From IMG/VR virus record IMGVR_UViG_3300037342_000011, positions 1-64,000 of that record: DNA of 64,000 bases; one strand, 5' to 3'. Shown here in pieces: positions 1 through 64,000 of the stretch. The position numbers and the translations under genes are program-made. The DNA comes from a virus. Below the pieces are notes generated by a model, which worked only from the letters and a program-made list of their open reading frames with translations, searched no databases and was not told where the DNA came from. Numbering within the stretch: position 1 is the stretch's first letter; each line of letters opens with the position of its first letter.

Positions 1-856
1 TGCTTCCAATTTCGGAAGCCGCCGAGATGTCTGTGCGCTGTGCTGCGAGCAATTCGACCGCAGCTAAACTATCTGTTCGAACGCCGCCGAGAACTTCAAT
101 CGCGCCGCCGACATTGATCGAAAGTGAAAAGAGCGTTGACGCCCCTACCGCGAAATCATATACCTCACTCCTTGGATACCAGAAGCTCCAGGGGTCGGCG
201 GCCCATGCGAGAAGCTGCGCTTTTGATAAAAGCGCATTCGACACCATCGTCGGGCCTTGAATAAAGCCGTTGCCGCCGAACGACCAAGTGCCGTTGCCGG
301 GGTCGAGATACGCTTGAGAAGAAAGGGTGTCGGTATAAATCTGTCCGGTCAGTAGGTTGACCGCAACGACATGAGGATAGTCCGCGAAATTGCCGACCAT
401 ACTCATACAAACAAATAACGGCGTATCGTAAGGGATTGCCGTAGTCCCGTTATGCCCGTTGTTAAAAGAAAAAACTCCCGACGCACCGTTATTAGCTAAG
501 TAAAAATTTAAAACCCAAGCATCGTTACCGTTAAAGATGACAGGGTAATTGTTCGTCGAAACAAAAAAGCCCGCAACGGTGAATTGTTGGATTGTGGCGA
601 CGCCGCTCCCCAGGATTGGCCGCCCGGAAAAATCCACTTGTCCGCTATTCTGAATCGCCGGACCGAGTTGAGGGTGAATCGTTTTTGTAACGCTGCTCGG
701 CGATCCTCGCAATCCTCCGTCAAGTAAGCTGATAAGGTTTGCGTCGCTCGGGATAACCGAGAGTATATTTTGCGCATTCGCGGCCGGATGCGTAAAATCC
801 ACACCCGGCATGACGCCGGCAGGAAACACCAGCTTGTTGCGCGGACGCCAAAGCAT
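1..856 (-). CDS. LamG-like phage tail/receptor-type protein, C-terminus cut by window edge
   Basis: The frame is open from an ATG at 856 to the left edge without a stop (285 codons seen), so it is a real gene running out of the window. It starts MLWRPRNKLVFPAG. The middle contains a beta-rich stretch (FTVAGFFVS, then VDFSGRP and ITLS-like strands) typical of LamG/concanavalin-type phage tail proteins. A later AWAADPWSFWYPR segment is shared by many phage structural proteins in my recollection. It is the last late gene visible at this end and follows the 866-1348 gene with a 9-nt gap. Assignment to a LamG-type fold is by pattern only; the exact role in adsorption is inferred. Confidence 0.7.
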   Translation of the reverse strand, partial: MLWRPRNKLVFPAGVMPGVDFTHPAANAQNILSVIPSDANLISLLDGGLRGSPSSVTKTIHPQLGPAIQNSGQVDFSGRPILGSGVATIQQFTVAGFFVSTNNYPVIFNGNDAWVLNFYLANNGASGVFSFNNGHNGTTAIPYDTPLFVCMSMVGNFADYPHVVAVNLLTGQIYTDTLSSQAYLDPGNGTWSFGGNGFIQGPTMVSNALLSKAQLLAWAADPWSFWYPRSEVYDFAVGASTLFSLSINVGGAIEVLGGVRTDSLAAVELLAAQRTDISAASEIGS

Positions 857-865
857 CGCCGCGCC

Positions 866-1348
866 TTAGTACTGAATTGCGGAAGCCGCGAGCTTGAGCG
901 TGTTGGCACTCGATGCAAAGGTCTGCCCTGAATTGTTCATGACTAGGACCTTGAATTGCAACGCCGAAAGCACGATGCCGTGCGCCGCGAAAACCGTGCC
1001 GCCACTAATCGTGGTGGCCGGAAGCGGAATAATAAAATCAGGCGGTCGCGCAGGTTGCGCCGTCAAGGATTCGTATGTCGTTCCGCTATCAGGTGAATCC
1101 AGAAACCAGCCAGCCACATTGGCACCGGCGCTTAACGCCGTGCCGATGGCGCCCAGCGTCAGAAATAAATCAGCGAAGATGCCCTGCGCGGTGTCGTTGT
1201 TTGTAAACTTGCCGCTCGCGCCACCAACCGATGAGACAATCAACGAGCCTGACGCAAGGCTGTTCAACTCCGTCGATTGCAGCGTGAGCACCGATCCCAG
1301 AAGGCCGCTGTTGCTCGTTCCTGCCGCATAGAGAAAATCTGTGGGCAT
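866..1348 (-). CDS. Phage structural protein of unknown function
   Basis: 160 aa, ATG start, overlapping the stop of the upstream gene by a TAATG junction at 1348. The sequence is rich in Ala, Ser and Thr with alternating hydrophobic residues, as in beta-rich tail or head decoration proteins, and has no signal peptide or transmembrane segment. Position between the 198-aa gene and the LamG-like gene places it in the tail module. I do not recognise the family. Confidence 0.75.
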   Translation of the reverse strand: MPTDFLYAAGTSNSGLLGSVLTLQSTELNSLASGSLIVSSVGGASGKFTNNDTAQGIFADLFLTLGAIGTALSAGANVAGWFLDSPDSGTTYESLTAQPARPPDFIIPLPATTISGGTVFAAHGIVLSALQFKVLVMNNSGQTFASSANTLKLAASAIQY

Positions 1349-1944
1349 TAGACCAAAGCCTCCCCACTGACGACGAAGACGGCTTCAAGATCACCCGTGC
1401 CGATCGGCGAGCTGTAGCCGGCTGATTGCCACCACGGGATGTTTGGCGTGCCGAGCGCTGCCAATTGAACGGCTTGAGCGGCACTCAATAGATTATTGGT
1501 CACTAGATCGGCGACCATCGCCTGCGTGCGCGCGAGACTGAAATCGATGATCTGTTCGCGTACGTCGTCATTAAGATCGACCGCCGCCGCCGCACCTGCG
1601 GACGTTCCGACTGCGGCCTTAATTGGTAACCACAAGCCATTTTCGCGCAGCCAATTGACAACAACTGAGATCGATGCCGGCGCCGGCTTTCCGGCGACCG
1701 TCAGTGTATTGATCGCATCGAGTTTTACAAGAACGGCTGGATCATTAAAAATGGCCGCGTAGCCCATGTGCCAAGCGTTCGCTGCGACCACGTAGGCAGC
1801 CTGGTCGGCTTCACTGGCATCGTCTGGCGGTATCGTCGGATGAGGCGTTGCGAGCGCTGCCTTTGCCGCATCGATGCGCGGTTGCTCAATCGCAGCGGCA
1901 CCTAACGACGGCCATTTCGCGATCAAAGAATCATAATAAGCCAT
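1348..1944 (-). CDS. Phage structural protein of unknown function
   Basis: 198 aa beginning MAYYDSLIAKWPSLG. Mostly helical and Ala-rich, with a tail ending in a short hydrophobic strand (VFVVSGEALV). It sits in the tail module, coupled to the next gene by a TAATG overlap. The gene order suggests a virion or tail-assembly role; no domain is recognised. Confidence 0.75.
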   Translation of the reverse strand: MAYYDSLIAKWPSLGAAAIEQPRIDAAKAALATPHPTIPPDDASEADQAAYVVAANAWHMGYAAIFNDPAVLVKLDAINTLTVAGKPAPASISVVVNWLRENGLWLPIKAAVGTSAGAAAAVDLNDDVREQIIDFSLARTQAMVADLVTNNLLSAAQAVQLAALGTPNIPWWQSAGYSSPIGTGDLEAVFVVSGEALV

Positions 1945-1957
1945 TGATCATCTCACT

Positions 1958-2086
1958 TTAGGTGAATCGGTTAAGTCGTCGAGCCCGAATGTCGCCAGAT
2001 GACGTAGTTGTAATCGTCAGCGTCTGGCTTGTAGTACCAGGAGCGATGTTAAGGCTACTGTTTACGCCGTCAATTGCTAAAGCCAT
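1958..2086 (-). CDS. Small tail-module protein (42 aa)
   Basis: ATG start at 2086 (MALAIDGVNSSLNIAPGTTS), stop TAA at 1958. The N-terminal 30 residues look like a beta-rich phage structural domain with a Thr-rich strand, then the frame ends abruptly in a basic tail (IRARRLNRFT). It fills the gap between the wHTH gene and the 198-aa gene. It could be a short complete gene or a truncated remnant of a longer beta protein. Confidence 0.5.
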   Translation of the reverse strand: MALAIDGVNSSLNIAPGTTSQTLTITTTSSGDIRARRLNRFT

Positions 2087-2095
2087 GAGATGTGA

Positions 2096-2542
2096 TCAAC
2101 CAGGAGAACGGTCAGCCAGCAACTCTTTCAACCGGTTCTTCATCTCCGGTTTCAAATAGTACCCACCACTCACACCCCCGATCATGCTGCCGTAATAAGT
2201 TTCGATTGTTACGCCGAACGGCTTAAGCTTTTTGCGGATATTGCTCATCGCAACGCGGACGACTTCATAAGAATTTATCGGCCTGTCGCACTCCAACCGA
2301 TCGGCATAAAGCACCGCGATTATTCCATCAGTTGAAATTCGCTCGCGATTTGCCAATAGCTGAAGAATGATGCTCTGTTGGGCCTTGAAGTTAAAAAGAA
2401 ACTTGCTCCCGACAAAAACTTGCTTTTCAAATTCAGCGGTCATAATCCGAAGGCTGCGAAGGCCTTCGGTTATATAGTCGGCTGAAATGATCGCACGATC
2501 CAACTCTGCAAGCAGACCTGTTTTACGGAGCCGCTTTGCCAT
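2096..2542 (-). CDS. Orphan OmpR-type winged-helix DNA-binding protein
   Basis: 148 aa. Residues about 45-135 follow the transcriptional-regulator C-terminal (OmpR/PhoB) winged-helix pattern: a beta strand (KFLFNFKAQQSIILQLL), helices, a recognition helix around VVRVAMSNIRKKLKPFG, and the wing ending in SGGYYL. There is no receiver domain. It lies within the structural cluster, between the 373-aa structural gene and small tail genes. A second orphan wHTH is at 12158-12529. Role as a late-gene regulator is inferred. Confidence 0.7.
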   Translation of the reverse strand: MAKRLRKTGLLAELDRAIISADYITEGLRSLRIMTAEFEKQVFVGSKFLFNFKAQQSIILQLLANRERISTDGIIAVLYADRLECDRPINSYEVVRVAMSNIRKKLKPFGVTIETYYGSMIGGVSGGYYLKPEMKNRLKELLADRSPG

Positions 2543-2545
2543 ACG

Positions 2546-3667
2546 TTAAGTCGTCGATCCCGTCGTCCTCAAATCCGCCGCTCCCTTGTACGTCGCGGTA
2601 CCGGCTGGGAGCGTTAACCTGAGCCACATGCCTTGCGAATCTGCAGCCACGCCGCCCGCTGGCAACGAGCCGGGGGAGGCAATAACGCTGATTGCCGAGG
2701 GTTGTGTCACGAAGGTCAAAGCGGATGAGTCACCGTTGGTTGGCAAGGTCTGCCGGTTAGCGTCGGTCGCCGTGTCGTTGAGAACCTTTGTCAACGCGAG
2801 GTCTAGCAACGCGCCCGAAGGCAACGTCGGTGTTTCACTCAGCACTTGGAGTGCCGCCGAGGTCAGCGACGTGGTGCTGTTTGTATTGAGCGCAAACACC
2901 TTCTCGTAAAACGTGCGCGAAGAGCCGCCGGGGACATCGGCTTGAGCGGTAGCAAAAATGCGCGTGATGGCCGTCACCGGGTTCGGCAAAATGTCGAACA
3001 GCATGCCGGTGGCGATGTCGTAGGTCGAAGTGGCATCTGGGATGGTACCCCAATCGCGGTTGATTGCTACAAAATCCGCGCCGTAGGAACCGGACGTATA
3101 TGGCACCGAAATCATTCGAAGTTGCCCCGAGCCGGTGCCGCCTGTGATACGGATGATGAGGCCGAGACCGTTGTAAGTCAACGCGCCGACCGTCGCGCCA
3201 TCGCCGGATTGCAATTTCATCAACGGCGGCGTGATGCCGCTCGTATTAGCGGAACCGACTTGCGCGGTATGGCCAGAAACGATACGGGTGTGCCCCATCG
3301 CCGCAACGTCGCCCACCGCAGCAGTGCCGCCTGGATTGGTTAGCGACCCGATAGCACCGCCGGTGATAACACCAAACATCAAACGTTCGAACGTTTGACC
3401 GCCGAAAGACGATGCAAGAACGGTGGTCCCGGTGAGTGTAATCGCGGCGGGCGTTTGGATTGTGCCGGTACTGTCGCGGCCCGCTACTTGGATTTTAACC
3501 GCCGTATCAGACGCCGACGACGACACAAGGTCTAGCGCCATCGTCGAGGCAAGATCGTAGAACCCAACGCGCTTTGTAAGATCGAGCGCGCCACCAATCG
3601 TGACGCCATCTGCCTCCGGCATGTTGGCGGAGCCATAAACCACAATTTGATTGGGCGTAACTGACAT
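2546..3667 (-). CDS. Major tail-module structural protein, unassigned
   Basis: 373 aa beginning MSVTPNQIVVYGSANMPEAD, beta-rich and Gly/Thr/Ser-rich, low in charge, ending in an Ig-like segment (GMWLRLTLPAGTATYKGAADL). Size and context, after the neck proteins, suit a tail or virion-surface protein. I see no tail-sheath or tube signature, so the precise role is unknown. The start is a good ATG with GGAACC-type spacing from the preceding gene. Confidence 0.75.
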   Translation of the reverse strand: MSVTPNQIVVYGSANMPEADGVTIGGALDLTKRVGFYDLASTMALDLVSSSASDTAVKIQVAGRDSTGTIQTPAAITLTGTTVLASSFGGQTFERLMFGVITGGAIGSLTNPGGTAAVGDVAAMGHTRIVSGHTAQVGSANTSGITPPLMKLQSGDGATVGALTYNGLGLIIRITGGTGSGQLRMISVPYTSGSYGADFVAINRDWGTIPDATSTYDIATGMLFDILPNPVTAITRIFATAQADVPGGSSRTFYEKVFALNTNSTTSLTSAALQVLSETPTLPSGALLDLALTKVLNDTATDANRQTLPTNGDSSALTFVTQPSAISVIASPGSLPAGGVAADSQGMWLRLTLPAGTATYKGAADLRTTGSTT

Positions 3668-3692
3668 AAGGTCGGTTCCTTTTTCCTATTGA

Positions 3693-4271
3693 TCAGCGAT
3701 AAAACGCTACATCTAAGAGCGGGCTACCGCTAAGAGCGATGAACTGAATTTGTGATAGGGTGCCTGAATACAAGACCCCTGGAATCCCGTGAACTGCGAT
3801 GTTACCGATACTGGCGGTCGGCGCTCCGCCGTCATCCCGCCACCTCACGTCCGCCGTTTCGGCTTGGAGGTAAGCCATAGTTGCGCTGGGGGGAACGCCG
3901 CCCGAAGTCACGCTGGCCGACGATGCTGTGTTGCTGGCGCTGAGTTGATATGTGCCTGCGCCGCCTGTAGTTCCGCTGACTTGCCCGGTGATTGTAGTAC
4001 CCGCCGTCAAGCCGGTGCCGCTGACAATTTGGTCGCCGGTCAAAATAACTCCGGTGACCGACGTAACTACAAGCTGCGTTGCGTTGGAGGCTGCCGACGC
4101 TGTAAACGACGCCCGAACACAGGACGACAGTTTGATGGCCGAGCCGAGTTGCGAGGCTGAGAGTTGGCAGTTACCGACCGGAACCAAGAACTGGCCCGGC
4201 ACGGTTCCTTGGGCGGCGGCTTCGCTTGACAAAGCCATTAACACTGACAAAGCGAATAGAGTTTTATTCAT
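3693..4271 (-). CDS. Signal-peptide-bearing beta-repeat phage protein
   Basis: 192 aa from the ATG at 4271 (MNKTLFALSVLMALSSEAAA), a classical Sec signal peptide with a cleavage site after AAA. The mature part carries a beta module (SGTGLTAGTTITGQVSGTTG) also found in the disrupted gene at 51068-51589 and, in looser form, in the cement protein (8744-9682) and baseplate J protein. An exported protein between neck genes is odd for a virion component. It may instead act at the host envelope. Confidence 0.75.
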   Translation of the reverse strand: MNKTLFALSVLMALSSEAAAQGTVPGQFLVPVGNCQLSASQLGSAIKLSSCVRASFTASAASNATQLVVTSVTGVILTGDQIVSGTGLTAGTTITGQVSGTTGGAGTYQLSASNTASSASVTSGGVPPSATMAYLQAETADVRWRDDGGAPTASIGNIAVHGIPGVLYSGTLSQIQFIALSGSPLLDVAFYR

Positions 4272-4272
4272 G

Positions 4273-4656
4273 TTACGATCCATCTTGGAGTGTCATGACC
4301 GCCTTAGTCCAGCCCGCTGTCAAGGCGAACCCTTCGAGCACTTGCGATATCAACCACACCGAGCCGTCTGGAAGCGTGATAAGATCGCCACCCTTCATCA
4401 ACACTCGCACAACTCCATCAAGATTGCCGTTGATGTAGATAGCCATGAGAGTGCCTTGAAGATTGAGACCTTCAATTTGCCGGAGGTCCCTATTGGTGAG
4501 GGGCTGAACTTGCGCGGTTAAACTTACAGGTTCTGCATAGGCAGGCGTTCGGCTGCCGTCGGCGTTTGTAGTCGAGCCGGTACTGGATTGAAGGCTAATG
4601 GTGATTTGAGGGTTCACCGCGCCGACCGCTCCAGAGACTATCGAGTGGAGGTTCAT
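4273..4656 (-). CDS. Head-tail joining/neck protein, putative
   Basis: 127 aa, beginning MNLHSIVSGAVGAVNPQITI. It contains VYLISQVLEGF-like and GDLITLPDGSVWLISQ strands typical of small neck or tail-completion proteins with an OB- or SH3-like barrel. Overlaps the preceding gene at 4656 (TAATG). Order after DUF4054 and HK97-gp10-like genes supports a neck role; the family is not certain. Confidence 0.65.
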   Translation of the reverse strand: MNLHSIVSGAVGAVNPQITISLQSSTGSTTNADGSRTPAYAEPVSLTAQVQPLTNRDLRQIEGLNLQGTLMAIYINGNLDGVVRVLMKGGDLITLPDGSVWLISQVLEGFALTAGWTKAVMTLQDGS

Positions 4657-5309
4657 TAGCCGCGTATTTCATAGGCGTAGGTCGAAGTATCGAGCGCGGT
4701 GCCCGCCACCGTGAAGCCCGTCTGGGGGGTAACCGTCTTAACTGCTGGAATTGCTCCAACCGTACCACCGACTGTCTTGAGCGTGATTGTAACGTTAGAG
4801 TTGGCGGTCAAGTTTGCATCGGCCACCGTGACGGGGGTTGCGCCGTTAGCGACGAACGTTCCGGAATGTGGGAAATAGCCCTGTTCAACCCCAACCATCG
4901 AAACCGCGCCGGAGCCAGTAAGCGTAAGCAGGTATTTCACCCAACTATTAGCCGGGACAATAGTCGCACCGGTCAGAGTGACCCCGGTTCCAGCCGCGAT
5001 AGTCGCCGGGAATATGGCGTTGTTGAGATAAGTGAATGATAGCGTATTTCCGATGTTCCCGGAAAAGCCACCAGCTGCGATGATGTTTGCAACCGTGTCT
5101 GACGTGTCGGTGAACGCCCCAGTTTGCGTTCCGCCTCGCGTAATTATGCCACCAACGATACCGGCACCGGACAACACGCCCGCGCCAACCGTGTTGATTG
5201 CGGTATTGACGATTCCGCTAGAATTTGTCCCAAGGATGGCGTCGAGAGCGGCCTTATTGAGGACGAAGTCCCCGATTGAAGTATCGAGTAGATTGTAGTA
5301 TGTTCGCAT
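4656..5309 (-). CDS. Phage structural protein, beta-rich
   Basis: 217 aa, start MRTYYNLLDTSIGDFVLNKA. A helical N-terminus is followed by Gly/Thr-rich repeated strands, the composition of a virion or tail-tube accessory protein. Located directly after the gp10-like completion protein. No catalytic motif or transmembrane segment is seen and the family is not recognised. Confidence 0.7.
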   Translation of the reverse strand: MRTYYNLLDTSIGDFVLNKAALDAILGTNSSGIVNTAINTVGAGVLSGAGIVGGIITRGGTQTGAFTDTSDTVANIIAAGGFSGNIGNTLSFTYLNNAIFPATIAAGTGVTLTGATIVPANSWVKYLLTLTGSGAVSMVGVEQGYFPHSGTFVANGATPVTVADANLTANSNVTITLKTVGGTVGAIPAVKTVTPQTGFTVAGTALDTSTYAYEIRG

Positions 5310-5324
5310 TTTGGGAACTCCTGG

Positions 5325-5795
5325 TTAGGATTTAATTTCGAAGGCGACGGCGTTCAACATATCGCCGGTATCGACGAGCGGCTGAGTGCCCTTTTTCTTG
5401 TGTCCGAACATCCCGGCGAGCGTGGCTTCTGAATTAGGTAGCCACCCGCCGTTTAAGATGGAGTCTTGAAGCTGACCGCTTATCAACTCGCCCATCGCGG
5501 TTAGTGTACTGTTGATGTTGTAGTCGTCTTCTTTCAACTTGGCCGCCAACACATCTGGCCACTGAGGTGATTTGTTTGCGATCATTGTGCGAAAGAACGG
5601 GCGCGGCGGTATCGGAAAACGGGCGTCCGGTGTACCGTACTCGTTGTATACGGCCTTCATCACGTCGCTGATGCCGTTCTCGTCAACCTTGCCGTTGTCC
5701 AAAAAGCCGACCTTCAAAGTCTCGGGCCGGTTTAGCTTCTTGGCCAACTCGGCCATCTTCGCTTGAAACTTATCGCCGCCCTTGAGGGTGGCCAT
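5325..5795 (-). CDS. Tail-completion / HK97 gp10-like protein
   Basis: 156 aa. The stretch KVGFLDNGKVDENGIS...YNEYGTPDARFPIPPRPFFR matches the classic neck/tail-terminator pattern in which a strand-turn-helix is followed by EYGT and IPxRPFxR. This family closes the tail or joins it to the head. Immediately downstream of the DUF4054 gene, as expected for phage neck modules. Confidence 0.8.
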   Translation of the reverse strand: MATLKGGDKFQAKMAELAKKLNRPETLKVGFLDNGKVDENGISDVMKAVYNEYGTPDARFPIPPRPFFRTMIANKSPQWPDVLAAKLKEDDYNINSTLTAMGELISGQLQDSILNGGWLPNSEATLAGMFGHKKKGTQPLVDTGDMLNAVAFEIKS

Positions 5796-6290
5796 CTAAC
5801 CCGTGTACCCGGTGCCATCACCGCCCAAATAACCCACGCCGCTGCCAAAGGTGCCCGCGTTGACCGGGTTGCGGTTATTGGGGAGATAGCGAGCGGTGCG
5901 GTAAGGTTGCGAAGCGGTCCAATACATGAACCCATATTTTGTTTGCGTGAAGAACCCCGATGCCATCGGCATATTGGTCGGCAATTCAACGCTGACGTTG
6001 ACAGAGCCCTCGGCAGCTTGAGAGATGCGCCCGACGAGCGGCGAGGCGGACGCTGCGCCCGCAGGCGAAGCCATTAACGCGGCCATATGCGCGGTCAACA
6101 AATTTAGCAAGTTGGCTTGCTGAACCGGGTCGTTTACCGGGCCACCGCCATCGTTGCGGTGAACCATCGTCGCCATCAAAAAGTATTGAGTCCCCAGAAC
6201 CGGCGTCACCGGGGTTGAACCGCCCGGTGACGCAAATTCAGGAAACAACGCCACCCACGCAGCGTAATTGAACGCTACGGTGACGCCCAT
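5796..6290 (-). CDS. DUF4054-type head-tail adaptor
   Basis: 164 aa from ATG 6290 (MGVTVAFNYAAWVALFPEFA). The N-terminal FxxWxxLFPEF pattern, a central helix (NLLTAHMAALM) and the C-terminal ...TKYGFMYWTASQPYRTARYLPN segment fit the DUF4054 head-completion family. The chosen start lies just after the upstream stop at 6292. A longer in-frame start at 6326 would overlap that gene. Confidence 0.8.
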   Translation of the reverse strand: MGVTVAFNYAAWVALFPEFASPGGSTPVTPVLGTQYFLMATMVHRNDGGGPVNDPVQQANLLNLLTAHMAALMASPAGAASASPLVGRISQAAEGSVNVSVELPTNMPMASGFFTQTKYGFMYWTASQPYRTARYLPNNRNPVNAGTFGSGVGYLGGDGTGYTG

Positions 6291-6291
6291 C

Positions 6292-6789
6292 TCAAGCAGC
6301 CTCTTCTTTTCTATTGCCACTCTCAACCTTGAAGCGCCTGCTTAGACGCGGCAGGTTCTTCGGGTCGAGCGGCTCTAGGCCGTTCTTTTCCTTGGCGTGG
6401 TCCTTGGCCTGATCGCGGGCGCTATGCTCGCCATCCGACGCGAAGATCAAACCGTTCTTGACGATGGGGTTGTCCTTGTTGCTCTCAAACCATCTTTCCC
6501 ACACGTCGCGCGGTACATTGTGAGTAAGAGCAAACGATCCCCTGAGCGACATTGGCGGCGCGGCAGGGTCAACCGTCGGCACGGAATAGCCGTTGATTTT
6601 GAACTGCTTGCCGGTCAGTTGGTACTCAATAACGTCCCGAACACCGCCGCCCATAACCACTTCGACCTTTGTCACCTTGCGTTCCTCAGCAATGAGGATG
6701 CCGTGAGGCATTTTGCAGGCCACCGTGAGGGTGGCGCTGCTTCCTTTGCCGTGGCCAACTTGTTCGGCCATCTTGGTAGGTTCAGTCAT
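6292..6789 (-). CDS. Conserved head/neck-region protein
   Basis: 165 aa. Starts MTEPTKMAEQVGHGKGSSAT, central beta part with KVTKVEVVMGGGV, then DVWERWFESNKDNPIVKNGLIFA and a charged helical tail. This arrangement is common in genes lying between capsid and DUF4054 genes of similar phages. The function is unknown to me. The HNH gene at 6782-7597 overlaps its start, suggesting that the endonuclease was inserted between it and the capsid gene. Confidence 0.7.
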   Translation of the reverse strand: MTEPTKMAEQVGHGKGSSATLTVACKMPHGILIAEERKVTKVEVVMGGGVRDVIEYQLTGKQFKINGYSVPTVDPAAPPMSLRGSFALTHNVPRDVWERWFESNKDNPIVKNGLIFASDGEHSARDQAKDHAKEKNGLEPLDPKNLPRLSRRFKVESGNRKEEAA

Positions 6790-7597
6790 TGAATACTCCT
6801 TCTGGTATGCGGTTTGATTTCTTCAAGTTATCTAATGCGGGAATAACTTGAAGATTAGTGTGAACATGGAGACCACTTACGGTTTTACCGCGTAGGGGAT
6901 AGATGTGATCAACATGATGCTTTATCCCGGTTTCTTTTGTAAGACGCGCTGCCAGCGCGTAGAACTCTTCGATCTTTTTCAAATCTGCCCAAGGCGGGGT
7001 GCGTTGTAACTTTTCAGCTTCGCGTTTTCGCGCTGCTGCAACATAACGCACTTTGTGGTTTCGGTAGTCCTGACGACGTCTAGCGCGTGCCCTTTCAGGA
7101 TTTTTAGCGCGAGCTTTTCTAGATTGGTTGCTGTATTTTTCAGGATTTAATTTTCGGTCTTCTTTGATTGCTAACCGAATAGACAGGTTATTTGCAGCAT
7201 AATTTTCTTTTGCTTTAATGCTTCTTTGGTCTTTTTGTCTTTCATATAAACGTTTGCTGCGTATTCTTTTTCTCTTTATCCGTTCCTCTTCTGGTATCTT
7301 AGGTCGAGGATTTTCTTTCCAGAATTTTAATCTGCCAACAATTAACTTCTCTTGATTAAGTTGAGCGTGACATTTGTACGAACACGTTTTTGTTGTATTT
7401 CTGCGATATTGAGGGACGTAATACATTTTACCGCAGCAAGCACATTCGACTTCAACCCCCTCGCGTTGTCGCTTTGGTCGGCCCGCATGAAGGCAAGCAA
7501 AAGAACAAAACTTATATTTATTTAGTCGCCATCCAGGAACATAAGAAACCTTGCCACACCACTCACATGCTTTTTCTGATCCAGTTTTTGCCGGCAT
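6782..7597 (-). CDS. HNH homing-type endonuclease with zinc-finger N-terminus
   Basis: 271 aa. Two Cys-rich fingers (CEWCGKVSYVPG, CACCGKMYYVPQYRRN) precede a long Lys/Arg-rich linker. The C-terminal HNH core is KHHVDHIYPLRGKTVSG...NLQVIPALDNLKKSN, with the two-His start, a central Asn and the closing NLKKSN. Free-standing HNH genes of this build are typical phage homing endonucleases. It lies immediately downstream of the major capsid gene. Lower GC and A-rich codons than its neighbours support transfer. Its ribosome-binding site lies in a strong hairpin (7599-7642). Confidence 0.88.
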   Translation of the reverse strand: MPAKTGSEKACEWCGKVSYVPGWRLNKYKFCSFACLHAGRPKRQREGVEVECACCGKMYYVPQYRRNTTKTCSYKCHAQLNQEKLIVGRLKFWKENPRPKIPEEERIKRKRIRSKRLYERQKDQRSIKAKENYAANNLSIRLAIKEDRKLNPEKYSNQSRKARAKNPERARARRRQDYRNHKVRYVAAARKREAEKLQRTPPWADLKKIEEFYALAARLTKETGIKHHVDHIYPLRGKTVSGLHVHTNLQVIPALDNLKKSNRIPEGVFND

Positions 7598-7598
7598 C

Positions 7599-7642
7599 GG
7601 GAGTGCTCCATCTGAGAAATTACCTCAGTATAAAGCACTCCC
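7599..7642 (-). promoter_or_regulatory. Hairpin that sequesters the ribosome-binding site of the HNH gene
   Basis: On the minus strand GGGAGTGCT (7634-7642) pairs perfectly with AGCACTCCC (7599-7607), and an inner CTGAG/CTCAG stem (7624-7628 with 7612-7616) closes a 7-nt loop. The GGAG Shine-Dalgarno overlaps the 3' arm and the ATG starts 2 nt after it. Such hairpins are known to silence endonuclease translation on read-through transcripts of T4-like phages. The parallel here is inference. Confidence 0.75.
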
Positions 7643-7657
7643 ACCATGTTTGCAATA

Positions 7658-8731
7658 CTATACGCCGACCATTTGACTTATGCAGAATGGTTGCCGAAGC
7701 ACGGCCCCCCAGCTTCCACCCGTCTGTTTCTGCTTGTAGCTCGAAGACGCGGGGATCAGTTTGTGAGCCCGCATTTTCTCGTTGAACGCGCAGAAGCCAA
7801 CCTTTTGACCTTCGATGGTCTCGGCGATCAACTGCACGGTGTTGCCGGCGGCAACGCCTTGCGAGTTGGAGGTCGAGAGTACGCCATACTGCGGAACCTG
7901 CTCGATGCGGAGATTCGAGAAGTTCTTCTTGAGCAAGTCCTCAACGTTGACCGCGAACGAGTTGGTGGCCAGCATCGCCGCCGCCGAAGCGGGGGACAAA
8001 GCAAGCACCATCTTGTCGGTGGTCTCGACGTTACCGATGACCTGCGACACCAACTGCGTGTAGAGAGCTTTGATGTCGTTGAAAATCTCGTTCGCCGTGG
8101 CGTTAGCCCACCCGGTACCACCGGCAGCTTTCGTCGCGGGCGTCAAAGCCGCAGTCAGGTTCGGGTCGTTCAGCAAGCCGTAGTTCTGCAAGCCAAGAAC
8201 CCCGTACAGATAGGTGAGGTTCATAAACTTGTTGTGAACGGTCGCCGAGGATGCCTGAAGCTCAGACACCCAATTGATGCGCGCCAGCCCGGCCCGCTCC
8301 AGTTCCAGCTCGCCGTATTCGAGCATGGTTTGGAACAGGTAAGATTGACGCTGCGGGAAGTTGGTGTTGACCCCGGCGTTGCCGTTCTCGGCATAGTCGC
8401 CGTAGCTCGACACTTCGCCCGTAGCTTCTGCGGTGATGAACATTGCAGTCTGGTCAACCCAGGTACCCTTGCGTTCCTCACCGATGATGACTGCCGCCTT
8501 GTTAGGGGCGAACAGGATTTTGTACACCTGCGGGTCGATGAACGTCGTCAACATCGCCGGCACGCCAGCGTTGGCTGTGGTGGTCAAAGTTGGCAGCGCG
8601 TCCATCGCCATCGCGGCGTTGTAACGGAACTCGTCCGGAAGGTAGCAAGCGGCCTCAGGGTAATACACCCCCTTGGCCTCAAGCGATGCCTTGTGCGCCC
8701 GGAAGGCAGAAAGTGCGTCTTGTCGGTTCAT
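7658..8731 (-). CDS. Major capsid protein (DUF2184 type)
   Basis: 357 aa, strong AAGGAG ribosome-binding site before ATG. Sequence hallmarks are DPQVYKILFAPNKAAVIIGEERKG, GDYAENGNAGVNTNFPQRQSYLF and the C-terminal KLIPASSSYKQKQTGGSWGAVLRQPFCIS, as in DUF2184 major capsid proteins of myo- and siphoviruses. The genes for protease, scaffold-like and cement proteins precede it in canonical order. It should be the most abundant virion protein. Confidence 0.92.
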   Translation of the reverse strand: MNRQDALSAFRAHKASLEAKGVYYPEAACYLPDEFRYNAAMAMDALPTLTTTANAGVPAMLTTFIDPQVYKILFAPNKAAVIIGEERKGTWVDQTAMFITAEATGEVSSYGDYAENGNAGVNTNFPQRQSYLFQTMLEYGELELERAGLARINWVSELQASSATVHNKFMNLTYLYGVLGLQNYGLLNDPNLTAALTPATKAAGGTGWANATANEIFNDIKALYTQLVSQVIGNVETTDKMVLALSPASAAAMLATNSFAVNVEDLLKKNFSNLRIEQVPQYGVLSTSNSQGVAAGNTVQLIAETIEGQKVGFCAFNEKMRAHKLIPASSSYKQKQTGGSWGAVLRQPFCISQMVGV

Positions 8732-8743
8732 GGTTCTTTCTCC

Positions 8744-9682
8744 TTAACCGAGAACTGTTGAGGAAATCTTGACGACTTCCCCGGCGAGCCCAGTGGAACG
8801 AGCGTACCACTTGGTGGCGACGACCGAGCTGCCCACGATAGTCGCGGACGACACTGCCGTATTTGGGTTAGTAACCATCGTGCCCGACGTAGCGCCGCCG
8901 GTGATGGTGTCGGTGATAACCGTACCAGCGACGACGCCGGTGCCGGTGAGCACCATGCCAACGGTGAACGGGCCGCCAGTGACGGTGCCGAACGTAATGA
9001 CGCCGTACAAGCCGCCGATCGTGGTGCCTGCCGCGACGCTTTGTTCGCCGGTATCCAGCAAGTAAGTGCCGACGCCGTTCGCCGTACCAGTGAGCTGTTT
9101 GACGACAGTGCCGACCGCGTTGCTGTTAAGGATGGCCCCCTTGTAGATGGAGCCAGCCGAGATTGAAGCAACGGTCAGAACATTGCCCGCTACACCGCCA
9201 ACCAAGGTGAGCGTAGTGCTTACGATAGCCGAGGTAGCGCCCGAAGCGCCGCCAGCGATAGTGCCGGCAGCAGCGAAGGACACCGCCCCAGTGGCAATGT
9301 TAGCGAACGCTTGCATTCCGTACTGGGCTTGCGTGGCACCAGCGTTGACGGCGAAGAAGTCACCAACGGTCTCGATAGTGACCGGGAAACCCGCCGGAAC
9401 CAATAGGCTTGCGTTCTGAAGGTAAACTTGGATCAAGCCTTGCTGCTCGTTGTGAACGAAACCAGCAACCGGGCCTGAACCAAAGTTGTTAGCGATAGAC
9501 GGCGTGCCGTCACTGTCGGGCGGGTAAGTGACCCAAGCGAAGTTACCGACGGTCAGCCCCAAGGAGCCAGCCACCAAGCCGCCAGGGCCGGCAATAAAGC
9601 TATTGCGCGGGTTGTGCGCCGCGAAAGCACCAGCCACGCCGATTGCGGGCTGGGTGTTTATCTGGGAGGGGAAGTCACCCAT
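8744..9682 (-). CDS. Capsid cement / head decoration protein
   Basis: 312 aa. N-terminus MGDFPSQINTQPAIGVAGAFA and GLTVGNFAWV resemble structural cement proteins encoded next to DUF2184 capsid proteins. Within it (about residues 130-290) are inserted Gly/Thr-rich beta modules (TGTGVVAGTVITDTITGGA) that resemble modules in other exported or virion proteins here. ATG preceded by AAGGAG. Probably decorates the capsid surface. Confidence 0.8.
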   Translation of the reverse strand: MGDFPSQINTQPAIGVAGAFAAHNPRNSFIAGPGGLVAGSLGLTVGNFAWVTYPPDSDGTPSIANNFGSGPVAGFVHNEQQGLIQVYLQNASLLVPAGFPVTIETVGDFFAVNAGATQAQYGMQAFANIATGAVSFAAAGTIAGGASGATSAIVSTTLTLVGGVAGNVLTVASISAGSIYKGAILNSNAVGTVVKQLTGTANGVGTYLLDTGEQSVAAGTTIGGLYGVITFGTVTGGPFTVGMVLTGTGVVAGTVITDTITGGATSGTMVTNPNTAVSSATIVGSSVVATKWYARSTGLAGEVVKISSTVLG

Positions 9683-9694
9683 GTTTTTATCTCC

Positions 9695-10570
9695 TTAACC
9701 TTGGATGCCGATGCGGGAAGCATCTGGATACATCTTGGCAAATGAGTCGGCACCCGCCGCATCAAACGCAAGAGGTTGTTTGCCCCGAACCTTGTCGGGG
9801 GTGTCTTGGTGCTTGAGCACCGTCTTGAGAGCCGCGAGCGGGAGGTCCTTGAGTTCGTCCTCCGCCACGCCGAGGGTCTTGAGCGCAGAAACGTAAACGC
9901 CCTCGGCGCTGTCGAACGCCACCGCCAGCTTGCCGACGTAAGGCTGAACGGCCTCGCGGGCTTCGCTGATTGCGTTCATGCGGTCGATGGTGTCTTTGAC
10001 CGCCTTGTCGGTGGCCGTTTTGGAATCGGCGGCGAGCTTCTTAAGAGCCGCGTCCATAGCGCCTTTGGTCATCGGTTTCTTCTCCGGGTCTTCGTCCACG
10101 CCCTTGCCCTTAGCTTCGCGGGCAGCGGCTTCCTCAGGGGTTTCGTCTTCGCCTTCGCCGGCACACATGGCGTCCCACGCCTTCATGTCCTCGGCGGACA
10201 GCTTGGACTTGAGGAAATCCATCTTCTTGGTTTCCGCTTCGTCCATGGTCTGCTTCTTGAGTTCCTCGGCAGACATCGGCAGGCCGCTATTCGGGTCGGC
10301 GTCCGCGCCTTCCTCCATCGGCATATCGGCCATGGCGTCCATTTGCTTGCCGATGTCGGCGAGCGTGGCGTCTTTGGCGAGCTTGCCATCGAGAGCCTTT
10401 GTAATCGCGGCTGCGATCTTTGGAATCTCGGTCTTGGCGTTCTTGCTCGACAAACCCTTGAGATGTTCGGGCAGGTCGATCTTCGCATCGGTAGCGAGCT
10501 TCGGCAGCAGGTAGACAGCAAGGCCCCCCGCCATAAAGGACGCTCGCCGTGAGAGCACAGGCTTGGTCAT
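9695..10570 (-). CDS. Scaffold-like capsid assembly protein
   Basis: 291 aa, highly charged and helical: Glu/Asp/Lys-rich (AEELKKQTMDEAETKKMDFL, EGEDETPEEAAAREAKGKG) with a coiled-coil middle and a C-terminal capsid-binding-like region ending SFAKMYPDASRIGIQG. It lies between the DUF2213 protease gene and the cement protein, the usual place for scaffold. The role is inferred from composition and order. Confidence 0.75.
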   Translation of the reverse strand: MTKPVLSRRASFMAGGLAVYLLPKLATDAKIDLPEHLKGLSSKNAKTEIPKIAAAITKALDGKLAKDATLADIGKQMDAMADMPMEEGADADPNSGLPMSAEELKKQTMDEAETKKMDFLKSKLSAEDMKAWDAMCAGEGEDETPEEAAAREAKGKGVDEDPEKKPMTKGAMDAALKKLAADSKTATDKAVKDTIDRMNAISEAREAVQPYVGKLAVAFDSAEGVYVSALKTLGVAEDELKDLPLAALKTVLKHQDTPDKVRGKQPLAFDAAGADSFAKMYPDASRIGIQG

Positions 10571-10573
10571 AGG

Positions 10574-11287
10574 CTAGTTCTCCTTCGGTTGAAACAAATC
10601 GTTCAGTGTAGGTTCCCTGGAAAATAGATTGATCATTTTGGGAAGCGCAGCGTCGCCCACATGCACATCGGCCCCGGCCCTGCCCTCCTCCACCAGGGCC
10701 ACGTGGTTGCCGACGATGTCACGCATAACGCCGTCATACTTGATGCCGCCGTAAGTGCCGGGGGTCATGTCGGCGCGGTAGCGATAGGCGCTCGATAGTT
10801 CGCGCTTCTTGTTCTTCTCAACCTTGTTGATGTCCTTACCGGACCACAACGCCATCGAGTTGTTGAGATACGGTTCCTGAAACTCGGCGTCCGTGCCAGT
10901 CGAGCCGATGACAAATTCCTGCGGGTATTTATCGGCGGTGACCGAGATGTGCTGGCTTAGTACCGGCAAATTATTGAACGTGTGGGCGGCTTTTTTGAGT
11001 TCCTCGGGGTCGCGGAGCATTTGATACATCGTGTCGTCGTCGAGCGGCTTCCAGCTTGAGTCGCCCTCCATGACGCCGTTAATCTCTTTGCCAAGATAAC
11101 CGCACACGTTGCTTTTTGAAATTGGCGTCGTGCTGACGTGGAGATGACCGTCAACCGACTTTGTGCGGACCGACTCAAAGTCAAACGCCATGCCGGAGCG
11201 CGACTTCTTGAGCGCATCGTACACGTTGGCCTCGATGCGCTGGACGTTATCGGGCGCGCGGTCGAAGGCTAGGTTGTGTGCAGTCAT
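10574..11287 (-). CDS. DUF2213 prohead protease
   Basis: 237 aa. Contains the DUF2213 hallmarks: GHLHVSTTPISKSNVCGYLG, MLRDPEELKKAAHTFNNLPV, IGSTGTDAEFQEPYLNNSM, KRELSSAYRYRADMTPG and DIVGNHVALVEEGRAG. This family is thought to process scaffold and capsid during prohead maturation. It is followed by the scaffold-like gene 4 nt downstream. Confidence 0.88.
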   Translation of the reverse strand: MTAHNLAFDRAPDNVQRIEANVYDALKKSRSGMAFDFESVRTKSVDGHLHVSTTPISKSNVCGYLGKEINGVMEGDSSWKPLDDDTMYQMLRDPEELKKAAHTFNNLPVLSQHISVTADKYPQEFVIGSTGTDAEFQEPYLNNSMALWSGKDINKVEKNKKRELSSAYRYRADMTPGTYGGIKYDGVMRDIVGNHVALVEEGRAGADVHVGDAALPKMINLFSREPTLNDLFQPKEN

Positions 11288-11294
11288 ATCTCTT

Positions 11295-11393
11295 TCAATC
11301 CATATGGTTGATTAGGGCAACAAACAGACCAGTCAGCACCAAAGCAATCATAACTTGCCAAACTAGAAACCTTGGCGTCGGGTCTCTCAGCAC
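11295..11393 (-). CDS. Small single-span membrane peptide (32 aa)
   Basis: GTG start at 11393 overlapping the end of the 77-aa gene (stop at 11387). It encodes a polar N-terminus (RDPTPR) and one hydrophobic helix (FLVWQVMIALVLTGLFVALI). It exactly fills the gap before the DUF2213 gene. Coding status rests on the overlap and the hydrophobic span only. Confidence 0.42.
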   Translation of the reverse strand: MLRDPTPRFLVWQVMIALVLTGLFVALINHMD

Positions 11394-11620
11394 TTGCCGT
11401 GGGGTTCCACACCGCTGAGTATAAACATGGCGTGGCTAACGCTGGCTAACAGCGACTCAACACGACCCTCAGGCAACTCGCCTTTGGTGAACTGCTCAAT
11501 TTCCTCGTCGGTCGCCCCAATCGAGCCAGGCGACACGCGAAACGAGCCACTCGGATTAAAATTGATGCAGATATGGTTCAAGGCGCGGTCGCCGGTTCGG
11601 TACCAAATTCGCTCTTCCAC
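11387..11620 (-). CDS. Hypothetical 77-aa protein
   Basis: GTG start at 11620; sequence EERIWYRTGDRALNHICINF followed by an acidic helical half (ATDEEIEQFTKGELPEGRVESLLASVSHAM). Soluble, small, no recognised motif. Lies among small genes between fibre/accessory genes and the protease. Confidence 0.6.
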   Translation of the reverse strand: MEERIWYRTGDRALNHICINFNPSGSFRVSPGSIGATDEEIEQFTKGELPEGRVESLLASVSHAMFILSGVEPHGKC

Positions 11621-11819
11621 GGCTCAACCTTGAGCAGCATAGCGTTGGTGAACAAGTCGGCTCATTGCAGTTACGCCGATCAAAGGGTAACCGATGCGAT
11701 GGGGGTAAACGCAGCCGGACAAGAGCCATCGCTTGAAGCGGGTTTGCCTGGACGCAACACGGCGAGGTTCCGGGAGTACACCAGACATCACGGCCATCGC
11801 TTGAAGCGTTGCTGGCGGG
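11621..11819. other. Short gap with a 16-bp direct repeat
   Basis: No convincing gene is seen. GCCATCGCTTGAAGCG occurs twice on the plus strand (11725-11740 and 11793-11808), and each copy holds the palindrome CGCTTGAAGCG. A 58-codon minus-strand frame exists between them but lacks a good ribosome-binding site and has unconvincing composition. Confidence 0.5.
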
Positions 11820-12161
11820 TCATGCCGTTTCTATTCCATCGTCCAAAATTGCGTCAACCAACTTGTCTTTGACAATAACATCCATCAACCGGCTAATTAG
11901 CCTTGCCGTGTTGGTATTGCGCTTGATGGATTCAACCACCAAATACTGTCGAGCTTCCGCGCTGCCTAACAAACCGCGCCTGGCTTCAATTTGCCTGATG
12001 GCGTGCCCGCGTGGCTGGCGACTTGGCAACCCAATGTGTTTGGCGCGCTGACTAATATAGGCGTCGGAGCAGCCCCACTTGGTCGCCAATACCCGCAGCG
12101 GATCGTCGCTTGGCCAGAACGCCCTTAGCTCAGACTCTTTGACCGCTGACCACATAGTCAT
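11820..12161 (-). CDS. Helix-turn-helix DNA-binding protein
   Basis: 113 aa. N-terminal helix-turn-helix reads ELRAFWPSDDPLRVLATKWG with recognition helix CSDAYISQRAKHIGLPSR, a Myb/GcrA-like arrangement. The C-terminal half is helical. ATGA overlap with the upstream wHTH gene suggests translational coupling. Probably a regulator; the target is unknown. Confidence 0.7.
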   Translation of the reverse strand: MTMWSAVKESELRAFWPSDDPLRVLATKWGCSDAYISQRAKHIGLPSRQPRGHAIRQIEARRGLLGSAEARQYLVVESIKRNTNTARLISRLMDVIVKDKLVDAILDDGIETA

Positions 12162-12529
12162 GCGGCTACCTGCATTGATCGCAGCGGTTCAAAACGATAA
12201 CCACGGCCCCATTCGGTAATTACGCGAAAGCCAAGGTCGTTTATTTTTGACCGCTTGTAACTTAACGTGGCAGCCCAACTATCCCATTCCGGGCCACCTG
12301 ATTCCAAATCCCCGTATATCAAATCCATCAATTCTGTTTTAGTAATCAAACGAGGCGAAGCACACATTAACATCGCAATGCCGGTAAAAGCTGGCGTGCC
12401 GTGACCACAATTTGTCATCGGGTCACGAATGTACAGTCTGCCATTTCGCCAAATAGTTCTGCTGCCAAAATTTATAAGCACGTCGCCATGGTTGGTGGCA
12501 ACGTGTCGCGTGGCAACAATAACGCTCAC
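12158..12529 (-). CDS. Orphan OmpR-type winged-helix protein
   Basis: 123 aa. Residues about 50-115 match the transcriptional-regulator C-terminal domain: helix LMCASPRLITKTELMDLIYG, recognition helix DSWAATLSYKRSKINDLG and wing ITEWGRGYRFEPL. No receiver domain. Sits with the HTH gene 11820-12161, both embedded in late genes. Confidence 0.72.
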   Translation of the reverse strand: MSVIVATRHVATNHGDVLINFGSRTIWRNGRLYIRDPMTNCGHGTPAFTGIAMLMCASPRLITKTELMDLIYGDLESGGPEWDSWAATLSYKRSKINDLGFRVITEWGRGYRFEPLRSMQVAA

Positions 12530-12825
12530 GCCGCTTCCTTCTTTTCAACGGGTAGTTCAGGCACAGGCGCGTCACGCAAAGCATTTTCAAACGCCTTACG
12601 ACAATCGTTGCGCACCGCGACTACGATATCAGCCTCGCCACCGTAAATACTGGCGATAACTTTGCCGAAGGCGCGGCACAACGCGACCAGCAAGACATTG
12701 GCCGGTACTTGGCCCAGCATTCCGATAGTACCGCGCACGGCGAACATCATGAGATTCGTTAGATAACCGTCGATCACCTGTTCAGGCGTTGGTTTCTTGA
12801 CTTCGTCTGCCGGGGTTTGGTCCAT
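12526..12825 (-). CDS. Hypothetical 99-aa protein
   Basis: Start chosen at ATG 12825 (MDQTPADEVKKPTPEQV) because GGGATTG precedes it; a longer frame starts at 12852. Helical, with a hydrophobic middle (GTIGMLGQVPANVLLVALCRAFG) that could be a buried or membrane helix, and an acidic C-terminus. Overlaps the wHTH gene by 4 nt. Family unknown. Confidence 0.6.
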   Translation of the reverse strand: MDQTPADEVKKPTPEQVIDGYLTNLMMFAVRGTIGMLGQVPANVLLVALCRAFGKVIASIYGGEADIVVAVRNDCRKAFENALRDAPVPELPVEKKEAA

Positions 12826-12833
12826 TTCAATCC

Positions 12834-13085
12834 CTACTTGATCGGGTTCCAAAAGATCGTGCCGTACTCTAGTGCTTCAATTTCGTGCGGCGAATGGGGC
12901 TCTAGATCGTACACGCTGCCAGGGCCAAGAATTAGCGGGTCATCCCCCATGACGGTCAATTTTACTTTGCCGGCCAGCACAAAGATCATATGCGCGTTTA
13001 TCTCGTCGTGGTCGTGCATCGGCAAACCTTCACCTTTATCGCAGGTGAATAGGGTGCCTTGCACCTTCCCTTTGTTGATTTGCAT
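12834..13085 (-). CDS. Small cupin-domain protein
   Basis: 83 aa from ATG 13085. Conserved cupin box 1, PMHDHDEINAHMIFVLAGKVKL, and box 2, PLILGPGSVYDLEPHSPHEIEAL, are complete with metal-binding His residues. Single-domain cupins may bind metal and small ligands. The phage function is unknown. Placed in the fibre gene cluster. Confidence 0.82.
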   Translation of the reverse strand: MQINKGKVQGTLFTCDKGEGLPMHDHDEINAHMIFVLAGKVKLTVMGDDPLILGPGSVYDLEPHSPHEIEALEYGTIFWNPIK

Positions 13086-13086
13086 A

Positions 13087-13317
13087 CTACGCAATCTTAT
13101 TGGCCTTCTTGCCGGGCACCAGCGGGGGCGGCGGCACATAAGCGGCTACTGAGGGGATCGTACCCGCTACGACCATGGCCCGAATGGCGAGCGACAGCGG
13201 CGCTTCGTCCGCCGGGTTATAGGTGAAGTCGAACGTCTCGCCGTTAACCGTCACGTTGAAGTCAATCAGCGTATTCGTCGGTTCGACGTACTTGGAAGTA
13301 TTCAAAGTCACGCTCAT
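13087..13317 (-). CDS. Hypothetical 76-aa protein
   Basis: ATG at 13317 overlaps the fibre-gene stop (ATGA). Beta-rich N-terminus (NTLIDFNVTVNGETFDFTYN) and a proline-rich end (AYVPPPPLVPGKK). Likely a fibre-associated accessory protein because it is coupled to the fibre gene; no family recognised. Confidence 0.6.
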   Translation of the reverse strand: MSVTLNTSKYVEPTNTLIDFNVTVNGETFDFTYNPADEAPLSLAIRAMVVAGTIPSVAAYVPPPPLVPGKKANKIA

Positions 13318-14846
13318 GCTGTCCTTACCCATCCGCCATATGCAGTTAAAACTTGGCTACAGCAATTTACTGCAGCAAATTGAGTTTTGCCACTTACGTT
13401 TTTCCAAGTCCCGCTCTGAGTTACGCCCCCGATGCCGACCCCGTTATCCCCAATCCTGAGATTGCTGCCAGCCGTGGTAGAGCCGTCAGCTACATGAGTT
13501 GTTGAAGTGTATCCCATGTTTGCAATAAATGACCCCACCGCAAAGCTGCTGCTTGTCGGTATTGGTTGACCTGCTACGCTCGCCACGGCTGTTGCGACGT
13601 AAGCCGTCGTAGCCAGTCTAGTTGAATTGTTACCAGCACTTTGGGTCGGCGCGGTTGGGTTTCCAGACAGTGCCGGAGAAGCCAACGGTGCGTAAGTCGA
13701 GGCCGCCGTCGCGGATGCAAGATAAGTTGAGGCCGCTGTTGCGGACGTTAAATAAGTCGAAGCTGCCGCCGCCGTGGTTAGGTACGTGCCGTCAACGTAA
13801 GCTGTCGTCGCCAGTTTCGTTGAATTGTCCGCTGCCGTTTGCGTCGGCGCGGTTGGCGCGCCAGTCAATGCGGGTGAAGCCAAAGGCGCGCGGCTTGTAT
13901 CGGTCGGGTGAACGTGATCGCCGCGAGCGTACCGCAGCGACGTGCCAACCGCTGCGGTACCGTCTATGAGCGGGGTGGCGCTTGAGGCTTGGCCTATAAC
14001 GAAGCCGGTCGTCGCCAGCGTAGTGTTTGATGTGTCCGCCGTTTGCGTTGGGGCGAGCGGAGCGCCAGTGAACGTCGGCGAGGCCAGCATCGCATAACCG
14101 GCCAAGCTCGGCGTTGGCGGCACAACCCAACCGCCGCCCGCGCCGAGAACTTTATTTGAAGCCGCGTCGCCCGCAGCCGGGGCGGGCACCCCGCCTAACG
14201 TTCCGCCGCTACCACTATCACCTGCAAACGCATTGATTAGCGTCGTGAGCGCGGTTTGGGTAATCGCTGTCGGCGCGGCGCTGCTGCCGGTGTTATTTGC
14301 AACTACCGTGTACGCCGCTTGAACCGCTAGGCTCGATAGCGGAACGTTCGTTGGCGTTATCGCCGGGGCCGGAACCCGTTGCCAAACCGTGCCGGAGAAT
14401 ACGGCCCAATCCCCCACCGACCAAGAGCTGATGCCGTTGAGCGTCGTCGTACCTGCAACGTTGACGACGTAGAAGTAAGTGGCAACGCCAACGCTGCTCG
14501 TTAGCGTCGGCGTATTAGTGCTGGCGTTCCAAACGCCTTGATACGTTAAGCCGCCGAGAACCGACGAGGGCAACTGCCCGGTGGGGATGTGCCCGGTGTT
14601 GTCAAGCGTAGCTAACCCGTTGGCCGCACCGCCAAGGCGATCAACGTATTGCGTCGTAGCCAACGTAGTGTTGTCAGTGGACAAAGGCTGCGTCGGCGCG
14701 GTTGGCAAGCCAACGAACGCCGGGGAGTTGAGCGGGGCCGCGCCGCTCGTAGCAGCGGCGGCGGTGGCCGCCTCGTTAGCCGCGACAAGGCATTGCGACA
14801 ATATGGTGGCGCATTGCGCGACGATTAAGTTGGCTTGATCGGTCAA
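13314..14846 (-). CDS. Repeat-containing fibre protein
   Basis: 510 aa. Repeats of the type SPAFTGxPTAPTQ...NTTLATTQYVD occur at about residues 37-70, 258-290 and 325-355 and again near 405-435. They are separated by Ala/Ser/Thr-rich shaft segments with three STYL(A/T)SATAA units. Such modules form trimeric phage fibres. The C-terminus (GKTQFAAVNCCSQVLTAYGG) may be the tip. Location among head genes suggests a head or neck fibre, but a tail fibre is possible. Confidence 0.82.
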   Translation of the reverse strand: MTDQANLIVAQCATILSQCLVAANEAATAAAATSGAAPLNSPAFVGLPTAPTQPLSTDNTTLATTQYVDRLGGAANGLATLDNTGHIPTGQLPSSVLGGLTYQGVWNASTNTPTLTSSVGVATYFYVVNVAGTTTLNGISSWSVGDWAVFSGTVWQRVPAPAITPTNVPLSSLAVQAAYTVVANNTGSSAAPTAITQTALTTLINAFAGDSGSGGTLGGVPAPAAGDAASNKVLGAGGGWVVPPTPSLAGYAMLASPTFTGAPLAPTQTADTSNTTLATTGFVIGQASSATPLIDGTAAVGTSLRYARGDHVHPTDTSRAPLASPALTGAPTAPTQTAADNSTKLATTAYVDGTYLTTAAAASTYLTSATAASTYLASATAASTYAPLASPALSGNPTAPTQSAGNNSTRLATTAYVATAVASVAGQPIPTSSSFAVGSFIANMGYTSTTHVADGSTTAGSNLRIGDNGVGIGGVTQSGTWKNVSGKTQFAAVNCCSQVLTAYGGWVRTA

Positions 14847-15385
14847 GGGGCTGGCTCTTTAATACGAGAATTTTGGCGAACGTTATCGCCGTATAATTCA
14901 CGTTTGCGTTGTTCTCTTAGCCGAGACGCTTTCCGCATTTTTCTAATAGTAGACATTTTGAACGGTTTTCTTGGCACACCGAGTTTCTTTTTACTCAAAT
15001 TGGCTTTATGTTCTTTAGAAAACTTCATCCCAATGCGCGCCAGGCTTAATTTTTTCCGTGATTCTTTTGTCCCCAAAATACCGAGAGGTCGCACAAAACC
15101 ACTAAAACCTTCTCCCCCGTCCGTCTTGTTGGTCAGCTCTACCCCAGCATCACGCCAGAAACGGATACGTTCACACTCTAATTTCAAAGATTGCGTTTCG
15201 GTTAGCCCGCTTTTAACCAAGCGAACTTCGACGCACATGCCCATGCGACACAGCTTCTGAACAATGTTATTATAGTGAGAATTGCGTTTGAATTTGTAAG
15301 CTCGGCGCTTCTTTCCCTTACCGACCCAAAAGCAAACATCCTTGTCGGGTCTCCAGTGTTCATAGACATAAAATATATTTTTCAC
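14843..15385 (-). CDS. GIY-YIG homing-type endonuclease
   Basis: 180 aa from a GTG at 15385 that overlaps the MuF stop (GTGA). The N-terminus is a GIY-YIG-type core (NIFYVYEHWRPDKDVCFWVG...RNSHYNNIV). It is followed by ERIRFWRDAGVELTNKTDGGEG and NUMOD3-like repeats (GTKESRKKLSLARIGMKFS, SKEHKANLSKKKLGV). These are DNA-binding modules of free-standing homing enzymes. It is A-rich relative to flanking head genes. Inserted between MuF and fibre genes. Confidence 0.85.
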   Translation of the reverse strand: MKNIFYVYEHWRPDKDVCFWVGKGKKRRAYKFKRNSHYNNIVQKLCRMGMCVEVRLVKSGLTETQSLKLECERIRFWRDAGVELTNKTDGGEGFSGFVRPLGILGTKESRKKLSLARIGMKFSKEHKANLSKKKLGVPRKPFKMSTIRKMRKASRLREQRKRELYGDNVRQNSRIKEPAP

Positions 15386-16275
15386 TGGAAGCCTGCTACG
15401 ACTGGACGTGAAACACATTTGCAGTTTACTAATTCGCCGGGCTGAATCCATTTTTGTTCAGTAACGTCCCACGCTCCTTTAGCTACATCGAAGAGTTTTC
15501 CATTAAGTGCAACGTGGGATGGCCTGGGCGTTTCGCCACCATGGGAATGCATCCACACAGCTTGGGTTATCCCACACTCAATTCGTCTTGCTCTTGTAAA
15601 CGCGCTCTGAGCTTTATTATTTTGATCGCGGGCGATCAATTCAGCGCGGCGTCGTGTAATGCCATATCGCTGTTCAAGCTCATTAGTAAGACCTTTTATA
15701 TCTCTGCCGGACTGGATGCTACGCTGAACCATACCTTCAACATCACCAAGATATTGAGAACCAATACTTTTAATCAACGCGACATTTTGGTTCACCGTGG
15801 CGTCGAATATGTCGTTCATCACCGGTGTCATTTGAAACTTGACGCTAAAGCCGCTGTCCTTGAGTATTTTCTTTAGCGACGCCGTGGAACGTTCCTCAAC
15901 CGCGCGGGCGAAATAGTCGGCCAGCTTGCCGGCAGCGTCGTCAAAGCGGGATTGCCACCGCTTCGCTAGGCGCGAGACGGCAACCCTTAAAGCGTCGGCG
16001 GGGGTGGCGTCTTGGGCTTCAGCAATACGCGGCTCGTTCGCCTTGAACTTGGCCTTGATCCAGTAGCCCACTGATTTGTGCATCTCGTCGATCAACGCGA
16101 GCAACTCCCGGCGGTACGCCGCCTCGATGCCCAAATTGGGGCGCGTGGCTTTGAGGGTCTTTTTGGCGCGCAAAACAGGCGCACCGTACGAGCGCATATC
16201 GGCGGCGTAGGGCCGTAGAAAACGGTCGGGCGAGGTGCGGTCAAACCGAATTAGCCCGGTTGCAGGATCAAGCAT
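15382..16275 (-). CDS. Mu gpF-like minor head protein
   Basis: 297 aa. C-terminal signature (ITRRRAELIARDQNNKAQSA, then RIECGITQAVWMHS and GELVNCKCVSRPVV) is the MuF/SPP1 gp7 family pattern. The helical N-terminus contacts the portal in relatives. Lies after the portal gene, as usual. Required for DNA ejection or head assembly in the family. Confidence 0.88.
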   Translation of the reverse strand: MLDPATGLIRFDRTSPDRFLRPYAADMRSYGAPVLRAKKTLKATRPNLGIEAAYRRELLALIDEMHKSVGYWIKAKFKANEPRIAEAQDATPADALRVAVSRLAKRWQSRFDDAAGKLADYFARAVEERSTASLKKILKDSGFSVKFQMTPVMNDIFDATVNQNVALIKSIGSQYLGDVEGMVQRSIQSGRDIKGLTNELEQRYGITRRRAELIARDQNNKAQSAFTRARRIECGITQAVWMHSHGGETPRPSHVALNGKLFDVAKGAWDVTEQKWIQPGELVNCKCVSRPVVAGFQ

Positions 16276-16287
16276 CGACGGCTTTAA

Positions 16288-16590
16288 CTAAGCAGCCGAG
16301 GTGTTAGCTACCATCGCCGCGCTATCCGCCGCCGTATTAGCGGTAATCTGTGTAGCCAACGCGGTAAGCGCCGCAGCGGTCGTGGTATCGGTAGACGTGC
16401 TGCCAATGGCCGCAAGTTGGGCAACGATGCCTTGGATGTAAGTGGTAAGCGATGCAGTAACCGTAGTCTGGGCCGCGACCGAGTCGGTAAGGGTAGCCAG
16501 CGCCGCTGCAATGTCTGCCTGTGTAGCCATAATAATCTCCTGGTTTTTGAGGATGAGGTCTAGCTTGTGGTGTAGTTCATGTAAGGTCAC
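16288..16590 (-). CDS. Small coiled-coil/Ala-Thr-rich protein
   Basis: 100 aa from GTG 16590, which overlaps the previous stop (GTGA). The start HELHHKLDLILKNQEIIM resembles phage proteins with a short coiled coil. A second in-frame start, ATG at 16530, has a perfect AGGAG six nt upstream, so an 80-aa form may be made. The rest is Ala/Thr-rich heptad-like helix. Function unknown; lies between portal and MuF genes. Confidence 0.65.
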   Translation of the reverse strand: MTLHELHHKLDLILKNQEIIMATQADIAAALATLTDSVAAQTTVTASLTTYIQGIVAQLAAIGSTSTDTTTAAALTALATQITANTAADSAAMVANTSAA

Positions 16591-16676
16591 TTAGGCGCGG
16601 CCTGAGACTTAGGGGCAGGCGGCCTGGGAGTAGTTGGCACGGTGCTTATGAGTTTGCCGCCTTTGCTAACACTCAT
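16587..16676 (-). CDS. Proline-rich micropeptide (29 aa)
   Basis: ATG 16676 overlaps the stop of the 55-aa gene (ATGA) and its own stop overlaps the next GTG. Sequence is basic and proline-rich (TTPRPPAPKSQAAPK). Supported only by the double coupling; no function can be given. Confidence 0.5.
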   Translation of the reverse strand: MSVSKGGKLISTVPTTPRPPAPKSQAAPK

Positions 16677-16840
16677 TCTGCCGCCTTTGGTTTATCTTTC
16701 CCAGCCAACCACTCTGCTCCGATTGAGTTCCACTCGTTAGGGAACGCCTCGGCAGCGAGCATTTCCTTCACCCGCGCTGCGCCAAGTTCCTCGAACCTCG
16801 CGTGGGCCGCCTCTTTGCGTTGTTCGTGGGATGTGGTCAT
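16673..16840 (-). CDS. Small helical protein (55 aa)
   Basis: ATG 16840 overlaps the portal stop (ATGA); stop at 16673 overlaps the next ATG. Sequence MTTSHEQRKEAAHARFEELG is charged and helical, ending AEWLAGKDKPKAAE. Likely a genuine coupled gene downstream of the portal gene; function unknown. Confidence 0.6.
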   Translation of the reverse strand: MTTSHEQRKEAAHARFEELGAARVKEMLAAEAFPNEWNSIGAEWLAGKDKPKAAE

Positions 16841-18531
16841 TCCGCCGCCTCTCTAAATTCTGCTTCAGGATTGCCACCCAAGCCGCCACCTTGACCGAAG
16901 CCGATGCCCTTCGGCATCTCCGGCTCGGGTTGCTCGGGCATTACAGTCAAGTCGAGCGATGCGTGGGGGCTGTCTTCATCCATCGCCACGCGCTCACGAA
17001 CCTCGTCGGGGCCTAGCGCACCTATTTCAACCAGCACCGCGTCGGTGTCGGCGTCGATCTTGCGCACCTCCGCCTCGCCCTTTTCGTCAAGCGACCACAA
17101 ATTGACCCAATCGTAACTCAAATCTTCGTCCACCGCGCCCCAAAGGTTGATCTGGGCAAAGGCAAATATGCGGTCGAGATTCGGCCCGAGAACTTTAGGC
17201 TGCGTGGCGTGGATGCTGTCGTAGTAGGTGCGGATGGAGCCTTCCGACGAAGCGTTCAACCCGTGAGCGTCGATGCCTAGCAACTTGACGGTCGGTGTCT
17301 TAGCCACGCTGCACATCTGCTCTTGAGACTGGGCTTGCAGCGCATCGAGACCGGCCAGTGACGCTGATACGTTTTTGAATTCTTCGGTTTCTTTATCTGT
17401 GAGAAAGAGACCTTTATTGTCTCTCATATTATTAAAGACTTCAATTCTTCGAAATAATCCGTCACCGCCAGGCGTTAATGTCTCAGCAAGATTTGAACTA
17501 AGCTGCCAAACTGTAAACGAGTGAACTAAGTCTGAAACAGATTGGCGAGTGCGAAGCCAATTTGAAACATACGGTTTTGCCATCTGGCTCATTGACAAGC
17601 CGCCGAACGAGTACGCGGGCTTGAGCATGTCGGGTACTTTGCGCCCGATAAATGTCAAGAACCGGCTTGCGTGGACTTCCTTGCCCATGGCGAACCAGCG
17701 CTGCGGATTATACCAATCGGGTGCAAGGGGATCGTTTGATCCATACGCCGCAGGATAACTCCAGACGGCCTCGACAGCCTGTATTCTTTTAAGGCTGCCC
17801 TTCTTAACCTTGGCCAGCGTAATCTCGTTGGTCGGTGACCCATCGCCGACCGGGGTAAGCAGCTCATCCGGGTCGTCCAACGAATCGTCGAAATCCAGAA
17901 ACAGATGTGAACGCCCCATGTAGCCATCGTATTCAACCGAATGGCAAAGCAACTCCATTACATTGAGCCGTTTGAACTCCGCTTCGAGTTCTTGAATACG
18001 CTCAGCCTTGTTTCCTTTCGAACCCTTGGCCTTTATTTTAATTCCTTTACGCGTCATTTCCGTAGCGCCAGTCTCGGAAATGACTCGATATTCCGGTCGC
18101 TGCGCAAGTTCAGCGAGGTAGGGATATCCTAAAAAAGCCTGTCCTTCAGCAAAGGCACCATATGCGCCGTAACCCCCGTAACCGCCATTTGCCAGCCAAC
18201 CGCCCGCAAATACAATTTGTTGATCGAGCGCGATTGCGGCAGCCTTGGCCGAACGCTTGATATTTTCATCGTTGGCTAACGTATAATCTTTGCGACTTTC
18301 TGGGATAACGCCAGGCATGGGCTGGGCTGCCTGATAGATACGTTCCGACAAATCTCGAATACGCGCCCTTGATTGTCGCGAGAGAGCCAAGACGTCGTCG
18401 GAAATGTTTAAGGTCTTTTTGGTTGCAGTTTCCGACGCCTTCTTGGGTGCAGACACGCTGCGTTTAACTTTGCTACGCTTTAACCGCGCTTCAAGTTCCT
18501 TGACCCGCTTTTTTAATTTATTGCGTTTCAA
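16837..18531 (-). CDS. Portal protein (DUF1073 type)
   Basis: 564 aa. Key features are NGGYGGYGAYGAFAEGQAFL, LAQRPEYRVISETGATEMTR, VEAVWSYPAAYGSNDPLAPD and FGGLSMSQMAKPYVSNW, as in DUF1073-type portals. A Lys-rich coiled coil covers residues 1-30. The first in-frame start is a TTG lying inside the end of the upstream GIY-YIG gene, so the native N-terminus may have been altered by that insertion. Between TerL/HEG and MuF genes, as expected for the DNA-entry dodecamer. Confidence 0.88.
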   Translation of the reverse strand: MKRNKLKKRVKELEARLKRSKVKRSVSAPKKASETATKKTLNISDDVLALSRQSRARIRDLSERIYQAAQPMPGVIPESRKDYTLANDENIKRSAKAAAIALDQQIVFAGGWLANGGYGGYGAYGAFAEGQAFLGYPYLAELAQRPEYRVISETGATEMTRKGIKIKAKGSKGNKAERIQELEAEFKRLNVMELLCHSVEYDGYMGRSHLFLDFDDSLDDPDELLTPVGDGSPTNEITLAKVKKGSLKRIQAVEAVWSYPAAYGSNDPLAPDWYNPQRWFAMGKEVHASRFLTFIGRKVPDMLKPAYSFGGLSMSQMAKPYVSNWLRTRQSVSDLVHSFTVWQLSSNLAETLTPGGDGLFRRIEVFNNMRDNKGLFLTDKETEEFKNVSASLAGLDALQAQSQEQMCSVAKTPTVKLLGIDAHGLNASSEGSIRTYYDSIHATQPKVLGPNLDRIFAFAQINLWGAVDEDLSYDWVNLWSLDEKGEAEVRKIDADTDAVLVEIGALGPDEVRERVAMDEDSPHASLDLTVMPEQPEPEMPKGIGFGQGGGLGGNPEAEFREAAE

Positions 18532-19195
18532 GGTGTTTCGCTTTCATTCGTCTAATTACCCACGCGGCTCGCAATTTAGCTTTAGTTTCTTCTGACGCTA
18601 TTCTAATCGGCATTGTACCCAAACGACGTTTTTCCGCCCACACTTCTTTATAAATGTTACTTATTCTAAATTTTTCTTCTAATGATCTTTCTGGTCTATC
18701 CTTTGCCGCCTTTGTTATCGATGCGTTTCGTGAGGCTACGTGTTCGGGGGATTGTTTTGTGCCTTTTTTAGATTTTCCTATATTAGCACACGTTTCAGCA
18801 GTTCTCTTTTGCCCCGTATTAGATTTGCTTAAAGCCGCTTTCCATTCTGGGGTTCTTATCGCGCGACTTGATATTTTTCCAAGTTTGTTTCGTGTTTCCT
18901 GTGAATGAGTAAATCCGCTGTTATTTTCAGCAACCGTCATAATGTTATAAATCGGCTTAAGAACACCAATTGCCATCGCTTCGTACATCAGCACACAATC
19001 TTCGGAACAAACCAACAATTTTGAAAAAATAAATTGTCCTTTGTATTTTTTCCAAGCGTTCTGAAGCTTGGGATTAGAATGAATACCCTTGTTTAAATGA
19101 TACCGATGTCTTTTCCATCGCGTATTAAAATTGTACGCGCTCCCAACGTACCGTCCACCAGACGGCGTCGTAATTGTGTAAACACCGCAATTCAT
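18518..19195 (-). CDS. GIY-YIG homing-type endonuclease with NUMOD3 motifs
   Basis: 225 aa. Start ATG 19195 overlaps the TerL stop (ATGA). N-terminal catalytic core is GVYTITTPSGGRYVGSAYNF with the downstream R-x-H and Asn (KRHRYHLNKGIHSNPKLQNAW). Residues about 100-180 contain NUMOD3-type repeats (HSQETRNKLGKISS, SPEHVASRNASITK). Inserted exactly between terminase and portal genes. AT-rich against its GC-richer neighbours. Confidence 0.9.
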   Translation of the reverse strand: MNCGVYTITTPSGGRYVGSAYNFNTRWKRHRYHLNKGIHSNPKLQNAWKKYKGQFIFSKLLVCSEDCVLMYEAMAIGVLKPIYNIMTVAENNSGFTHSQETRNKLGKISSRAIRTPEWKAALSKSNTGQKRTAETCANIGKSKKGTKQSPEHVASRNASITKAAKDRPERSLEEKFRISNIYKEVWAEKRRLGTMPIRIASEETKAKLRAAWVIRRMKAKHLETQ

Positions 19196-20508
19196 CGTTG
19201 TGCCGACCACCGCATAACTTCGTCAGAAAACACCAAAGGCTTCCGAGCGTGCGAACTGTGCATCACAGCTAAAGCTAACGAACACACGCAATCGTCGTGG
19301 AAGCCTTCAGGGGCCGAGTATCTCACGCCAGTCCTCGTGTATTCATATTCAAAGTCCTCAAGCTCGCTTCGAATAACCCCGTCAGGGAACTTGATCGTCG
19401 ATTGCTGGATAGCGACCGCCAGGCCTTCCATCAGCTTCTGCTTGGACGGGGAGGAGAAGTTGTACCCCTCGAACTTTGACCCAAGGTTCTTTTGTAGCAT
19501 CTCCAATATCGGGTCGCCGACGCCCGTGCTGTCCACTAACGCAGCGACCCGACCTGTCGTGGTCGCTATTCTGTTCATCGTCGCGTCCCAAGGCAGCTGG
19601 AACCGCTCGTGCCTGCACACCCGGCCCGCGTCGTCGAGCGCGGTGCCAACCGTCCAGTCAACGTGCTTGGCGAGGTCCCACCCCCAAACCCTCGGAGCGG
19701 CGCTTGACATCGGCGCGATACACTGAGCGATCGCCTTAAGCCCGAACGGGTTGCCACCGTCGTCGCTGGGTTCGGCGAGATACAGTTCGCGAAACACCTG
19801 CTCAGGCAAATCGCGTTTAGCTTCTTGAATCTCGGCGTCAGCGAGCACTCCAGCGGCAACCGCATCGCTCGCCAATATCTTGAAATACGCCATACCCGCT
19901 TCGCCGTGTTCGGCCTTGCGAGCGAGAGCGTAAAACCAATTCTTGCGGCCTTTGACGTTTCCGATAAAACGACAAGGTCCGCGCGTAGCGGTAAGTGTAG
20001 AACGTATAGCGTGCCAGCTTTCCTCACGCATACGAGAGGCTTCGTCGATCACGGCGGCATAAACGTCTTCGCCGTAAAGATTGTCCGGCTTCTCGGCGGA
20101 CTTGAACCAAATGATCGCGCCGCTAACGACGACCTTTAATATCAGGTCACCTTCATTTGCGTCAAACGTACCAACGGGGTACGCGCGCTTCATACGGGTG
20201 AAAGCTATTTCGGCTTGTTTGTAGACCGGGGCAACCCACCAAAAGTTATTGCCGTCTTTCGCAAACAACGCTTGTTCGAACAACCAAGCAATACACCCAA
20301 CCGTCTTGCCAGTTTTAGTAGCGGCCTCAATAAAAGAAAACCGAGCAATGGCCCCGGAAGAATCGCGCGGATAAAATATCGCGTGTTCTTGCTTTGGATA
20401 AAGCAAAGGCCGCGTGTAGTTTATATGGACGACCTCAGCATAGTCAGCTCTCGCTGCGCTGGAGGGTGACGACGTTTCCGTCGGTCCGGTATGTTCGTTC
20501 GGTGTCAT
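19192..20508 (-). CDS. Terminase large subunit
   Basis: 438 aa. Walker A is AATKTGKT (residues 62-69), Walker B VIDEAS (153-158). The nuclease acidic residues are D278 (GWDLAKHVDW), D326 (LVDSTGVGD) and D405/D406 (GFHDDC). ATP-driven DNA packaging motor that cuts concatemers. Its start overlaps the TerS gene by 65 nt. Confidence 0.93.
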   Translation of the reverse strand: MTPNEHTGPTETSSPSSAARADYAEVVHINYTRPLLYPKQEHAIFYPRDSSGAIARFSFIEAATKTGKTVGCIAWLFEQALFAKDGNNFWWVAPVYKQAEIAFTRMKRAYPVGTFDANEGDLILKVVVSGAIIWFKSAEKPDNLYGEDVYAAVIDEASRMREESWHAIRSTLTATRGPCRFIGNVKGRKNWFYALARKAEHGEAGMAYFKILASDAVAAGVLADAEIQEAKRDLPEQVFRELYLAEPSDDGGNPFGLKAIAQCIAPMSSAAPRVWGWDLAKHVDWTVGTALDDAGRVCRHERFQLPWDATMNRIATTTGRVAALVDSTGVGDPILEMLQKNLGSKFEGYNFSSPSKQKLMEGLAVAIQQSTIKFPDGVIRSELEDFEYEYTRTGVRYSAPEGFHDDCVCSLALAVMHSSHARKPLVFSDEVMRWSAQR

Positions 20509-20941
20509 CAGCTGCCGGGGCCAAGGTCATTTTAATTTCAGTGTGGACAGAAGTTTTTTGAATGCTGATAGCTTGAAGTCGTGCGTTAGTGTACGGGGCC
20601 ATGTCAACACCGCAATTTTGAAGTCGATCTCGAACCGCAATATAAGTTGCGTGCGTTTTATTAAATTCCGCCAACGCTGCGGTCAGCTCATTAGATTTAT
20701 CGCCTGGGATTAATTTAATGCGGGCGAGCTGTTCATCAACCAGAGAGCCAAGTTCGTTTGCTTTGCCTTTCCAAAATACCGCATTGTCGAGCATAAGCGA
20801 CAAACCATCAAGCCCTTGCCGACAAAGTTCGTTTGCAAGACTACGCGTTAGTTTTGTAGCGGCACCCGGCTTGCGGCCTTGGCCACGCTTCCCTGGCGGG
20901 CGCGGACTCGGAACGAGTTGGTTTGGCAAATCATCTGGCAT
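20444..20941 (-). CDS. Terminase small subunit, putative
   Basis: 165 aa. Begins with a proline-rich tail and GKRGQGRKPGAATKLTRSLA, followed by helices and a central coiled coil. The GRKPGA start and the position directly before TerL fit a small terminase that binds the packaging site. No unequivocal domain match is visible by eye. Confidence 0.72.
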   Translation of the reverse strand: MPDDLPNQLVPSPRPPGKRGQGRKPGAATKLTRSLANELCRQGLDGLSLMLDNAVFWKGKANELGSLVDEQLARIKLIPGDKSNELTAALAEFNKTHATYIAVRDRLQNCGVDMAPYTNARLQAISIQKTSVHTEIKMTLAPAADDTERTYRTDGNVVTLQRSES

Positions 20942-21071
20942 TGATTAAATTCAGCCTAACTCCTTAGGTTTGCTTACCCACGCTTCGCCAACGGCCCCGT
21001 TTTGCGGGAGCTACACGAGGTCTTAGCTATTAGGGCCTAAGCCTCCAATGCCTCGCCACGACCGGCGAATA
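20942..21071. promoter_or_regulatory. Gap before the late operon with small inverted repeats
   Basis: 130 nt between the NusG-like gene and TerS. It carries CCTAAGGAGTTAGG, which holds the AAGGAG ribosome-binding site of TerS within a 5-bp inverted repeat, and TTAGGCCCTAA further upstream. No gene is seen. Possible target for antitermination or a late promoter, unproven. Confidence 0.35.
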
Positions 21072-21659
21072 TCAACCAGCCAACAAATCCGCAACAGCTA
21101 CGTTTACTTTGCCTAACGTGCGCAGCGAAACAACCGCGCGCTCGTTTTTCAAAACCTCTTCCACCAAACCCGAAAAGCCATAAAACTGGCCAGACGCGAT
21201 CCTCACGCCTTCGCCGGCCACAAACTTCGGCTTCGGCGGCGGGGTAAAAACCCCGTCCGCGTCGCAGCGCGATTTGATTTCTTGAATTGTGGTATGGGGA
21301 ATAGTGGAAACTTTTTCGTCGTTTTGGATAAGACAGTGAATGTGAGTGGTATTTGAAATGCGATTAATTATTTCATTCATCTCAAACCAAGCGTGGGCAA
21401 GCAGAACAAAAATATAATTTGGAAAAAGCGGATCTAGCCGCGCAACGCGCTTACCGCGATGTCTAACGCGGCGTTTGATCCTGGGAAAGAAAAACTCAAA
21501 ACCATCATCCCGCAAACCCTTGGCCGCGCGCAATTCACCCTGCGGCGATGTGACAGCAACAGCCCAGTTAGATTGGGTTGATGGCAAGCTTGTGGCCCTC
21601 AGTTGGGTACTAATTCGACCGTAGCTTTTGCAACTACGGCAATTTGCGGGAACTTGCAA
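21072..21659 (-). CDS. NusG/RfaH-like transcription antiterminator
   Basis: Frame of 195 aa from a TTG at 21659; the true start may be internal. The NusG N-terminal domain starts at SNWAVAVTSPQGELRAAKGL and contains RRVRHRGKRVARLDPLFPNYIFV. A C-terminal KOW segment reads FVAGEGVRIASGQFYGFSGLVEEV. NusG paralogues tether RNA polymerase and suppress pausing. It lies immediately upstream of the terminase and head genes, so control of the long late transcript is a reasonable inference. Confidence 0.85.
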   Translation of the reverse strand: MQVPANCRSCKSYGRISTQLRATSLPSTQSNWAVAVTSPQGELRAAKGLRDDGFEFFFPRIKRRVRHRGKRVARLDPLFPNYIFVLLAHAWFEMNEIINRISNTTHIHCLIQNDEKVSTIPHTTIQEIKSRCDADGVFTPPPKPKFVAGEGVRIASGQFYGFSGLVEEVLKNERAVVSLRTLGKVNVAVADLLAG

Positions 21660-22109
21660 GCGGTATTTTGGGGGCCTACCGCTAGGGGTAGGGGGTACCG
21701 AAAAACCGGTCTAGGCAGTCTAGGAGTGTTTCTATATACACAAAAGGTAAAATGGTTGTTACCTAAACCGCTAGACCGTTATATTAGTATATATATTATA
21801 TAATAGAAACACAGACTTACGCCGAATTTTAAGGCAAAAACGGTCTAGGAGTCGCCAGTCCTAGACCGACCGATTTTTACTAGACCGAGCCCTAAAATCC
21901 GAAAAAAGGCAAAAATTTGGGCCACGCTAGGCACTTTTCGACGGTCTAGGGTTGACCGACTCCTATTTGGCATTTTAGCAGCATTACTATATATAGGGGG
22001 GTAGGGTGCTGTTGGTTTTTCAAAAAGGATCGTCGTTTGTTTATAATTATTCCAAAAGGCGACCTTGAAAATCAGATTGTTTGGCCACTTTGCCTGCCAT
22101 CTCATTGAC
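21660..22109. other. Candidate replication origin: iterons and AT-rich segment
   Basis: 450 nt without a gene. The 8-mer CGGTCTAG or its complement occurs at 21707, 21771, 21841, 21860, 21880 and 21942, plus a one-mismatch copy at 21716. The 21841/21860 pair forms a 9-bp inverted repeat. An almost pure A/T run (21778-21806) lies between them. Adjacent to the primase gene end. Repeats plus an unwinding-type AT block are the classic look of an iteron origin. Confidence 0.6.
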
Positions 22110-24392
22110 CTAACGCTTCGGCACCGAATACCAATAAGACGGCGTTCCACCGGCAGCCGGTGTTGTTTTTTCAATTTTTAAGGTGCCGCCCTCGGCCATT
22201 TGGGCAATCACATCGGCCAATTCGCGGGTCTTATATTTGTACTTCAAAGCCTGCAACACGTCCGCCCGCTTAACCCGCCCGGTGCCATTGCCACGCTTTT
22301 GTATAACCCTGCGCACGGCATTGGCCATGGCCTGGGTCTCGCTATCGGAAATATAGAGCCCAGCCGATTCAGCCAATGTATTGCTAGACCATTGGGCAAA
22401 ATCGCGCGCCCAAGTCATTACGTCGGCTTCAATGCAATCCGTGCCCAGCCCTATTGTGACAATGGTGGCCAGCCGTAAAGCGTTCTCAGCCGTGCGGGCT
22501 AGGAATGATTCTACCTCATCGTCCTTGTCGCCACGGTCTTGAAGTTCCTCTACAAAATCCCGGCGAATCTTTTCAGCGTCAGGGCTAATGTCTAATAGGT
22601 GAAACGCCGGTGAAACTACCGACATTTTATTAAATGAACCGCCCAGATGGTCGTAAATTTCCCGAAGCTGGTCTATGATTGGTTTGGGCACGTTGGTTGC
22701 GTCAAGAAGAGGGGGCTGCTCCTTGGGCCGCTTGGCGGTTTCAATAATTAGAAACCGGTTGAGCACACCGTTGATAATGTCCGCACCCTCCAAGCTTTCG
22801 TAGAACTCGCGAGGCGTTGACGCGCCATAAATTGACATGGCCGGGCTATGAACCAATACCGAGGGGCTTTGAGCCCATTCCGGCGTTGACATGGATGTAA
22901 ACGACGCGCCCCAAGCCGTGCGAAGCATGCCGGAAATTGCGCCTTCAAACCCCGATGCCCGTTTGGAATTGGTGCGCTTTAGGAAGCTGCCAAACTCGTC
23001 CATGGCGCAAACCGATAACGGCTCGCGCTTTAGAAAATTGATAACCGATGGCATTGATATAAATTGGCTTGGCCCTACGTGTTTCTGCATATTGGCAGCG
23101 GTCAAGATGGTAGATATTTGTGTAAGTGGATGGTTCTTGCCAGCGCCGGTAGGCGCGAGCGCAACCACGTAAAGGTGGGTACCGCAGCGGTTAGGACCGC
23201 CTAGGTGCCTACCGGCAGCCGTGCCTACAATAGTCAGAGCGGCACCGAGGGAAAGGGCGGGTTGTGGGTAAAGCGCAGTATCAGTAATCCATCGGGAAAT
23301 GAGACCAACAAGCCCCGGCGGATTTAGGAGGTTAGTGGGGAACTCCTTTAAGATCGGGAAAGGGGATACAAGCTCCGGTAATGACGGTTCTGGAAGTTCA
23401 ACGACGCTAGGTAAAGGACGCGCTAGGAGTTGTTCAGTTAATTGCTCCCCTAACACAATACGCTCAGGGGCGTAATTATCGCGCCAATTAGGATCGGCTT
23501 CTTGAGCAAGATAGAAAAGCGTACCAGCCCCAATTTTGGTAGGCGGCGACTTAAAATAATGTTGCCATCGTTCTTTAGTGCCACCATGATATTTATTCGA
23601 CTTACGCGCCCAAGTGTCAAAAGCTTCAAAGCCAGCTTCGCTACCGCCTGTCGCGCGCCAACAAGCCATTCCTATGTTATTATATTCTTTTTGTGTTTTC
23701 CCTGGTGGTTTTTGATCATGTATGTCGTCGTTTGGGATTGCGGCTAGAGCGGCAGCGACCATTGCAGGGTCGGCTTCCGCATCAACTTCAAATCCATTTA
23801 TATGTTTAGCTACTCTTTGTTGGGCAGCCAAATCGAATAACCAATCTGGTGCTTGTACTACCGGAAAAGAATTGAGCCACTTGTAGACGCCTTTGCCGGG
23901 GCGAACGGACGGAGGGGCTATAACCATGCCTCCTTCGCCAAGCACGTCTATGCCGGGGGCAACGAGAGATGTTGAGTTGTAGATTGTTTTACCTTCAGGC
24001 ATTTCCCAAAAGTAATGAATTGAACCTGACGGGCTTTCGCCTTGAAGGGTATCGGGCAAAGGTCCGTGTTCGGCTTCTAGCCGTCTTAGATTGGCAATGC
24101 CGTCTACTTTATGCCCCTCAAGCGTGTCCGCCTCACTAACCCATATTTTAGACCCAAGTCCGGTAGCAATACCAATGTTGGCGTTTGGGAATTGATTAAA
24201 GTAGTCCTTTATCTCTTTGGGGTCAGATGTAGAGCCCCAGCGATTGCCGTTGGTTTTGCCGCCCGACACGCACGACATTTTTTCGCCAGGGGGCGCAGGA
24301 AATACAAACCAACCCTTGCGCGCGTAGTCCAATGCTATTTCGAGCATAGATCGCTTTTGGGGTTTGTGCCAGGGACGCTTGTGATCGGTCAT
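22110..24392 (-). CDS. Primase-polymerase with DUF3987-type helicase domain
   Basis: 760 aa from ATG 24392 (TAATG overlap with the HNH fusion gene). N-terminal prim-pol domain, about residues 15-195: ALDYARKGWFVFPAPPGEK, an acidic E-x-D pair in VSEADTLEG, SPSGSIHYFW and GIDVLGEGGMVIAPPS. After a linker, a P-loop ATPase of DUF3987 type has Walker A APTGAGKN near 413-420. The C-terminus is a winged-helix-like segment. Combines primer synthesis with unwinding for phage replication; next to the putative origin. Confidence 0.88.
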   Translation of the reverse strand: MTDHKRPWHKPQKRSMLEIALDYARKGWFVFPAPPGEKMSCVSGGKTNGNRWGSTSDPKEIKDYFNQFPNANIGIATGLGSKIWVSEADTLEGHKVDGIANLRRLEAEHGPLPDTLQGESPSGSIHYFWEMPEGKTIYNSTSLVAPGIDVLGEGGMVIAPPSVRPGKGVYKWLNSFPVVQAPDWLFDLAAQQRVAKHINGFEVDAEADPAMVAAALAAIPNDDIHDQKPPGKTQKEYNNIGMACWRATGGSEAGFEAFDTWARKSNKYHGGTKERWQHYFKSPPTKIGAGTLFYLAQEADPNWRDNYAPERIVLGEQLTEQLLARPLPSVVELPEPSLPELVSPFPILKEFPTNLLNPPGLVGLISRWITDTALYPQPALSLGAALTIVGTAAGRHLGGPNRCGTHLYVVALAPTGAGKNHPLTQISTILTAANMQKHVGPSQFISMPSVINFLKREPLSVCAMDEFGSFLKRTNSKRASGFEGAISGMLRTAWGASFTSMSTPEWAQSPSVLVHSPAMSIYGASTPREFYESLEGADIINGVLNRFLIIETAKRPKEQPPLLDATNVPKPIIDQLREIYDHLGGSFNKMSVVSPAFHLLDISPDAEKIRRDFVEELQDRGDKDDEVESFLARTAENALRLATIVTIGLGTDCIEADVMTWARDFAQWSSNTLAESAGLYISDSETQAMANAVRRVIQKRGNGTGRVKRADVLQALKYKYKTRELADVIAQMAEGGTLKIEKTTPAAGGTPSYWYSVPKR

Positions 24393-25201
24393 TAAGGTGC
24401 ACCGCTTTGCTCTTTTTTGGTGCCATAAGTTTCTTCTACTTTTTGAAGAAATAGTTTCCAAGCATCTTTAGCCGATGGCGCAACAACACCACGTCCTGGT
24501 AACCATCTATCTTTAATTGGTAGGCATAAGCGATCTATAAAATAAAATTGTTTTTGTAGTTCTTCATTTTTAAAAGCAACAAACACTACTTTTTTATGAT
24601 AGACAAATGCTGCACTAATCTCTGCTACTGTACCGATAGTATTTTTGCTGTCTATCCAAGCAAATAAAACTTCGCTATTACTAACCTCTCTTAAACAGTT
24701 TGAAGGAAGTGCGGGATATGCGTCAAAGCCGTGCCCAAACATAATAGTTGGACCACCATATTTAAATTCAAAATTGTTATATTTGTCTATTTTGCGTCCG
24801 ATTATATTTACCTTATGATAGTCCCCAAAAATGTCTGGTGAAATTTGTTTTCTCCAGTCGTTCATTGAATATAAGTTTCCCTGAATTTGACTTTCAGATC
24901 TTTTGTTATCTTTAAAAATAGCGCCTGCCATATAAACGTGAAGCTTTACCAAGGCAGGATCAAAATGTGACTTACCGTGCGTAAAGCTATGGCACGCATC
25001 GCAAAGATGAATTAAATCTTCGAGCGGTTCGTTATAGAGCCTTACATAAGTTTTGTGATGGACCGCTTGACCTTCATTGACGTAGCATCGTTCGCAGGTA
25101 CCGCCGGAACGTTTGTGAACTGCTTCTTTTTTAAGACCCCATTCGCGAGAACAATAGTAGGCTTGACGCTTTTCGTTGGCGGCTGATCGTTGGGTGCTCA
25201 T
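24392..25201 (-). CDS. HNH nuclease fused to a nucleoside deoxyribosyltransferase-like domain
   Basis: 269 aa. Residues 1-85 are an HNH/zinc module (GTCERCYVNEGQAVHHKTYV, then LIHLCDACHSFTHG). Residues about 88-235 look like the nucleoside 2-deoxyribosyltransferase fold: KLHVYMAGAIF, the DWRKQI helix, FGHGFDAYPAL, then SNSEVLFAWIDSKNTIGTVA with the GT-x-x-E(I) motif and YHKKVVFVAF. That family cleaves N-glycosidic bonds of deoxynucleosides or binds nucleotide ligands. The fusion is unusual. AT-rich, and preceded by a structured leader shared with the 28496-29131 HNH gene. Confidence 0.75.
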   Translation of the reverse strand: MSTQRSAANEKRQAYYCSREWGLKKEAVHKRSGGTCERCYVNEGQAVHHKTYVRLYNEPLEDLIHLCDACHSFTHGKSHFDPALVKLHVYMAGAIFKDNKRSESQIQGNLYSMNDWRKQISPDIFGDYHKVNIIGRKIDKYNNFEFKYGGPTIMFGHGFDAYPALPSNCLREVSNSEVLFAWIDSKNTIGTVAEISAAFVYHKKVVFVAFKNEELQKQFYFIDRLCLPIKDRWLPGRGVVAPSAKDAWKLFLQKVEETYGTKKEQSGAP

Positions 25202-25311
25202 CTGATTTGCCCTCCACAGGCTGGTTATAGATAGCGAGCGTTGCTCGGGTAATCCCCTAGTGGAGATAGGGAAAACCTACGGGTATAAATACCCAAAAGG
25301 CTGTCCCCGGC
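25202..25311 (-). ncRNA. Structured leader of the HNH/deoxyribosyltransferase gene (copy B)
   Basis: Minus-strand RNA: stem P1 GCCGGG (25306-25311) with CCCGAGC (25243-25249, one bulge). Just inside is GACAG, then hairpin GGGTAT/ATACCC (25281-25294), then a TCCC/GGGA hairpin whose loop holds CTCCAC (25260-25265). CTCCAC is complementary to GTGGAG (25212-25217) at the ribosome-binding site. The same plan, with different paired bases, precedes the HNH gene at 28496-29131. Confidence 0.6.
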
Positions 25312-25363
25312 GACACGCGCGGGCGTAACCCTAGCTAGGGCTAAGGTAATAGGCTAGGGGTGG

Positions 25364-25537
25364 TTAGTCCGGTACGGGGGTTAGTTGGGTCATCGCTGGC
25401 CGTTCAAGGGTGGCAAACGCCCCCTGCAACCGCTCCCTTAGGATGGGGCTGTCGGTAACTTCGTTGGTGAGGTAGGCCACCACATGGCCGTCGAGCAGAA
25501 TTTGTTCGTTGTCGCGTAGGGTGAGGCGGGGCTGCAT
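25364..25537 (-). CDS. Hypothetical 57-aa protein
   Basis: ATG 25537 overlaps the upstream stop (TAATG). Sequence MQPRLTLRDNEQILLDGHVV then AYLTNEVTDSPILRERLQGA is compact and soluble, with alternating beta and helix. No family recognised. Belongs to the row of small early genes. Confidence 0.6.
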   Translation of the reverse strand: MQPRLTLRDNEQILLDGHVVAYLTNEVTDSPILRERLQGAFATLERPAMTQLTPVPD

Positions 25538-25773
25538 TAGAAACCCCCAGCAAAATGATAAACCACCAGCGCCACGGCCACGGCAATAAGCACGCCGACA
25601 AATATCCTGACGCCAGTAGGGGGCGATGGGGTTGTTATAGGGATATTGGCGAAAGCAGCGCGGCGGACCTCTTCGGAGGCAGGACGATGCGGGGCAAACG
25701 CGTTTGAATGGGCGGCTAGCGGCGCATGAACAGTAGTGCGTTTGGTAGCTTTGCGTTTCGGGGATTTGGTCAT
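25537..25773 (-). CDS. Small membrane protein (78 aa)
   Basis: Basic N-terminus (MTKSPKRKATKRTT) and a single C-terminal transmembrane helix (VRIFVGVLIAVAVALVVYHF). Inner-membrane tail-anchored topology is likely. Early phage genes often encode such peptides; no function can be assigned. Confidence 0.6.
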   Translation of the reverse strand: MTKSPKRKATKRTTVHAPLAAHSNAFAPHRPASEEVRRAAFANIPITTPSPPTGVRIFVGVLIAVAVALVVYHFAGGF

Positions 25774-25795
25774 GTTGGGTCCTTTTGGGTTTGAG

Positions 25796-26083
25796 TTATT
25801 TGATTGTGACGGGTACCGGGTCGCTAATTGTTTCTCTTGTGAGGATTTCTTGCAAGATTGCCATGCCGGTGTTGGTTTTCTTTTCTACTACTGGTCTAAA
25901 TTTATAACTCCACCATCCAAGTTTGCCACCATTCGGCAATTCCACAAGCGTAATGCCGGGGATGTTCATACCTTGAGTAAGGCGATCTATGGTATATATT
26001 TGACCAACAATCGGAACCGACAGGTGCGGATAGACAAAGGCTGAAATGCACACCACCTTCTGCCCTACATAAAACCCGCTCAT
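25796..26083 (-). CDS. SH3-like barrel protein, putative
   Basis: 95 aa beginning MSGFYVGQKVVCISAF, with VGQIYTIDRL, GITLVELPNG and WWSYKFRPV strands. The pattern of a small beta-barrel with VG-x-V-x-C is common in phage early proteins. C-terminal helix TGMAILQEILT. Overlaps the next gene by 4 nt. Function unknown. Confidence 0.65.
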   Translation of the reverse strand: MSGFYVGQKVVCISAFVYPHLSVPIVGQIYTIDRLTQGMNIPGITLVELPNGGKLGWWSYKFRPVVEKKTNTGMAILQEILTRETISDPVPVTIK

Positions 26084-26331
26084 CGGAAGTGCTCCTTCAA
26101 TTTGAGTTTCATTTCGTTAAGTGTTTCTTCTCTACGTTCAGCTTCCGCACAAGCCGCATCAGCCGCGTCCGATTCATCCTCTTGCTCTTGGAAATAAATT
26201 TCTCTGCACCGTTCACAGTAGCAGCTATCCCAACCGCCTTTGATTGGATGGCGCGGGTCGGGAATATAACAATCGCCGTCGAAGTCGGTATCGACTGGCT
26301 GGTCACATTTGCAGCAGATGTCTATGCTCAT
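26080..26331 (-). CDS. Cys-rich zinc-binding-type protein
   Basis: 83 aa from ATG 26331. CCKCDQPVDTDFDGDCYIPD, followed by CYCERCREIYF, supplies two Cys pairs for a zinc site. Then comes a strongly acidic helix rich in Glu/Asp/Ala. Probably a small metal-binding structural or regulatory protein. Coupled to neighbours on both sides by 4-nt overlaps. Confidence 0.65.
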   Translation of the reverse strand: MSIDICCKCDQPVDTDFDGDCYIPDPRHPIKGGWDSCYCERCREIYFQEQEDESDAADAACAEAERREETLNEMKLKLKEHFR

Positions 26332-26690
26332 CTTAAAACCCTTTCCCACAAAATAAACTCCCATTCATTTGGTAATTTGCAGTTTGGTGGGGCGTTCAAA
26401 AACATAGGTGCGATTTCGTGGTCCTTATACCCGGCCAGCCCACAGCCGATTCGGGTTATATTAAATTCAAGCTCTGGGTTAATAGTCGCGTATGTAATAA
26501 AGTCGGCCACATAGTCCCCGATCATGTCGAGCGGCAACACTTCAAGCTTCCGCCCCTTGGTAGGTATTGCATAGGCATTGCCGGTAGGACCAACGCCAAC
26601 GCCATATACTGCACCATAGTCATTCCGCGCGCATAGTGCCGCGCCCCTGCCGTGGCGGCCAGCTAAATTTGAACCGAATACAAAGATCAT
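26328..26690 (-). CDS. A1S_2505-like phage non-structural protein, macro-like
   Basis: 120 aa. Opens with MIFVFGSNLAGRHGRGAALC, then YGAVYGVGVGPTGNAYAIPT and ITRIGCGLAGYKDHEIAPMF. This is a widespread phage family whose glycine-rich loops resemble nucleotide-binding macro or SLOG-type folds. Exact ligand and activity are unknown to me. A link to ADP-ribose or nucleotide chemistry is inference. Confidence 0.75.
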   Translation of the reverse strand: MIFVFGSNLAGRHGRGAALCARNDYGAVYGVGVGPTGNAYAIPTKGRKLEVLPLDMIGDYVADFITYATINPELEFNITRIGCGLAGYKDHEIAPMFLNAPPNCKLPNEWEFILWERVLR

Positions 26691-26905
26691 TCGGCAGCCT
26701 CCCGTGCTTTATTAAGATTTCTTATACGTTTCTCAATTATTTGAGGAATTCGTGATTTTGAACAACCGAGCCTAGAAGCAATCTTGCTATAAACTTTACT
26801 GTCCAAACGCATCAGCCATGCGTGTTCGTAACGCGCTTCATTATAGACGCTAACTCCGCGCCAGTGGTGTTTACGCCATTCATCTTCTAGAGGATTGTCC
26901 GTCAC
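26687..26905 (-). CDS. Small HTH-like protein (72 aa)
   Basis: C-terminal half VYSKIASRLGCSKSRIPQII reads as a helix-turn-helix followed by a basic helix (EKRIRNLNKAREA). N-terminus is Trp/His-rich (EWRKHHWRG). Likely DNA-binding. Four-nt overlaps on both sides place it in the helicase operon. Confidence 0.6.
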   Translation of the reverse strand: MTDNPLEDEWRKHHWRGVSVYNEARYEHAWLMRLDSKVYSKIASRLGCSKSRIPQIIEKRIRNLNKAREAAE

Positions 26906-28506
26906 CCCACCTTCTCCTCTACCCGTTCAAATCTTCGCGCCACCACCCTAAAATACTTGCCGTCAGGCTCCACCTGTATTTGCTTGGCCTCTTTTATTTC
27001 CCCGCGCCGCTTCAAAGCCTCGTCAACCGTTGCGGGGATAGCCCCTTGGCCTACCCGCTTCCACCAATGTTCGGCCCGTTGCCGCATAAGCCCGTGGTGC
27101 TGGAAGCCGAGCCACTCACGATGGGTTGTAAAACCACAGTGGTACTCCGCCCTAAGCGACGGCGGGCTGCCTTGTTTTTCGTGTCTATAGTAAAGCACGC
27201 GGTCAACGTCTACCCAAACCGCTTTGCCTTTGGAGAGGATTGACGTAGTCGCGTCTGCCAACGCTTCGTGCTTGTGGAGTTCGTCGCGTTCTGGCCAAAG
27301 GAAGCCGCAGTCCGGACATTCCCTTGCGGCTAACGCTACTAGCGAATGGCACTTAGGACATTCTTTGGCCAATGGTTCGGCCTTTTCGTCTTTTTCTTTA
27401 CCGCTTGATTTTGCCGTTATCATATCAATAGGACCGTGAGTTTTTACAAGTCCTGCAAAATCAAGAATCAATGCGTTTTCTTTGCCTGGCGCTTTCCGCA
27501 ACGCTCTTCCAGCTTGCTGAAGATAAAGTCCGGCGCTGGCCGTTGGCCTAAGTAATGCCACCAAGTCTACGGCTGGCACGTTGAAGCCAGTCGCAACTAC
27601 ATTCACGGACGTTAAACATCTTATATGGCCCTGACGAAACGATTGGATGATTCGATCACGTTCGTTCTTTGGGGTTTCGCCAGTCACCATCTCGCAACTA
27701 AAACCTAACGCACGGATGGCGTCTCGTACATGTTCGGCGTGTTTTACGCCGGCACAAAACGCGAGCCAACTTTTTCTGTTCTGACCGTATTCAGCAATTT
27801 CCTTCACGGCGGTCCGCACGAGCCAATCTTTATCGACTGCTATTTCGAGTTGGCCGGGGATATATTCGCCACCTCGTTTGCCAACTCCGCTAACATCTAA
27901 AACAGTCGTGGTGGCTTTGGAAACAAGCGGGCAGAGGTAGCCTTGATCAATCAGATCAGAAACGTTCGCTTCATAGACAATTTTATCAAACAATCTGTCC
28001 TTGCCACGGTCAAGCCTCCCGCTATCCATACGCCAAGGGCTGGCCGAAAGCCCAACCATTCGCATGTCTGGTGTTTCTTCTTTGAGTGCGGTTATGAATT
28101 TTCCATAAGTCGTTTGATTGTTTTTTGAGACAAGATGAACTTCATCAATCAAAAGAATATCAAAGCCGCCAATCAGCCTTGTTTTATTCCATACTGATTG
28201 TATCCCGGCGATTAGAATTTGTGTGCGCGTATCGCGCTTTGAAAGTCCTGCGCTAAAAAGACCAGCCGGAGCGTTTGGCCACAGTTTTATTAGTTCTTGA
28301 TAGTTCTGAAGCAAGAGTTCACGAATGTGACTGACAACACAAATGCGCAACGTGGGATATTGACCTATTATTTCTTGACAAATCGCGGCAAGCACCAAAC
28401 TTTTCCCAGCCCCAGTCGGAAGAACGATCAAACCGTGACCACCACCGCCATTCCAATAGGCGCGGAGGGCGTCGATGCTGGCGCGTTGATAATTTCTAAG
28501 TTGCAT
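26902..28506 (-). CDS. SF2 DEAD/DEAH-type helicase
   Basis: 534 aa from ATG 28506 (MQLRNYQRASIDALRAYW, the Q-motif region). Motif I LPTGAGKS, motif II LIDEVH, motif III GLSASP, motif VI QQAGRALRKAPGKENALI are intact. A zinc-ribbon (CPKCHSLVALAARECPDCGF) follows the helicase core, then a Trp-rich C-terminal domain. Acts in replication or recombination. The HNH gene overlaps its first 11 nt, so that endonuclease sits at the helicase 5' end. Confidence 0.9.
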   Translation of the reverse strand: MQLRNYQRASIDALRAYWNGGGGHGLIVLPTGAGKSLVLAAICQEIIGQYPTLRICVVSHIRELLLQNYQELIKLWPNAPAGLFSAGLSKRDTRTQILIAGIQSVWNKTRLIGGFDILLIDEVHLVSKNNQTTYGKFITALKEETPDMRMVGLSASPWRMDSGRLDRGKDRLFDKIVYEANVSDLIDQGYLCPLVSKATTTVLDVSGVGKRGGEYIPGQLEIAVDKDWLVRTAVKEIAEYGQNRKSWLAFCAGVKHAEHVRDAIRALGFSCEMVTGETPKNERDRIIQSFRQGHIRCLTSVNVVATGFNVPAVDLVALLRPTASAGLYLQQAGRALRKAPGKENALILDFAGLVKTHGPIDMITAKSSGKEKDEKAEPLAKECPKCHSLVALAARECPDCGFLWPERDELHKHEALADATTSILSKGKAVWVDVDRVLYYRHEKQGSPPSLRAEYHCGFTTHREWLGFQHHGLMRQRAEHWWKRVGQGAIPATVDEALKRRGEIKEAKQIQVEPDGKYFRVVARRFERVEEKVG

Positions 28507-29131
28507 GTTTAAGCCGCCACTTAGAAATAATTTCTTCAAAGGATTTTCCCTTTCTAATCAAAAATCCAATATATACTTTTGAGTAGGCCACTTCTGGGTG
28601 CTGTGTCATAAATGCAAACAACCCATCTTTATTATATTTATCTGCTTTGTTCTTTTGCTGCTCTGAAGATGTGGCCCATCTACAATTTGATGGTTCGTAA
28701 TTTCCATCGTTATTAATGCGGTCTAGTGTTTTACCTAGCGGCCTTTCGCCCATGTCTCGTAAAAAATTAGGAAATTCTTGCCAAGCATCGCAAACGGTTA
28801 TTTCGCGCTTAACGTAATGCTCAAAGTTTGTACCGCTTTTAGCGGCGCACCTATGTTTCATGGCGCTCCATGAGGTCCATGTTGGCGATTGATTTCCTCG
28901 CCCAGCCCGGTTGTGTCCATGGACAGTGTTGCGCGCTATGGCTTTTGCTCTATTTACTTCTCTAATAAGGCAACCGCATGAACGAGTGCGTCGAAGACCT
29001 GATGTTGAAACTACTGTTTTATTTCCGCAGTCACAAACGCACAACCATTGTTTTTTACGTTTTTTGGTTGGAGCGACAGCAACAACTGTCAAGCGTCCTA
29101 TTTTTTGATTAAGTAAATTTACAATTTTCAT
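28496..29131 (-). CDS. HNH/AP2-type homing endonuclease
   Basis: 211 aa from ATG 29131. N-terminal beta hairpins with QKIGRLTVVAVAPTKKRKKQ and a CVCDCGN...SCGCL zinc pattern. HNH-like core GKTLDRINNDGNYEPSNCRW, with Asp, Arg and the closing SNCRWAT. Ends in a helical DNA-binding tail. Widespread phage homing-type family. AT-rich. Preceded by the structured leader at 29132-29220. Confidence 0.88.
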   Translation of the reverse strand: MKIVNLLNQKIGRLTVVAVAPTKKRKKQWLCVCDCGNKTVVSTSGLRRTRSCGCLIREVNRAKAIARNTVHGHNRAGRGNQSPTWTSWSAMKHRCAAKSGTNFEHYVKREITVCDAWQEFPNFLRDMGERPLGKTLDRINNDGNYEPSNCRWATSSEQQKNKADKYNKDGLFAFMTQHPEVAYSKVYIGFLIRKGKSFEEIISKWRLKHAT

Positions 29132-29220
29132 CTTCTTTGCCCCTCCATGGGCTGTTGATGCGCGCCGAGTAATTTCCAATGGAGTGGGAAAACGGGGATC
29201 AAGCCGCTGTCCTCGGCGCG
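29132..29220 (-). ncRNA. Structured leader of the HNH gene (copy A)
   Basis: Minus-strand RNA: perfect 9-bp stem CGCGCCGAG (29212-29220) with CTCGGCGCG (29161-29169). Inside the stem lie GACAG, a short CGG/CCG hairpin, and a TTTCC/GGAAA hairpin whose loop contains CTCCAT (29179-29184). That loop can pair with ATGGAG at the ribosome-binding site (29143-29148). The order of elements and the GACAG and ATTA junction strands match copy B; paired bases differ in a compensating way. Confidence 0.65.
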
Positions 29221-29280
29221 CAGTTAGTATAGCTTGCGTTTGCATTTAGGCAAGTGCTTTGCTTTTATAGACGCTATTGT

Positions 29281-29427
29281 CTACTTTGGTCTCCTCTCAG
29301 CTTCCCCACAAAAATAACACTCATCATCCTCCGGCTCATTCCAAGCGTTGCATTCAACGCAGCGCCACATATCCTGTTTGTTTCTAGGAACAGGCGGGGC
29401 GGATGTTGGGTCGCGGCTAAGGGGCAT
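29281..29427 (-). CDS. RanBP2-type zinc-finger micro-protein (48 aa)
   Basis: ATG 29427, stop TAG at 29281. The C-terminal part MWRCVECNAWNEPEDDECYF contains W-x-C-x2-C...N...C-x2-C, the RanBP2-type zinc-finger pattern, followed by CGEAERRPK. Proline-rich linker before it. Such fingers bind RNA or protein; the partner is unknown. Confidence 0.65.
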   Translation of the reverse strand: MPLSRDPTSAPPVPRNKQDMWRCVECNAWNEPEDDECYFCGEAERRPK

Positions 29428-29432
29428 TGTGG

Positions 29433-29615
29433 TTATCCTTCAGGGATTATCAGTACGCGGTTAATTGTTGGATCGCCGCAGATATTCATTTGCAGTTGGA
29501 TTAAAGCGCCGTCCTCGGCGTCCTCAATTTGTTTAATTTGTTCCGCCGACAAGCGGTCCCGGTAAGCATCAGTTGCTTCCGAACGCTCGTGCGGCTCAAT
29601 CCAAATAGCAATCAC
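29433..29615 (-). CDS. Hypothetical 60-aa protein
   Basis: GTG start at 29615 overlaps the stop of the membrane peptide (GTGA). Sequence VIAIWIEPHERSEATDAYRD is followed by helix RLSAEQIKQIEDAEDGALIQ and a strand TINRVLIIPEG. Compact soluble protein of unknown role. Longer upstream reading frame is not needed. Confidence 0.55.
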   Translation of the reverse strand: MIAIWIEPHERSEATDAYRDRLSAEQIKQIEDAEDGALIQLQMNICGDPTINRVLIIPEG

Positions 29616-29698
29616 GGCCTGCGCTCCCCCATCAAAACCGCTACTAGCAACAGTACTAACAAAGCGCCGGCAAACACGGCAGCAAACGCTACAATCAT
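29612..29698 (-). CDS. Single-span membrane peptide (28 aa)
   Basis: ATG 29698 overlaps the nuclease-gene stop (ATGA). Encodes IVAFAAVFAGALLVLLLVAV, one hydrophobic helix, then MGERRP with positive charge inside. Coupled at both ends to genes, which supports expression. Function unknown. Confidence 0.5.
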   Translation of the reverse strand: MIVAFAAVFAGALLVLLLVAVLMGERRP

Positions 29699-30651
29699 AT
29701 GCCTTCTCCCGCCCCATCCACCCACTCCGTTCCATCTTTCATCTTATACTTAACCCAACGCTCTTTTTCGTTGGCGTCAATTTGTTCTCCGTTAACGAGA
29801 CTCGGCAAAAATAAATGCTTACCGCAGCCCTTCTGTTGCTCGTCATAACTCAATTCCCGGTCAAACAGCGTACACCTAACCGTTGCCCCCGACTCCAAGC
29901 TTGCCGAAATGCAAGTGCGGCAATTTCTTCTAGCCCATTCGCCTTCATGGCAAACCCCCCTAGAAGGGCACCATGAGCAGGGGAAGGCAGCTTTTGCCGT
30001 AGGGTCCTCGAACAACTTAGGCGGCGCCGCGTCTTGCTTGACGATATATTCCACCTTGGCTTCGGCTCTAAGGCAAAACGCCGCGTCATACTCCACTCTC
30101 TCACAATAAAGTTCATCGGTGTTTTTGTTGACCGCAACATAAAGCGCCCTAGTCAAGTTTTCGGCGTGCATATACATTTGGCATTGGGCGTAGTGGTCGG
30201 GCTTGCTGGCTTGCAGTTTTTTCTTCAAAAGGTCTTTGAAACTTTTGTCATTGTGGCTTTTACATTCAACCACATGCACCGCAACAGGAGCCTCGGGAAT
30301 GTTGGTTGCGCGACCGTCTAATTTGCCGCGCAACCATCCATCCGCCAGCGAGACGCGAAACTGCTTGCCGGTAGCCGGGTCTAGGCGTTCAACAACTATG
30401 CCTGCTCTTTCCAAATCGTTTAATAGCCGGTCCTCTTCAATGTTGCCGGTATCAAAGCGGCGCTGTTTTTGGCCGGTGATAAATTCGGGAGGGTTGGCCC
30501 ATCTAAGAGTGTACCAAGTTTTCCGATCACAGGGTTCGGCTACCAGCGACACGGGGATGCCGCGTGAGTCTGAATGGGATTTGGTATTGGATTCGTAGCC
30601 TTCCCAAATAGCTAGGACGGTATGGGAAATAGGTTCTGGAAGTTCGGGCAT
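29695..30651 (-). CDS. PD-(D/E)XK nuclease, Cas4/RecB-like
   Basis: 318 aa. Catalytic core: GWLRGKLDGRATN (Asp), then VAVHVVECKSHNDKSFKDLL (ECK of the PD-(D/E)XK motif) and KPDHYAQCQMYMH (Gln/Tyr motif). Cys residues in CSWCPSRGVCHE and RRNCRTC could hold zinc or an iron-sulphur cluster, as in Cas4-like proteins. Encoded near SSB-like and Sak4-like genes, suggesting a phage recombination or end-processing exonuclease. Confidence 0.8.
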   Translation of the reverse strand: MPELPEPISHTVLAIWEGYESNTKSHSDSRGIPVSLVAEPCDRKTWYTLRWANPPEFITGQKQRRFDTGNIEEDRLLNDLERAGIVVERLDPATGKQFRVSLADGWLRGKLDGRATNIPEAPVAVHVVECKSHNDKSFKDLLKKKLQASKPDHYAQCQMYMHAENLTRALYVAVNKNTDELYCERVEYDAAFCLRAEAKVEYIVKQDAAPPKLFEDPTAKAAFPCSWCPSRGVCHEGEWARRNCRTCISASLESGATVRCTLFDRELSYDEQQKGCGKHLFLPSLVNGEQIDANEKERWVKYKMKDGTEWVDGAGEGI

Positions 30652-30652
30652 T

Positions 30653-30973
30653 TTAATCCTTCAAAGCGTTGTCACAAGCCAAATCATAGCCGTCGCCGTC
30701 AATCCAATCTTGCGCCCATTGCCAAACTTGATCCTTCGTTGGGTCTAGCCCATCGCCGTCGATTAGCTTGGCGTCCAGTGCCTCTACCTCTGCCGGTTCT
30801 GCTGGCCAGCCTGGATCACCGTTGCGCTGATACATGACCGCTGGTGAACCTTTTGTAAAATCATATTCAATTCGAACCGTTGGGTAAGCCACCTCAAATT
30901 CATCATCCGGCAGGCCCATGCCAGCCGGTTTGAACTTGACCTCAATCTCGGCGTCGATTGTGTGCCTGCTCAT
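30653..30973 (-). CDS. Hypothetical 106-aa protein
   Basis: ATG 30973 with CACAGGAG upstream. The N-terminus carries beta strands (HTIDAEIEVKFKPAGM, TVRIEYDFTKGSP), and the C-terminus is acidic (DPTKDQVWQWAQDWIDGDG). Small soluble early protein between the SSB-like and nuclease genes. Family not recognised. Confidence 0.65.
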   Translation of the reverse strand: MSRHTIDAEIEVKFKPAGMGLPDDEFEVAYPTVRIEYDFTKGSPAVMYQRNGDPGWPAEPAEVEALDAKLIDGDGLDPTKDQVWQWAQDWIDGDGYDLACDNALKD

Positions 30974-30998
30974 TACTGGCTCCTGTGTAAATTCAAAT

Positions 30999-31047
30999 CC
31001 CCCGGTTCGATCTGGGGCTGGGGGGCAGCAGTAAATCGAACCGGGGG
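30999..31047 (-). terminator. 13-bp perfect inverted repeat between SSB-like and downstream genes
   Basis: CCCCCGGTTCGAT (30999-31011) and ATCGAACCGGGGG (31035-31047) form a 13-bp uninterrupted stem with a 23-nt G/C-rich loop. On the leftward transcript it is followed by ATTTGAATTTA, too few U for a strong intrinsic terminator. It could be an attenuating or mRNA-stabilising hairpin. Confidence 0.45.
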
Positions 31048-31094
31048 CATCCAAGCGCGGCGCGGGGCGACGGCAAAGCCGCTTCGCGTCGTGC

Positions 31095-31661
31095 TTAGAA
31101 AGGAATCTCGTCGTCCATTTCTTGTTGCGTTTTGGCAGCAGCCTTCGGCTGGTTCCAAGGCTTTGCGCCCGTAGCTGGCCGCCCTTGGGCAGCCGACGGC
31201 CCCCTAGCGGCAGGCGCGGCTTGCCTGGAGGCAGCGTTGCCCGCAGCGGGGGCCGTCTTGGCACCTACCGCGTACCGCACCGTATTTTGCGGGCCGTATT
31301 GGCCGGTCTTGTCTTGGCGGATGCCTACCTTGACGGACAGCGGTTTGAAGTGAAGTTCGTCGGTGTCACGAAGCTGAGCGATACCGATTTGCAAACACAA
31401 ATCGGCCAACGCACGTTGAGCAATTTGCTGAGCTTGCGGGTTATCATTTCGCACGTTGAGACGATCCCAAAGCCGGCGGTTGGCGTATTCACCGTCGATG
31501 ATTTCCAAGGTCAGAACGAGCATTTGTCCTGAGCCAGACTTGGTGTCCTCAATTTTGCTTTCGATGATTTGAACGTTGTAGACGCCGACCGGGATAGGTT
31601 CGAAGCTACGCTCGTCCTCGGGCACGTCTGAGGGTGCAAAGGTTTCTGGAAGTGCTACCAT
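31095..31661 (-). CDS. DUF669-type single-stranded-DNA-binding protein
   Basis: 188 aa. PVGVYNVQIIESKIEDTKSG, MLVLTLEIIDGEYANRRLWD and the later KVGIRQDKTGQYGPQNTVRY segment match DUF669/OB-fold phage proteins. A Gln/Ala/Pro-rich linker leads to an acidic tip DDEIPF like the SSB interaction tail. Works with the Sak4-like ATPase encoded 27 nt upstream. Confidence 0.85.
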   Translation of the reverse strand: MVALPETFAPSDVPEDERSFEPIPVGVYNVQIIESKIEDTKSGSGQMLVLTLEIIDGEYANRRLWDRLNVRNDNPQAQQIAQRALADLCLQIGIAQLRDTDELHFKPLSVKVGIRQDKTGQYGPQNTVRYAVGAKTAPAAGNAASRQAAPAARGPSAAQGRPATGAKPWNQPKAAAKTQQEMDDEIPF

Positions 31662-31688
31662 AGGGATATTCCTTTTGAGGGAAGAGGG

Positions 31689-32516
31689 TTAAGCGGCTTT
31701 GGTTTTTGCAGCGGTCTTGGTTGGTTCCGGCTTGGCTTCTTCAACAGCTTTGCCAAGCAAATACGGCGCAAGAGCTTCGTAGCCTTTACCGCGCTCGTAT
31801 AGAATCTTTTCCGGCAAATCGTAACGGTTGCCTGCCGCGTAAGCTGGGCGCGAACTTGTATTCATCCAAACATTGCGACCGCCATCGGCACGCGCCCTGC
31901 TTTTGCTAAAACCCTGTTCCTCGGTCTTGATAGTAACATCAGGCTTTAACAAAATAATTGCATCGCTTTCGCGCTTTAGATAGTCACGCGCCTTTTCGTG
32001 TAAATCAATTTCGTAGCGGCTGTACGCGACGGTTTCCGGATCGTCGAACCGTTCGATCTTGGAATGGGCGATCAAGATTACACCCATGCCCCTATCGCGG
32101 CGGAGGGCCATGATGCCTTCCATAAATTCTTGCCAGACAATAAGCGCGTACTGATATCCTTTTCCGTAGCCAAAGTCTTCTATCCTGTTTTTCTTGACGC
32201 CCTTGTCGTCGCCGCGCTGGCCGGTCTCGGCCCAGATTAAAGGCTGTAACGCGGTTACGCTATCGACCACCACGTTTTGAAATTTATGTTCTTCTTGATA
32301 AAGCGCGGTAATTGCGTCCATCACCTCGGCGTAGCTTTGCAACTTGCCAAAGCTATCGAACTTGAGCTTGCCAGCGCCTTCTTCGGTTTGCAGAAAAACC
32401 GCGTTTGGAAATTCGGCGGCTAACGTGGTCTTACCGCCCTTTTCAGGGCCGTAAATTAGCAAGCGCGGTGGCTCTATAACCCCGGCCTTGCGTAGTGACT
32501 TCATCGATATAGCCAT
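31689..32516 (-). CDS. Sak4-like RecA-fold ATPase
   Basis: 275 aa. Walker A GPEKGGKTT (residues 23-31), Walker B-like FQNVVVDSVTAL and a sensor strand MGVILIAHSKIE. This is the phage single-strand-annealing/recombination ATPase group (Sak4). C-terminus Lys/Ala-rich. Pairs with the DUF669 SSB encoded immediately downstream. Confidence 0.87.
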   Translation of the reverse strand: MAISMKSLRKAGVIEPPRLLIYGPEKGGKTTLAAEFPNAVFLQTEEGAGKLKFDSFGKLQSYAEVMDAITALYQEEHKFQNVVVDSVTALQPLIWAETGQRGDDKGVKKNRIEDFGYGKGYQYALIVWQEFMEGIMALRRDRGMGVILIAHSKIERFDDPETVAYSRYEIDLHEKARDYLKRESDAIILLKPDVTIKTEEQGFSKSRARADGGRNVWMNTSSRPAYAAGNRYDLPEKILYERGKGYEALAPYLLGKAVEEAKPEPTKTAAKTKAA

Positions 32517-32593
32517 TTAACTCTCCTTTGATGGACTGCCCCTGTGTGAATGAGGAAAGGAAGGAATAGGGGTCAGGAGAACCATCGTACCGG

Positions 32594-32839
32594 CTATGCC
32601 GGCGTTCCAACCTCACTTGTAACTGTTTGAATTTTTGCATTGATACCAAGCGAGCGCAAAGCTTTTTTAATTTTCTGCGCTTCGGCTTTGGTTTCACACT
32701 CCCATCCTATATCGCGCTGATCGCTATCGAGCCATTGGCCGGAAAAGTCGGTTGGCCTTCCGGCAACTTTCTCAGCGGGCGCATCAAGTTGAAACTTGCC
32801 GTCGTTTTGGTAGCTGGCGTGAACGTCAAAGCGTTTCAT
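32594..32839 (-). CDS. Hypothetical 81-aa protein
   Basis: Starts MKRFDVHASYQNDGKFQLDA, ends in KAEAQKIKKALRSLGINAKI, an alternation of beta and helix suggestive of an alpha-beta sandwich. Overlaps the VRR-NUC gene by 4 nt. No catalytic motif; function unknown. Confidence 0.65.
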   Translation of the reverse strand: MKRFDVHASYQNDGKFQLDAPAEKVAGRPTDFSGQWLDSDQRDIGWECETKAEAQKIKKALRSLGINAKIQTVTSEVGTPA

Positions 32840-33228
32840 AACAACCCCTTCGTGCTAATATGTATATTCGGCCTAAACACTTCTAAATCAATCAACAAAC
32901 TAATTGCCGCCTCAAGCCCAAACGCCACTAAATAAATGCCACCAGCACGCTCCAAATCTTCTTTGAACTGGTGCTGCGCCTTCGACATAGCCCCTATCTC
33001 GGTCTTCAATTCCAATCCAATAAACTGTCCCGCTTTGATGAACATCAGGTCAGCCGCTCCGGTCCGCACGCCTTGCTGCTTTAGCCGCTGGCCGGTTTTG
33101 GCGGAACGTTGTTCGCCATTGGGGCAGGCGAACCAACAGATATTGGGTTTGGCGTAGGAGTTGAGAAGCTTTGCAATGTGGGTTTGCAAAGTAGCTTCAG
33201 ACATTTTTGCTTTGCGTTTGGTAGGCAT
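32836..33228 (-). CDS. VRR-NUC domain nuclease
   Basis: 130 aa. E-x-x-LQTHIAKLL start, FACPNGEQRSAKTGQRLKQQ, GVRTGAADLMFIKAGQFIGL and ELKTEIGAMSKAQHQF. Asp of AADL and the E-x-K pair form the VRR-NUC (PD-(D/E)XK) site. Family members cut branched DNA. Fits the recombination cluster. Confidence 0.9.
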   Translation of the reverse strand: MPTKRKAKMSEATLQTHIAKLLNSYAKPNICWFACPNGEQRSAKTGQRLKQQGVRTGAADLMFIKAGQFIGLELKTEIGAMSKAQHQFKEDLERAGGIYLVAFGLEAAISLLIDLEVFRPNIHISTKGLL

Positions 33229-33605
33229 CAGGCTATCTCTTCAAACCAAACGCTTTCGCTGTAGTAGCCATTCGACGAACCGAACCAGCGAATGTCCACG
33301 CTGCCATTGATCGTTCGCAGCTTGTAGAACGTCCAAGTTTGGCTCTCGGGCTGATATTCGTGCTTGAAGCCTTCCGGCTCTTTGTCGCTGACGGCTTCCT
33401 CGGCCAGCAAGATAGGCGTGCCGATTAGGTCCGCGAGGTCGCCAATCACGTCCTCGACGGCAACGCTCTCGCAGCAATCTTGATGGTGCAGCATGACAAA
33501 CTTTTTGCCGTCATCGCATTCAATCTCAACGCGCTCTTTGTCGTCACTGACCTTGATGCTCTTGAGCGTCTTACCTTGAAGGTCTGAAAATTTAATGTTT
33601 GACAT
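33228..33605 (-). CDS. DUF7448-type protein
   Basis: 125 aa. MLHHQDCCESVAVEDVIGDL, then IGTPILLAEEAVSD, TWTFYKLRTINGSVDIRWFG and SSNGYYSESVWF are hallmarks of this small phage/bacterial family. Function is not established. ATG preceded by CACAGGAG. Overlaps the VRR-NUC gene by one base. Confidence 0.8.
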   Translation of the reverse strand: MSNIKFSDLQGKTLKSIKVSDDKERVEIECDDGKKFVMLHHQDCCESVAVEDVIGDLADLIGTPILLAEEAVSDKEPEGFKHEYQPESQTWTFYKLRTINGSVDIRWFGSSNGYYSESVWFEEIA

Positions 33606-33700
33606 AGTAGCTCCTGTGTCTGCCCAAAGCCTAGCTTATTTTTACCGCCCAACGCAAGACGCTACTAATAGCGGTTCGTGGGTTTGGAGGCCCTAGACCT

Positions 33701-34042
33701 TTAACCAGCACCCCACCCCATATCGGTTAGCATTTCCTTCAATATAGCTTTAGCTCCTATGCACGAAACCAAAGCTTGGTGCGTGTAAGCCGACGCGCCG
33801 AACTGATAAGCTTGCACGGCTTTGTAGTAACAAGCTTCAGCCGCACCAACAGCCAACAAAACGTCAACGTTCTTTCTCACAGACGCAAGAATAGCCGCCC
33901 TCACCTCCGGATCAACTTCGCCAGCCGCGTCTCTCGGTATGTTCCTAGACAACGCTTCTAAATCCAGAACCACAAAACGCAGCTTAGGCTTCGGCTTTTC
34001 CTCTTGGGCCAATGGCCCATTCCAAAAAAGCCCTTCACTCAT
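33701..34042 (-). CDS. Hypothetical 113-aa protein
   Basis: Start ATG 34042 (MSEGLFWNGPLAQEEKPKPK), 2 nt after the clamp-like gene stop. Mostly helical with KNVDVLLAVGAAEACYYKAV and YTHQALVSCIGAKAILKEML, weakly hydrophobic but without a clear transmembrane span. Unknown family. Confidence 0.65.
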   Translation of the reverse strand: MSEGLFWNGPLAQEEKPKPKLRFVVLDLEALSRNIPRDAAGEVDPEVRAAILASVRKNVDVLLAVGAAEACYYKAVQAYQFGASAYTHQALVSCIGAKAILKEMLTDMGWGAG

Positions 34043-34044
34043 TT

Positions 34045-35010
34045 TTATTTCCGCCCAACTACATACCCGGCTAATAGCTTGCCACGAAACGGCACTGGTG
34101 CTGGCCACATTTTAGGGCTCCAGGAGTCCGCCACCATCAAAGCTGGTGCAAGAAACCTAGCGCCCCAGGTCGAACAGCCGCCTTCCGGCGTTTCGCATTT
34201 GCTTTCGCTTTCAATTTCAGCTTTGCCAAACTTGCTTTCAATTCGATCAGCATAAATCATAATTGTGTCTTCGGCTAGTTCAGCAATTTCCTTGAACGCG
34301 GTTCTAAAATCTTCTGTTATTTCTTGGGTTGGTTTTTCGTCAAAAGCACTGCGCACCAAGGCAGCGGCCTTTTCAGGGAACTGCCCGATTACAAGCTGCG
34401 AACGCATCCAGGCTTTATTGAACCACTTGAACGCAACATAGTTGTCAGTCCATGCCCAGTGAGTTAGTCCTTCTTCTCGACCTAAAAGAAAATCGACGGC
34501 CCAAGGCGGCAGTAACGCCATGATTTCGCCTAGTTCGTCACATTTTGCGCCGGCAATCGCCACGTTATTTGTGGCATAGGCAAAGCCGTTTTCCAGCGCA
34601 ATACATTGTGAAGCTTGCCGCGAGGGGTCGTCGGAAACAAAGGCGCGAAGTTGTTTTAATAGCGGGAGCAATTCAGTCGGTATTTTTTTCCACTTGGCTT
34701 CGTCAACGCCGGGATGCGACCAATCAGTGAGCGGCAGGGTTTGAATTGTACCTGATAGGCGTCCCGACTTTAATTTTATGTTACCTTCCCCCGCACTGAT
34801 TGTCGGGTTATCGGGCATTCTTTTCAGAACCTTTTCAAATTCCACGCCCGGAACCAGGAAGCCGTCGTTGCCAAAACGCCAAGGATAGGACGCTGTAATG
34901 TTTCCGTCCGTGGCACTAATCATACCATCGGCCACGCGATAGTAGGTCATCGACGCGCCAATGTCCTTGGTAGCCAAGGCGGCGTTTAGCCATGTGATCG
35001 TGGTTTTCAT
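34045..35010 (-). CDS. DNA polymerase sliding-clamp-like protein
   Basis: 321 aa. N-terminal half resembles beta-clamp repeats: RVADGMISATDGNITASYPW, FLVPGVEFEKVLKRM, NPTISAGEGNIKLKSGRLSG and TIQTLPLTDW. The C-terminal half is less conserved. ATG after CACAGGAG and immediately downstream of the methyltransferase gene. No phage polymerase gene is seen in the window. It might therefore load a host polymerase. Assignment is by pattern and could be wrong. Confidence 0.6.
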   Translation of the reverse strand: MKTTITWLNAALATKDIGASMTYYRVADGMISATDGNITASYPWRFGNDGFLVPGVEFEKVLKRMPDNPTISAGEGNIKLKSGRLSGTIQTLPLTDWSHPGVDEAKWKKIPTELLPLLKQLRAFVSDDPSRQASQCIALENGFAYATNNVAIAGAKCDELGEIMALLPPWAVDFLLGREEGLTHWAWTDNYVAFKWFNKAWMRSQLVIGQFPEKAAALVRSAFDEKPTQEITEDFRTAFKEIAELAEDTIMIYADRIESKFGKAEIESESKCETPEGGCSTWGARFLAPALMVADSWSPKMWPAPVPFRGKLLAGYVVGRK

Positions 35011-35011
35011 T

Positions 35012-35998
35012 TTAGGTAAGCTCCTGTGTTTCGTAAACGTTCAGCTTGATTTCGTCTGTTCGCTTGTCTACGTCGTCTATGTTTCTTATGGCTTGCTTGA
35101 AGTAGCTCGTTTTCAATTCCATGCCAAGCGCGCGACGACCATTGCGTAACGCGCTATAAACCTCGGAGCCAACGCCCATGAACGGCGTCAATATAGTCTC
35201 TCCTGGGTTACTCCATAAGGTAACGCACCGTTCAATCACGTCTAGCTGCAATGGATGGACGTGCTTTTCGTCGTCCTGATCCTTGGATTGTTTGAACGGC
35301 AGAACATTTTCAATCCGAACATCGTCCCAAAAGGCGCTGGCGTATTGTCGCCAGATCCAATGAGAATACCTATTTTCAATTTGATTGCCGGTATAGCCTC
35401 GAAATTTCAGCAACTCGTTTGGGATCTGCCGCGAACCTGCATACCGGTCTAATCCTGTCGGGTGCGCGATTGGAATTTGATTTTCACCCTTGCGGCGAAA
35501 AACCAAAAGATAGTCAGCCGAAGCAACGCTGCAACGCGAACTATCGTCCACGATACTTTTATGAGCTAGATTTTTTGCCATCGTGCGATTGCGAACGGCA
35601 AGCGGTTCTTTCCAGACTACGTACCGAGCAATATACCGAAATCCTTCTTTTTCATGTAGCCGTATAATGTCGCCGGGAAAATCGATTAAGTGGTCCGTCC
35701 CGGAATTGCCGCTAGGCACGTCCATACAATGAACGGCAGTCATGCGCCCTGGTAGCGTGAGACGAAATATCTGTTGAATTACAAAAGAATAGTGATCGAA
35801 AAACTGATTGTAATTTATGCAGTTCGACAAATCGCGGTCGTTACTGGAATAATTGTAAAGTGCGCCGCCAGACGTGGCGAACGGCGGACTGTAAATTGAC
35901 ATGTGAACCGACTCGTCAGGCAATGACTGCATGACTTCAATACAATCCCCATTATAGATTGCGTACTTGTCGGATATTTTTTGACTGATTACAGCCAT
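35012..35998 (-). CDS. DNA N4/N6 methyltransferase (SPPF type)
   Basis: 328 aa. Catalytic SPPF (YSPPFATSG, residues 37-40) near the N-terminus and the AdoMet motif FMGVGS plus GMELKTSYF near the C-terminus give the beta-class order. Between them lies WKEPLAVRNRTMAKNLAHKS. The gene overlaps the SF2 helicase gene (35989-37386), so a two-component modification or anti-restriction unit is plausible. Probably an orphan methylase because no restriction nuclease is nearby. Confidence 0.87.
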   Translation of the reverse strand: MAVISQKISDKYAIYNGDCIEVMQSLPDESVHMSIYSPPFATSGGALYNYSSNDRDLSNCINYNQFFDHYSFVIQQIFRLTLPGRMTAVHCMDVPSGNSGTDHLIDFPGDIIRLHEKEGFRYIARYVVWKEPLAVRNRTMAKNLAHKSIVDDSSRCSVASADYLLVFRRKGENQIPIAHPTGLDRYAGSRQIPNELLKFRGYTGNQIENRYSHWIWRQYASAFWDDVRIENVLPFKQSKDQDDEKHVHPLQLDVIERCVTLWSNPGETILTPFMGVGSEVYSALRNGRRALGMELKTSYFKQAIRNIDDVDKRTDEIKLNVYETQELT

Positions 35999-37386
35999 GA
36001 TGGCACCTCTTCGATCTGATTGAATTGCGTGTTTCGTTCTATTTTTAGCGCATCGTTCATGTGTTTAGTTAGGTTCGAAAAGGCATTTTCTGCGGCTACA
36101 GACTTACGTTGCAGGTTTTGCAGAATAGCCTTTCCGCCTTCAGACGCAATCATGTCTGATACCACTTTATTCTTTTGGCCAAACCGCCAGCACCTCCTGA
36201 CGGCTTGATAGTATTGTTCAAAGCTGTGCGACGGGAAAGAGGTCATGTGCGAACAGTGTTGAAAGTTCAGCCCCCACGCACCTATTTTTGGTTTTGTTAT
36301 CAGCACTCGTAGTTGTCCGCTTGTAAAGGCTATAAACTTTTCTTCTTTTTCCTCGTCGCTGTCTTTGCCGCTTATCTGTTGCGAACCGCTGACAAGCTTT
36401 GAAAGAATGTCGCCCTCGTCATTTAGGTGACACCACATTAATGCTGGTTTTTTAGTGCCGCTTACTAGGCTGGCAGCTAGTTCGCACCTCTGATCGAGCG
36501 ACCTGCGCCCTTCCTGGCGCTGTTCCTTTAGCCCGATTGCCGGAACAGCAAACAAGGTGCCGGGCAGCGGTTCTTCTTGTTTGATAAAATGGTTCTGTTC
36601 AATTAGTTTTGGCAAAATAAACTTTTTATCTTCAAAGCCCAAATCTGACGGCTTGCGACAAGCGCGCGCCCAAGACGACACCCATCGCCAAAAGTTCAAT
36701 TCGGCATGACCTTTGAACCGCCACTTTGCGTCCTCGTCTAACTGAGCAAAGTTTTTGCCGTGATGCCTAAACGACATCGGGCGTATTGTGTTTTGGTTGT
36801 TTTTGAAAAACCTAGTAAGCATATCGGTGTACCCAAGCTCTCCTAAGGCTTCCGATGATGTGCCAAATTCGATATAATCGTTTGGCGCAGCGGTTGCTGT
36901 GCAAAGCAGCCGGTACGGAATCTTTTTCATAAATTCCGTTATTTCTTTCCGCCTAGTCCCGTCAAAAGATTTTAGAATGCTGCTCTCATCGCAGACACAG
37001 CCAGCAAAGTCGTCTGGATTGAAGTAGTGTAGCCGTTCATAGTTTGTAATGTTTATTCCAGTTTCGACGTAACCGTTGTTTGTGCGTATCGCCTGAATGT
37101 CAAATTTGTTGGCTTCCTCTAGCGTCTGATAGGACACAGAAAGCGGAGTCAAAATAAGAACAGGTTTATTAGTTTTTCGAACGATGTTCTCGGCCCACAC
37201 AAGTTGCATGGGGGTTTTACCAAGTCCGCAATCGGCAAAAATTGCTGCGCGGCCCTTGCGCACCGACCAATCAACAAGTGACTTTTGAAAGTCGAAAAGA
37301 AAATCAGGCAGCCACAGCGGTTCAAACCCCGATTGGTTATCGAGCTGCATTTTACGAGAAATAAATTCGTTGTAGTTATTTTGCAT
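35989..37386 (-). CDS. SNF2/DEAD-like helicase paired with the methyltransferase
   Basis: 465 aa. Motif I FADCGLGKT, motif Ia VLILTPLSVS, motif II VCDESS (variant of DExx), motif III LCTATAA, and C-terminal QYYQAVRRCWRFGQKNKVV as motif VI. Ends 10 nt inside the methyltransferase gene. Such helicase-methylase pairs occur in phages and may remodel DNA for modification; the role is inferred. Confidence 0.85.
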   Translation of the reverse strand: MQNNYNEFISRKMQLDNQSGFEPLWLPDFLFDFQKSLVDWSVRKGRAAIFADCGLGKTPMQLVWAENIVRKTNKPVLILTPLSVSYQTLEEANKFDIQAIRTNNGYVETGINITNYERLHYFNPDDFAGCVCDESSILKSFDGTRRKEITEFMKKIPYRLLCTATAAPNDYIEFGTSSEALGELGYTDMLTRFFKNNQNTIRPMSFRHHGKNFAQLDEDAKWRFKGHAELNFWRWVSSWARACRKPSDLGFEDKKFILPKLIEQNHFIKQEEPLPGTLFAVPAIGLKEQRQEGRRSLDQRCELAASLVSGTKKPALMWCHLNDEGDILSKLVSGSQQISGKDSDEEKEEKFIAFTSGQLRVLITKPKIGAWGLNFQHCSHMTSFPSHSFEQYYQAVRRCWRFGQKNKVVSDMIASEGGKAILQNLQRKSVAAENAFSNLTKHMNDALKIERNTQFNQIEEVPSWL

Positions 37387-37804
37387 TTTTAACCCTGTTA
37401 GCTTTTATTTTTGAAGGCACCATAAAATTTAAGTCTGAGTTAGAGACAAGATAATAAGCGGCGCGATCTAGGTTTTCCGGGTCGTCGCCAAACTTCCCCA
37501 AACCCATGTTGCATGAATTGCACAACAATCCACGAATTTTACCAGTAGCGTGACAATGATCTACATAAAAATGATTGCCGTTGCCTCCCGGTTTTCTGGT
37601 GCGACAAATTGCGCAAGCGCCGTCTTGTTCAAACATCAAAGCTTCGTAATCTTTGAACCCAATTCCAAAAGACAAATAAAGGCGTTCTTCACGTCGTTTG
37701 TATTTGCTACGACCTCGCGCCGCCGATTTACATTGTTCTCTATGTGCCGGATCAGAGGCATATTTTGCACGTCTGTTGGCGTTCCACTGATCTCTGTTGT
37801 TCAT
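37376..37804 (-). CDS. Endonuclease VII-like HNH nuclease
   Basis: 142 aa. Zinc and HNH-type core ACAICRTRKPGGNGNHFYVD, HCHATGKIRGLLCNSCNMGL, then GKFGDDPENLDRAAYYL is the recombination endonuclease VII family. In T4 the family resolves branched DNA before packaging. Many small relatives are homing enzymes. The start of the helicase gene overlaps its stop. Both roles remain open. Confidence 0.87.
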   Translation of the reverse strand: MNNRDQWNANRRAKYASDPAHREQCKSAARGRSKYKRREERLYLSFGIGFKDYEALMFEQDGACAICRTRKPGGNGNHFYVDHCHATGKIRGLLCNSCNMGLGKFGDDPENLDRAAYYLVSNSDLNFMVPSKIKANRVKNAK

Positions 37805-37814
37805 TTTTTCAATC

Positions 37815-37955
37815 TCAAAACGTAACGCAGGAAGTTAAAACACCAGCTGCAAGCCAGTAGATTGATCGGCGCCAGTCTTGTTGGAATGCGTAGACAACGC
37901 CAGCCCCAACATCGAGAACAATAAGAACGACTGGAAACACCTTTGAATAATTCAC
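37815..37955 (-). CDS. Small membrane protein (46 aa)
   Basis: GTG start at 37955 overlaps the Mom-like gene stop (GTGA); stop TGA at 37815. Two hydrophobic stretches, KVFPVVLIVLDVGAGVVYAF and SIYWLAAGVLTSCVTF, flank a QQDWRR turn, predicting a two-span hairpin. Coupling to the modification gene makes it likely to be expressed. Confidence 0.62.
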   Translation of the reverse strand: MNYSKVFPVVLIVLDVGAGVVYAFQQDWRRSIYWLAAGVLTSCVTF

Positions 37956-38662
37956 CAATCGTTCTCAGAATTTGGAGCGGCCCCGACGGGTTGCACGTCG
38001 CTCGCGCCTCTTGGAAGAGGTTCGTCCAATGGACGGGCCGCGTTAGGTTTAGGGAAGGGCAGTATTTCCCACTTATACCGTCGGCATAAAGGTTTTAGGT
38101 TTCGACGCAACGGCTTAACATAGAGATATTTCGGGAGTGCCTCAACAATTGACCACTTAGGAAACAACGCCAGTATTTTTTCTGCCTTGTGTGTACCATA
38201 ACTGGCATTAATACTGCGCGCGTGTAGAAACGCCCCGCTTTCAGTCTTATAGCCAGCAACTTTGTCACCCGGTACGCCTTTCTCGCCGCAATAGTAAAAT
38301 CCAGACGCTTGATAGATACCGCCGTGGTGATTCTCAGCGCTATCCGCGTAACTTACGCAAACTGCATAAGGCGTATTAGCTCGTAGCCATCGCAGCGACC
38401 AGCAAACAAACTTAGAAAGTGGCTCTTTGTAAGAAGGCAACCGCACTAACCGGGTTAGCTCAATTGCCCCGTCCGTCAGATATTTATTGACTGGGTTGCT
38501 GTAAATAGCCACAGCTAGAGGCTCCCCATAGTCGCCAAACAATCCACCTTCAGCCCTTGCGGCAAAGATACATGAGCAAGAGCCAGGCATTCTGCCGGAG
38601 TAGTGATGGTCACGGATTAGTGGCCACACTTCCTCTGGTTGTGCTGAACAGAATGAGATCAC
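37952..38662 (-). CDS. Mu Mom-like DNA modification protein
   Basis: 236 aa. Pattern typical of Mom-family GNAT-like proteins: RDHHYSGRMPGSCSCIFAAR, then LVRLPSYKEPLSKFVCWSLR, CVSYADSAENHHGGIYQASG and FYYCGEKG. In phage Mu, Mom converts adenine to a carbamoylmethyl derivative that resists restriction. Here the C-terminus adds a proline-rich extension. The Dam-type methylase (45317-45847) and SPPF methylase add to an anti-restriction set. Chemistry in this phage is unknown. Confidence 0.78.
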   Translation of the reverse strand: MISFCSAQPEEVWPLIRDHHYSGRMPGSCSCIFAARAEGGLFGDYGEPLAVAIYSNPVNKYLTDGAIELTRLVRLPSYKEPLSKFVCWSLRWLRANTPYAVCVSYADSAENHHGGIYQASGFYYCGEKGVPGDKVAGYKTESGAFLHARSINASYGTHKAEKILALFPKWSIVEALPKYLYVKPLRRNLKPLCRRYKWEILPFPKPNAARPLDEPLPRGASDVQPVGAAPNSENDW

Positions 38663-39579
38663 TTGACGAAATAACGAGTAGGCTTGCCTTTTTCCTTTAG
38701 TTTCTTAACCTTCAGGCCGCAAACCTTGGCTTGCTGCATCACGCCGACCGCTTTCCATCCGGTCGCTCTCAGAATGTCCTCCTTGGTGCAACCAGATGCG
38801 CGCTGCAAAAGCTTGGCCACGATTTCGGTCTTTGAACCGGATTTGATTTTGCCGGCGACTTTAGCTTTCTTGGTGGCTTTGACTTTCTTACCCCTCACCT
38901 TCGCCTTACTTGCCTTCTTACTCTTCTTGACCATTCCGGCCTCCTCTGCTTGCCCGGCGTTGGGTTGATCGCCCGTTGCTGGTGCCGCGTCAGCAGAGGC
39001 TTCTTCGCTAGCTAATTGGGCCGTCGCAGCGGTAACAACCTCCGCAGCGGCTGTCCATTCCTTTATCGTTGCTCCAGTAGTGTCTTTCACCTCAACCCGC
39101 ACCACGCGGGTAACGCCACCGCGTTTGACCGCGTGAGTAATTTGAGCATCGATTTGTTCAGGTGTAGCATCGGCCTTAACCGAAGTAACGCCGCGAGCGA
39201 CAATCTCGCCCTTGGCATTAAACGGCGTAATAGCTAGGCGGTCCATATTGTTTTTCTCCTGTGTTGGTGGGTAACGGAAACCTTTGTTTTCATCGTCGAT
39301 GTACCTACCCTTGATCCAATCCCAACGCAAGCCGAAGTAGTCAATTTTTTGGAGTTTCTTTTTGTTGAGTTGGTTTTGCATACGGGCAATGCGTTGCGCG
39401 GTGGCTTCTTTCTTTTGTTGGGCTCTGAGTTGGAGTTCGGCCTCGAGGCGCGGGTCTTGATAGGTGTGGAATTTAGGCGGATTGGCGTCCCACCAAGCTT
39501 GGCGTTCGGCTTTAGTTTTGAACAGCTGAACCGGGAAGCCATCTTCAATCATCAAAAGTTGGTGAGGGAGATATTGCAT
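38659..39579 (-). CDS. Two-part protein with basic linker and wHTH C-terminus
   Basis: 306 aa frame. Residues 1-110 are Arg/Gln/Lys-rich helices (RAQQKKEATAQRIARMQNQL). From residue 112 a second ATG at 39246 has a perfect CACAGGAG ribosome-binding site, beginning MDRLAITPFNAKGEIVARGV. The later part is a Lys/Ala-rich linker (KKSKKASKAKVRGKKVKATK) and a DUF3489-like winged helix (SKTEIVAKLLQRASGCTKED). Either one fused protein or a long and a 195-aa internal product. Possibly DNA-binding. Confidence 0.7.
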   Translation of the reverse strand: MQYLPHQLLMIEDGFPVQLFKTKAERQAWWDANPPKFHTYQDPRLEAELQLRAQQKKEATAQRIARMQNQLNKKKLQKIDYFGLRWDWIKGRYIDDENKGFRYPPTQEKNNMDRLAITPFNAKGEIVARGVTSVKADATPEQIDAQITHAVKRGGVTRVVRVEVKDTTGATIKEWTAAAEVVTAATAQLASEEASADAAPATGDQPNAGQAEEAGMVKKSKKASKAKVRGKKVKATKKAKVAGKIKSGSKTEIVAKLLQRASGCTKEDILRATGWKAVGVMQQAKVCGLKVKKLKEKGKPTRYFVK

Positions 39580-39583
39580 TTTA

Positions 39584-39853
39584 TTAGCCTTCTACCGTAT
39601 CAAACGTAACCGTCGTGCAAGTAAGCGGGCGGTTAGGCTCGCCGTCTTGGCGTATGGGATGCTTTGGAGAGACTTTTTTCCAGAACTCCAACGCACTTTC
39701 TAGACCATCAAACTTCATCGCCTGTTTGGGGCTAACCGTAAACGTGCCGTGCCCTTGACCATTGTAAGCGTCGTGGTCAAAAGTTTCGAGATATTGCCCG
39801 GCAATGGGGCAATGATACCCTGCGGCGAAGCCAATGACGCGAATAACAATCAT
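39584..39853 (-). CDS. Hypothetical 89-aa protein
   Basis: Starts MIVIRVIGFAAGYHCPIAGQ, followed by YLETFDHDAYNGQGHGTFTV and a C-terminal strand TCTTVTFDTVEG. Compact alpha-beta protein. ATG overlaps the upstream membrane peptide gene stop. No family recognised. Confidence 0.65.
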   Translation of the reverse strand: MIVIRVIGFAAGYHCPIAGQYLETFDHDAYNGQGHGTFTVSPKQAMKFDGLESALEFWKKVSPKHPIRQDGEPNRPLTCTTVTFDTVEG

Positions 39854-39981
39854 CTTGTCACCCGTTCTGCAAAGCAGGTTTGTTTAATGCAACGTGTTTC
39901 CTTGTGGCTGGCCGTAAAGAGAATGAAGATTAGGGAAGCGACAAGAGCCACAATGCCCAACTTGTTTAATTCGGGGGTCAT
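39850..39981 (-). CDS. Small membrane peptide (43 aa)
   Basis: ATG 39981 overlaps the previous stop and its TGA overlaps the next ATG. One hydrophobic span (LGIVALVASLIFILFTAS) with a Cys-containing basic tail. Double coupling supports it. Function unknown. Confidence 0.55.
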   Translation of the reverse strand: MTPELNKLGIVALVASLIFILFTASHKETRCIKQTCFAERVTR

Positions 39982-40211
39982 TGGGTTGGGCCTTGAGGAA
40001 AATAGAGTTGCCCCTGCTTTCGAACCTTGCCGATTGATTCCAGCGCAGACATGACGCCTTCGAATTGGCGAAGGTTCAAAACGCCCATAAGCAAAGCGTA
40101 CAAATGGCCAGCCGGTAAGCCGTCGGGGCTTAGTGCGATGGTTTCAACAATGCAATCGCAAATTTGTTTCAAAGTTTCGGCCTGCTTGGGGGTCATGGGG
40201 TTAGGTGTCAT
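39978..40211 (-). CDS. Hypothetical 77-aa protein
   Basis: ATG 40211 overlaps the upstream stop (ATGA). Helical: MTPKQAETLKQICDCIVETI, then LPAGHLYALLMGVLNLRQFE and SIGKVRKQGQLYF, resembling a winged helix in layout. Probably a small DNA- or protein-binding factor. Family unknown. Confidence 0.6.
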   Translation of the reverse strand: MTPNPMTPKQAETLKQICDCIVETIALSPDGLPAGHLYALLMGVLNLRQFEGVMSALESIGKVRKQGQLYFPQGPTQ

Positions 40212-40384
40212 AGCGTCCTCGCCGTGACTTTTCGATCCTCGGTAATAACAACCCATTCCCCGGTTTTGTTATCGACGCCGACTACAAGCTTATTGAGCTT
40301 GCAAAAATCAAGAAGCAAGTCGGCGTCTTTTTCGTTAGGGTAACCAAGCTTGGCGGCAAGTGCCTTAGCTGCTTGTTTGGTCAT
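40208..40384 (-). CDS. Hypothetical 58-aa protein
   Basis: Start ATG 40384 (MTKQAAKALAAKLGYPNEKD), directly after the membrane peptide gene stop. Helix followed by strands (KLVVGVDNKTGEWVVITEDR). Compact and soluble. Function unknown. Confidence 0.6.
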   Translation of the reverse strand: MTKQAAKALAAKLGYPNEKDADLLLDFCKLNKLVVGVDNKTGEWVVITEDRKVTARTL

Positions 40385-40388
40385 CGGA

Positions 40389-40496
40389 TCACCACTGCAC
40401 AAAATTGATGTAGTAAGCGACCAAAAACAAAGTGCCGGCGACGAGGGCTAGGGCGACGACCGCGTGGCAAAGAAAGTTAGCGAGGGGGTTTAGCAT
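40389..40496 (-). CDS. Single-span membrane peptide (35 aa)
   Basis: ATG 40496 after CACAGGAG at good spacing. The sequence (LANFLCHAVVALALVAGTLF then LVAYYINFVQW) is one long hydrophobic helix. Early-region peptide; role unknown. Confidence 0.58.
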   Translation of the reverse strand: MLNPLANFLCHAVVALALVAGTLFLVAYYINFVQW

Positions 40497-40513
40497 TTTA
40501 GGGCTCCTGTGAT

Positions 40514-40711
40514 TTAGTCGTTGTACCAGTTTTGTTGCGCTTCCTTGCGCGCGTCGTATAGCTTGCGCAGCAAAGAACATTCCGCGCCTTGGCCTTCTTT
40601 TGTGTAGCGCACGTCACCAGCGTTCTTGCCAAACAGCTTGGTCAATTGGACTGACCAAGCCTTATCGGTGGCGAGTGCTTTGCGGTGAATTTCAGTGCCG
40701 AGTTTAGGCAT
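40514..40711 (-). CDS. Hypothetical 65-aa protein
   Basis: ATG 40711 with CACAGGAGGA upstream. Basic helical protein (MPKLGTEIHRKALATDKAWS, then LLRKLYDARKEAQQNWYND). First gene of the leftward early operon, facing the divergent promoter region 40712-40988. Confidence 0.65.
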   Translation of the reverse strand: MPKLGTEIHRKALATDKAWSVQLTKLFGKNAGDVRYTKEGQGAECSLLRKLYDARKEAQQNWYND

Positions 40712-40933
40712 TTAAACATCCTCCTGTGAACAAGAACAATCTACTCTAAACCATCAAAAGAAGCAAGCCCAAATATATCCTTATAAACAGCCCCTTTTGC
40801 GGCCCCGACCGGGCTTTCGTCAAAACTGAAGCCACAGGAGGAGGGCTAGGAATCGCGGGAGCGACTACAACCGACCTTCTTAGGCCCCTGGTTAGGGGGC
40901 CAACCGCGTTTTGAACCGCAAGGGTTTAATACC
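40712..40933. promoter_or_regulatory. Divergent intergenic control region
   Basis: Between leftward and rightward operons. Contains a GGCCCC/GGGGCC 6-bp hairpin (40883-40888 with 40996-independent arm at 40896-40901), a CCCG/CGGG element near 40805, and AT-rich runs near 40770-40785 that may hold the leftward -10. No gene is seen. Confidence 0.4.
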
Positions 40934-40962
40934 TTGCGTTGCCTACAAAGGCAAATTATAAT
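40934..40962 (+). promoter_or_regulatory. Sigma70-like promoter with an inverted repeat in its spacer
   Basis: TTGCGT (40934-40939), 17-nt spacer, TATAAT (40957-40962). The spacer contains TTGCC(TACAAA)GGCAA (40939-40954), an operator-like inverted repeat. It drives the rightward operon whose first gene begins 26 nt downstream. Confidence 0.65.
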
Positions 40963-40988
40963 TACCGGCTACACAGGAGCTATCTATC

Positions 40989-41384
40989 TTGCAATTAACT
41001 TTGCCCATGTCTTACAAACTCCTCGTCTGCGGTGGTCGTGACTTTTCGGACCAAATCCTGCTTTTCAAAACTCTCGACTCTTTGCCACGCCCGATCCTTG
41101 TGATCGAAGGCGGCCAGCGCAAGTTTGATCCAATTTTGAAACGCACTATTGGCGGCGCTGATTTTTGGGCAATGTGTTGGGCGCAAGCTAGAGGAATTGA
41201 ATACGTGACCGAAAATGCAGAGTGGCGCAGGTTAGGCCGCGCGGCAGGTGCTGCTAGGAATGCTTTAATGTTGAAAAAGTATAAGCCGAATTTGGTCGTG
41301 GCTTTTCCGGGCGGACGCGGGACGGCAAACATGGTACGACTGGCCACGGAAGCGGGGGTTAGGGTTATGATGGTGGAAGTATGA
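40989..41384 (+). CDS. SLOG-family DUF2493 protein
   Basis: 131 aa from a TTG 9 nt after AGGAG; an ATG at 41007 gives a 125-aa form. The pattern KLLVCGGRDFSDQILLFKTL, ILVIEGGQRKF, GGADFWAMCWAQARGI and NLVVAFPGGRGTANMVRLA is DUF2493/YspA-like SLOG. SLOG proteins bind nucleotide-type ligands. Function in phage is unknown. First gene of the rightward operon. Confidence 0.85.
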   Translation: MQLTLPMSYKLLVCGGRDFSDQILLFKTLDSLPRPILVIEGGQRKFDPILKRTIGGADFWAMCWAQARGIEYVTENAEWRRLGRAAGAARNALMLKKYKPNLVVAFPGGRGTANMVRLATEAGVRVMMVEV

Positions 41385-41821
41385 GTACGGTTCATCCTGC
41401 TTTTGATATTGAAACTGCAATGTGGTTTGCCGACGAACTTGAGGCGCCGACTCTCCGCGCCTTGAAGCGTCTCCTGCCCCCGCGCACTAAAATCAAGGGT
41501 TATTACCCGAACGGCTATCTAAGAACTTTCGCCTATTCAAACGACGTATTGCGCAAGCATTTTGCCACGACGCTTCTAACTAGCGGGTTTAGAATTGCCG
41601 CGCCTAAGCGAACGGAGCCGGACGTTCCCAAGAAAAGAATTAGAGCGCCTACTAAGCCAACCAGCAACCCCGATACGTGGCAAGGGTGGACCGACGCAAA
41701 TTTGGCTTTGTTGAAAGAATTATATTTGAAAGGTCTAACCTCCACGCCGATAAGCAGAAAACTTGGCTGTACGCGCAATACGGTTATTGCGAAGATACAT
41801 AGAATGGGATGGCGAGCATGA
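41381..41821 (+). CDS. GcrA-like DNA-binding regulator
   Basis: 146 aa. Residues about 102-145 read WTDANLALLKELYLKGLTST then ISRKLGCTRNTVIAKIHRMG, the GcrA-type helix-turn-helix seen in the alphaproteobacterial cell-cycle regulator. An unrelated N-terminal domain (residues 1-75) precedes a Lys/Arg linker. Overlaps both neighbours. May redirect host sigma70 promoters, which is inference from GcrA biology. Confidence 0.85.
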   Translation: MSTVHPAFDIETAMWFADELEAPTLRALKRLLPPRTKIKGYYPNGYLRTFAYSNDVLRKHFATTLLTSGFRIAAPKRTEPDVPKKRIRAPTKPTSNPDTWQGWTDANLALLKELYLKGLTSTPISRKLGCTRNTVIAKIHRMGWRA

Positions 41822-42123
41822 CCCGCCAGCACCTCCCCAACCGTCGCTATGCTCGCACCTTGAACTTCGAGGCTGACGGACAGCGCTATGTTGCTACGGT
41901 TAGCTTCTTTGATGATTCAAGGTTGGCTGAACTCTTTATTAATTCAAGTGGGAAGCTAGGCTCAACCGCCGATGTGAACGCCGCGGACGGCGCGTTGGCT
42001 GTTTCTTTAGCCCTTCAATACGGATGTCCGGCAGAGACGCTTCAAAAAGGAATGAAGCGAAATGCAGACGGCGTGGCTCAAGGGCCGTTGGGGGCGGCGT
42101 TAGATGCGGTATTAAAGGGTTGA
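41818..42123 (+). CDS. TSCPD-like small protein
   Basis: 101 aa from ATG 41818 (ATGA overlap). RRYARTLNFEADGQRYVATV, then SFFDDSRLAELFINSSGKLG, NAADGALAVSLALQYGC and AETLQKGMKRNADGVAQGPL resemble the TSCPD/ribonucleotide-reductase-associated module. Could modulate dNTP supply. Assignment is by resemblance only. Confidence 0.65.
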   Translation: MTRQHLPNRRYARTLNFEADGQRYVATVSFFDDSRLAELFINSSGKLGSTADVNAADGALAVSLALQYGCPAETLQKGMKRNADGVAQGPLGAALDAVLKG

Positions 42124-42175
42124 TTTTTACGCGGGGATTAAGTAGGCTTTCAAATACACACAGGAGAGTACAGAA

Positions 42176-42268
42176 ATGAAAAAATATCAATTCCTCTGCA
42201 TCAACGGCGACTACGTTACCGTACAAGCCGACTCAGAGGACAAGGCTAGGCACTTTGCCAATGGTTGA
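42176..42268 (+). CDS. Hypothetical 30-aa peptide
   Basis: ATG 42176, ribosome-binding site CACAGGAG at 42159-42166. Sequence MKKYQFLCINGDYVTVQADS reads like the N-terminal strand-loop-strand of a small beta domain, then EDKARHFANG. It ends 3 nt before the next ATG. May be a truncated larger protein. Confidence 0.5.
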   Translation: MKKYQFLCINGDYVTVQADSEDKARHFANG

Positions 42269-42271
42269 AAG

Positions 42272-42571
42272 ATGGGGCAACCCAAGCGGCATCTATGGCG
42301 GCTGGTACAAGGGGTTAGGTTTGAATTTGGTGAGGTCATGGTAGCCTCCCGCGACCCCGACGCTGCCGAACGTTTCAAGTGGCGCTACGACAAGGCTGTA
42401 TCAGACTTCGCCAACGGGGGGTCCGAGGCGGTGTTTCGTGCCAGCTTATTCTGTCTAGGCTACAGGGGCCAAATGCTCGATCTTGAAGTGCAGCATCAGT
42501 ATACCTTTGGCATTAGGACGGTATTGAAAAGAAGCGAGTATAAAGGTGGTTTGCCGGATAGGGTGTGGTGA
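42272..42571 (+). CDS. Hypothetical 99-aa protein
   Basis: MGQPKRHLWRLVQGVRFEFG, then VASRDPDAAERFKWRYDKAV and FCLGYRGQMLDLEVQHQYTF. Soluble alpha-beta protein with several aromatic residues. Rightward accessory operon; unknown function. Confidence 0.55.
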   Translation: MGQPKRHLWRLVQGVRFEFGEVMVASRDPDAAERFKWRYDKAVSDFANGGSEAVFRASLFCLGYRGQMLDLEVQHQYTFGIRTVLKRSEYKGGLPDRVW

Positions 42572-42613
42572 TTTTGTTCCTTTAACACTGCGAAATAGTA
42601 AGGAAGGCGTAAG

Positions 42614-42760
42614 ATGACTGACGCAGAGAAACTAGAAAAGGCTTCCGCTGCCCTGGAAGGGCTTTACGCGATGGTCGCGCAAAACCCGGCAATCAAAGCC
42701 GACGAGCGGTTCGTAACGGCTGGCGTGGTGTCGGATGAACTCAAGAACGCACAGTCATAA
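42614..42760 (+). CDS. Small helical protein (48 aa)
   Basis: ATG 42614 after AAGGAAG, stop TAA at 42758-42760. Sequence MTDAEKLEKASAALEGLYAM continues to ERFVTAGVVSDELKNAQS. Helical and acidic; too short for family assignment. Confidence 0.6.
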   Translation: MTDAEKLEKASAALEGLYAMVAQNPAIKADERFVTAGVVSDELKNAQS

Positions 42761-42826
42761 TAAGAGAATGACAATGACACTCAGGCAGATGCAGGTTTTC
42801 TGCTTTCTACAAGCTAAGGGACGAAC

Positions 42827-43042
42827 ATGACCGCAGAAATTGATACGATGACAAGTTCCAATTTGGTATTTAATTGGGGAATTATCTTCGACAGCGGCAC
42901 ATATTATGTTGATGAGCGCCTTGGCGGCGACACAACTTATCGCAGGTGGGGACCGTTGCCGTCGAAGGAATTGGCGTGCGCTCTTATCGAGGAACGGAAA
43001 AAGTGGGTGCGAGAATCGATCAATATGCGCTTGTCCTCTTAG
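42827..43042 (+). CDS. Hypothetical 71-aa protein
   Basis: ATG 42827 after AAGGGACG. Strands FNWGIIFDSGTYYVDERLGG and TTYRRWGPLPSKELACALIE. The composition suggests a small alpha-beta protein. Upstream, a 20-codon ATG frame (42769) overlaps its start and may be a leader peptide. Confidence 0.58.
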   Translation: MTAEIDTMTSSNLVFNWGIIFDSGTYYVDERLGGDTTYRRWGPLPSKELACALIEERKKWVRESINMRLSS

Positions 43043-43065
43043 GATTGCGCAGTAACAACGGAACA

Positions 43066-43521
43066 ATGACAATGCGCTGGTTTGAGAGACTTTCAGCAAA
43101 GCGACCGCCAGATTTTATTATCGGCGGGGCGGAAAATCCATACATGCTTCGCTGGTGGGTCATCCCGCGCAATCGGCTGTTCAATATCTACCTGCACCGC
43201 TTCCTGCGTAGCGACGACGACCGCGCACTGCATGACCATCCTTGGCTTAATATGAGCTACCTGCTCGATGGCACCTACACCGAGCATACAATCGAGGCAG
43301 GAGGGGTCCATAAATCGCGTGTCGCCGCTCCTGGCTCGCTCAAATTCCGTCGAGCCAAACAGGCGCACCGCGTAGAGCTTCATAGCGGGCCGTGCTGGTC
43401 GCTGTTCGTCACCGGGCCAGTCATTCGTGAATGGGGTTTCCACTGCACCGCAGGCTGGCGGCACTGGAAGCTATTTACATCAGATCGTGACAAGGGCGCG
43501 GTCGGACGAGGATGCGAGTAG
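43066..43521 (+). CDS. Cupin-fold phage protein
   Basis: 151 aa from ATG 43066. Metal-type motif ALHDHPWLNMSYLLDGTYTE and a second box FRRAKQAHRVELHSGPCWSL, followed by VTGPVIREWGFHC, give a double-stranded beta-helix pattern common in phage genomes. Ligand unknown. Confidence 0.78.
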   Translation: MTMRWFERLSAKRPPDFIIGGAENPYMLRWWVIPRNRLFNIYLHRFLRSDDDRALHDHPWLNMSYLLDGTYTEHTIEAGGVHKSRVAAPGSLKFRRAKQAHRVELHSGPCWSLFVTGPVIREWGFHCTAGWRHWKLFTSDRDKGAVGRGCE

Positions 43522-43561
43522 TTCAACAAAGTTTTGTAACGGGACAAGACAGGACAAGACG

Positions 43562-43786
43562 ATGGCAAAAAATCTATACCCACCAATGTCGCAGACCATG
43601 CGAGGCGAGAAACGCGCCGGCCGTAATTTCTATTGGCGATGGCCGTCTGATGATCAGTCGTGGTTCGCCTGGGCGTTCCAGAACTACGGATCAAAATGGA
43701 TCGTATGGCGAGTTGGCCCGTTCAACTATCGAGTCGAGGTTGCCGCGCCCGGTGAGTGCGGCGGCTATATCTGGCATCGTCATTGA
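43562..43786 (+). CDS. Hypothetical 74-aa Trp-rich protein
   Basis: ATG 43562 (MAKNLYPPMSQTMRGEKRAG). The mature part is rich in Trp and Tyr (RNFYWRWPSDDQSWFAWAFQ, WIVWRVGPFNYRVEV), suggesting a small beta domain. Unknown family. Confidence 0.6.
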   Translation: MAKNLYPPMSQTMRGEKRAGRNFYWRWPSDDQSWFAWAFQNYGSKWIVWRVGPFNYRVEVAAPGECGGYIWHRH

Positions 43787-43792
43787 TACGGA

Positions 43793-44047
43793 ATGATCGA
43801 CATGCAGAAATCGTACTGGCAATCAATGGTGTGTGATGGACCTCGTAGCCACGAGGCAATCAAAAGCTGGCTATCTCCTATGTGCGCCGACATGACGCCA
43901 TTGAAGGCGGAAATCCTATGCGACATTGCGACTGACAAAGAGAAAAAGTTGCGAGTTTTGATGCAGGACAAGGATGGGAAGAAGTTATTGGCAACGCGCA
44001 CCTTTGGCAGGAAGTTTTCCATCACGCTTAAGCCTGCCAATGTTTGA
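43793..44047 (+). CDS. Hypothetical 84-aa protein
   Basis: ATG 43793 or 43802. Helical N-terminus (KSYWQSMVCDGPRSHEAIKS), then KLRVLMQDKDGKKLLATRTF. Soluble. Unknown function. Confidence 0.58.
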   Translation: MIDMQKSYWQSMVCDGPRSHEAIKSWLSPMCADMTPLKAEILCDIATDKEKKLRVLMQDKDGKKLLATRTFGRKFSITLKPANV

Positions 44048-44081
44048 GCCTTCATAAGCCAAGACCGACAGGAGTTCTAAA

Positions 44082-44267
44082 ATGGCTACCAAGATATTTT
44101 GCGACCAATGTGGGACCGAAGGTGCATCTAGCTATTCGGTAGAATTTCGCGGCAACTTGGGAAACAAGGAACAGCGAGATTTTAGCTTTCAGGCGTGCAA
44201 CTCGTGTTGGGAGCGAGCCTCCACGGCTATCAAGGCAATCGTGCCTGCCGTTGCCATTAATGATTGA
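44082..44267 (+). CDS. Zinc-ribbon-like protein (61 aa)
   Basis: ATG 44082 after ACAGGAG. CDQCGTEGASSYSVEFRG and a downstream FQACNSCWERASTAI supply two Cys pairs for zinc. Last gene of the rightward operon; the next gene reads leftward. Role unknown. Confidence 0.68.
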   Translation: MATKIFCDQCGTEGASSYSVEFRGNLGNKEQRDFSFQACNSCWERASTAIKAIVPAVAIND

Positions 44268-44288
44268 TAAGCGGCGGCTCCTCTACAT

Positions 44289-44480
44289 TCAACGGCGACG
44301 ACCATCGTCGCCAATTCGTTTGATGATGCCAGCGCGCAAAAGGTCGTCCAGTTGCCGCGACAAAAGATATTCGCAGACATCGTTTTTGGTCGCGCCGTAG
44401 CCTAGCCCGACGAGGCTTTCCAATTCCTCCATTCGAGCCGTGCCAGCGTGGAGTTCAATTTTGTTGAACTGATAATTCAT
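44289..44480 (-). CDS. Hypothetical 63-aa protein
   Basis: ATG 44480 after GGAAGAGGAG. Beta start MNYQFNKIELHAGTARMEEL then helical YGATKNDVCEYLLSRQLDDL, a ribbon-helix-helix-like layout. Possibly DNA-binding. A GGCGACGA/TCGTCGCC hairpin (44294-44312) lies in its 3' end and may help end the facing rightward transcript. Confidence 0.6.
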   Translation of the reverse strand: MNYQFNKIELHAGTARMEELESLVGLGYGATKNDVCEYLLSRQLDDLLRAGIIKRIGDDGRRR

Positions 44481-44496
44481 GTCGGCTCCTCTTCCT

Positions 44497-45306
44497 TCAA
44501 GCCGCTGCGGCGAATAGCGCCGGTTCGGCTGCATCAAAAATCACAGCAACGCGATTGCTCACCTTGTTGAACGGCGGCATGTCAAGCACCTTCATATCCA
44601 TCCGCATGACCGGGCCGGTCGGCCGGTGTTTCTCAGGAATGCGCGCCAGCTCTTCAGCGCTGAGTTCCCGTTCGGTCACGTCGCGGCGAATGAATGACCC
44701 GCGCCGGAACGAGGCCGGGAAGGATTCAAAGTCAATGCCGAGGTCGGCCAGCATGGCGAGCATCGCCTTCTGGTCTTGGCCGAACAGCGCCTTGTGTGAA
44801 AACTTACTCTGCGCGACCATGCTGATGGCGTTCTTCCTCGCGTCCATCGCGCGCCAGAGGAAGGCATTGGCCGCCTCGTCCTTAGACGGAAGCTGGAACA
44901 CCCGGCAGTCGAAGTGAGGCAGACGGCCGGCGAACTCGGCCGGGATCACGGTCGCGAACTTTGCAGCCGCCATAGACGCCAGCACGCTCACCATCTTCTG
45001 TACCTTGCCAGAGAAGATCACGTCGGACTCCGGCTTGTCGGCCAGCCACACAAGGCTGATCTCGTCAGACTGCGTGTAGCCCATCCGAGCGTCTGTCTTG
45101 TGGGCGAGATACTTGGTCGTCTCCACCATCGCCGCCGTCATCCTGGCGTCAAACGGACGTTCCATGCCGCGCGTGAACGCCGAGAAGGCGCGCCCGTCAA
45201 TCCTGGCGTATATCGGCAGCATTGGATCGAGCTTACGCGCCGTCTCGACGGCTTCGTAAGCCTTCATCCGCGCGCCGAACTCGTCAGTGTCTTTCAGGCG
45301 GCTCAC
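44497..45306 (-). CDS. Thg1-like 3'-5' polymerase (tRNA-His guanylyltransferase family)
   Basis: 269 aa from a GTG at 45306 with GAGGAG six nt upstream, 10 nt after the Dam gene. Metal-binding D37 in YARIDGRAF and D81/E82 in YTQSDEISL match the catalytic Asp/Asp-Glu of Thg1. FTRGMERPFDARM and SDEISLVW are hallmarks. Thg1 adds G to the 5' end of tRNA-His and its relatives repair 5'-truncated tRNAs by reverse polymerisation. In a phage it may mend host tRNAs cut by defence nucleases; that is inference. Confidence 0.9.
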   Translation of the reverse strand: MSRLKDTDEFGARMKAYEAVETARKLDPMLPIYARIDGRAFSAFTRGMERPFDARMTAAMVETTKYLAHKTDARMGYTQSDEISLVWLADKPESDVIFSGKVQKMVSVLASMAAAKFATVIPAEFAGRLPHFDCRVFQLPSKDEAANAFLWRAMDARKNAISMVAQSKFSHKALFGQDQKAMLAMLADLGIDFESFPASFRRGSFIRRDVTERELSAEELARIPEKHRPTGPVMRMDMKVLDMPPFNKVSNRVAVIFDAAEPALFAAAA

Positions 45307-45316
45307 GCTGCGCTCC

Positions 45317-45847
45317 TCAAGTGACAACGGGTTCAAGGATAAAGCAGGCAATGTGGCGTCCGGTCCCTTTGCCTTGGGATCCATCCTCGGTCGCGTGCCA
45401 GCGCACGTCACCAAGATTGCGGACCTTCGTGCCGATGGCCGACAAAATCATAAGCACCCACTTATCGACCGGATAGACCAGCACGACGCGCTTGCCTTTT
45501 TGCTGCTCGATGATCGCTTTGCGCACCCAAGCAGTCGGTCCTTTTTTCTTGCCTTGGTGGATTATGGATCCGAAGGGCGGGTTGACGTAGCTCGACTTTC
45601 CCCACTCGCAGGTCAGGCCGTCGAATCCGGGCGGCAGCGGGTGCGGGCAAGGATCGAAGTCAAAATGAAACTCAGCGTCGAGCGCGGCATAGAGCGCGGG
45701 CGGCGTGATCCAGTAGTGCTTCCCATCGTCGCCGTTGCCGACATGAAACTTATTCTCGGCTGGCGCGAGTTGCGATTGATGGCGCGGCGGATCCACTTCC
45801 CGCCCGTCGCCGTACAAATCGCCGTAAGTGCCACCACGCGCAACCAT
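45317..45847 (-). CDS. Phage Dam-type DNA N6-adenine methyltransferase
   Basis: 176 aa. HYWITPPALYAALDAEFHFD, FDPCPHPLPPGFDGL, SSYVNPPFGS and VVLVYPVDKW are the phage N-6-adenine-methyltransferase (Dam) pattern; NPPF is catalytic. AGGAG before ATG. Target sequence cannot be read from the protein. Upstream of the Thg1-like gene. Confidence 0.88.
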   Translation of the reverse strand: MVARGGTYGDLYGDGREVDPPRHQSQLAPAENKFHVGNGDDGKHYWITPPALYAALDAEFHFDFDPCPHPLPPGFDGLTCEWGKSSYVNPPFGSIIHQGKKKGPTAWVRKAIIEQQKGKRVVLVYPVDKWVLMILSAIGTKVRNLGDVRWHATEDGSQGKGTGRHIACFILEPVVT

Positions 45848-45859
45848 TCCAAATCGCTC

Positions 45860-46036
45860 CTATTTCGCCATTATGTGTAAGTGAACGGTGCTGAGAAACC
45901 GACCAAGGACATTAAGCGCCAGTTTCTTTAATTCGTAGTCGCTTGTCTCATGGGCAATTTCTAGCAGCCGGAATTGCTCATGGAGCGTGAGTTTATCCGG
46001 CGCTGGTTCAATGTAGCCCGCAATCATTGCAGACAT
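45860..46036 (-). CDS. Small helical protein (58 aa)
   Basis: ATG 46036 after GGAGTTTGGC. MSAMIAGYIEPAPDKLTLHE then QFRLLEIAHETSDYELKKLA. Helical; stop followed by GGAGCGATTT that serves the Dam gene start. Unknown function. Confidence 0.6.
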   Translation of the reverse strand: MSAMIAGYIEPAPDKLTLHEQFRLLEIAHETSDYELKKLALNVLGRFLSTVHLHIMAK

Positions 46037-46048
46037 GCCAAACTCCTC

Positions 46049-46318
46049 CTAATCCTTTACGTTGCATTCACGACCAGCAGCGCGAAGCTCGGCGCACATC
46101 TGCTGCTCAAGTTTAGTTTCCCACCCGCCATATTCATCTTTATTGACGACGCACCGCGCCAGAACTTTGTGCCTAGCCGAAACCGCGTCAGCGGCCCACT
46201 TGCAAGAGTCAAACGTCTGATAGCCGCCGATCTTAAGCCAGTCGCTATCAGCGCAGCTGACCTTATTCCCGGCGTAGGTCGAAACTGGCAGACACATCAA
46301 AACCGCTAAGACGTACAT
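46049..46318 (-). CDS. Exported small protein (89 aa)
   Basis: ATG 46318 with AAGGAG. N-terminal signal peptide MYVLAVLMCLPVSTYAG, then a Cys-containing mature region (CADSDWLKIGGYQTFDSCKW, ARCVVNKDEYGGWETKLEQQ). Four Cys could form disulphides in the periplasm. Unknown family. Confidence 0.65.
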   Translation of the reverse strand: MYVLAVLMCLPVSTYAGNKVSCADSDWLKIGGYQTFDSCKWAADAVSARHKVLARCVVNKDEYGGWETKLEQQMCAELRAAGRECNVKD

Positions 46319-46371
46319 TTTCGGCTCCTTTGTTGTTAGCCCCCGCCCGCTTTCGAGAGCGGGGGCGCTTG
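46319..46371 (-). other. G/C-rich intercistronic hairpin
   Basis: On the minus strand CCCGCTCTCGAAAGCGGG forms a 6-bp stem and flanking GCCCCCGC/GCGGGGGC repeats extend it. No U-tract follows, so it is not a standard terminator. It may modulate expression of the exported protein just downstream. Confidence 0.4.
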
Positions 46372-46455
46372 TCATGCAAGACGAGATTCGAACTCGTTAT
46401 CTAAGGCGCGTCTTGCGACGTTGGCCCACGCTGTACCCGCCAAGCTCCATTGCAT
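46372..46455 (-). CDS. 27-aa micropeptide
   Basis: ATG 46455 with AGGAG seven nt upstream, stop TGA at 46372. Sequence MQWSLAGTAWANVARRALDN ends EFESRLA and looks like an ordinary amphipathic helix. It fills the gap between coupled genes. The same DNA mimics a tRNA T-arm by chance. Confidence 0.55.
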   Translation of the reverse strand: MQWSLAGTAWANVARRALDNEFESRLA

Positions 46456-46471
46456 GACTTAACTCCTGTTC

Positions 46472-46684
46472 CTACAGACCGCGAGCGCGGTCAATGATCC
46501 TGTCGGCCCAAGCCGTAGCCGGAACCGATTTGCTTTCCGTCGCCTCGTTCCATGCCGCGTCAACTATGCGCCGCAAGAAAACTTGCTCCCGGCACTCGCT
46601 CAAAGCGTAGCGATGAGCGCATGGCACAGGCGGCTTGTCGTCGGGGTGACAAGTGCATGGTCGAGATTTATCTGTCCCTGCCAC
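46472..46684 (-). CDS. Cys-rich 70-aa protein
   Basis: MAGTDKSRPCTCHPDDKPPV, PCAHRYALSECREQVFLRRI: Cys/His residues may bind zinc. C-terminus helical (AATAWADRIIDRARGL). Overlaps the first base of the 202-bp repeat. Unknown family. Confidence 0.62.
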   Translation of the reverse strand: MAGTDKSRPCTCHPDDKPPVPCAHRYALSECREQVFLRRIVDAAWNEATESKSVPATAWADRIIDRARGL

Positions 46685-46885
46685 GGTCGCTCCTATTTCA
46701 CGTTGTCTGATTGACGGACAACTTCCATCGCCAGCATTAGATCGGCGGCTAGTTCCTCCGCCTCCCTGCCGCGTTGCTGGACTTCCTCGTAATGACTAGC
46801 CAAGTTTTTCTTTGCGACCGCCGAAAAGATCACGGCATGTTTGGCAAGCCTGTCGAACAAAGTATCAGCCACGAAATTCTCCTAA
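46684..46885. repeat. 202-bp exact direct repeat, copy 1
   Basis: Identical to 47754-47955 over 202 bp (offset 1,070). Carries one whole gene with its start signal and the ribosome-binding site of the following gene. Confidence 0.95.
46693..46872 (-). CDS. Duplicated 59-aa helical protein, copy 1
   Basis: GTG at 46872 after AGGAG, stop TAG at 46693. Sequence VADTLFDRLAKHAVIFSAVA continues KKNLASHYEEVQQRGREAEE to a helical end. The identical protein is encoded at 47763-47942. Helical, charged; no family recognised. Confidence 0.72.
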   Translation of the reverse strand: MADTLFDRLAKHAVIFSAVAKKNLASHYEEVQQRGREAEELAADLMLAMEVVRQSDNVK

Positions 46886-47097
46886 TTATCGTTGAAGTCG
46901 TCGCACACAACCCAACCCTTATTCGGATTGTCGTGCGGCTTGATTGCGCCAGCAGCGATCATTTCATCTAATTCCGCATCACGGTAGCGACCCGCCTCAT
47001 AGGCAGCCCGCGCGCCCTCATACATGAAGCCGCCGCGCGTGGGTGCCATGCGGCGCATGTAATCGAGTTGGACCTTTGCCTTTTTGGATAGCACCAA
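46882..47097 (-). CDS. Hypothetical 71-aa protein
   Basis: MVLSKKAKVQLDYMRRMAPT, GARAAYEAGRYRDAELDEMI then AAGAIKPHDNPNKGWVV. Tyr/Arg-rich helical protein of unknown family, between the two repeat copies. Confidence 0.6.
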   Translation of the reverse strand: MVLSKKAKVQLDYMRRMAPTRGGFMYEGARAAYEAGRYRDAELDEMIAAGAIKPHDNPNKGWVVCDDFNDN

Positions 47098-47112
47098 AAT
47101 TCTCCTCTATAT

Positions 47113-47361
47113 TCAAGCCGAGCCAGCAGACTTGCCGCTGACCTCGGCGATTGCCTGACGATTGCCAAGCTCGACATTCTTGGCGACGACTTCCATCGCC
47201 TCACTTGGCGTCACGGCGCGCTGGTCTTGCAGCGCAACCAACTTGCCGAGCATGTTTGCCGCGACCGCCAGCAATTCAAGCGATGACAGTTTCGGGGCGT
47301 GCTTGTTCACCAGCGCGCAAAGGTCTTGGTAGGCGACTTCATGCTCGGGGCGCGATCTCAT
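47113..47361 (-). CDS. Hypothetical 82-aa protein
   Basis: ATG 47361 overlaps the zinc-protein stop (ATGA). Helical: YQDLCALVNKHAPKLSSLEL, LAVAANMLGKLVALQDQRAV and SEAMEVVAKNVELGNRQAIA. No family recognised. Confidence 0.6.
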   Translation of the reverse strand: MRSRPEHEVAYQDLCALVNKHAPKLSSLELLAVAANMLGKLVALQDQRAVTPSEAMEVVAKNVELGNRQAIAEVSGKSAGSA

Positions 47362-47753
47362 GTTCCAACCTTCTCGTTGCTTCCGTCCCATACGAACTCG
47401 CCGTCCGCACCTACCGAAAAGTGTGTGCCGCAGCCGCAGCAGAATGTCCCGCTGTAGAAATGAGGATCACGCGCGTAAGTCTCGGCAAGCGATTGGCCCA
47501 TTGTCGTCAGCGTTCCGCATTTCGTGTGAACGTAACTGCGGCGCACTGGACGCACGAAGCCTTTGGCGCGTTCCTCCTTCGCCAGCACCACATAGCCCTC
47601 TTGCTGGCCGTTCTCTTTCAGGCGGCGATGCTCCGGGTAAACTTGCGTATCATCCGTCAGCGTCGTGCGCGGCGCTGGCGAGCATTGGCACTTATAGCGG
47701 TCAAGGCCGCACGTCTCGCAGCGCCAATCATCGATGCCAAACCGCTTATTCAT
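47358..47753 (-). CDS. Zinc-ribbon protein (131 aa)
   Basis: CETCGLDRYKCQCSPAPR at the N-terminus and HTKCGTLTTMGQSLAETYAR with FYSGTFCCGCGTHFSVGADG at the C-terminus, a pattern I know from alphaproteobacterial phages. Two zinc sites likely. Function unknown. Confidence 0.68.
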   Translation of the reverse strand: MNKRFGIDDWRCETCGLDRYKCQCSPAPRTTLTDDTQVYPEHRRLKENGQQEGYVVLAKEERAKGFVRPVRRSYVHTKCGTLTTMGQSLAETYARDPHFYSGTFCCGCGTHFSVGADGEFVWDGSNEKVGT

Positions 47754-47955
47754 CGGTCGCTCCTATTTCACGTTGTCTGATTGACGGACAACTTCCATCG
47801 CCAGCATTAGATCGGCGGCTAGTTCCTCCGCCTCCCTGCCGCGTTGCTGGACTTCCTCGTAATGACTAGCCAAGTTTTTCTTTGCGACCGCCGAAAAGAT
47901 CACGGCATGTTTGGCAAGCCTGTCGAACAAAGTATCAGCCACGAAATTCTCCTAA
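47754..47955. repeat. 202-bp exact direct repeat, copy 2
   Basis: Same sequence as 46684-46885. It lies in the same orientation; recombination between copies would remove 1,070 bp with three genes. Confidence 0.95.
47763..47942 (-). CDS. Duplicated 59-aa helical protein, copy 2
   Basis: Encodes the same 59 residues as 46693-46872 from a GTG at 47942 with the same AGGAG. It starts just after the GIY-YIG gene (stop at 47952). The identity at base level implies a recent duplication or gene conversion. Confidence 0.72.
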   Translation of the reverse strand: MADTLFDRLAKHAVIFSAVAKKNLASHYEEVQQRGREAEELAADLMLAMEVVRQSDNVK

Positions 47956-48845
47956 GTTGTTTTCCGGCGTTTCAGACCGGATATGTATTTGGTGATCTCA
48001 GGCGCTAGAGTAAACCATTCGCCAGAAAGACGCAGCTTGGCGAACTTCTTATGCAGAACCTTCTCGCGCATCCTGCCGCCATCCGTGATCGCGAGCATTT
48101 CCATCTTTGCGTGATTTGCCGTTCGCATGTCGGCCATCCGCTTATGCGGCGAGTGGCTGTGACCGATCTTAACGGTGTTGCCGTTGCGGATAAAATAGAC
48201 GTACTGCTTCCGCTGCCGGAATGGCTTTTGCTTCCCGATCTTGGCAACCTCAGAAGGGTCTAGCGCCGGTTTTTCAGGGATGCCGAAGGTGCCGTATAGG
48301 TAGGTCTTGCTAACCCGGATACCGAGGGCGTGGATGGCCGCAATGGCTTCTGTGCGGGTCTGATAGCGGCGGCTCGTCCAAATCCGCTCCACGGCCTCTT
48401 TCTGCTCCTTGGTAAGCTCCCTAGAGGGGCGTCCTGACTTGGAGCGCCCGGCCTGACCGCGCCCGCTGTTGGCGATCATTTCAGTGGCCCGAATTACGGC
48501 CTTGGTGAATCCGGCTTGACCGGATTGCAAGCCAGAACTGCGTTCGCGAACTATGCCGCCAGCAGCCTTGATGGCCTCGATCCTTTCGGCCAGTGAGCGA
48601 CGGCGCTTGGCGGGCTTGCCGAGAACCGGGGCCAGCAAAAACAACTCGTCCACTTGAACGATGCTGCGACGATCACGGCGCACGGAAGTAATCACGGCGT
48701 CGATGATCGCGCCGCTTTTGTCCTCAACATATATCTCGCCGTCGCTTAGGCGTTCCATCTGCCCTGCTGCCGCAAAGTGCGGGTGTGGGTTGACATAGCT
48801 GCGAATGTCTAGGTTTTCTGTCATTTCCGGAAATAGCATACACAC
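47952..48845 (-). CDS. Mug113/T5orf172-type GIY-YIG nuclease with HTH
   Basis: 297 aa; start could be GTG 48845, ATG 48839 or ATG 48824. Residues about 145-190 contain a helix-turn-helix (LTKEQKEAVERIWTSRRYQT, RVSKTYLYGTFGIPE). C-terminal GIY-YIG variant: KQYVYFIRNGNTVKIGHSHS, HKRMADMRTANHAKMEML, GRMREKVLHKKFAKLRLSGE then WFTLAPEITKYI. Such proteins cut DNA, often as mobile or defence nucleases. Divergent from the rightward gene at 48901 through the palindrome 48849-48865. Confidence 0.82.
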   Translation of the reverse strand: MCMLFPEMTENLDIRSYVNPHPHFAAAGQMERLSDGEIYVEDKSGAIIDAVITSVRRDRRSIVQVDELFLLAPVLGKPAKRRRSLAERIEAIKAAGGIVRERSSGLQSGQAGFTKAVIRATEMIANSGRGQAGRSKSGRPSRELTKEQKEAVERIWTSRRYQTRTEAIAAIHALGIRVSKTYLYGTFGIPEKPALDPSEVAKIGKQKPFRQRKQYVYFIRNGNTVKIGHSHSPHKRMADMRTANHAKMEMLAITDGGRMREKVLHKKFAKLRLSGEWFTLAPEITKYISGLKRRKTT

Positions 48846-48848
48846 TTA

Positions 48849-48878
48849 CTTGACAGCTTGTCAAGGCTGTGCTTATAT
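48849..48878 (+). promoter_or_regulatory. Promoter with 17-bp palindromic operator
   Basis: TTGACA (48850-48855), 17-nt spacer, TTATAT (48873-48878). The palindrome CTTGACAGCTTGTCAAG (48849-48865) covers the -35, so a dimeric repressor could block it. It drives the gene at 48901, and it lies 4 nt upstream of the divergent GIY-YIG gene start. Confidence 0.65.
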
Positions 48879-48900
48879 GATGGCAACAGGGAGAGACATC

Positions 48901-49095
48901 ATGACCACCTACAGCGAACGGTTCGACGGAGCTACCGCCAAGAATGGGGACCGCTGCAACGGTTTTATCACCGAGGAAGATGGGCGCAGTTTCTACCATT
49001 ACGGTGAGGGGTCGTCGGAGTACCAATCGGCAGAAATGCCGTGTATCCGCGTGGATATAACGAACGCCACCCACTACCACGTAGTCGTCGGCTAG
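48901..49095 (+). CDS. Hypothetical 64-aa protein
   Basis: ATG 48901 after GGGAGAG. MTTYSERFDGATAKNGDRCN, then GFITEEDGRSFYHYGEGSSE and a final strand. Small beta protein behind a strong promoter; unknown function. Confidence 0.65.
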   Translation: MTTYSERFDGATAKNGDRCNGFITEEDGRSFYHYGEGSSEYQSAEMPCIRVDITNATHYHVVVG

Positions 49096-49106
49096 GGACA
49101 AAAACG

Positions 49107-49277
49107 ATGCCAAGCGCCTTCGACGGATACCCACCCGACAAACCGATCATGGTGAAGTGCCGCGATTGCCGTGGGTCTGGAAATGGGCCTTCGGCTAAGA
49201 CGCGGGAAGGCGATATGTGCGACTACGAATGCCCGACCTGTAAAGGTGCGGGTCAAGTTTCATCCGACGAACAATAA
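49107..49277 (+). CDS. DnaJ-like zinc-finger micro-protein (56 aa)
   Basis: ATG 49107. Two CxxCxGxG-type motifs: VKCRDCRGSGNGP and YECPTCKGAGQV. This is the DnaJ cysteine-rich zinc pattern. Short stand-alone versions often accompany other proteins as chaperone-like zinc modules. Confidence 0.75.
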   Translation: MPSAFDGYPPDKPIMVKCRDCRGSGNGPSAKTREGDMCDYECPTCKGAGQVSSDEQ

Positions 49278-49286
49278 AGGCCCAAA

Positions 49287-49460
49287 ATGCCGCACCCCAT
49301 TAAGAAAATATACAAGCCGGGATCGACTGGAGCCAACCGCAAGAAAACCGGGATCACTCTCACGCAGATCAAACGCAACCTAAAAGCCGGGATGGTGAGC
49401 CGCCAGTTTTACTACTCGAACGGCGAGCTTGGCTGTCGCGCGCTCAACCTGTCAAAATAG
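49287..49460 (+). CDS. Hypothetical 57-aa basic protein
   Basis: ATG 49287. MPHPIKKIYKPGSTGANRKK, then TGITLTQIKRNLKAGMVSRQ and FYYSNGELGCRALNLSK. Basic; perhaps nucleic-acid binding. A weak 50-codon frame (49470-49622, MSHVEGPDFERS) follows and overlaps the next gene; I do not call it. Confidence 0.58.
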   Translation: MPHPIKKIYKPGSTGANRKKTGITLTQIKRNLKAGMVSRQFYYSNGELGCRALNLSK

Positions 49461-49567
49461 GCCGCAGCCATGTCACACGTCGAAGGTCCAGACTTTGAAC
49501 GAAGCATCGAAGCCGGTCAGATATTGCGCGCCCTTTCCGGGGTACGATTCGGAAAGGGAGAACAACC

Positions 49568-50134
49568 GTGCATTTTTCAATCGACACCATCATTGGACTC
49601 ATCGCGTTGGGAATTGGCCTAATGGCACTCCCCACCATTTTTCAAATGTTCTACGGGCGTCCCAAACTCATGTTTGAGGCTGATGATTTTACGGGGCCAG
49701 ACGGAAGAATCTTGGTTTTGGCAATCAAGAACCAGCCAATAAAGAGCCGTTTTCTTCGCCTTATAGGCGTTGAACGTGAAGCCGGGGACGTAATCGCCTT
49801 CTTTGATATTCAGGAACTAGGCACGGGAAGAATCCTAACGCGATCAGTTACTGGCCTTCTGAATTGTGCGCCTCTACGGACGATGGGACTGCAAGCCCGC
49901 GCACTGCCTAACTTTACCGTTGGATTGACAGTCATCAGTACCCGCGAAGGCAGCGCACAAATCGTTGATGCTCGACCTGAAAAAGTTATGCCTATCGAAC
50001 CAGGTCACTACGTCGCTCGTATTGCCATCGTGCGAGGTCAAAATACTTACCGAATTGATCAGGCTTTTAGAGTGGCAAATGCGGACCACGAGACTATTTG
50101 GGATCAGAGAAATGTGGTTAGCATCCTTCAATAG
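49568..50134 (+). CDS. Membrane-anchored protein (188 aa)
   Basis: GTG 49568 with AAAGGGAGAA. N-terminal hydrophobic segment (TIIGLIALGIGLMALPTIFQ), then a beta-rich cytoplasmic or periplasmic domain (KLMFEADDFTGPDGRILVLA, RLIGVEREAGDVIAFFDIQE, YVARIAIVRGQNTYRID). C-terminus overlaps the facing transposase gene by 17 nt. Unknown family. Confidence 0.7.
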   Translation: MHFSIDTIIGLIALGIGLMALPTIFQMFYGRPKLMFEADDFTGPDGRILVLAIKNQPIKSRFLRLIGVEREAGDVIAFFDIQELGTGRILTRSVTGLLNCAPLRTMGLQARALPNFTVGLTVISTREGSAQIVDARPEKVMPIEPGHYVARIAIVRGQNTYRIDQAFRVANADHETIWDQRNVVSILQ

Positions 50135-51014
50135 CCGTTCCGAAAATGTCGTCGTTGAAGCGGTTGTTATATTTGAACTGGCATTCCGCGATGTAGAGCG
50201 GCAGGTACTTTTCGCTGACCTTGTGATACGAGCCGACAATCGACCGTTTGAAGATCGACCAGAAGCCCTCAATCGTTTGAGTATGAACCGCGCCGCAAAC
50301 GTATTGCTTGGCACTGTGTTTGACGTAACCGTGCGGGTATTCGCCAAGGCCCTTGTAGGCAACCTGTTCGTCGGTCGCCAGCAAGCTAACCTTGGTCGAT
50401 ACGGTTTCGCGCACGAAGCGTTGCATATCGACAGCCGACAGGGTGCCAAGTACGCGGGTAACGACGCTGCCCTTGCGCTCCACCGCACCGATGATCGCCG
50501 TCTTGAGGTGCAAGCCGTGTTTGTGGTCATGACCGCGTTTGGATTTGTGCTTGTTGTAGCCTTTGCCGCCGATAAAAGTTTCGTCCACCTCGACAATGCC
50601 CATCAGCTTGCGAAATTCTTTGTCCTGCAAAGCCGTGCGTATGCGGTGGCAGACATACCAAGCCGTCTTGTAGCTGCCGAAGCCCATGTGACGCTGAATT
50701 TGCATGGCGCTGATACCCTTCTTTGCGCCGAGCATCAGGTGAATGACCTTGAACCAGTCTTTCAGGTCCACTTTGGTGTTTTCAAAGATGGTGCCGACAA
50801 GGTGCGAGAAGCGATAAGCGCCGCCCTCACGGCAATCGGAGCATTCCCACTTAAATTTCATGGTCTGGAGCGGATAGACGTTGGTAGAGCCGCAGCGCGG
50901 GCAATGAACGCCCTTCGGCCAGCGGTTCGCTACCAGATAGTTGTCGCAAGCTTCCTCGTTCGGGAAAAGCTTGTCGAATTGGGGTGCCGTCAACTGATTG
51001 GTTTTCTTAGTCAT
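50118..51014 (-). CDS. IS1595/ISXO2-type transposase
   Basis: 298 aa from ATG 51014. N-terminal zinc finger (CPRCGSTNVYPLQTMKFKWE, CSDCREGGAYRFS). The catalytic core follows, with GIVEVDETFIGGKGYNKHKS, SLLATDEQVAYKGLGEYPHG, VHTQTIEGFWSIFKRSIVGS and YNNRFNDDIFGTAIEGC, the ISXO2-type DDE/N domain of the IS1595 family. The C-terminal segment is intact, so it is potentially active. Its own promoter is just upstream. Confidence 0.9.
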   Translation of the reverse strand: MTKKTNQLTAPQFDKLFPNEEACDNYLVANRWPKGVHCPRCGSTNVYPLQTMKFKWECSDCREGGAYRFSHLVGTIFENTKVDLKDWFKVIHLMLGAKKGISAMQIQRHMGFGSYKTAWYVCHRIRTALQDKEFRKLMGIVEVDETFIGGKGYNKHKSKRGHDHKHGLHLKTAIIGAVERKGSVVTRVLGTLSAVDMQRFVRETVSTKVSLLATDEQVAYKGLGEYPHGYVKHSAKQYVCGAVHTQTIEGFWSIFKRSIVGSYHKVSEKYLPLYIAECQFKYNNRFNDDIFGTAIEGC

Positions 51015-51038
51015 TTTCGCCTCTTTGATTGTGAGGCA

Positions 51039-51067
51039 AGAATAGCATGAAAAATCCAATCCGTCAA
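51039..51067 (-). promoter_or_regulatory. Transposase promoter
   Basis: On the minus strand TTGACG (51062-51067), 17-nt spacer, TATTCT (51039-51044), then the ATG at 51014 after a 24-nt leader with GAGGCGAA. Confidence 0.65.
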
Positions 51068-51589
51068 GTGGGGGGTAATCGCCACAATTGACTTGCGGCT
51101 GTTGCCAGCCGCCGGATGTGTAGGAGCCTGGATTTGTTCCCGCTCCCGTGACGACGATGGTAGTCCCCGTCGTGCCGGATGCCGTCGCCGCGTTGTTGAA
51201 ATTATACGCATTAAAGGTTGATGTGACCGATGCAGCAACGGAAGTCGTTGCGTTGTTGGTGACGTAAACTCCCGCTCCGCCGGTGGTTCCGGAAGTCTGG
51301 CTCACGATATTCGTATTAGCCGGTATTCCGGTTCCGGAGACGGCTGCGCCGATGGCGATGAAGCCGGTAACCGCTGACGTTGTGAGGTTGGTGCCGCTCC
51401 CTGTTGCGGTGAACGTCGCGGTAGAGGCCGTCGATGCTATCCCAAGTATCGATACGGTTTGTCCGACGCCGTAGTTGTGCGCCACGTCCGTCGTGTAAGT
51501 GATCGTGCCCCCGTCAGCGTCAATGACCCGAATGCTGGAACGCCAGCCGCGATCATTAAAGCGGCAATAAGGACAAAGATGCGTTTCAT
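51068..51589 (-). pseudogene. Decayed signal-peptide beta-module gene, interrupted by an IS
   Basis: An ATG at 51589 gives a perfect signal peptide (MKRIFVLIAALMIAAGVPAF), then SLTLTG. The frame shifts at a GGGGG run, and the next frame gives GTITYTTDVAHNYGVGQTVS and the beta module SGTGIPANTNIVSQTSGTTG shared with the 3693-4271 protein. The second frame runs without stop into the transposase gene, creating a 455-codon chimera. So the original gene carries a one-base loss plus an IS. Confidence 0.7.
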
Positions 51590-51622
51590 GGGTCCAATCT
51601 ACCTATAGTATGGTTAAAGGGA

Positions 51623-51925
51623 TTATAATACAATTTTACTACTAGCGCAAGTAAAGCCCCAAAAGGGTAGTGGGTCAGGTGCAAATAAGGCAAAAAATGC
51701 ATATTTGCTGGGGTTCAAGCAGGATATTACGGCAAAACAAAAGTAGACCACGCAGATGGCGATGATGGCCCATAGTACGATGTTGATCACCTGTATGATA
51801 ACGCCGCCAGCAGCCCCAAGCTGCCCTGCCACGAATGGCAAGAGAATCTTGAGGATGGCGACAACCGCGCAGATGACAATGAACCAGACGAACAGTTGTT
51901 CAATCCAGCCTAGTGAGAAGCACAT
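51623..51925 (-). CDS. Multi-span membrane protein, holin-like
   Basis: 100 aa. Three hydrophobic stretches: LFVWFIVICAVVAILKILLP, VIIQVINIVLWAIIAICVVY and the later CFAVISCLN. ATG after AAAGGAAC. Located next to the M15 peptidase gene, so a holin is possible. Holins have no fixed sequence signature, so this is inference. Confidence 0.6.
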   Translation of the reverse strand: MCFSLGWIEQLFVWFIVICAVVAILKILLPFVAGQLGAAGGVIIQVINIVLWAIIAICVVYFCFAVISCLNPSKYAFFALFAPDPLPFWGFTCASSKIVL

Positions 51926-51961
51926 GGGAAGTTCCTTTCCCTTTGTACCCCCGAATTAAAG

Positions 51962-52126
51962 ATGGCATTCCACAGAGGACCATTCTGGCGCCGTCACCTG
52001 CTGCCAGTAAAGCCGCCGATGGCATCAAATTGGCCTACCTACATCATAGGGGTGGCGATGATCGTTTTGGCAAGTTCTGCAGCAGGGCTGATCGTGTCCC
52101 TGCTGCCGTTTGTATGGCCTAGGTGA
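51962..52126 (+). CDS. Possible rightward membrane peptide (54 aa)
   Basis: An ATG frame on the plus strand ends exactly 1 nt before the facing peptidase gene. The frame includes YIIGVAMIVLASSAAGLIVS, a clean transmembrane span, plus basic ends. No good ribosome-binding site. It is the only rightward gene candidate in the lysis cluster and is uncertain. Confidence 0.38.
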   Translation: MAFHRGPFWRRHLLPVKPPMASNWPTYIIGVAMIVLASSAAGLIVSLLPFVWPR

Positions 52127-52744
52127 TCACCGACTGGCTTGGTATTTAGCCACGCTGGCATACAAATTTGGCGCTTTGTTGTAAGTGCCACGCAGGGCCT
52201 CAACGTGTCCACAGTCCTGATGGCTGAATGCGCAACCGCTGTACAGCCCATCTCGTTTTATGAGACCGTCGGAGTGATACATGAATGACGAAGTTCTCCC
52301 CCAACCAGTCTGGTCTATGTCGCAGGCCGCGCCAATGCCGTGGTTACTGCCAGGAACATGACCCCTGGCAAAACAAGTGATGAATTTTGGCCTGTGCCCT
52401 TCCGCGACAAGGTCGGCTATGAGCGCCTGAAACTTTGCCGCATAGGCGGCGTGAACTGTGATGTCGATACCGGCAGCCGTCGTTACCACCACGCAACCTT
52501 GGCACATGCCACGAGATGCAGTGTGGCGATGTTGGTTTGCCGATCCCTTCTCTCGCCGACTTGAACTTATAGTCTGTGACGCAGTAGTTTCATAAGCAGG
52601 CCGCGCCGCAACGTCGTAAGTTTGCCCAGCGTTAACATGAGCCACCGCTATCTTGTGATGGTGGTGTCGATGATGAGCTTCCGCCGCGTTGTTGATTAAG
52701 AGAGCCGCTGCTATGGCGACTGCTGTTCGGATAAACTTATTCAT
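52127..52744 (-). CDS. Exported M15-type peptidase, lysis enzyme
   Basis: 205 aa. Signal peptide MNKFIRTAVAIAAALLINNA, a His-rich linker, then the D-Ala-D-Ala peptidase pattern: metal ligands in GSNHGIGAACDIDQTGWG (H-x6-D) and in DCGHVEALRG. Zinc peptidases of this type cut peptide cross-links in murein. Second lytic enzyme next to the GH25 lysozyme, and self-exporting. Confidence 0.85.
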   Translation of the reverse strand: MNKFIRTAVAIAAALLINNAAEAHHRHHHHKIAVAHVNAGQTYDVAARPAYETTASQTISSSRREKGSANQHRHTASRGMCQGCVVVTTAAGIDITVHAAYAAKFQALIADLVAEGHRPKFITCFARGHVPGSNHGIGAACDIDQTGWGRTSSFMYHSDGLIKRDGLYSGCAFSHQDCGHVEALRGTYNKAPNLYASVAKYQASR

Positions 52745-52862
52745 TGGCTTGCCCCTCCTTTGAGGCGGTGTCTTTGAATCGTTTGCCGGATGGCAGTGAC
52801 GTAGTGCGCTTTCCTCCTATGGTTGTTGGGGAACGTTTTTATATGTTATCTTTTAATAAAGG

Positions 52863-53213
52863 TCAACCGCCCGCCCCTGCGATGAAACACCGTATTGTCG
52901 TTGTACCGTCTTCGCCAGTCATCGGCCAAACTACAGCTTGGCCAAATTTATTAGGAACGGTCACTAAAGCGTCGTTGGGCACGTCTATCCACTTGCCGTC
53001 AAGGTGAACCCGATAATGGCCGTCCTTCGAGTCCCAATCTACGTCCTCAACGGTCTTGCCGTCGGCAACCGAGCAGCACAACCCCTTCTCGCTCTTGAGA
53101 CTATTGAACCAAGGCTTGAGAGGGTCGGCAGCGTGTTGGCCGTCAAGGTCGCGGGCTTGCGCTGAGAAGGCGAGCGTGGCTAGAGCGACCAGAGCACTAA
53201 GCGTTCTTCGCAT
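52863..53213 (-). CDS. Exported small protein (116 aa)
   Basis: ATG 53213 (MRRTLSALVALATLAFSAQA), a signal peptide. The mature part (ADPLKPWFNSLKSEKGLCCS, GHYRVHLDGKWIDVPNDALV, VVWPMTGEDGTTTIRCFI) is a known alphaproteobacterial and phage family of unknown function. The 118-nt gap upstream (52745-52862) of the next gene holds no ORF. Confidence 0.78.
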   Translation of the reverse strand: MRRTLSALVALATLAFSAQARDLDGQHAADPLKPWFNSLKSEKGLCCSVADGKTVEDVDWDSKDGHYRVHLDGKWIDVPNDALVTVPNKFGQAVVWPMTGEDGTTTIRCFIAGAGG

Positions 53214-53607
53214 CAATCTTATGTTCCATGCGCTGAAGGTCTGTGCGAATTTCAGCTCTGAGCGCGGCCATACTTTCAACGACTTGCTTGATGGCTTCTC
53301 CAAAGCTGTCTCGCCGCACATAGTTGTTGGCTGCGTTAAGTTCGATGTCGGCAATTTTTTGTTTGAGAGCCATTATGGTTTCGCCAAAATCGTGCGTTGT
53401 CTTGTAAAGTTCGTGGCGAACAGTAACAAATTCGCTCCAGACCTTAGAAAATTCTTTGTTTCGCTCGGCTTCTTTGTCACTGATTAAAGTCACAACTTCG
53501 GTTTTGATATCACCGATCAGCTGCGTCATTCGTATGCTACCGGCTATGAACGCAAGTACAAGCACAACAGTGTTAGTGCCGAACGCAATCCATAATTCTT
53601 CGCTCAC
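53197..53607 (-). CDS. Membrane-anchored coiled-coil protein
   Basis: 136 aa. N-terminal transmembrane helix (NTVVLVLAFIAGSIRMTQLI). A long coiled coil then runs through ISDKEAERNKEFSKVWSEFV to MAALRAEIRTDLQRMEHKID, with a NNYVRRDSFGE insert. Location with holin/spanin-like genes suggests a lysis or assembly role, unproven. Confidence 0.7.
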   Translation of the reverse strand: MSEELWIAFGTNTVVLVLAFIAGSIRMTQLIGDIKTEVVTLISDKEAERNKEFSKVWSEFVTVRHELYKTTHDFGETIMALKQKIADIELNAANNYVRRDSFGEAIKQVVESMAALRAEIRTDLQRMEHKIDAKNA

Positions 53608-53870
53608 TGGTCACCTGACAATTGAATTTTGAGATGGTCTTCTAGTTTCTTGATGTGCCTTTCCAGCCTTCCTATTTCCTTATCAACTTGAAAGTGAAAA
53701 GCGGGCATCACCGGGTAGATATAGTCGTTCCACGTCGTCACCGCCGTCGGTATGCCGATAAACACGCCGAACAATGCGCCGATAAAAGTTATCTTCGCGG
53801 ACAGCGACATGCGCCAAAATGTGTCCAATAAGTTGCGGTGGACCGGAACCTTCGGCGGCTTCTTAGCCAT
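53604..53870 (-). CDS. Single-span membrane protein (88 aa)
   Basis: N-terminal KKPPKVPVHRNLLDTFWRMS, a transmembrane helix (KITFIGALFGVFIGIPTAVT) and a C-terminal coiled coil (VDKEIGRLERHIKKLEDHLK). Possibly spanin-like or part of the lysis operon. ATG overlaps the upstream stop. Confidence 0.62.
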   Translation of the reverse strand: MAKKPPKVPVHRNLLDTFWRMSLSAKITFIGALFGVFIGIPTAVTTWNDYIYPVMPAFHFQVDKEIGRLERHIKKLEDHLKIQLSGDQ

Positions 53871-54111
53871 GGTCAGCGTACTCGCTTGGAGTGCTTTGAA
53901 CTGGCGGGGCCGGAGTCAGTTCAACTTTTAGTAACGCGACAAAATCGTCCAGAAGCCCGTTGGTGTTGAGCTTGGGGTCCTGAACCTTCAGCCACGGGCT
54001 AAGAGCGGCCATCAAACTCGGCAGCGGCGACGGCTCGGCGCTCGGCGGAAAGGCCACGCCGAAGTCGTCTTTGTGTTTCTCGGCAAACTCTATCAAGGCA
54101 AAGTAGTTCAT
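53863..54111 (-). CDS. Hypothetical 82-aa protein
   Basis: ATG 54111 overlaps the previous stop (ATGA). MNYFALIEFAEKHKDDFGVA, LPSLMAALSPWLKVQDPKLN, then a Pro-rich end. Soluble, helical. Unknown family. Confidence 0.6.
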   Translation of the reverse strand: MNYFALIEFAEKHKDDFGVAFPPSAEPSPLPSLMAALSPWLKVQDPKLNTNGLLDDFVALLKVELTPAPPVQSTPSEYADHG

Positions 54112-54389
54112 GAGTTGCCCTCGTTCTGCGTTGTGCGGTCCATCCACGCATTAGTCTCTTCCTGCGTCATCGGCCTGGACTTGCTGATGATGTAGGCTAG
54201 AAGAGCTATAACCGCGCCCGCCCCAGGGAAGAACATATTGGCGATGTCTTCCAGTATCGTTAAAGCAGTTGGCTCTAAATCCGCGACAACTTGCTCGGCA
54301 CTCATGCCCCCTATGATGCGGTCCACCACAACGGGGCCAAGAATAACCCTGGCCCCGTCTTCGTGGATGTTTCCTACTAAGTAGGGCAT
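54108..54389 (-). CDS. Single-span membrane protein (93 aa)
   Basis: Beta-like N-terminus (MPYLVGNIHEDGARVILGPV) and a hydrophobic helix FFPGAGAVIALLAYIISKSR, then an Asp/Glu-rich tail. Membrane protein of unknown family in the lysis module. GAGGG ribosome-binding signal follows at its end for the next gene. Confidence 0.62.
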   Translation of the reverse strand: MPYLVGNIHEDGARVILGPVVVDRIIGGMSAEQVVADLEPTALTILEDIANMFFPGAGAVIALLAYIISKSRPMTQEETNAWMDRTTQNEGNS

Positions 54390-54725
54390 TTATTTGTGGT
54401 ACTTGGACGCTGCCAAGAAGTGACCGGTGATCGTCACGCCGTTGACGGTAGGAAGAACGCCGCGCAACCGAGCCGACTTGTTGGATGCGATGACTGCCGT
54501 ACATACCTGGTTTGCAAGCGTGCCTACCGAGGTGATCGTTCCATTGGCGTTGAGCAACGCAGCCACCACCTGGGCGTCCGGCACGAAGTTACAAGCTGCA
54601 ATGACCGCCGCCGTGACTTGCTGGGCCGTCGGAACCGTCAATGACGGCAACACGATGCCCGAGCCAGAACAAGCCGCCAGCGCGAGTGCCGCACCGGCCA
54701 GCAGCATCATTTTAATCTTCCGCAT
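54390..54725 (-). CDS. Outer-membrane-type lipoprotein
   Basis: 111 aa. Basic start MRKIKMMLLAGAALALAACS gives a lipobox (LAAC), so it should be lipidated and exported. The rest is helical with NGTITSVGTLANQVCTAVIA. Lipoproteins next to lysis genes can act as outer-membrane spanins, but this one is not clearly such. Confidence 0.75.
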   Translation of the reverse strand: MRKIKMMLLAGAALALAACSGSGIVLPSLTVPTAQQVTAAVIAACNFVPDAQVVAALLNANGTITSVGTLANQVCTAVIASNKSARLRGVLPTVNGVTITGHFLAASKYHK

Positions 54726-54743
54726 AATTTATTCTCCCTCGTG

Positions 54744-56507
54744 TTAAGCGGTCAACGCCGCCACGTCACTCCGAAGTTGATCCGCGCTGAAGCCCTCTGG
54801 AGTGAGGGAGTTCCTCAACGTCTCAAGACTGATGTAAGCGATTGCTTCGTCGCAATTCGCCGTATAATACTCCGGGGTCATGGCGTGGAGTCTACCCCAC
54901 GTTACAACGATGAAATTCCCGGCGCTGTTGCGCCCAACGCACGGAACATAATGCCCCCCGTCGGTGCCGACGCCGAGGGTGACTGTCCAAGGCTTACCCG
55001 CGTTGAATTGGTCCTCCGCGTCGCTCGGTAAGCGCAGCCCCACGCCCGCAGCCCCCGTTAGGTAGGCCGCGAGCGCGAGCTGGCCTACGTCGCCAGGGAG
55101 GAGCGCAACGTAGCTGTCAATTAGATGTCGTCGCCCCAAGGCGTCCAGCACGCCGGTCTTTTGGCGATAACTAGCGGCCACCTGCATATCGGTTCCTTGG
55201 TCGCTAGTCGGGTCCGACGGGGAAAAGCCTGTGCAAGCAGCGTAATCTGAGAGCACCGACGATACATCGAACAGTACTCGGTTCGCTGCCTCGTGGTTGA
55301 ACACCATACTCTCGTGAGCAGCGCCCGCCCAAACGCAGTTATGGACAATAATTCCGTTTGCTATATACCATCTAGAATCAGTAGAAAGGTCATATACGTG
55401 GGTTCCAAGATACCTTTGAACGTTGATGTCAACTATGCAATCGGTCTCTACGAGGCCGGGGAAAGCATTGAAGAAATTGGAAGGAAGTTGGGGGTCAGTG
55501 GAATGACCATAGATAGACGGATGCGAAGTGCTGGCTACAATACGCGAAGGAGCAGCGCCAGTTACGGACAAATCCATCGAGATAGACGATATGGGGATGT
55601 CAGTGCCGCAATCAAAATGTACGTTGATGGGGCTACTCTTTCTGATTCCCATCAAGCCTTTGCCATACCAAGAAGGCATTTGGAAAAAGCTATTATTGCG
55701 GCTGGAGAAACTTTGCGCACTCAGGCTCAATCTCTTGGTTTGCGGTATGCCCACATGACTGTAAGCGAGCGACGGTCTGTAACCGCCTATGCCAATATCG
55801 CCAAGCGAGGGCGCAAGGCTTCTGAAAAATCCTTGCATAAACGCGCATGTACGATGGAAAGGACTCTTCAGCTGGCGAGTAGGGCTGATCTTTTGTTTTG
55901 CATGTGGATGGCGCAAAGAGGCATCAAGTTCACTCCTCAAAAAGCTGTCGGCCCGTACAACATCGACTGTGCTATTGATGAACTTCTCGTCGCCGTGGAG
56001 ATCAACGGCGATTGGCATTATTTTCCTGGTAAAACCGACACTGAGAGAAAGAGACGAGAATATGTCATCAACGCTGGTTGGCACATTATCGATATTAACA
56101 TTGCATCCAGAGGGGTTGGAAAAAAGTGGAAGTGGCTTCGACCCGCAAGTGCCGACAAGGTAGTCATCATGCTTGAGGAATTTCGCTCGGATAAAACCGC
56201 GCTTAGTAAGCACAGCGTGATTGGGGGTGACGGTGAGCCGCTTTCCTGAAGCAGTTTTTATTTCAACCACCGGCCCATTGTAGGATGCTCGATAAGCGCC
56301 AGTGATATTTGACGCGCTTACGTTTGTTCCTTCGACAAGACAACATCCATATTTGTCGTTTGCCAACATCCCCCAATCCTCGCCGACCGCGTAATGGCCG
56401 AACTCGGGCGGGGGCACCGGCAACGCGGGGGCGTTGAAATACGCGCCGAATTTAAGGCTGACCGCATCTGGTCGAGCGGGGGCCTTTCCGAGTTTGAAGC
56501 GGTTCAT
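54744..56507 (-). CDS. Cysteine-peptidase-like protein interrupted by an intein
   Basis: 587 aa precursor, 252 aa after splicing. N-extein ends DKYGC (residue 55); the intein is residues 56-390; the C-extein begins CVWAGAAHES (Cys391, Cys56 after splicing). Cys391, H519 in TDGGHYVPCVG and the later VVTWGRL fit a papain-like Cys/His triad. The intein thus sits at the putative nucleophile. Following splicing, the product resembles phage-encoded cysteine peptidases. It lies between the holin-like gene and the lipoprotein gene. Confidence 0.85.
   Translation of the reverse strand: MNRFKLGKAPARPDAVSLKFGAYFNAPALPVPPPEFGHYAVGEDWGMLANDKYGCCLVEGTNVSASNITGAYRASYNGPVVEIKTASGKRLTVTPNHAVLTKRGFIRAKFLKHDDYLVGTCGSKPLPLFSNPSGCNVNIDNVPTSVDDIFSSLSLSVGFTRKIMPIAVDLHGDEKFINSTVDVVRADSFLRSELDASLRHPHAKQKISPTRQLKSPFHRTCAFMQGFFRSLAPSLGDIGIGGYRPSLAYSHVGIPQTKRLSLSAQSFSSRNNSFFQMPSWYGKGLMGIRKSSPINVHFDCGTDIPISSISMDLSVTGAAPSRIVASTSHPSIYGHSTDPQLPSNFFNAFPGLVETDCIVDINVQRYLGTHVYDLSTDSRWYIANGIIVHNCVWAGAAHESMVFNHEAANRVLFDVSSVLSDYAACTGFSPSDPTSDQGTDMQVAASYRQKTGVLDALGRRHLIDSYVALLPGDVGQLALAAYLTGAAGVGLRLPSDAEDQFNAGKPWTVTLGVGTDGGHYVPCVGRNSAGNFIVVTWGRLHAMTPEYYTANCDEAIAYISLETLRNSLTPEGFSADQLRSDVAALTA
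55338..56342 (-). other. 335-residue intein with Hint splicing domains
   Basis: N-terminal block A CLVEGTNVSA, block B GKRLTVTPNHAVLTKRG (T-x-x-H) and KFLKHDDYLVG; C-terminal VYDLSTDSRWYIANGIIVHN with penultimate His and terminal Asn, followed by Cys+1. All catalytic residues for protein splicing are present. Intein frame residues about 70-310 carry no LAGLIDADG or HNH motif and look like antisense translation, because the endonuclease is on the other strand. Confidence 0.9.
55398..56249 (+). CDS. Vsr-like homing endonuclease encoded antisense within the intein
   Basis: 283 aa from GTG 55398, with GAAAGG at 55384-55389 eight nt upstream. Two tandem helix-turn-helices (residues 11-46 and about 66-105), a basic linker, then a Vsr/EDxHD-type PD-(D/E)XK nuclease with D190 (NIDCAIDE), E201 and H207 (VAVEINGDWHYF), and W228 (NAGWHIID). 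Domains are complete without gaps. The last 20-25 codons are antisense to intein block B. Related enzymes are known from group I introns and fractured inteins. Confidence 0.85.
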   Translation: MGSKIPLNVDVNYAIGLYEAGESIEEIGRKLGVSGMTIDRRMRSAGYNTRRSSASYGQIHRDRRYGDVSAAIKMYVDGATLSDSHQAFAIPRRHLEKAIIAAGETLRTQAQSLGLRYAHMTVSERRSVTAYANIAKRGRKASEKSLHKRACTMERTLQLASRADLLFCMWMAQRGIKFTPQKAVGPYNIDCAIDELLVAVEINGDWHYFPGKTDTERKRREYVINAGWHIIDINIASRGVGKKWKWLRPASADKVVIMLEEFRSDKTALSKHSVIGGDGEPLS

Positions 56508-56746
56508 TTTGGTACTGCGGTAGCGATGACCGGGGTGGTCGCCCCCGGCACAGTCACCATGGAGTTCTCAGGAACCTTCGCCATGTTCCAATGGTCGTAG
56601 GTGCCGTAGCCTAGCACGATTGCATCGGCAATATCAGAGGCGAAGGCTGGCAGCGTGTTGCTGTCGGCGTGAAACTTCGCCGCGAGTGGCGTGAGCACCA
56701 TCAGCAGAACCTTGATAATGAGGGACTTAATTTCGTCTTGGTTCAC
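56504..56746 (-). CDS. Holin-like membrane protein (80 aa)
   Basis: MNQDEIKSLIIKVLLMVLTP opens a hydrophobic helix, then LAAKFHADSNTLPAFASDIA and a second weakly hydrophobic helix. The start resembles Pam3-gp28-type holins, but this is by eye. It lies between the GH25 gene and the intein gene, overlapping the latter by 4 nt. Confidence 0.58.
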   Translation of the reverse strand: MNQDEIKSLIIKVLLMVLTPLAAKFHADSNTLPAFASDIADAIVLGYGTYDHWNMAKVPENSMVTVPGATTPVIATAVPK

Positions 56747-56761
56747 AGCAAGTCTCCCTGG

Positions 56762-57415
56762 TTACAGTTTAGATTCGATTTCGCTAAGAAGCGACGGTGA
56801 CGCTGGGGCGGCTTGAGCGGGGGGTGCTCCGCTCCACTCCGCCGCGAGGTTGGGGCCGGAATAGAGGTTCAAGTCCAAATTGCCGGCGGTCCCCGGCAAC
56901 CGCCCGGTCTCGCTGTACTGCCACAGCCAAGGCGTCACCCAGCTTGCTTGTGCGTGGGGGGTCGGGCCGTACTGCGGCAGCCACAAACGGTGCGAGCCTA
57001 AGAAAGCGTCGGCGTGCGTTCCAAGTATGTCTTTCACCCGGTTGCCGGAGTACAGTACGAGCTTCCGGCCAAGTTTCAAATCGGCAATCTTGAGGAACTG
57101 AATGGCTTGGTCGATAGACATGTTGCTTGCCGGGTTGTCCTCAAAATCCAACGCCATAAGTGTGGAGGCGTCTGGGTTGGCGTGGCTAAAGAACTCGTCA
57201 ACCTGGGCTTGAACGTCCTGGCCGGTGTTGAACGTGTAAGCCCCCCACAGCAAGCCTGCCGCGAGCGCGGCTTGGCGTCGCTCCGCATACGCGGGGTCGG
57301 CTATGTTTGCCCCTTGGGTTGCTTTATGAATGACGCCGAGAACCCCGGCGGCTTTCAAAGCCGCAAAGTCGGTGATTGTATCGCCGTGGTAGATGTCGAT
57401 TACGTTTGGAGTCAC
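56762..57415 (-). CDS. GH25-type endolysin
   Basis: 217 aa. VIDIYHGDTITDFAALKAAG, VIHKATQGANIADPAYAERR, MALDFEDNPASNMS with the catalytic Asp/Glu pair, LVLYSGNRVKDILG and LWLPQYGPTPHAQASW follow the GH25 muramidase barrel. No signal peptide, so it needs a holin. Cuts the glycan strand; the M15 peptidase cuts the peptides. Confidence 0.9.
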   Translation of the reverse strand: MTPNVIDIYHGDTITDFAALKAAGVLGVIHKATQGANIADPAYAERRQAALAAGLLWGAYTFNTGQDVQAQVDEFFSHANPDASTLMALDFEDNPASNMSIDQAIQFLKIADLKLGRKLVLYSGNRVKDILGTHADAFLGSHRLWLPQYGPTPHAQASWVTPWLWQYSETGRLPGTAGNLDLNLYSGPNLAAEWSGAPPAQAAPASPSLLSEIESKL

Positions 57416-57428
57416 TGTATATTCCCTG

Positions 57429-57893
57429 TTATTGAAGACCCGTGCAGTTGTAATCCACTAGATTGCTGGATGTGGCGGTTTGGGTGAGCGTGATGGCCGT
57501 TGTGCTGACCGTATAATTCGTTGATGTCAACCCGGTTTGCCACTTAACAATGCAAACGGGTTTGCTGGTGTAAGCGACCGGGAAAGTAATAACGCACCCC
57601 GTGGGTGAGCCGGTGCCCATCGTCACTTCGCCAACTTGCCCGTTTCCGATAACGCTCGGGCTAGTTCCACAGGATGTCAGCGTAGGGGGTGCGCCGCTGA
57701 AACGAAGCAGCCCTTGCATCACGTCGCCCGCCTTGTTGACGGGGGTGTAGCCGAGGGCGTTTTGCTTGGCGTTGAAACAAGCGGTCCACTGTCCAGGCGT
57801 CAGCACGAGCCCCAAATAAAACGATGGGCACGTCACCTGCGCGCAAGCGATAGACGGCATAAGGAAAAACAAAAGTGCGAGAATTTTCTTCAT
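57429..57893 (-). CDS. Exported tail-fibre-associated protein
   Basis: 154 aa. Signal peptide MKKILALLFFLMPSIACAQV. The middle contains ALGYTPVNKAGDVMQGLL, a tail-fibre motif that precedes host-binding segments. Gly/Thr/Ser-rich C-terminus. A signal peptide on a fibre-type protein is unusual and recalls the 3693 and 51589 genes. Confidence 0.7.
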   Translation of the reverse strand: MKKILALLFFLMPSIACAQVTCPSFYLGLVLTPGQWTACFNAKQNALGYTPVNKAGDVMQGLLRFSGAPPTLTSCGTSPSVIGNGQVGEVTMGTGSPTGCVITFPVAYTSKPVCIVKWQTGLTSTNYTVSTTAITLTQTATSSNLVDYNCTGLQ

Positions 57894-57900
57894 GTTTCCC

Positions 57901-59208
57901 TCAATACACGATTACGTATTGGACGTAGATGTTAACCGGCCTCGTTTCGGCCCCGGACGACCCTGAGATGTTTGCCGTACCTGAAAGAGTTCCCCAAACA
58001 TTGAATGGAAGAGTATACGGGCCAGAAACATAGACACCCGCCAATAAAGAAACTGGGTCAAAACCTGAGTCGCCCCCCAAAGCTAAAGGCGACGGATTTA
58101 GTAGAGTTGGGTATGGTGCAGGGTTTGTTGGGTTCCCAACCATCGGATTGTTGAGAACGAAAGCAACGCCCGTCATTGTAATTGGTCCAGCCTCGCCTAG
58201 CTGGTTGGTACCGACGTGGTCTCCGGTTGTGCCGTCGCCTCGATTTGTGCGCGTACTGGCGTTGGGGTCGAGCCCGCGCCCGTGATCCCACCCGCGCAAA
58301 ACCTCGCCGCGATAGTCCGGTAGCGTGAACGTAGTCACCCCGTCGCCACCGTAGCCGTTGCTTATCGCGTTGAACAAATTTGGGTACGAAGCGATAAGTT
58401 GAAGTGACCCGTCGCACTCTAGCGTGCCGGTGAATGGGATGCCATTCGGCTTGGGGTTGATGATGACCATGCCTGATTGAAGACCGCTTGAAGGCGTTGA
58501 TAGCGGGCCTGGGCTGGTAATTTGGAAATATGTACCGTCGCTGTACCCCTCGACGATTTGCCCCGCGCGACTAATTTGCCCCACGCTAAGGGGGTTGCCG
58601 TTGCTATTGATCATTGTCAGAGCAGAGAAACCGTTAATGGCAATCGTCGGATTGTTGATTGTGTTGGCGTGGTTAGCCACAAATCTAATCGGGGACCCTT
58701 TGATCGACGCGAGTGATGCTGGGGCCGGGGAAAGCGTAATCACAACCGCGTTAGCCGCGCCGCTATCATAAGCGAAATTGCCGCCTTGTATTTGGATGAG
58801 CGCGTCGGGGAACATCGTCCACCCCGAACCGCCCGCGTCGGGGTTCGTAGCGTTGTTGTCCGCCGTTGAATACCAATAGTGGCCTGCCGTTGCCGATTTG
58901 AGCAAAGCGCCGTTTTGGTACCCGCCCACTGTCGTTGAGAACGCCACGTCGTACCCGACGAGAGCGCCGCCGGCAGCGACCCACTGGAGCCACGCTGTAA
59001 TTTGAAACAGCGCCCCGTTCATATCAGCGCCCCACGGCGGGTTACCACCGCTCGCCTCGGGCTCGAAAGTTGTAGCGGGGAAACCAGTCGATAGCGAGGC
59101 CCTGCCGGCAGACGAGGTTGTAAGCGGCACGGGCGTCGTGATAAATCCCGTTGTCGCTTGATACGCGAACGGTTGCTCGAATTTGGTCGGGATCGAGGAG
59201 GATAGCAT
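57901..59208 (-). CDS. Tail fibre with phage tail-collar domain
   Basis: 435 aa. The N-terminus anchors to the baseplate. The central region is beta-rich. Near 255-325 the tail-collar signature LECDGSLQLIASYPNLFNAI, GYGGDGVTTFTLPDYRGEVL and RGWDHGRGLD appears. C-terminal tip GTLSGTANISGSSGAETRPV. Probably binds the host receptor. Confidence 0.87.
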   Translation of the reverse strand: MLSSSIPTKFEQPFAYQATTGFITTPVPLTTSSAGRASLSTGFPATTFEPEASGGNPPWGADMNGALFQITAWLQWVAAGGALVGYDVAFSTTVGGYQNGALLKSATAGHYWYSTADNNATNPDAGGSGWTMFPDALIQIQGGNFAYDSGAANAVVITLSPAPASLASIKGSPIRFVANHANTINNPTIAINGFSALTMINSNGNPLSVGQISRAGQIVEGYSDGTYFQITSPGPLSTPSSGLQSGMVIINPKPNGIPFTGTLECDGSLQLIASYPNLFNAISNGYGGDGVTTFTLPDYRGEVLRGWDHGRGLDPNASTRTNRGDGTTGDHVGTNQLGEAGPITMTGVAFVLNNPMVGNPTNPAPYPTLLNPSPLALGGDSGFDPVSLLAGVYVSGPYTLPFNVWGTLSGTANISGSSGAETRPVNIYVQYVIVY

Positions 59209-59213
59209 GTTGG

Positions 59214-59894
59214 TTAGCTTCCTGGGTAGACGACTGAGAATGAAACGCCGGTCGGGGTCGGCATAACTCCGGACTGCGTTAAAATGGACAACTCGACTGG
59301 GTTAGGAACAAAATTGAACGTGTACGTCATAGTCATGTTGCCGCCGTCGGTGCAGTAAGCCTGCCCCCCCGATTGGCCGAACAACAAAGTCAGCAAGCGG
59401 TTGATCGACGGTATTGAACCGTCGCAGATATTGCTGAAGGCTTTCGCTAGAATTAAAGTACGGAAACCATCGTCGGTTAAAATGTAATTTTCGGTTAGTT
59501 TCTCGCCAGAATACCAGGGTGATTGATTAAACGGGTCGTAATCAAGATCGCCGCCCTCTTCCCACCCTAAATACTTAGGCCCGGCACCGATATGCAGCAC
59601 GCGATTGACCGCCACGATTGTGCCCCAGCAATCTAGGCCATAGCCTTGGGCGGTGTTAACGTTCCACATCAAATCGTAGAATTGGTCGAGGTTTGCAGTC
59701 TGGTCAACGTATTGAAAGAAGTTTCCAATCAGCGTCGTCAACCGAGGCGAGTTTGCGTACTGACTAATGACGGTCTGCCACCAATCATAAGGTGGTATGG
59801 ACCCAATCTGGCTAACGCCGATGGTAAACTCGCCGATGGCGTTCGAGCCGGGCGCAGGCCCCGGCGGGTACGGGCTGTACTCTTGAGAACTCAC
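59214..59894 (-). CDS. DUF2612 baseplate protein
   Basis: 226 aa. SPRLTTLIGNFFQYVDQTAN, FYDLMWNVNTAQGYGLDCWG, and DGFRTLILAKAFSNICDGSI fit the DUF2612 family, which occupies the tail-protein-I place between J and fibre genes. Four-nt overlap with the J gene. Confidence 0.85.
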   Translation of the reverse strand: MSSQEYSPYPPGPAPGSNAIGEFTIGVSQIGSIPPYDWWQTVISQYANSPRLTTLIGNFFQYVDQTANLDQFYDLMWNVNTAQGYGLDCWGTIVAVNRVLHIGAGPKYLGWEEGGDLDYDPFNQSPWYSGEKLTENYILTDDGFRTLILAKAFSNICDGSIPSINRLLTLLFGQSGGQAYCTDGGNMTMTYTFNFVPNPVELSILTQSGVMPTPTGVSFSVVYPGS

Positions 59895-61300
59895 GTCAAT
59901 GTCACCACGATGTTAGCCGGGTCTAAGTTTGGCGATTGGTTGATTTGGGCGGTTATGTCGTTTTGACCGGCGAGAATACCGTAGATCACTTCGGACGCTA
60001 CCGTTTGACTGTTGTTGACGACCCAGTTTGGACTTGTACCGCTGGCGATGACGGTGCCGGGGAGAATAGTGCCGCTCGCGTCCACGAGTGTTTGGCCAAT
60101 CGCGAACGTCCCAGTTGTTCCACCCGACTCAGTGAACGCGGTACCCGATATTGACCCAGCAGCGCAGTGTGCCGTTGAATTATTTTGGCACCCAATTTGA
60201 ATAGATATAATTTGAACCCACGAACCAAGCGCGGCGACCGGCGCGTAAAAGCGCGAAGCGAACAACTCAGCGCCGATACGCGCACGAGGGCCACCATCTT
60301 CACCCGCGAAAGCGGCAACGATTGCGTTTTGAATGAGTGTGGTCGCAGTTGACGGCACTTGGGAATTGTTGGCGATGTTGACTGCGAAGATAACCGCTAG
60401 CGGATTTGGCGTTTGGTATTTGATTGTGTAGCTCGGCTGCGGCATCTCGTAGTTCGTGTCGTAAACGGTTACCGACGTACCCCCGGTCATAGCGCAGCCT
60501 GGCGCTTTCTTTGTAAAAATAGCATTGGCGATATTTGTAGACGTACCCCCAACGACGCACACATAAAGCGAATTAGCCGCGAGCGTCACGCCGCCTACCG
60601 TGACCGGGGAACCTGTCGGGTTTTCTGTAACGTAAGCGTCGAGAACGCCGGGAACGCCGAGCACCGCGCCGTAAACTGAAGACAACGCTCCAAGTGAATT
60701 GCCCGCTACAGAAGCGAAACGCCGCGCCTCAAATTGCTGCGGCGTTTCTACGTCCTGGCCGATAACCCCGTCAGCTGGGTTAGTGATCGAATCCCAACCG
60801 AGAATGGACTGATAAATAGTCGTTAAGCTGTTGGCTACGCAAGGTATCGCGCCCGGAACGTTACACGTGAACGTAGCGGTGCACGTTCCACCTGCGCCGA
60901 TAACGCCGGGGGTTGTACAGGTATAGAGATTCCCGTCCGTTGCTTGTGCGAGAGCCCCCGCGACGATGTCTACGCCGGGCAGACCTGAACACGTCGCCAA
61001 AACTACGGTAGGAAGCGCAGGGTTACGCTCAATGAAATAAATATAGCCGATGCCGTCTTGCCACCGCCCAACCGAATAAGCCGGGTTGAACTGGTTCGTC
61101 ATATAGAGGAAAGTGTCGTTCACGTTGCCGATTATGCCGGCTTGTGAAGAGGCGAGCTGACCTTGTGGTGTATTAACAGCGGGGTTTAAGTTGCCGCCGA
61201 AGGCTTGATTGATGTCGGTGGTCACCCCCGCAAGAATAGCCTCTTCCTGGGGTACAATGAACCCGAGCGGACCAAAAGTTGGGGTAGGAACTGAAGTCAT
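59891..61300 (-). CDS. Baseplate J-like protein
   Basis: 469 aa. Contains ILGWDSITNPADGVIGQDVE and TPQQFEARRFASVAGNSLGA, the conserved J signature, and a C-terminal inserted Gly/Thr-rich beta module (FAIGQTLVDASGTILPGTVI). J forms the baseplate wedge in contractile tails. Confidence 0.9.
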   Translation of the reverse strand: MTSVPTPTFGPLGFIVPQEEAILAGVTTDINQAFGGNLNPAVNTPQGQLASSQAGIIGNVNDTFLYMTNQFNPAYSVGRWQDGIGYIYFIERNPALPTVVLATCSGLPGVDIVAGALAQATDGNLYTCTTPGVIGAGGTCTATFTCNVPGAIPCVANSLTTIYQSILGWDSITNPADGVIGQDVETPQQFEARRFASVAGNSLGALSSVYGAVLGVPGVLDAYVTENPTGSPVTVGGVTLAANSLYVCVVGGTSTNIANAIFTKKAPGCAMTGGTSVTVYDTNYEMPQPSYTIKYQTPNPLAVIFAVNIANNSQVPSTATTLIQNAIVAAFAGEDGGPRARIGAELFASRFYAPVAALGSWVQIISIQIGCQNNSTAHCAAGSISGTAFTESGGTTGTFAIGQTLVDASGTILPGTVIASGTSPNWVVNNSQTVASEVIYGILAGQNDITAQINQSPNLDPANIVVTLT

Positions 61301-61651
61301 TTAGAACCCCGCCGTCATTATCTTGCCGCTTGCGTTCGTCACTTGGACTTGCCCTGTGACGGTGCGGTGGGTGAAGGACGATATAAAACAAGCCGCCGCC
61401 ACGACGTCCGGCACGGTCATCGCGGCAGAAATTATGTAAGACTTGATCAACGACAACGGGGGCGCTTGGCCTAAGATGTTGGCCCAATAAGGTACGCCGA
61501 GCGTCGTGTCGTAGTAGCACTCGCCTTGAAACGTTCGTACCGCGCTCGCCGCGTCTTGCGCCAGGGAATACGGCTCTGACGCCATGGCGATGTTAGCCGC
61601 GCCGTCGATCAGCAAATCCCACTGAACTGTATCGAGAAGGAGTGTGTTCAT
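61301..61651 (-). CDS. Baseplate wedge protein, Mu gp46/T4 gp25-like
   Basis: 116 aa. AQDAASAVRTFQGECYYDTT, GVPYWANILGQAPPLSLIKS and the terminal GQVQVTNASGKI fit the gp46/gp25 lysozyme-like baseplate family. Order spike, wedge, J is classic for contractile tails. Confidence 0.83.
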   Translation of the reverse strand: MNTLLLDTVQWDLLIDGAANIAMASEPYSLAQDAASAVRTFQGECYYDTTLGVPYWANILGQAPPLSLIKSYIISAAMTVPDVVAAACFISSFTHRTVTGQVQVTNASGKIMTAGF

Positions 61652-62289
61652 AAGATTGCAAACACCGTTCCTGACGTACCGGCTGCGGTTTGGACGCCCG
61701 CCCCACCAAGACCGCCGAGGTCAACGCGCCCGCTTTGGAGTGTGATAGTTGTGCCGCTTACGGTCAAAGTGATCTTCCCTGCCTTAACTGTGATTAGGGT
61801 CGTCCCGTTATCTGGGCTAAAGACTAGAGTGCCATCATCCTGGAATTGAATATAGCTGGTCGGCGTCGCACCCAGAAAACAAGGGAAAAACAACCCATCC
61901 GCCATATCGTGACGGCGAAAGCTGCCAGCATTTGATTGCTTCTTGTTTTTCTTGACCGAGGAAATATCACGGTCCGCAAAGACCGCCACGCCGATGTCGC
62001 CAACTTTAGGGTCAAGAATAATCGCCTTGTTGCCGCCTTGATAACGGAAATAAGGAATGTTGTTGATCGCGGTGTGCTTGTGCGCGTTTCCGTAGGAATC
62101 TTGCATGTTGACGAGAGGCAGCAAGCTAACCGAGCCGACCGCCGCTACCGCCCCCGTTGTCGTAACCGATTGAACCGAAGCAAGCGTAGCCTTCGACATG
62201 CGGCTTAGCATTTCCTCGATCATATAATTTTGAGCGTGGAAATCAGAAGTTTGCGAATCAAGAAATCGTTGACCTGGATGATCGGTCAT
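61648..62289 (-). CDS. Baseplate spike protein (Gp138/Mu gp45-like)
   Basis: 213 aa. The OB-like N-terminal part (VQSVTTTGAVAAVGSVSLLP, KVGDIGVAVFADRDISSVKK) is followed by RRHDMADGLFFPCFLGATPT and a Gly/Thr beta-helix end. The structure pierces the host envelope. Confidence 0.86.
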   Translation of the reverse strand: MTDHPGQRFLDSQTSDFHAQNYMIEEMLSRMSKATLASVQSVTTTGAVAAVGSVSLLPLVNMQDSYGNAHKHTAINNIPYFRYQGGNKAIILDPKVGDIGVAVFADRDISSVKKNKKQSNAGSFRRHDMADGLFFPCFLGATPTSYIQFQDDGTLVFSPDNGTTLITVKAGKITLTVSGTTITLQSGRVDLGGLGGAGVQTAAGTSGTVFAIL

Positions 62290-63167
62290 TGGGTACCTCC
62301 GCCCCCCGGTGCGGCAAAGTTAGGTGTGCAGTAAAGAATGGCAAACCACGACCCGTGTGGCATCAGCGCATCTAGCTCAAGGTCCGCTCTTTGAATGTGC
62401 CAAGACCCATTGGCCTGAGTAATATCACTCTTTATCATTACGTTAGAGCCGAACGGAATAGCGCGGCTAAACAAAGAACGAACAATCAACGCGCCGGGGG
62501 TAGCCATCGGGTAACCAACCATCCCCGTCTCCTTGGAAATAACTGGTATGCCGGAGCTAACTTGACGGCTACCGCCTTGGGGCCACATTGCGCAAACGCC
62601 GTTTTCTAATATCCAACTCACCCGCGCGCTCTTGGCGAGTTGCTGCATTTGGCTAAAAGCAGGCCCCCACAGATACGGGCTGTCAAGTACTGCCGTGACC
62701 CCATTGTTCTCAGGCGTGGCCCCCATTTTTTTAGAAACAACAACGTGAGCATCAGATACCTTAGTCGCCCCGGTAAACGAACTGGGCTCAACGGGATTGA
62801 CCGCTGGCCACGAACCACCGTTGCAATCGACGCGAAACGAAACTTCCGGCGCGGCTTGCATGTCAGGCCATGCTTGAATAATAGTCCCGGTATAAACCAC
62901 CGACATACCGTTTGTAGCGTCGCCAGCTTCGATTTTGATTTGGTTGTTCCCAATCGACAGAGGAAACCCCGGAACAAATGTCAAAGCGTTCATGTGAGCG
63001 AGCGACATACCAAAGATGTTCACATGCGCTTCATTCACCTGCGCCCCTGCAACAGAAATACGAGCGATAACACGGTGGCCTGATATTACGAGATTGGACG
63101 CCTCGGAACTCGCCCCCGTCCCCGACATCGAGAACGTAACCGTCACGAGCCTTTCAACGAATGACAT
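62286..63167 (-). CDS. Baseplate hub protein
   Basis: 293 aa. EAHVNIFGMSLAHMNALTFV, then VYTGTIIQAWPDMQAAPEVS and LDSPYLWGPAFSQMQQLAKS follow the hub layout; an N-terminal tube-like fold leads to a phage-specific domain. Encoded between the plug and spike genes. Assignment rests on order plus pattern. Confidence 0.75.
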   Translation of the reverse strand: MSFVERLVTVTFSMSGTGASSEASNLVISGHRVIARISVAGAQVNEAHVNIFGMSLAHMNALTFVPGFPLSIGNNQIKIEAGDATNGMSVVYTGTIIQAWPDMQAAPEVSFRVDCNGGSWPAVNPVEPSSFTGATKVSDAHVVVSKKMGATPENNGVTAVLDSPYLWGPAFSQMQQLAKSARVSWILENGVCAMWPQGGSRQVSSGIPVISKETGMVGYPMATPGALIVRSLFSRAIPFGSNVMIKSDITQANGSWHIQRADLELDALMPHGSWFAILYCTPNFAAPGGGGTQ

Positions 63168-63170
63168 CGC

Positions 63171-63536
63171 CTAACCGTTAAAGCCAGCAAACGCCAACTC
63201 AGCCGCCGTCAAATAGACGAGCTGGAACTGCGACCCAAGGCCGGTGTAATCAGGGTCTTGGCCGCCGTAGCCGACCGCCAAGTTGGGCGGGGGTGTATAG
63301 TACGTGCCTTGCGTGTCGTAAAACATCAAATCACCGGAGAACCCAAGATACGCGCTCCGCACGATACGGTTACAGTTTTGACAAATAACCCCGCCGATGA
63401 TCAGCGTAGTCCCGAGGTACAAATCAAGGAACAGGCCGTAGAACTTTTGATAAACGTTGATCTGACAAACCTGACCCGCGAGATTTGTAGTCAAGGTTTG
63501 CGAAGGAAGCGCGACGAGCGGAACGAGCTGAGTCAT
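63171..63536 (-). CDS. Baseplate plug family protein
   Basis: 121 aa. QTLTTNLAGQVCQINVYQKF, YGLFLDLYLGTTLIIGGVIC, NRIVRSAYLGFSGDLMFYDT and QGTYYTPPPNL match the small baseplate-plug group (DUF6983-like). Fits inside the baseplate centre. Confidence 0.83.
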   Translation of the reverse strand: MTQLVPLVALPSQTLTTNLAGQVCQINVYQKFYGLFLDLYLGTTLIIGGVICQNCNRIVRSAYLGFSGDLMFYDTQGTYYTPPPNLAVGYGGQDPDYTGLGSQFQLVYLTAAELAFAGFNG

Positions 63537-64000
63537 GGGCCTATCCCCCCGGCGGATTCCGGTGAGTTGTAGCCGTTGATCACTGCGCCGCCCAAGGTGG
63601 TTACGGTAGGAACGTCGTTAGGCGGAGTGAATGGGTCGTAACTTGGGATGCCGTCGGTGTTATAGATGCTCGGCGCTCCTGAATCAGAAGGTGACACGAA
63701 ACCGTCGTTATTAGGAACGGCCCCTGACGTGTCTTGTGGGCTGTAATTTTCAGGGCCGCCTACCGGGGGGTAATCGGCTGCCGGTGCCCCGGCCCCCGCT
63801 GTTGCGCCGTCAGTTGGGGTTGTTCCCGCCGTCGTCGTTGACGACTCGCTAACCGTCACCCTAACCTCAAGTAGCCACATCTCAACGGTGATAATGCCGA
63901 CGCCGTTAGTTGCGGTCCGCATATAATTGTAGTGGCGGACGTTGACTGATTGATACACCTTTTCCGGGGTTACAACGTCATACAGCAGAAGTGTCTGCGA
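63533..64000 (-). CDS. Tail/baseplate protein, N-terminus outside the window
   Basis: The frame is open from the right edge to the stop at 63533. Visible part starts SQTLLLYDVVTPEKVYQSVN, with VGIITVEMWLLEVRVTVS, then a Gly/Ser/Asp/Pro-rich tail. Upstream codons lie beyond the edge, so length is unknown. It heads the baseplate cluster here. Not a recognised family. Confidence 0.7.
   Translation of the reverse strand, partial: SQTLLLYDVVTPEKVYQSVNVRHYNYMRTATNGVGIITVEMWLLEVRVTVSESSTTTAGTTPTDGATAGAGAPAADYPPVGGPENYSPQDTSGAVPNNDGFVSPSDSGAPSIYNTDGIPSYDPFTPPNDVPTVTTLGGAVINGYNSPESAGGIGP

What the first reader, a model, noticed from the sequence alone, without database searches (positions are those of the whole stretch)
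55338..56342. Intein whose homing endonuclease is encoded on the opposite strand within it
Directly seen: the minus-strand frame 54744-56507 stays open through a full intein (block A CLVEGTNV, block B with TPNH, C-terminal IIVHN|C). The central part lacks any endonuclease motif. The plus strand within the intein carries a complete 283-aa Vsr-like endonuclease (55398-56249) with its own ribosome-binding site. Its GTG is antisense to the His of the HVYDL block and its last 20-25 codons are antisense to block B, so both strands are constrained. Known relatives: Vsr-type EDxHD enzymes in fractured (split) inteins and in group I introns; antisense endonucleases are known in some rDNA group I introns. 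I know of no contiguous intein with this layout.
Basis: partly seen in the sequence, partly recalled or inferred. Interest (0 to 1): 0.96.

Follow-up and report, generated by a model that had tools for sequence, protein, structure and literature searches.

The report
Intein with its endonuclease encoded antisense
A phage gene is interrupted by a self-splicing protein insert (an intein) whose own DNA, read backwards on the other strand, also encodes the Vsr-like endonuclease that most likely spreads the insert; the same two-strand design turns up in about 143 distinct phage inteins, and once more with an unrelated endonuclease, so it is a real and recurrent, largely unannotated kind of overlapping mobile element.

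Summary
Minus gene 54744-56507 carries a complete intein (55338-56342); plus ORF 55398-56249 lies wholly inside it, codon-on-codon antisense. It encodes HTH repeats plus a Vsr/I-Bth0305I-type nuclease domain (AlphaFold pLDDT 91; Foldseek top hits Vsr and I-Bth0305I). It is not a one-off: 198 of 210 loci gathered with this endonuclease family are antisense to one unbroken intein frame (143 non-redundant inteins); nine of the other twelve also show an intein on the opposite strand but are cut or missed by profiles, one has a sense frameshift, two lack an intein. In 23 of 23 independent pairs the centre varies at the antisense wobble position, while exteins and splicing blocks vary at the sense wobble. 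Intein block F (HVYNL) doubles as Shine-Dalgarno and start codon of the antisense gene (Leu codon CTC/CTT 102/109; His CAT 90/103); block G often carries an antisense -10 element. Twelve intein-less homologues show the window's empty site. Closely related Gordonia phages have one gene empty, with either of two Vsr-like inteins, or with an intein whose antisense frame encodes a LAGLIDADG-like enzyme: a second origin. Splicing and cleavage are untested. One unread 2025 preprint may overlap.

The parts
54744..56507 (-). host gene with intein (587 aa precursor; 252 aa after splicing); extein matches phrog_19005 and looks like a papain-type cysteine protease (Cys / GGH / W pattern)
   Evidence: open frame; phrog_19005 E 3e-22; 12 intein-less homologues of 45-57% identity; protease reading from sequence only
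56343..56507 (-). N-extein coding part, ends ...NDKYGC
55338..56342 (-). intein, 335 aa, C1...HN335, +1 Cys; Hint ends predicted at pLDDT 93-98, residues about 148-292 disordered
   Evidence: Pfam PF14890 E 2.8e-12; model; Foldseek Mtu RecA intein prob 1.00
54744..55337 (-). C-extein coding part, begins CVWAGAAHE at the conserved Cys
55398..56249 (+). antisense endonuclease gene, 283 aa, GTG start, stop opposite the intein block A/B region
55383..55389 (+). Shine-Dalgarno AGAAAGG of the endonuclease, 8 nt before GTG; overlaps the antisense of block F codons
   Evidence: sequence; family-wide SD-like in 98 of 109
55386..55400 (-). intein block F HVYDL, read on the other strand as SD end plus GTG start
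55428..55529 (+). endonuclease first HTH unit (residues about 11-44)
   Evidence: HTH_23/HTH_38; helices 11-19, 24-31, 35-44
55599..55700 (+). endonuclease second HTH-like unit (residues about 68-101)
   Evidence: helices 68-76, 81-87, 92-101
55881..56099 (+). Vsr/EDxHD-like nuclease domain (residues about 162-234) with E164, D190, E201 conserved in 99-100% of families
55989..56000 (.). dual-coded core: plus = V198-A-V-E201 of the nuclease site; minus = L/F115-H-G-D118 of the intein
   Evidence: codon counts in 141 families
56170..56249 (.). overlap of the endonuclease C-terminus (YxVIRGxG-like tail) with intein block B (TPNH)
   Evidence: sense T/N/H fixed at 95-100%

Best explanation
[quoted passage not shown] Sense translation gives host protein plus intein; the Hint ends (residues 1-65 and 293-335) splice it out, and the middle of the intein is mostly a disordered linker that must merely stay free of stop codons, apart from a conserved FHGD segment. 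Antisense transcription, in many relatives from a -10 element lying opposite block G, and translation from a start codon opposite the block F His give a free EDxHD/Vsr-like endonuclease with HTH DNA-binding repeats. That enzyme is inferred to cut intein-less alleles so that repair copies the element in. Shown by sequence analysis: intein anatomy, nuclease homology and fold, selection on the two frames in different zones (in relatives), start/SD codon selection, presence/absence polymorphism. Inferred: splicing, antisense expression, cleavage and homing.
For: Intein. Nuclease: profile vs I-Bth0305I catalytic domain 3r3p E 5e-6; Foldseek Vsr 1cw0 and 1vsr first, 3r3p next, prob 1.00; pLDDT 90.9; E164, D190, E201 in 99-100% of 141 families. 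Layout recurrent: 198 of 210 loci antisense within one unbroken sense frame, 143 non-redundant; of the other 12, nine show an intein N-terminus on the opposite strand with the frame open as far as seen (contig ends or missed C-block), one (L044) a sense frameshift, two no intein. Selection: differences at sense codon positions 1/2/3 are extein 1041/739/2484, N-block 252/106/425, centre 1336/450/773, C-block 50/41/143; centre pos1>pos3 in 23 of 23 independent pairs. Codons that would make sense-strand stops in the centre: 555 expected, 0 observed in 25,154 codons of the one-frame set. Block F: Leu CTC/CTT 102/109 vs 34% expected, His CAT 90/103 vs 42% expected. Antisense -10: 45 of 108 families p<0.05 vs 5.4 expected. 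Mobility: Gordonia MuF gene empty in Shivanishola and with inteins of 27-37% identity at one site in phages whose exteins are 95-98% identical. Window's own empty site in L219-L230.
Against: No splicing, transcript or cleavage data. The window's own intein has no close relative, so the codon-position test was done on homologues, not on it. The window's antisense -10 is not significant (p 0.15) and its start is GTG. The zero count of stop-making codons is partly built in by requiring the intein ends in one frame (one locus, L044, has a frameshift). The His of the EDxHD motif is not universal in the family.
Confidence: 0.93

Rival explanations
1. The plus ORF is a by-product of codon bias in the sense gene (codon-aligned antisense frames are often open in GC-rich genes) and encodes nothing.
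For: Register-0 antisense frames are the commonest spurious ones; 17.7% of extein control segments are at least 75% open.
Against: 98.6% of 143 inteins are open, including AT-rich phages; the product has nuclease homology and a confident fold; centre substitutions fall at the antisense wobble in 23/23 pairs; SD and start codons are preferred.
Confidence: 0.02
2. A split (trans-splicing) intein or fractured gene: the endonuclease gene separates two independently translated halves.
For: Known fractured genes carry Vsr-like EDxHD enzymes between split intein halves (Dassa et al. 2009, from memory; EDxHD reviewed in PMC3943268). One locus, L044, has N and C parts in different frames.
Against: In 198 of 210 loci, and in the window, the intein ends share one unbroken frame, with 555 stop-making codons expected and none seen in the centre.
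Confidence: 0.03
3. The antisense endonuclease is degenerate or used for something other than homing (for example regulation), with the intein now inherited vertically.
For: Activity is untested; the catalytic His varies; the window lineage has no related intein allele to show recent homing.
Against: Purifying selection on the antisense protein and 99-100% conserved E164/D190/E201; presence/absence and allele replacement at one site in Gordonia phages.
Confidence: 0.1

Closest known systems
Canonical mobile inteins (Hint + in-frame LAGLIDADG or HNH domain, e.g. PI-SceI, Mtu RecA)
   Same: Hint splicing blocks A, B, F, G; insertion at a conserved active-site residue; presence/absence polymorphism
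   Different: the endonuclease is not a domain of the intein but an antisense gene over the same nucleotides, with start codon and SD inside block F
Fractured genes with split inteins and Vsr-like (EDxHD) endonucleases, Dassa et al. 2009 (from memory; not readable here)
   Same: same endonuclease superfamily, phage hosts, endonuclease as a separate gene between intein blocks
   Different: here the intein is contiguous and its frame runs through the endonuclease gene on the other strand
I-Bth0305I, group I intron EDxHD homing endonuclease (PDB 3r3p; PMC3943268)
   Same: catalytic domain by profile and fold, additional DNA-binding modules
   Different: intron-encoded, no overlap with a protein-splicing element
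ShiLan-type out-of-frame HNH insertions in phage methylases (PMC11855218)
   Same: hidden endonuclease overlapping an uninterrupted host frame, phage, homing-like distribution
   Different: same-strand alternative frame, HNH, and no splicing element at all
Actinobacteriophage inteins with 'non-canonical architecture' (Gosselin, Arsenault, Gogarten, bioRxiv 10.1101/2025.01.02.630785, known only as a reference in PMC11855218)
   Same: may cover the Gordonia cases
   Different: could not be read; overlap with this finding unknown

Membership tests
Intein (cis-splicing) | N-terminal Cys/Ser block A, TxxH block B, block F, C-terminal HN followed by C/S/T | tested here: met
Intein (cis-splicing) | Hint fold | tested here: met
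   ends pLDDT 93-98, Foldseek Mtu RecA intein prob 1.00
Intein (cis-splicing) | inserted precisely in an otherwise conserved host protein | tested here: met
   intein-less homologues align across the junction
Intein (cis-splicing) | self-excision and ligation | not testable with these tools
   needs expression
Canonical mobile intein | endonuclease domain in frame within the intein | tested here: not met
   sense centre predicted disordered; no endonuclease domain model matched there in the Pfam scan
Vsr-like / EDxHD homing endonuclease | Vsr-type nuclease fold | tested here: met
   Foldseek 1cw0, 1vsr, 3r3p prob 1.00; profile E 5e-6 to 3r3p
Vsr-like / EDxHD homing endonuclease | conserved acidic catalytic residues | tested here: met
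   E164, D190, E201 in 99-100% of 141 families
Vsr-like / EDxHD homing endonuclease | complete EDxHD motif including His | tested here: inconclusive
   H207 in 73% only; the Salmonella group lacks it
Vsr-like / EDxHD homing endonuclease | cleaves the empty allele | not testable with these tools
   needs purified enzyme
Fractured gene / split intein | intein halves in separate genes | tested here: not met
   one continuous frame in the window and in 198 of 210 loci; one frameshift (L044) among the rest
ShiLan-type out-of-frame insertion | same-strand alternative frame without splicing domain | tested here: not met
   antisense strand and full intein

The most novel reading that the evidence does not exclude
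A broad class of phage inteins is built as two-strand genes: splicing blocks F and G are also the Shine-Dalgarno/start codon and, in many, the promoter of an antisense homing endonuclease, and the nuclease active site (VAVE) and a conserved intein motif (FHGD) occupy the same 12 nucleotides. The layout arose at least twice, with unrelated endonucleases (Vsr-like and LAGLIDADG-like), found at one and the same insertion site in Gordonia phages.
Probability: 0.75. Interest if true: 0.95.

Novelty: new variant of a known kind. Interest (0 to 1): 0.92.

Why it matters
It is a natural, testable case of sense/antisense protein coding over about 850 nt, with more than a hundred non-redundant homologues in which selection on each strand can be read off codon position. 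It separates endonuclease expression from host-protein translation, so homing could be timed apart from splicing, and it shows that conserved intein motifs in databases can be shadows of a gene on the other strand. In the capsid genes opened here none of the records annotates the antisense gene as an endonuclease. It offers Hint domains that appear to tolerate very long disordered inserts and a new source of EDxHD-like homing enzymes.

Tried and rejected
Single-protein scans of viral contigs with P0001 and P0002 found nothing; an alignment of all 19 antisense proteins had no stretch conserved enough to scan with, solved by using subgroups. The genome-contig scan gave one relative, also antisense. 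phmmer of the window protein against the PDB found nothing; the family profile did. Loci where the intein ends were not found in one frame were read one by one: in several the C-terminus is visible in the same frame and was missed by the profile, the others run off the contig, and L044 has a frameshift. Spurious-ORF and split-intein readings were tested and rejected for the family. The window's antisense promoter is not significant. Gorbalenya 1998 and the Gosselin 2025 preprint are not held. Literature searches on antisense/opposite-strand endonucleases in inteins found no description; Kelley 2016 and the two Gogarten-lab papers contain no 'antisense' or 'opposite'.

Full report
What was checked. 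The window is part of a 71,465-base IMG/VR virus record. The minus-strand gene 54744-56507 is open for 587 codons and holds a complete intein at 55338-56342; Pfam Intein_splicing matches at 2.8e-12 and the TIGR intein end models match too. The plus ORF 55398-56249 lies inside it, codon opposite codon. It matches REase_MTES_1575 and DUF559 nuclease models and several HTH models.

It is a family. tblastn of the plus-strand protein against 50,697 phage records gave 128 records; in those opened with a capsid gene annotated over the match (Gordonia, Salmonella, Pseudomonas, Vibrio, Klebsiella, Haemophilus, Idiomarinaceae, Rhodococcus phages and others) the match lies on the opposite strand of that 'head morphogenesis', 'MuF-like minor capsid' or unnamed gene; a Rhizobium match is a free-standing gene. 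In 21 genes read in full, the antisense frame, always codon-aligned, spans nearly the whole intein. Four subgroup scans of IMG/VR added 187 loci. Of 210 loci then held, 198 have the endonuclease antisense to an intein whose two ends share one unbroken frame; nine more show the intein N-terminus on the opposite strand, with the C-terminus off the contig or missed by the profile; L044 has a sense frameshift; two have no intein. At 95% nucleotide identity there are 143 non-redundant inteins.

Which strand is selected where. In this register sense position 1 is antisense position 3 and vice versa, so substitutions tell which frame is protected. Over 23 independent pairs, differences at sense positions 1/2/3 are 1041/739/2484 in exteins, 252/106/425 in the intein N-block, 50/41/143 in the C-block, but 1336/450/773 in the centre; the centre has pos1 > pos3 in all 23 pairs (first seen). 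So the splicing blocks are protected as the minus-strand protein and the centre as the plus-strand protein. The sense frame is nevertheless kept open: codons TTA, CTA and TCA in the endonuclease frame, which would put stops in the sense strand, were expected 555 times and occur 0 times in 25,154 central codons of 132 families (families were chosen as having both ends in one frame, so this is partly by selection). In 98.6% of inteins the register-0 antisense frame is at least 75% open, against 17.7% of extein segments.

Start signals inside the splicing blocks. In most families the endonuclease ATG/GTG is the reverse complement of the block F His codon and the codons V-Y-N/D-L supply GAGG or AAGG. 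Among 109 families with a clear block F, Leu is CTC/CTT in 102 (34% expected from the same genes' exteins) and His is CAT in 90 of 103 (42% expected); no simulation of 200,000 reached either number; 98 of 109 have an SD-like sequence. Upstream, opposite block G (NGIIxHN) or just after it, 45 of 108 families have a -10 element better than 95% of synonymous recodings, often TGnTATAAT at a fixed distance of 48 nt, even in 60-70% GC genomes. The window itself has SD and GTG but no significant -10 (p 0.15).

The proteins. The endonuclease model (89 sequences) has mean pLDDT 90.9: HTH helices, then a mixed alpha/beta nuclease domain. Foldseek against the PDB ranks Vsr (1cw0, 1vsr) first and the I-Bth0305I catalytic domain third, probability 1.00 though E-values are modest; a profile search finds I-Bth0305I at 5e-6 and Vsr only at 0.09. 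E164, D190 and E201 are kept in 99-100% of 141 families, the His in 73%. The intein model has confident Hint ends, a fairly confident segment 83-143, and a disordered stretch of about 145 residues; its best structural match is the Mtu RecA intein.

A dual-coded core. At most conserved endonuclease residues synonymous codons are used freely. At V198-A199-V200-E201 they are not: GTC 87/87, GCC 134/139, GTG 124/126, GAA 114/141, which on the other strand fixes F115-H116-G117-D118. Here both strands appear constrained over the same 12 nt. Whether the sense FHGD acts in splicing or the DNA itself is the target is open. Conversely, the conserved endonuclease tail YxVIRGxG is largely the shadow of block B TPNH.

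Mobility. Twelve relatives of the window's host protein lack the intein and align across the junction; it sits directly before the conserved Cys of (D/C)|CVWAGAAHE. In Gordonia phages one MuF gene is empty in Shivanishola, or carries the Angelicage type, the Keitabear type (35% intein identity) or the Nordenberg type at the identical site VIN|CRCT, with exteins 95-98% identical. This is the pattern expected of homing.

A second origin. The Nordenberg-type intein does not match the Vsr-like profile, but its antisense frame encodes a LAGLIDADG-like enzyme (VAAFIDGEG, YLVIKRHHADLL). Support: tblastn to the DNA endonuclease of Cyanophage PP (2e-6), which itself matches LAGLIDADG_1 weakly (0.003), and to Caulobacter phage homing endonucleases; direct Pfam support is weak (0.26). 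Nordenberg versus Barsten differences under that ORF are 51/6/16 at sense positions 1/2/3, against 12/17/34 in the rest of the intein and 6/3/31 in the N-extein; the endonuclease differs at 15 of 196 residues, the sense protein at 55.

Prior art. No paper that could be searched describes an antisense endonuclease in an intein. PMC11855218 describes same-strand out-of-frame HNH insertions without a splicing element and cites a 2025 preprint on actinobacteriophage inteins with 'non-canonical architecture' next to a remark on overlapping frames; that preprint was not readable, so priority for the Gordonia cases is uncertain. Escherichia phage Snoke is annotated with this intein but without the endonuclease.

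Limits. Nothing here is experimental. The window's own copy has no close relative, so its selection is inferred from the family. Splicing, antisense expression, cleavage and homing remain predictions.

Noticed in passing
L212 (Gordonia phage Nordenberg), intein in MuF gene; relative in L231 (Barsten): A different intein at the same site as the Angelicage and Keitabear types has an antisense LAGLIDADG-like endonuclease, with substitutions under it concentrated at the antisense wobble (51/6/16): a second, unrelated endonuclease in the same layout.
   Followed up: yes
window 55989-56000 and homologues: Sense motif FHGD is fixed beyond what the antisense VAVE motif requires; its role in the intein (or as a DNA element) is unexplained.
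   Followed up: partly
window 54744-56507: The host protein looks like a papain-type cysteine protease and the intein sits immediately before the putative catalytic Cys, so splicing would be needed to make the active site.
   Followed up: partly
window 56762-57415: Neighbouring ORF reads like a GH25-type lysozyme (endolysin); with a small lipoprotein-like ORF at 54390-54725 the region looks like a lysis/tail module. Read from sequence only.
   Followed up: no
L012 (Rhodococcus phage REQ3) 2081-3859: Shortened intein of the same family with Ala in place of the N-terminal Cys and a shortened antisense endonuclease; possibly decaying or an alternative splicing class.
   Followed up: no
L044, L158, L160: L044 has a sense frameshift in the intein (possible split or sequencing error); L158 and L160 inteins are longer (363-367 aa) with longer antisense frames.
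   Followed up: partly
PHROG phrog_15127 ('head protein') versus residues 67-198 of the window's host protein: The PHROG family matches the intein, not the capsid protein: function labels from intein-bearing members can mislead annotation.
   Followed up: no
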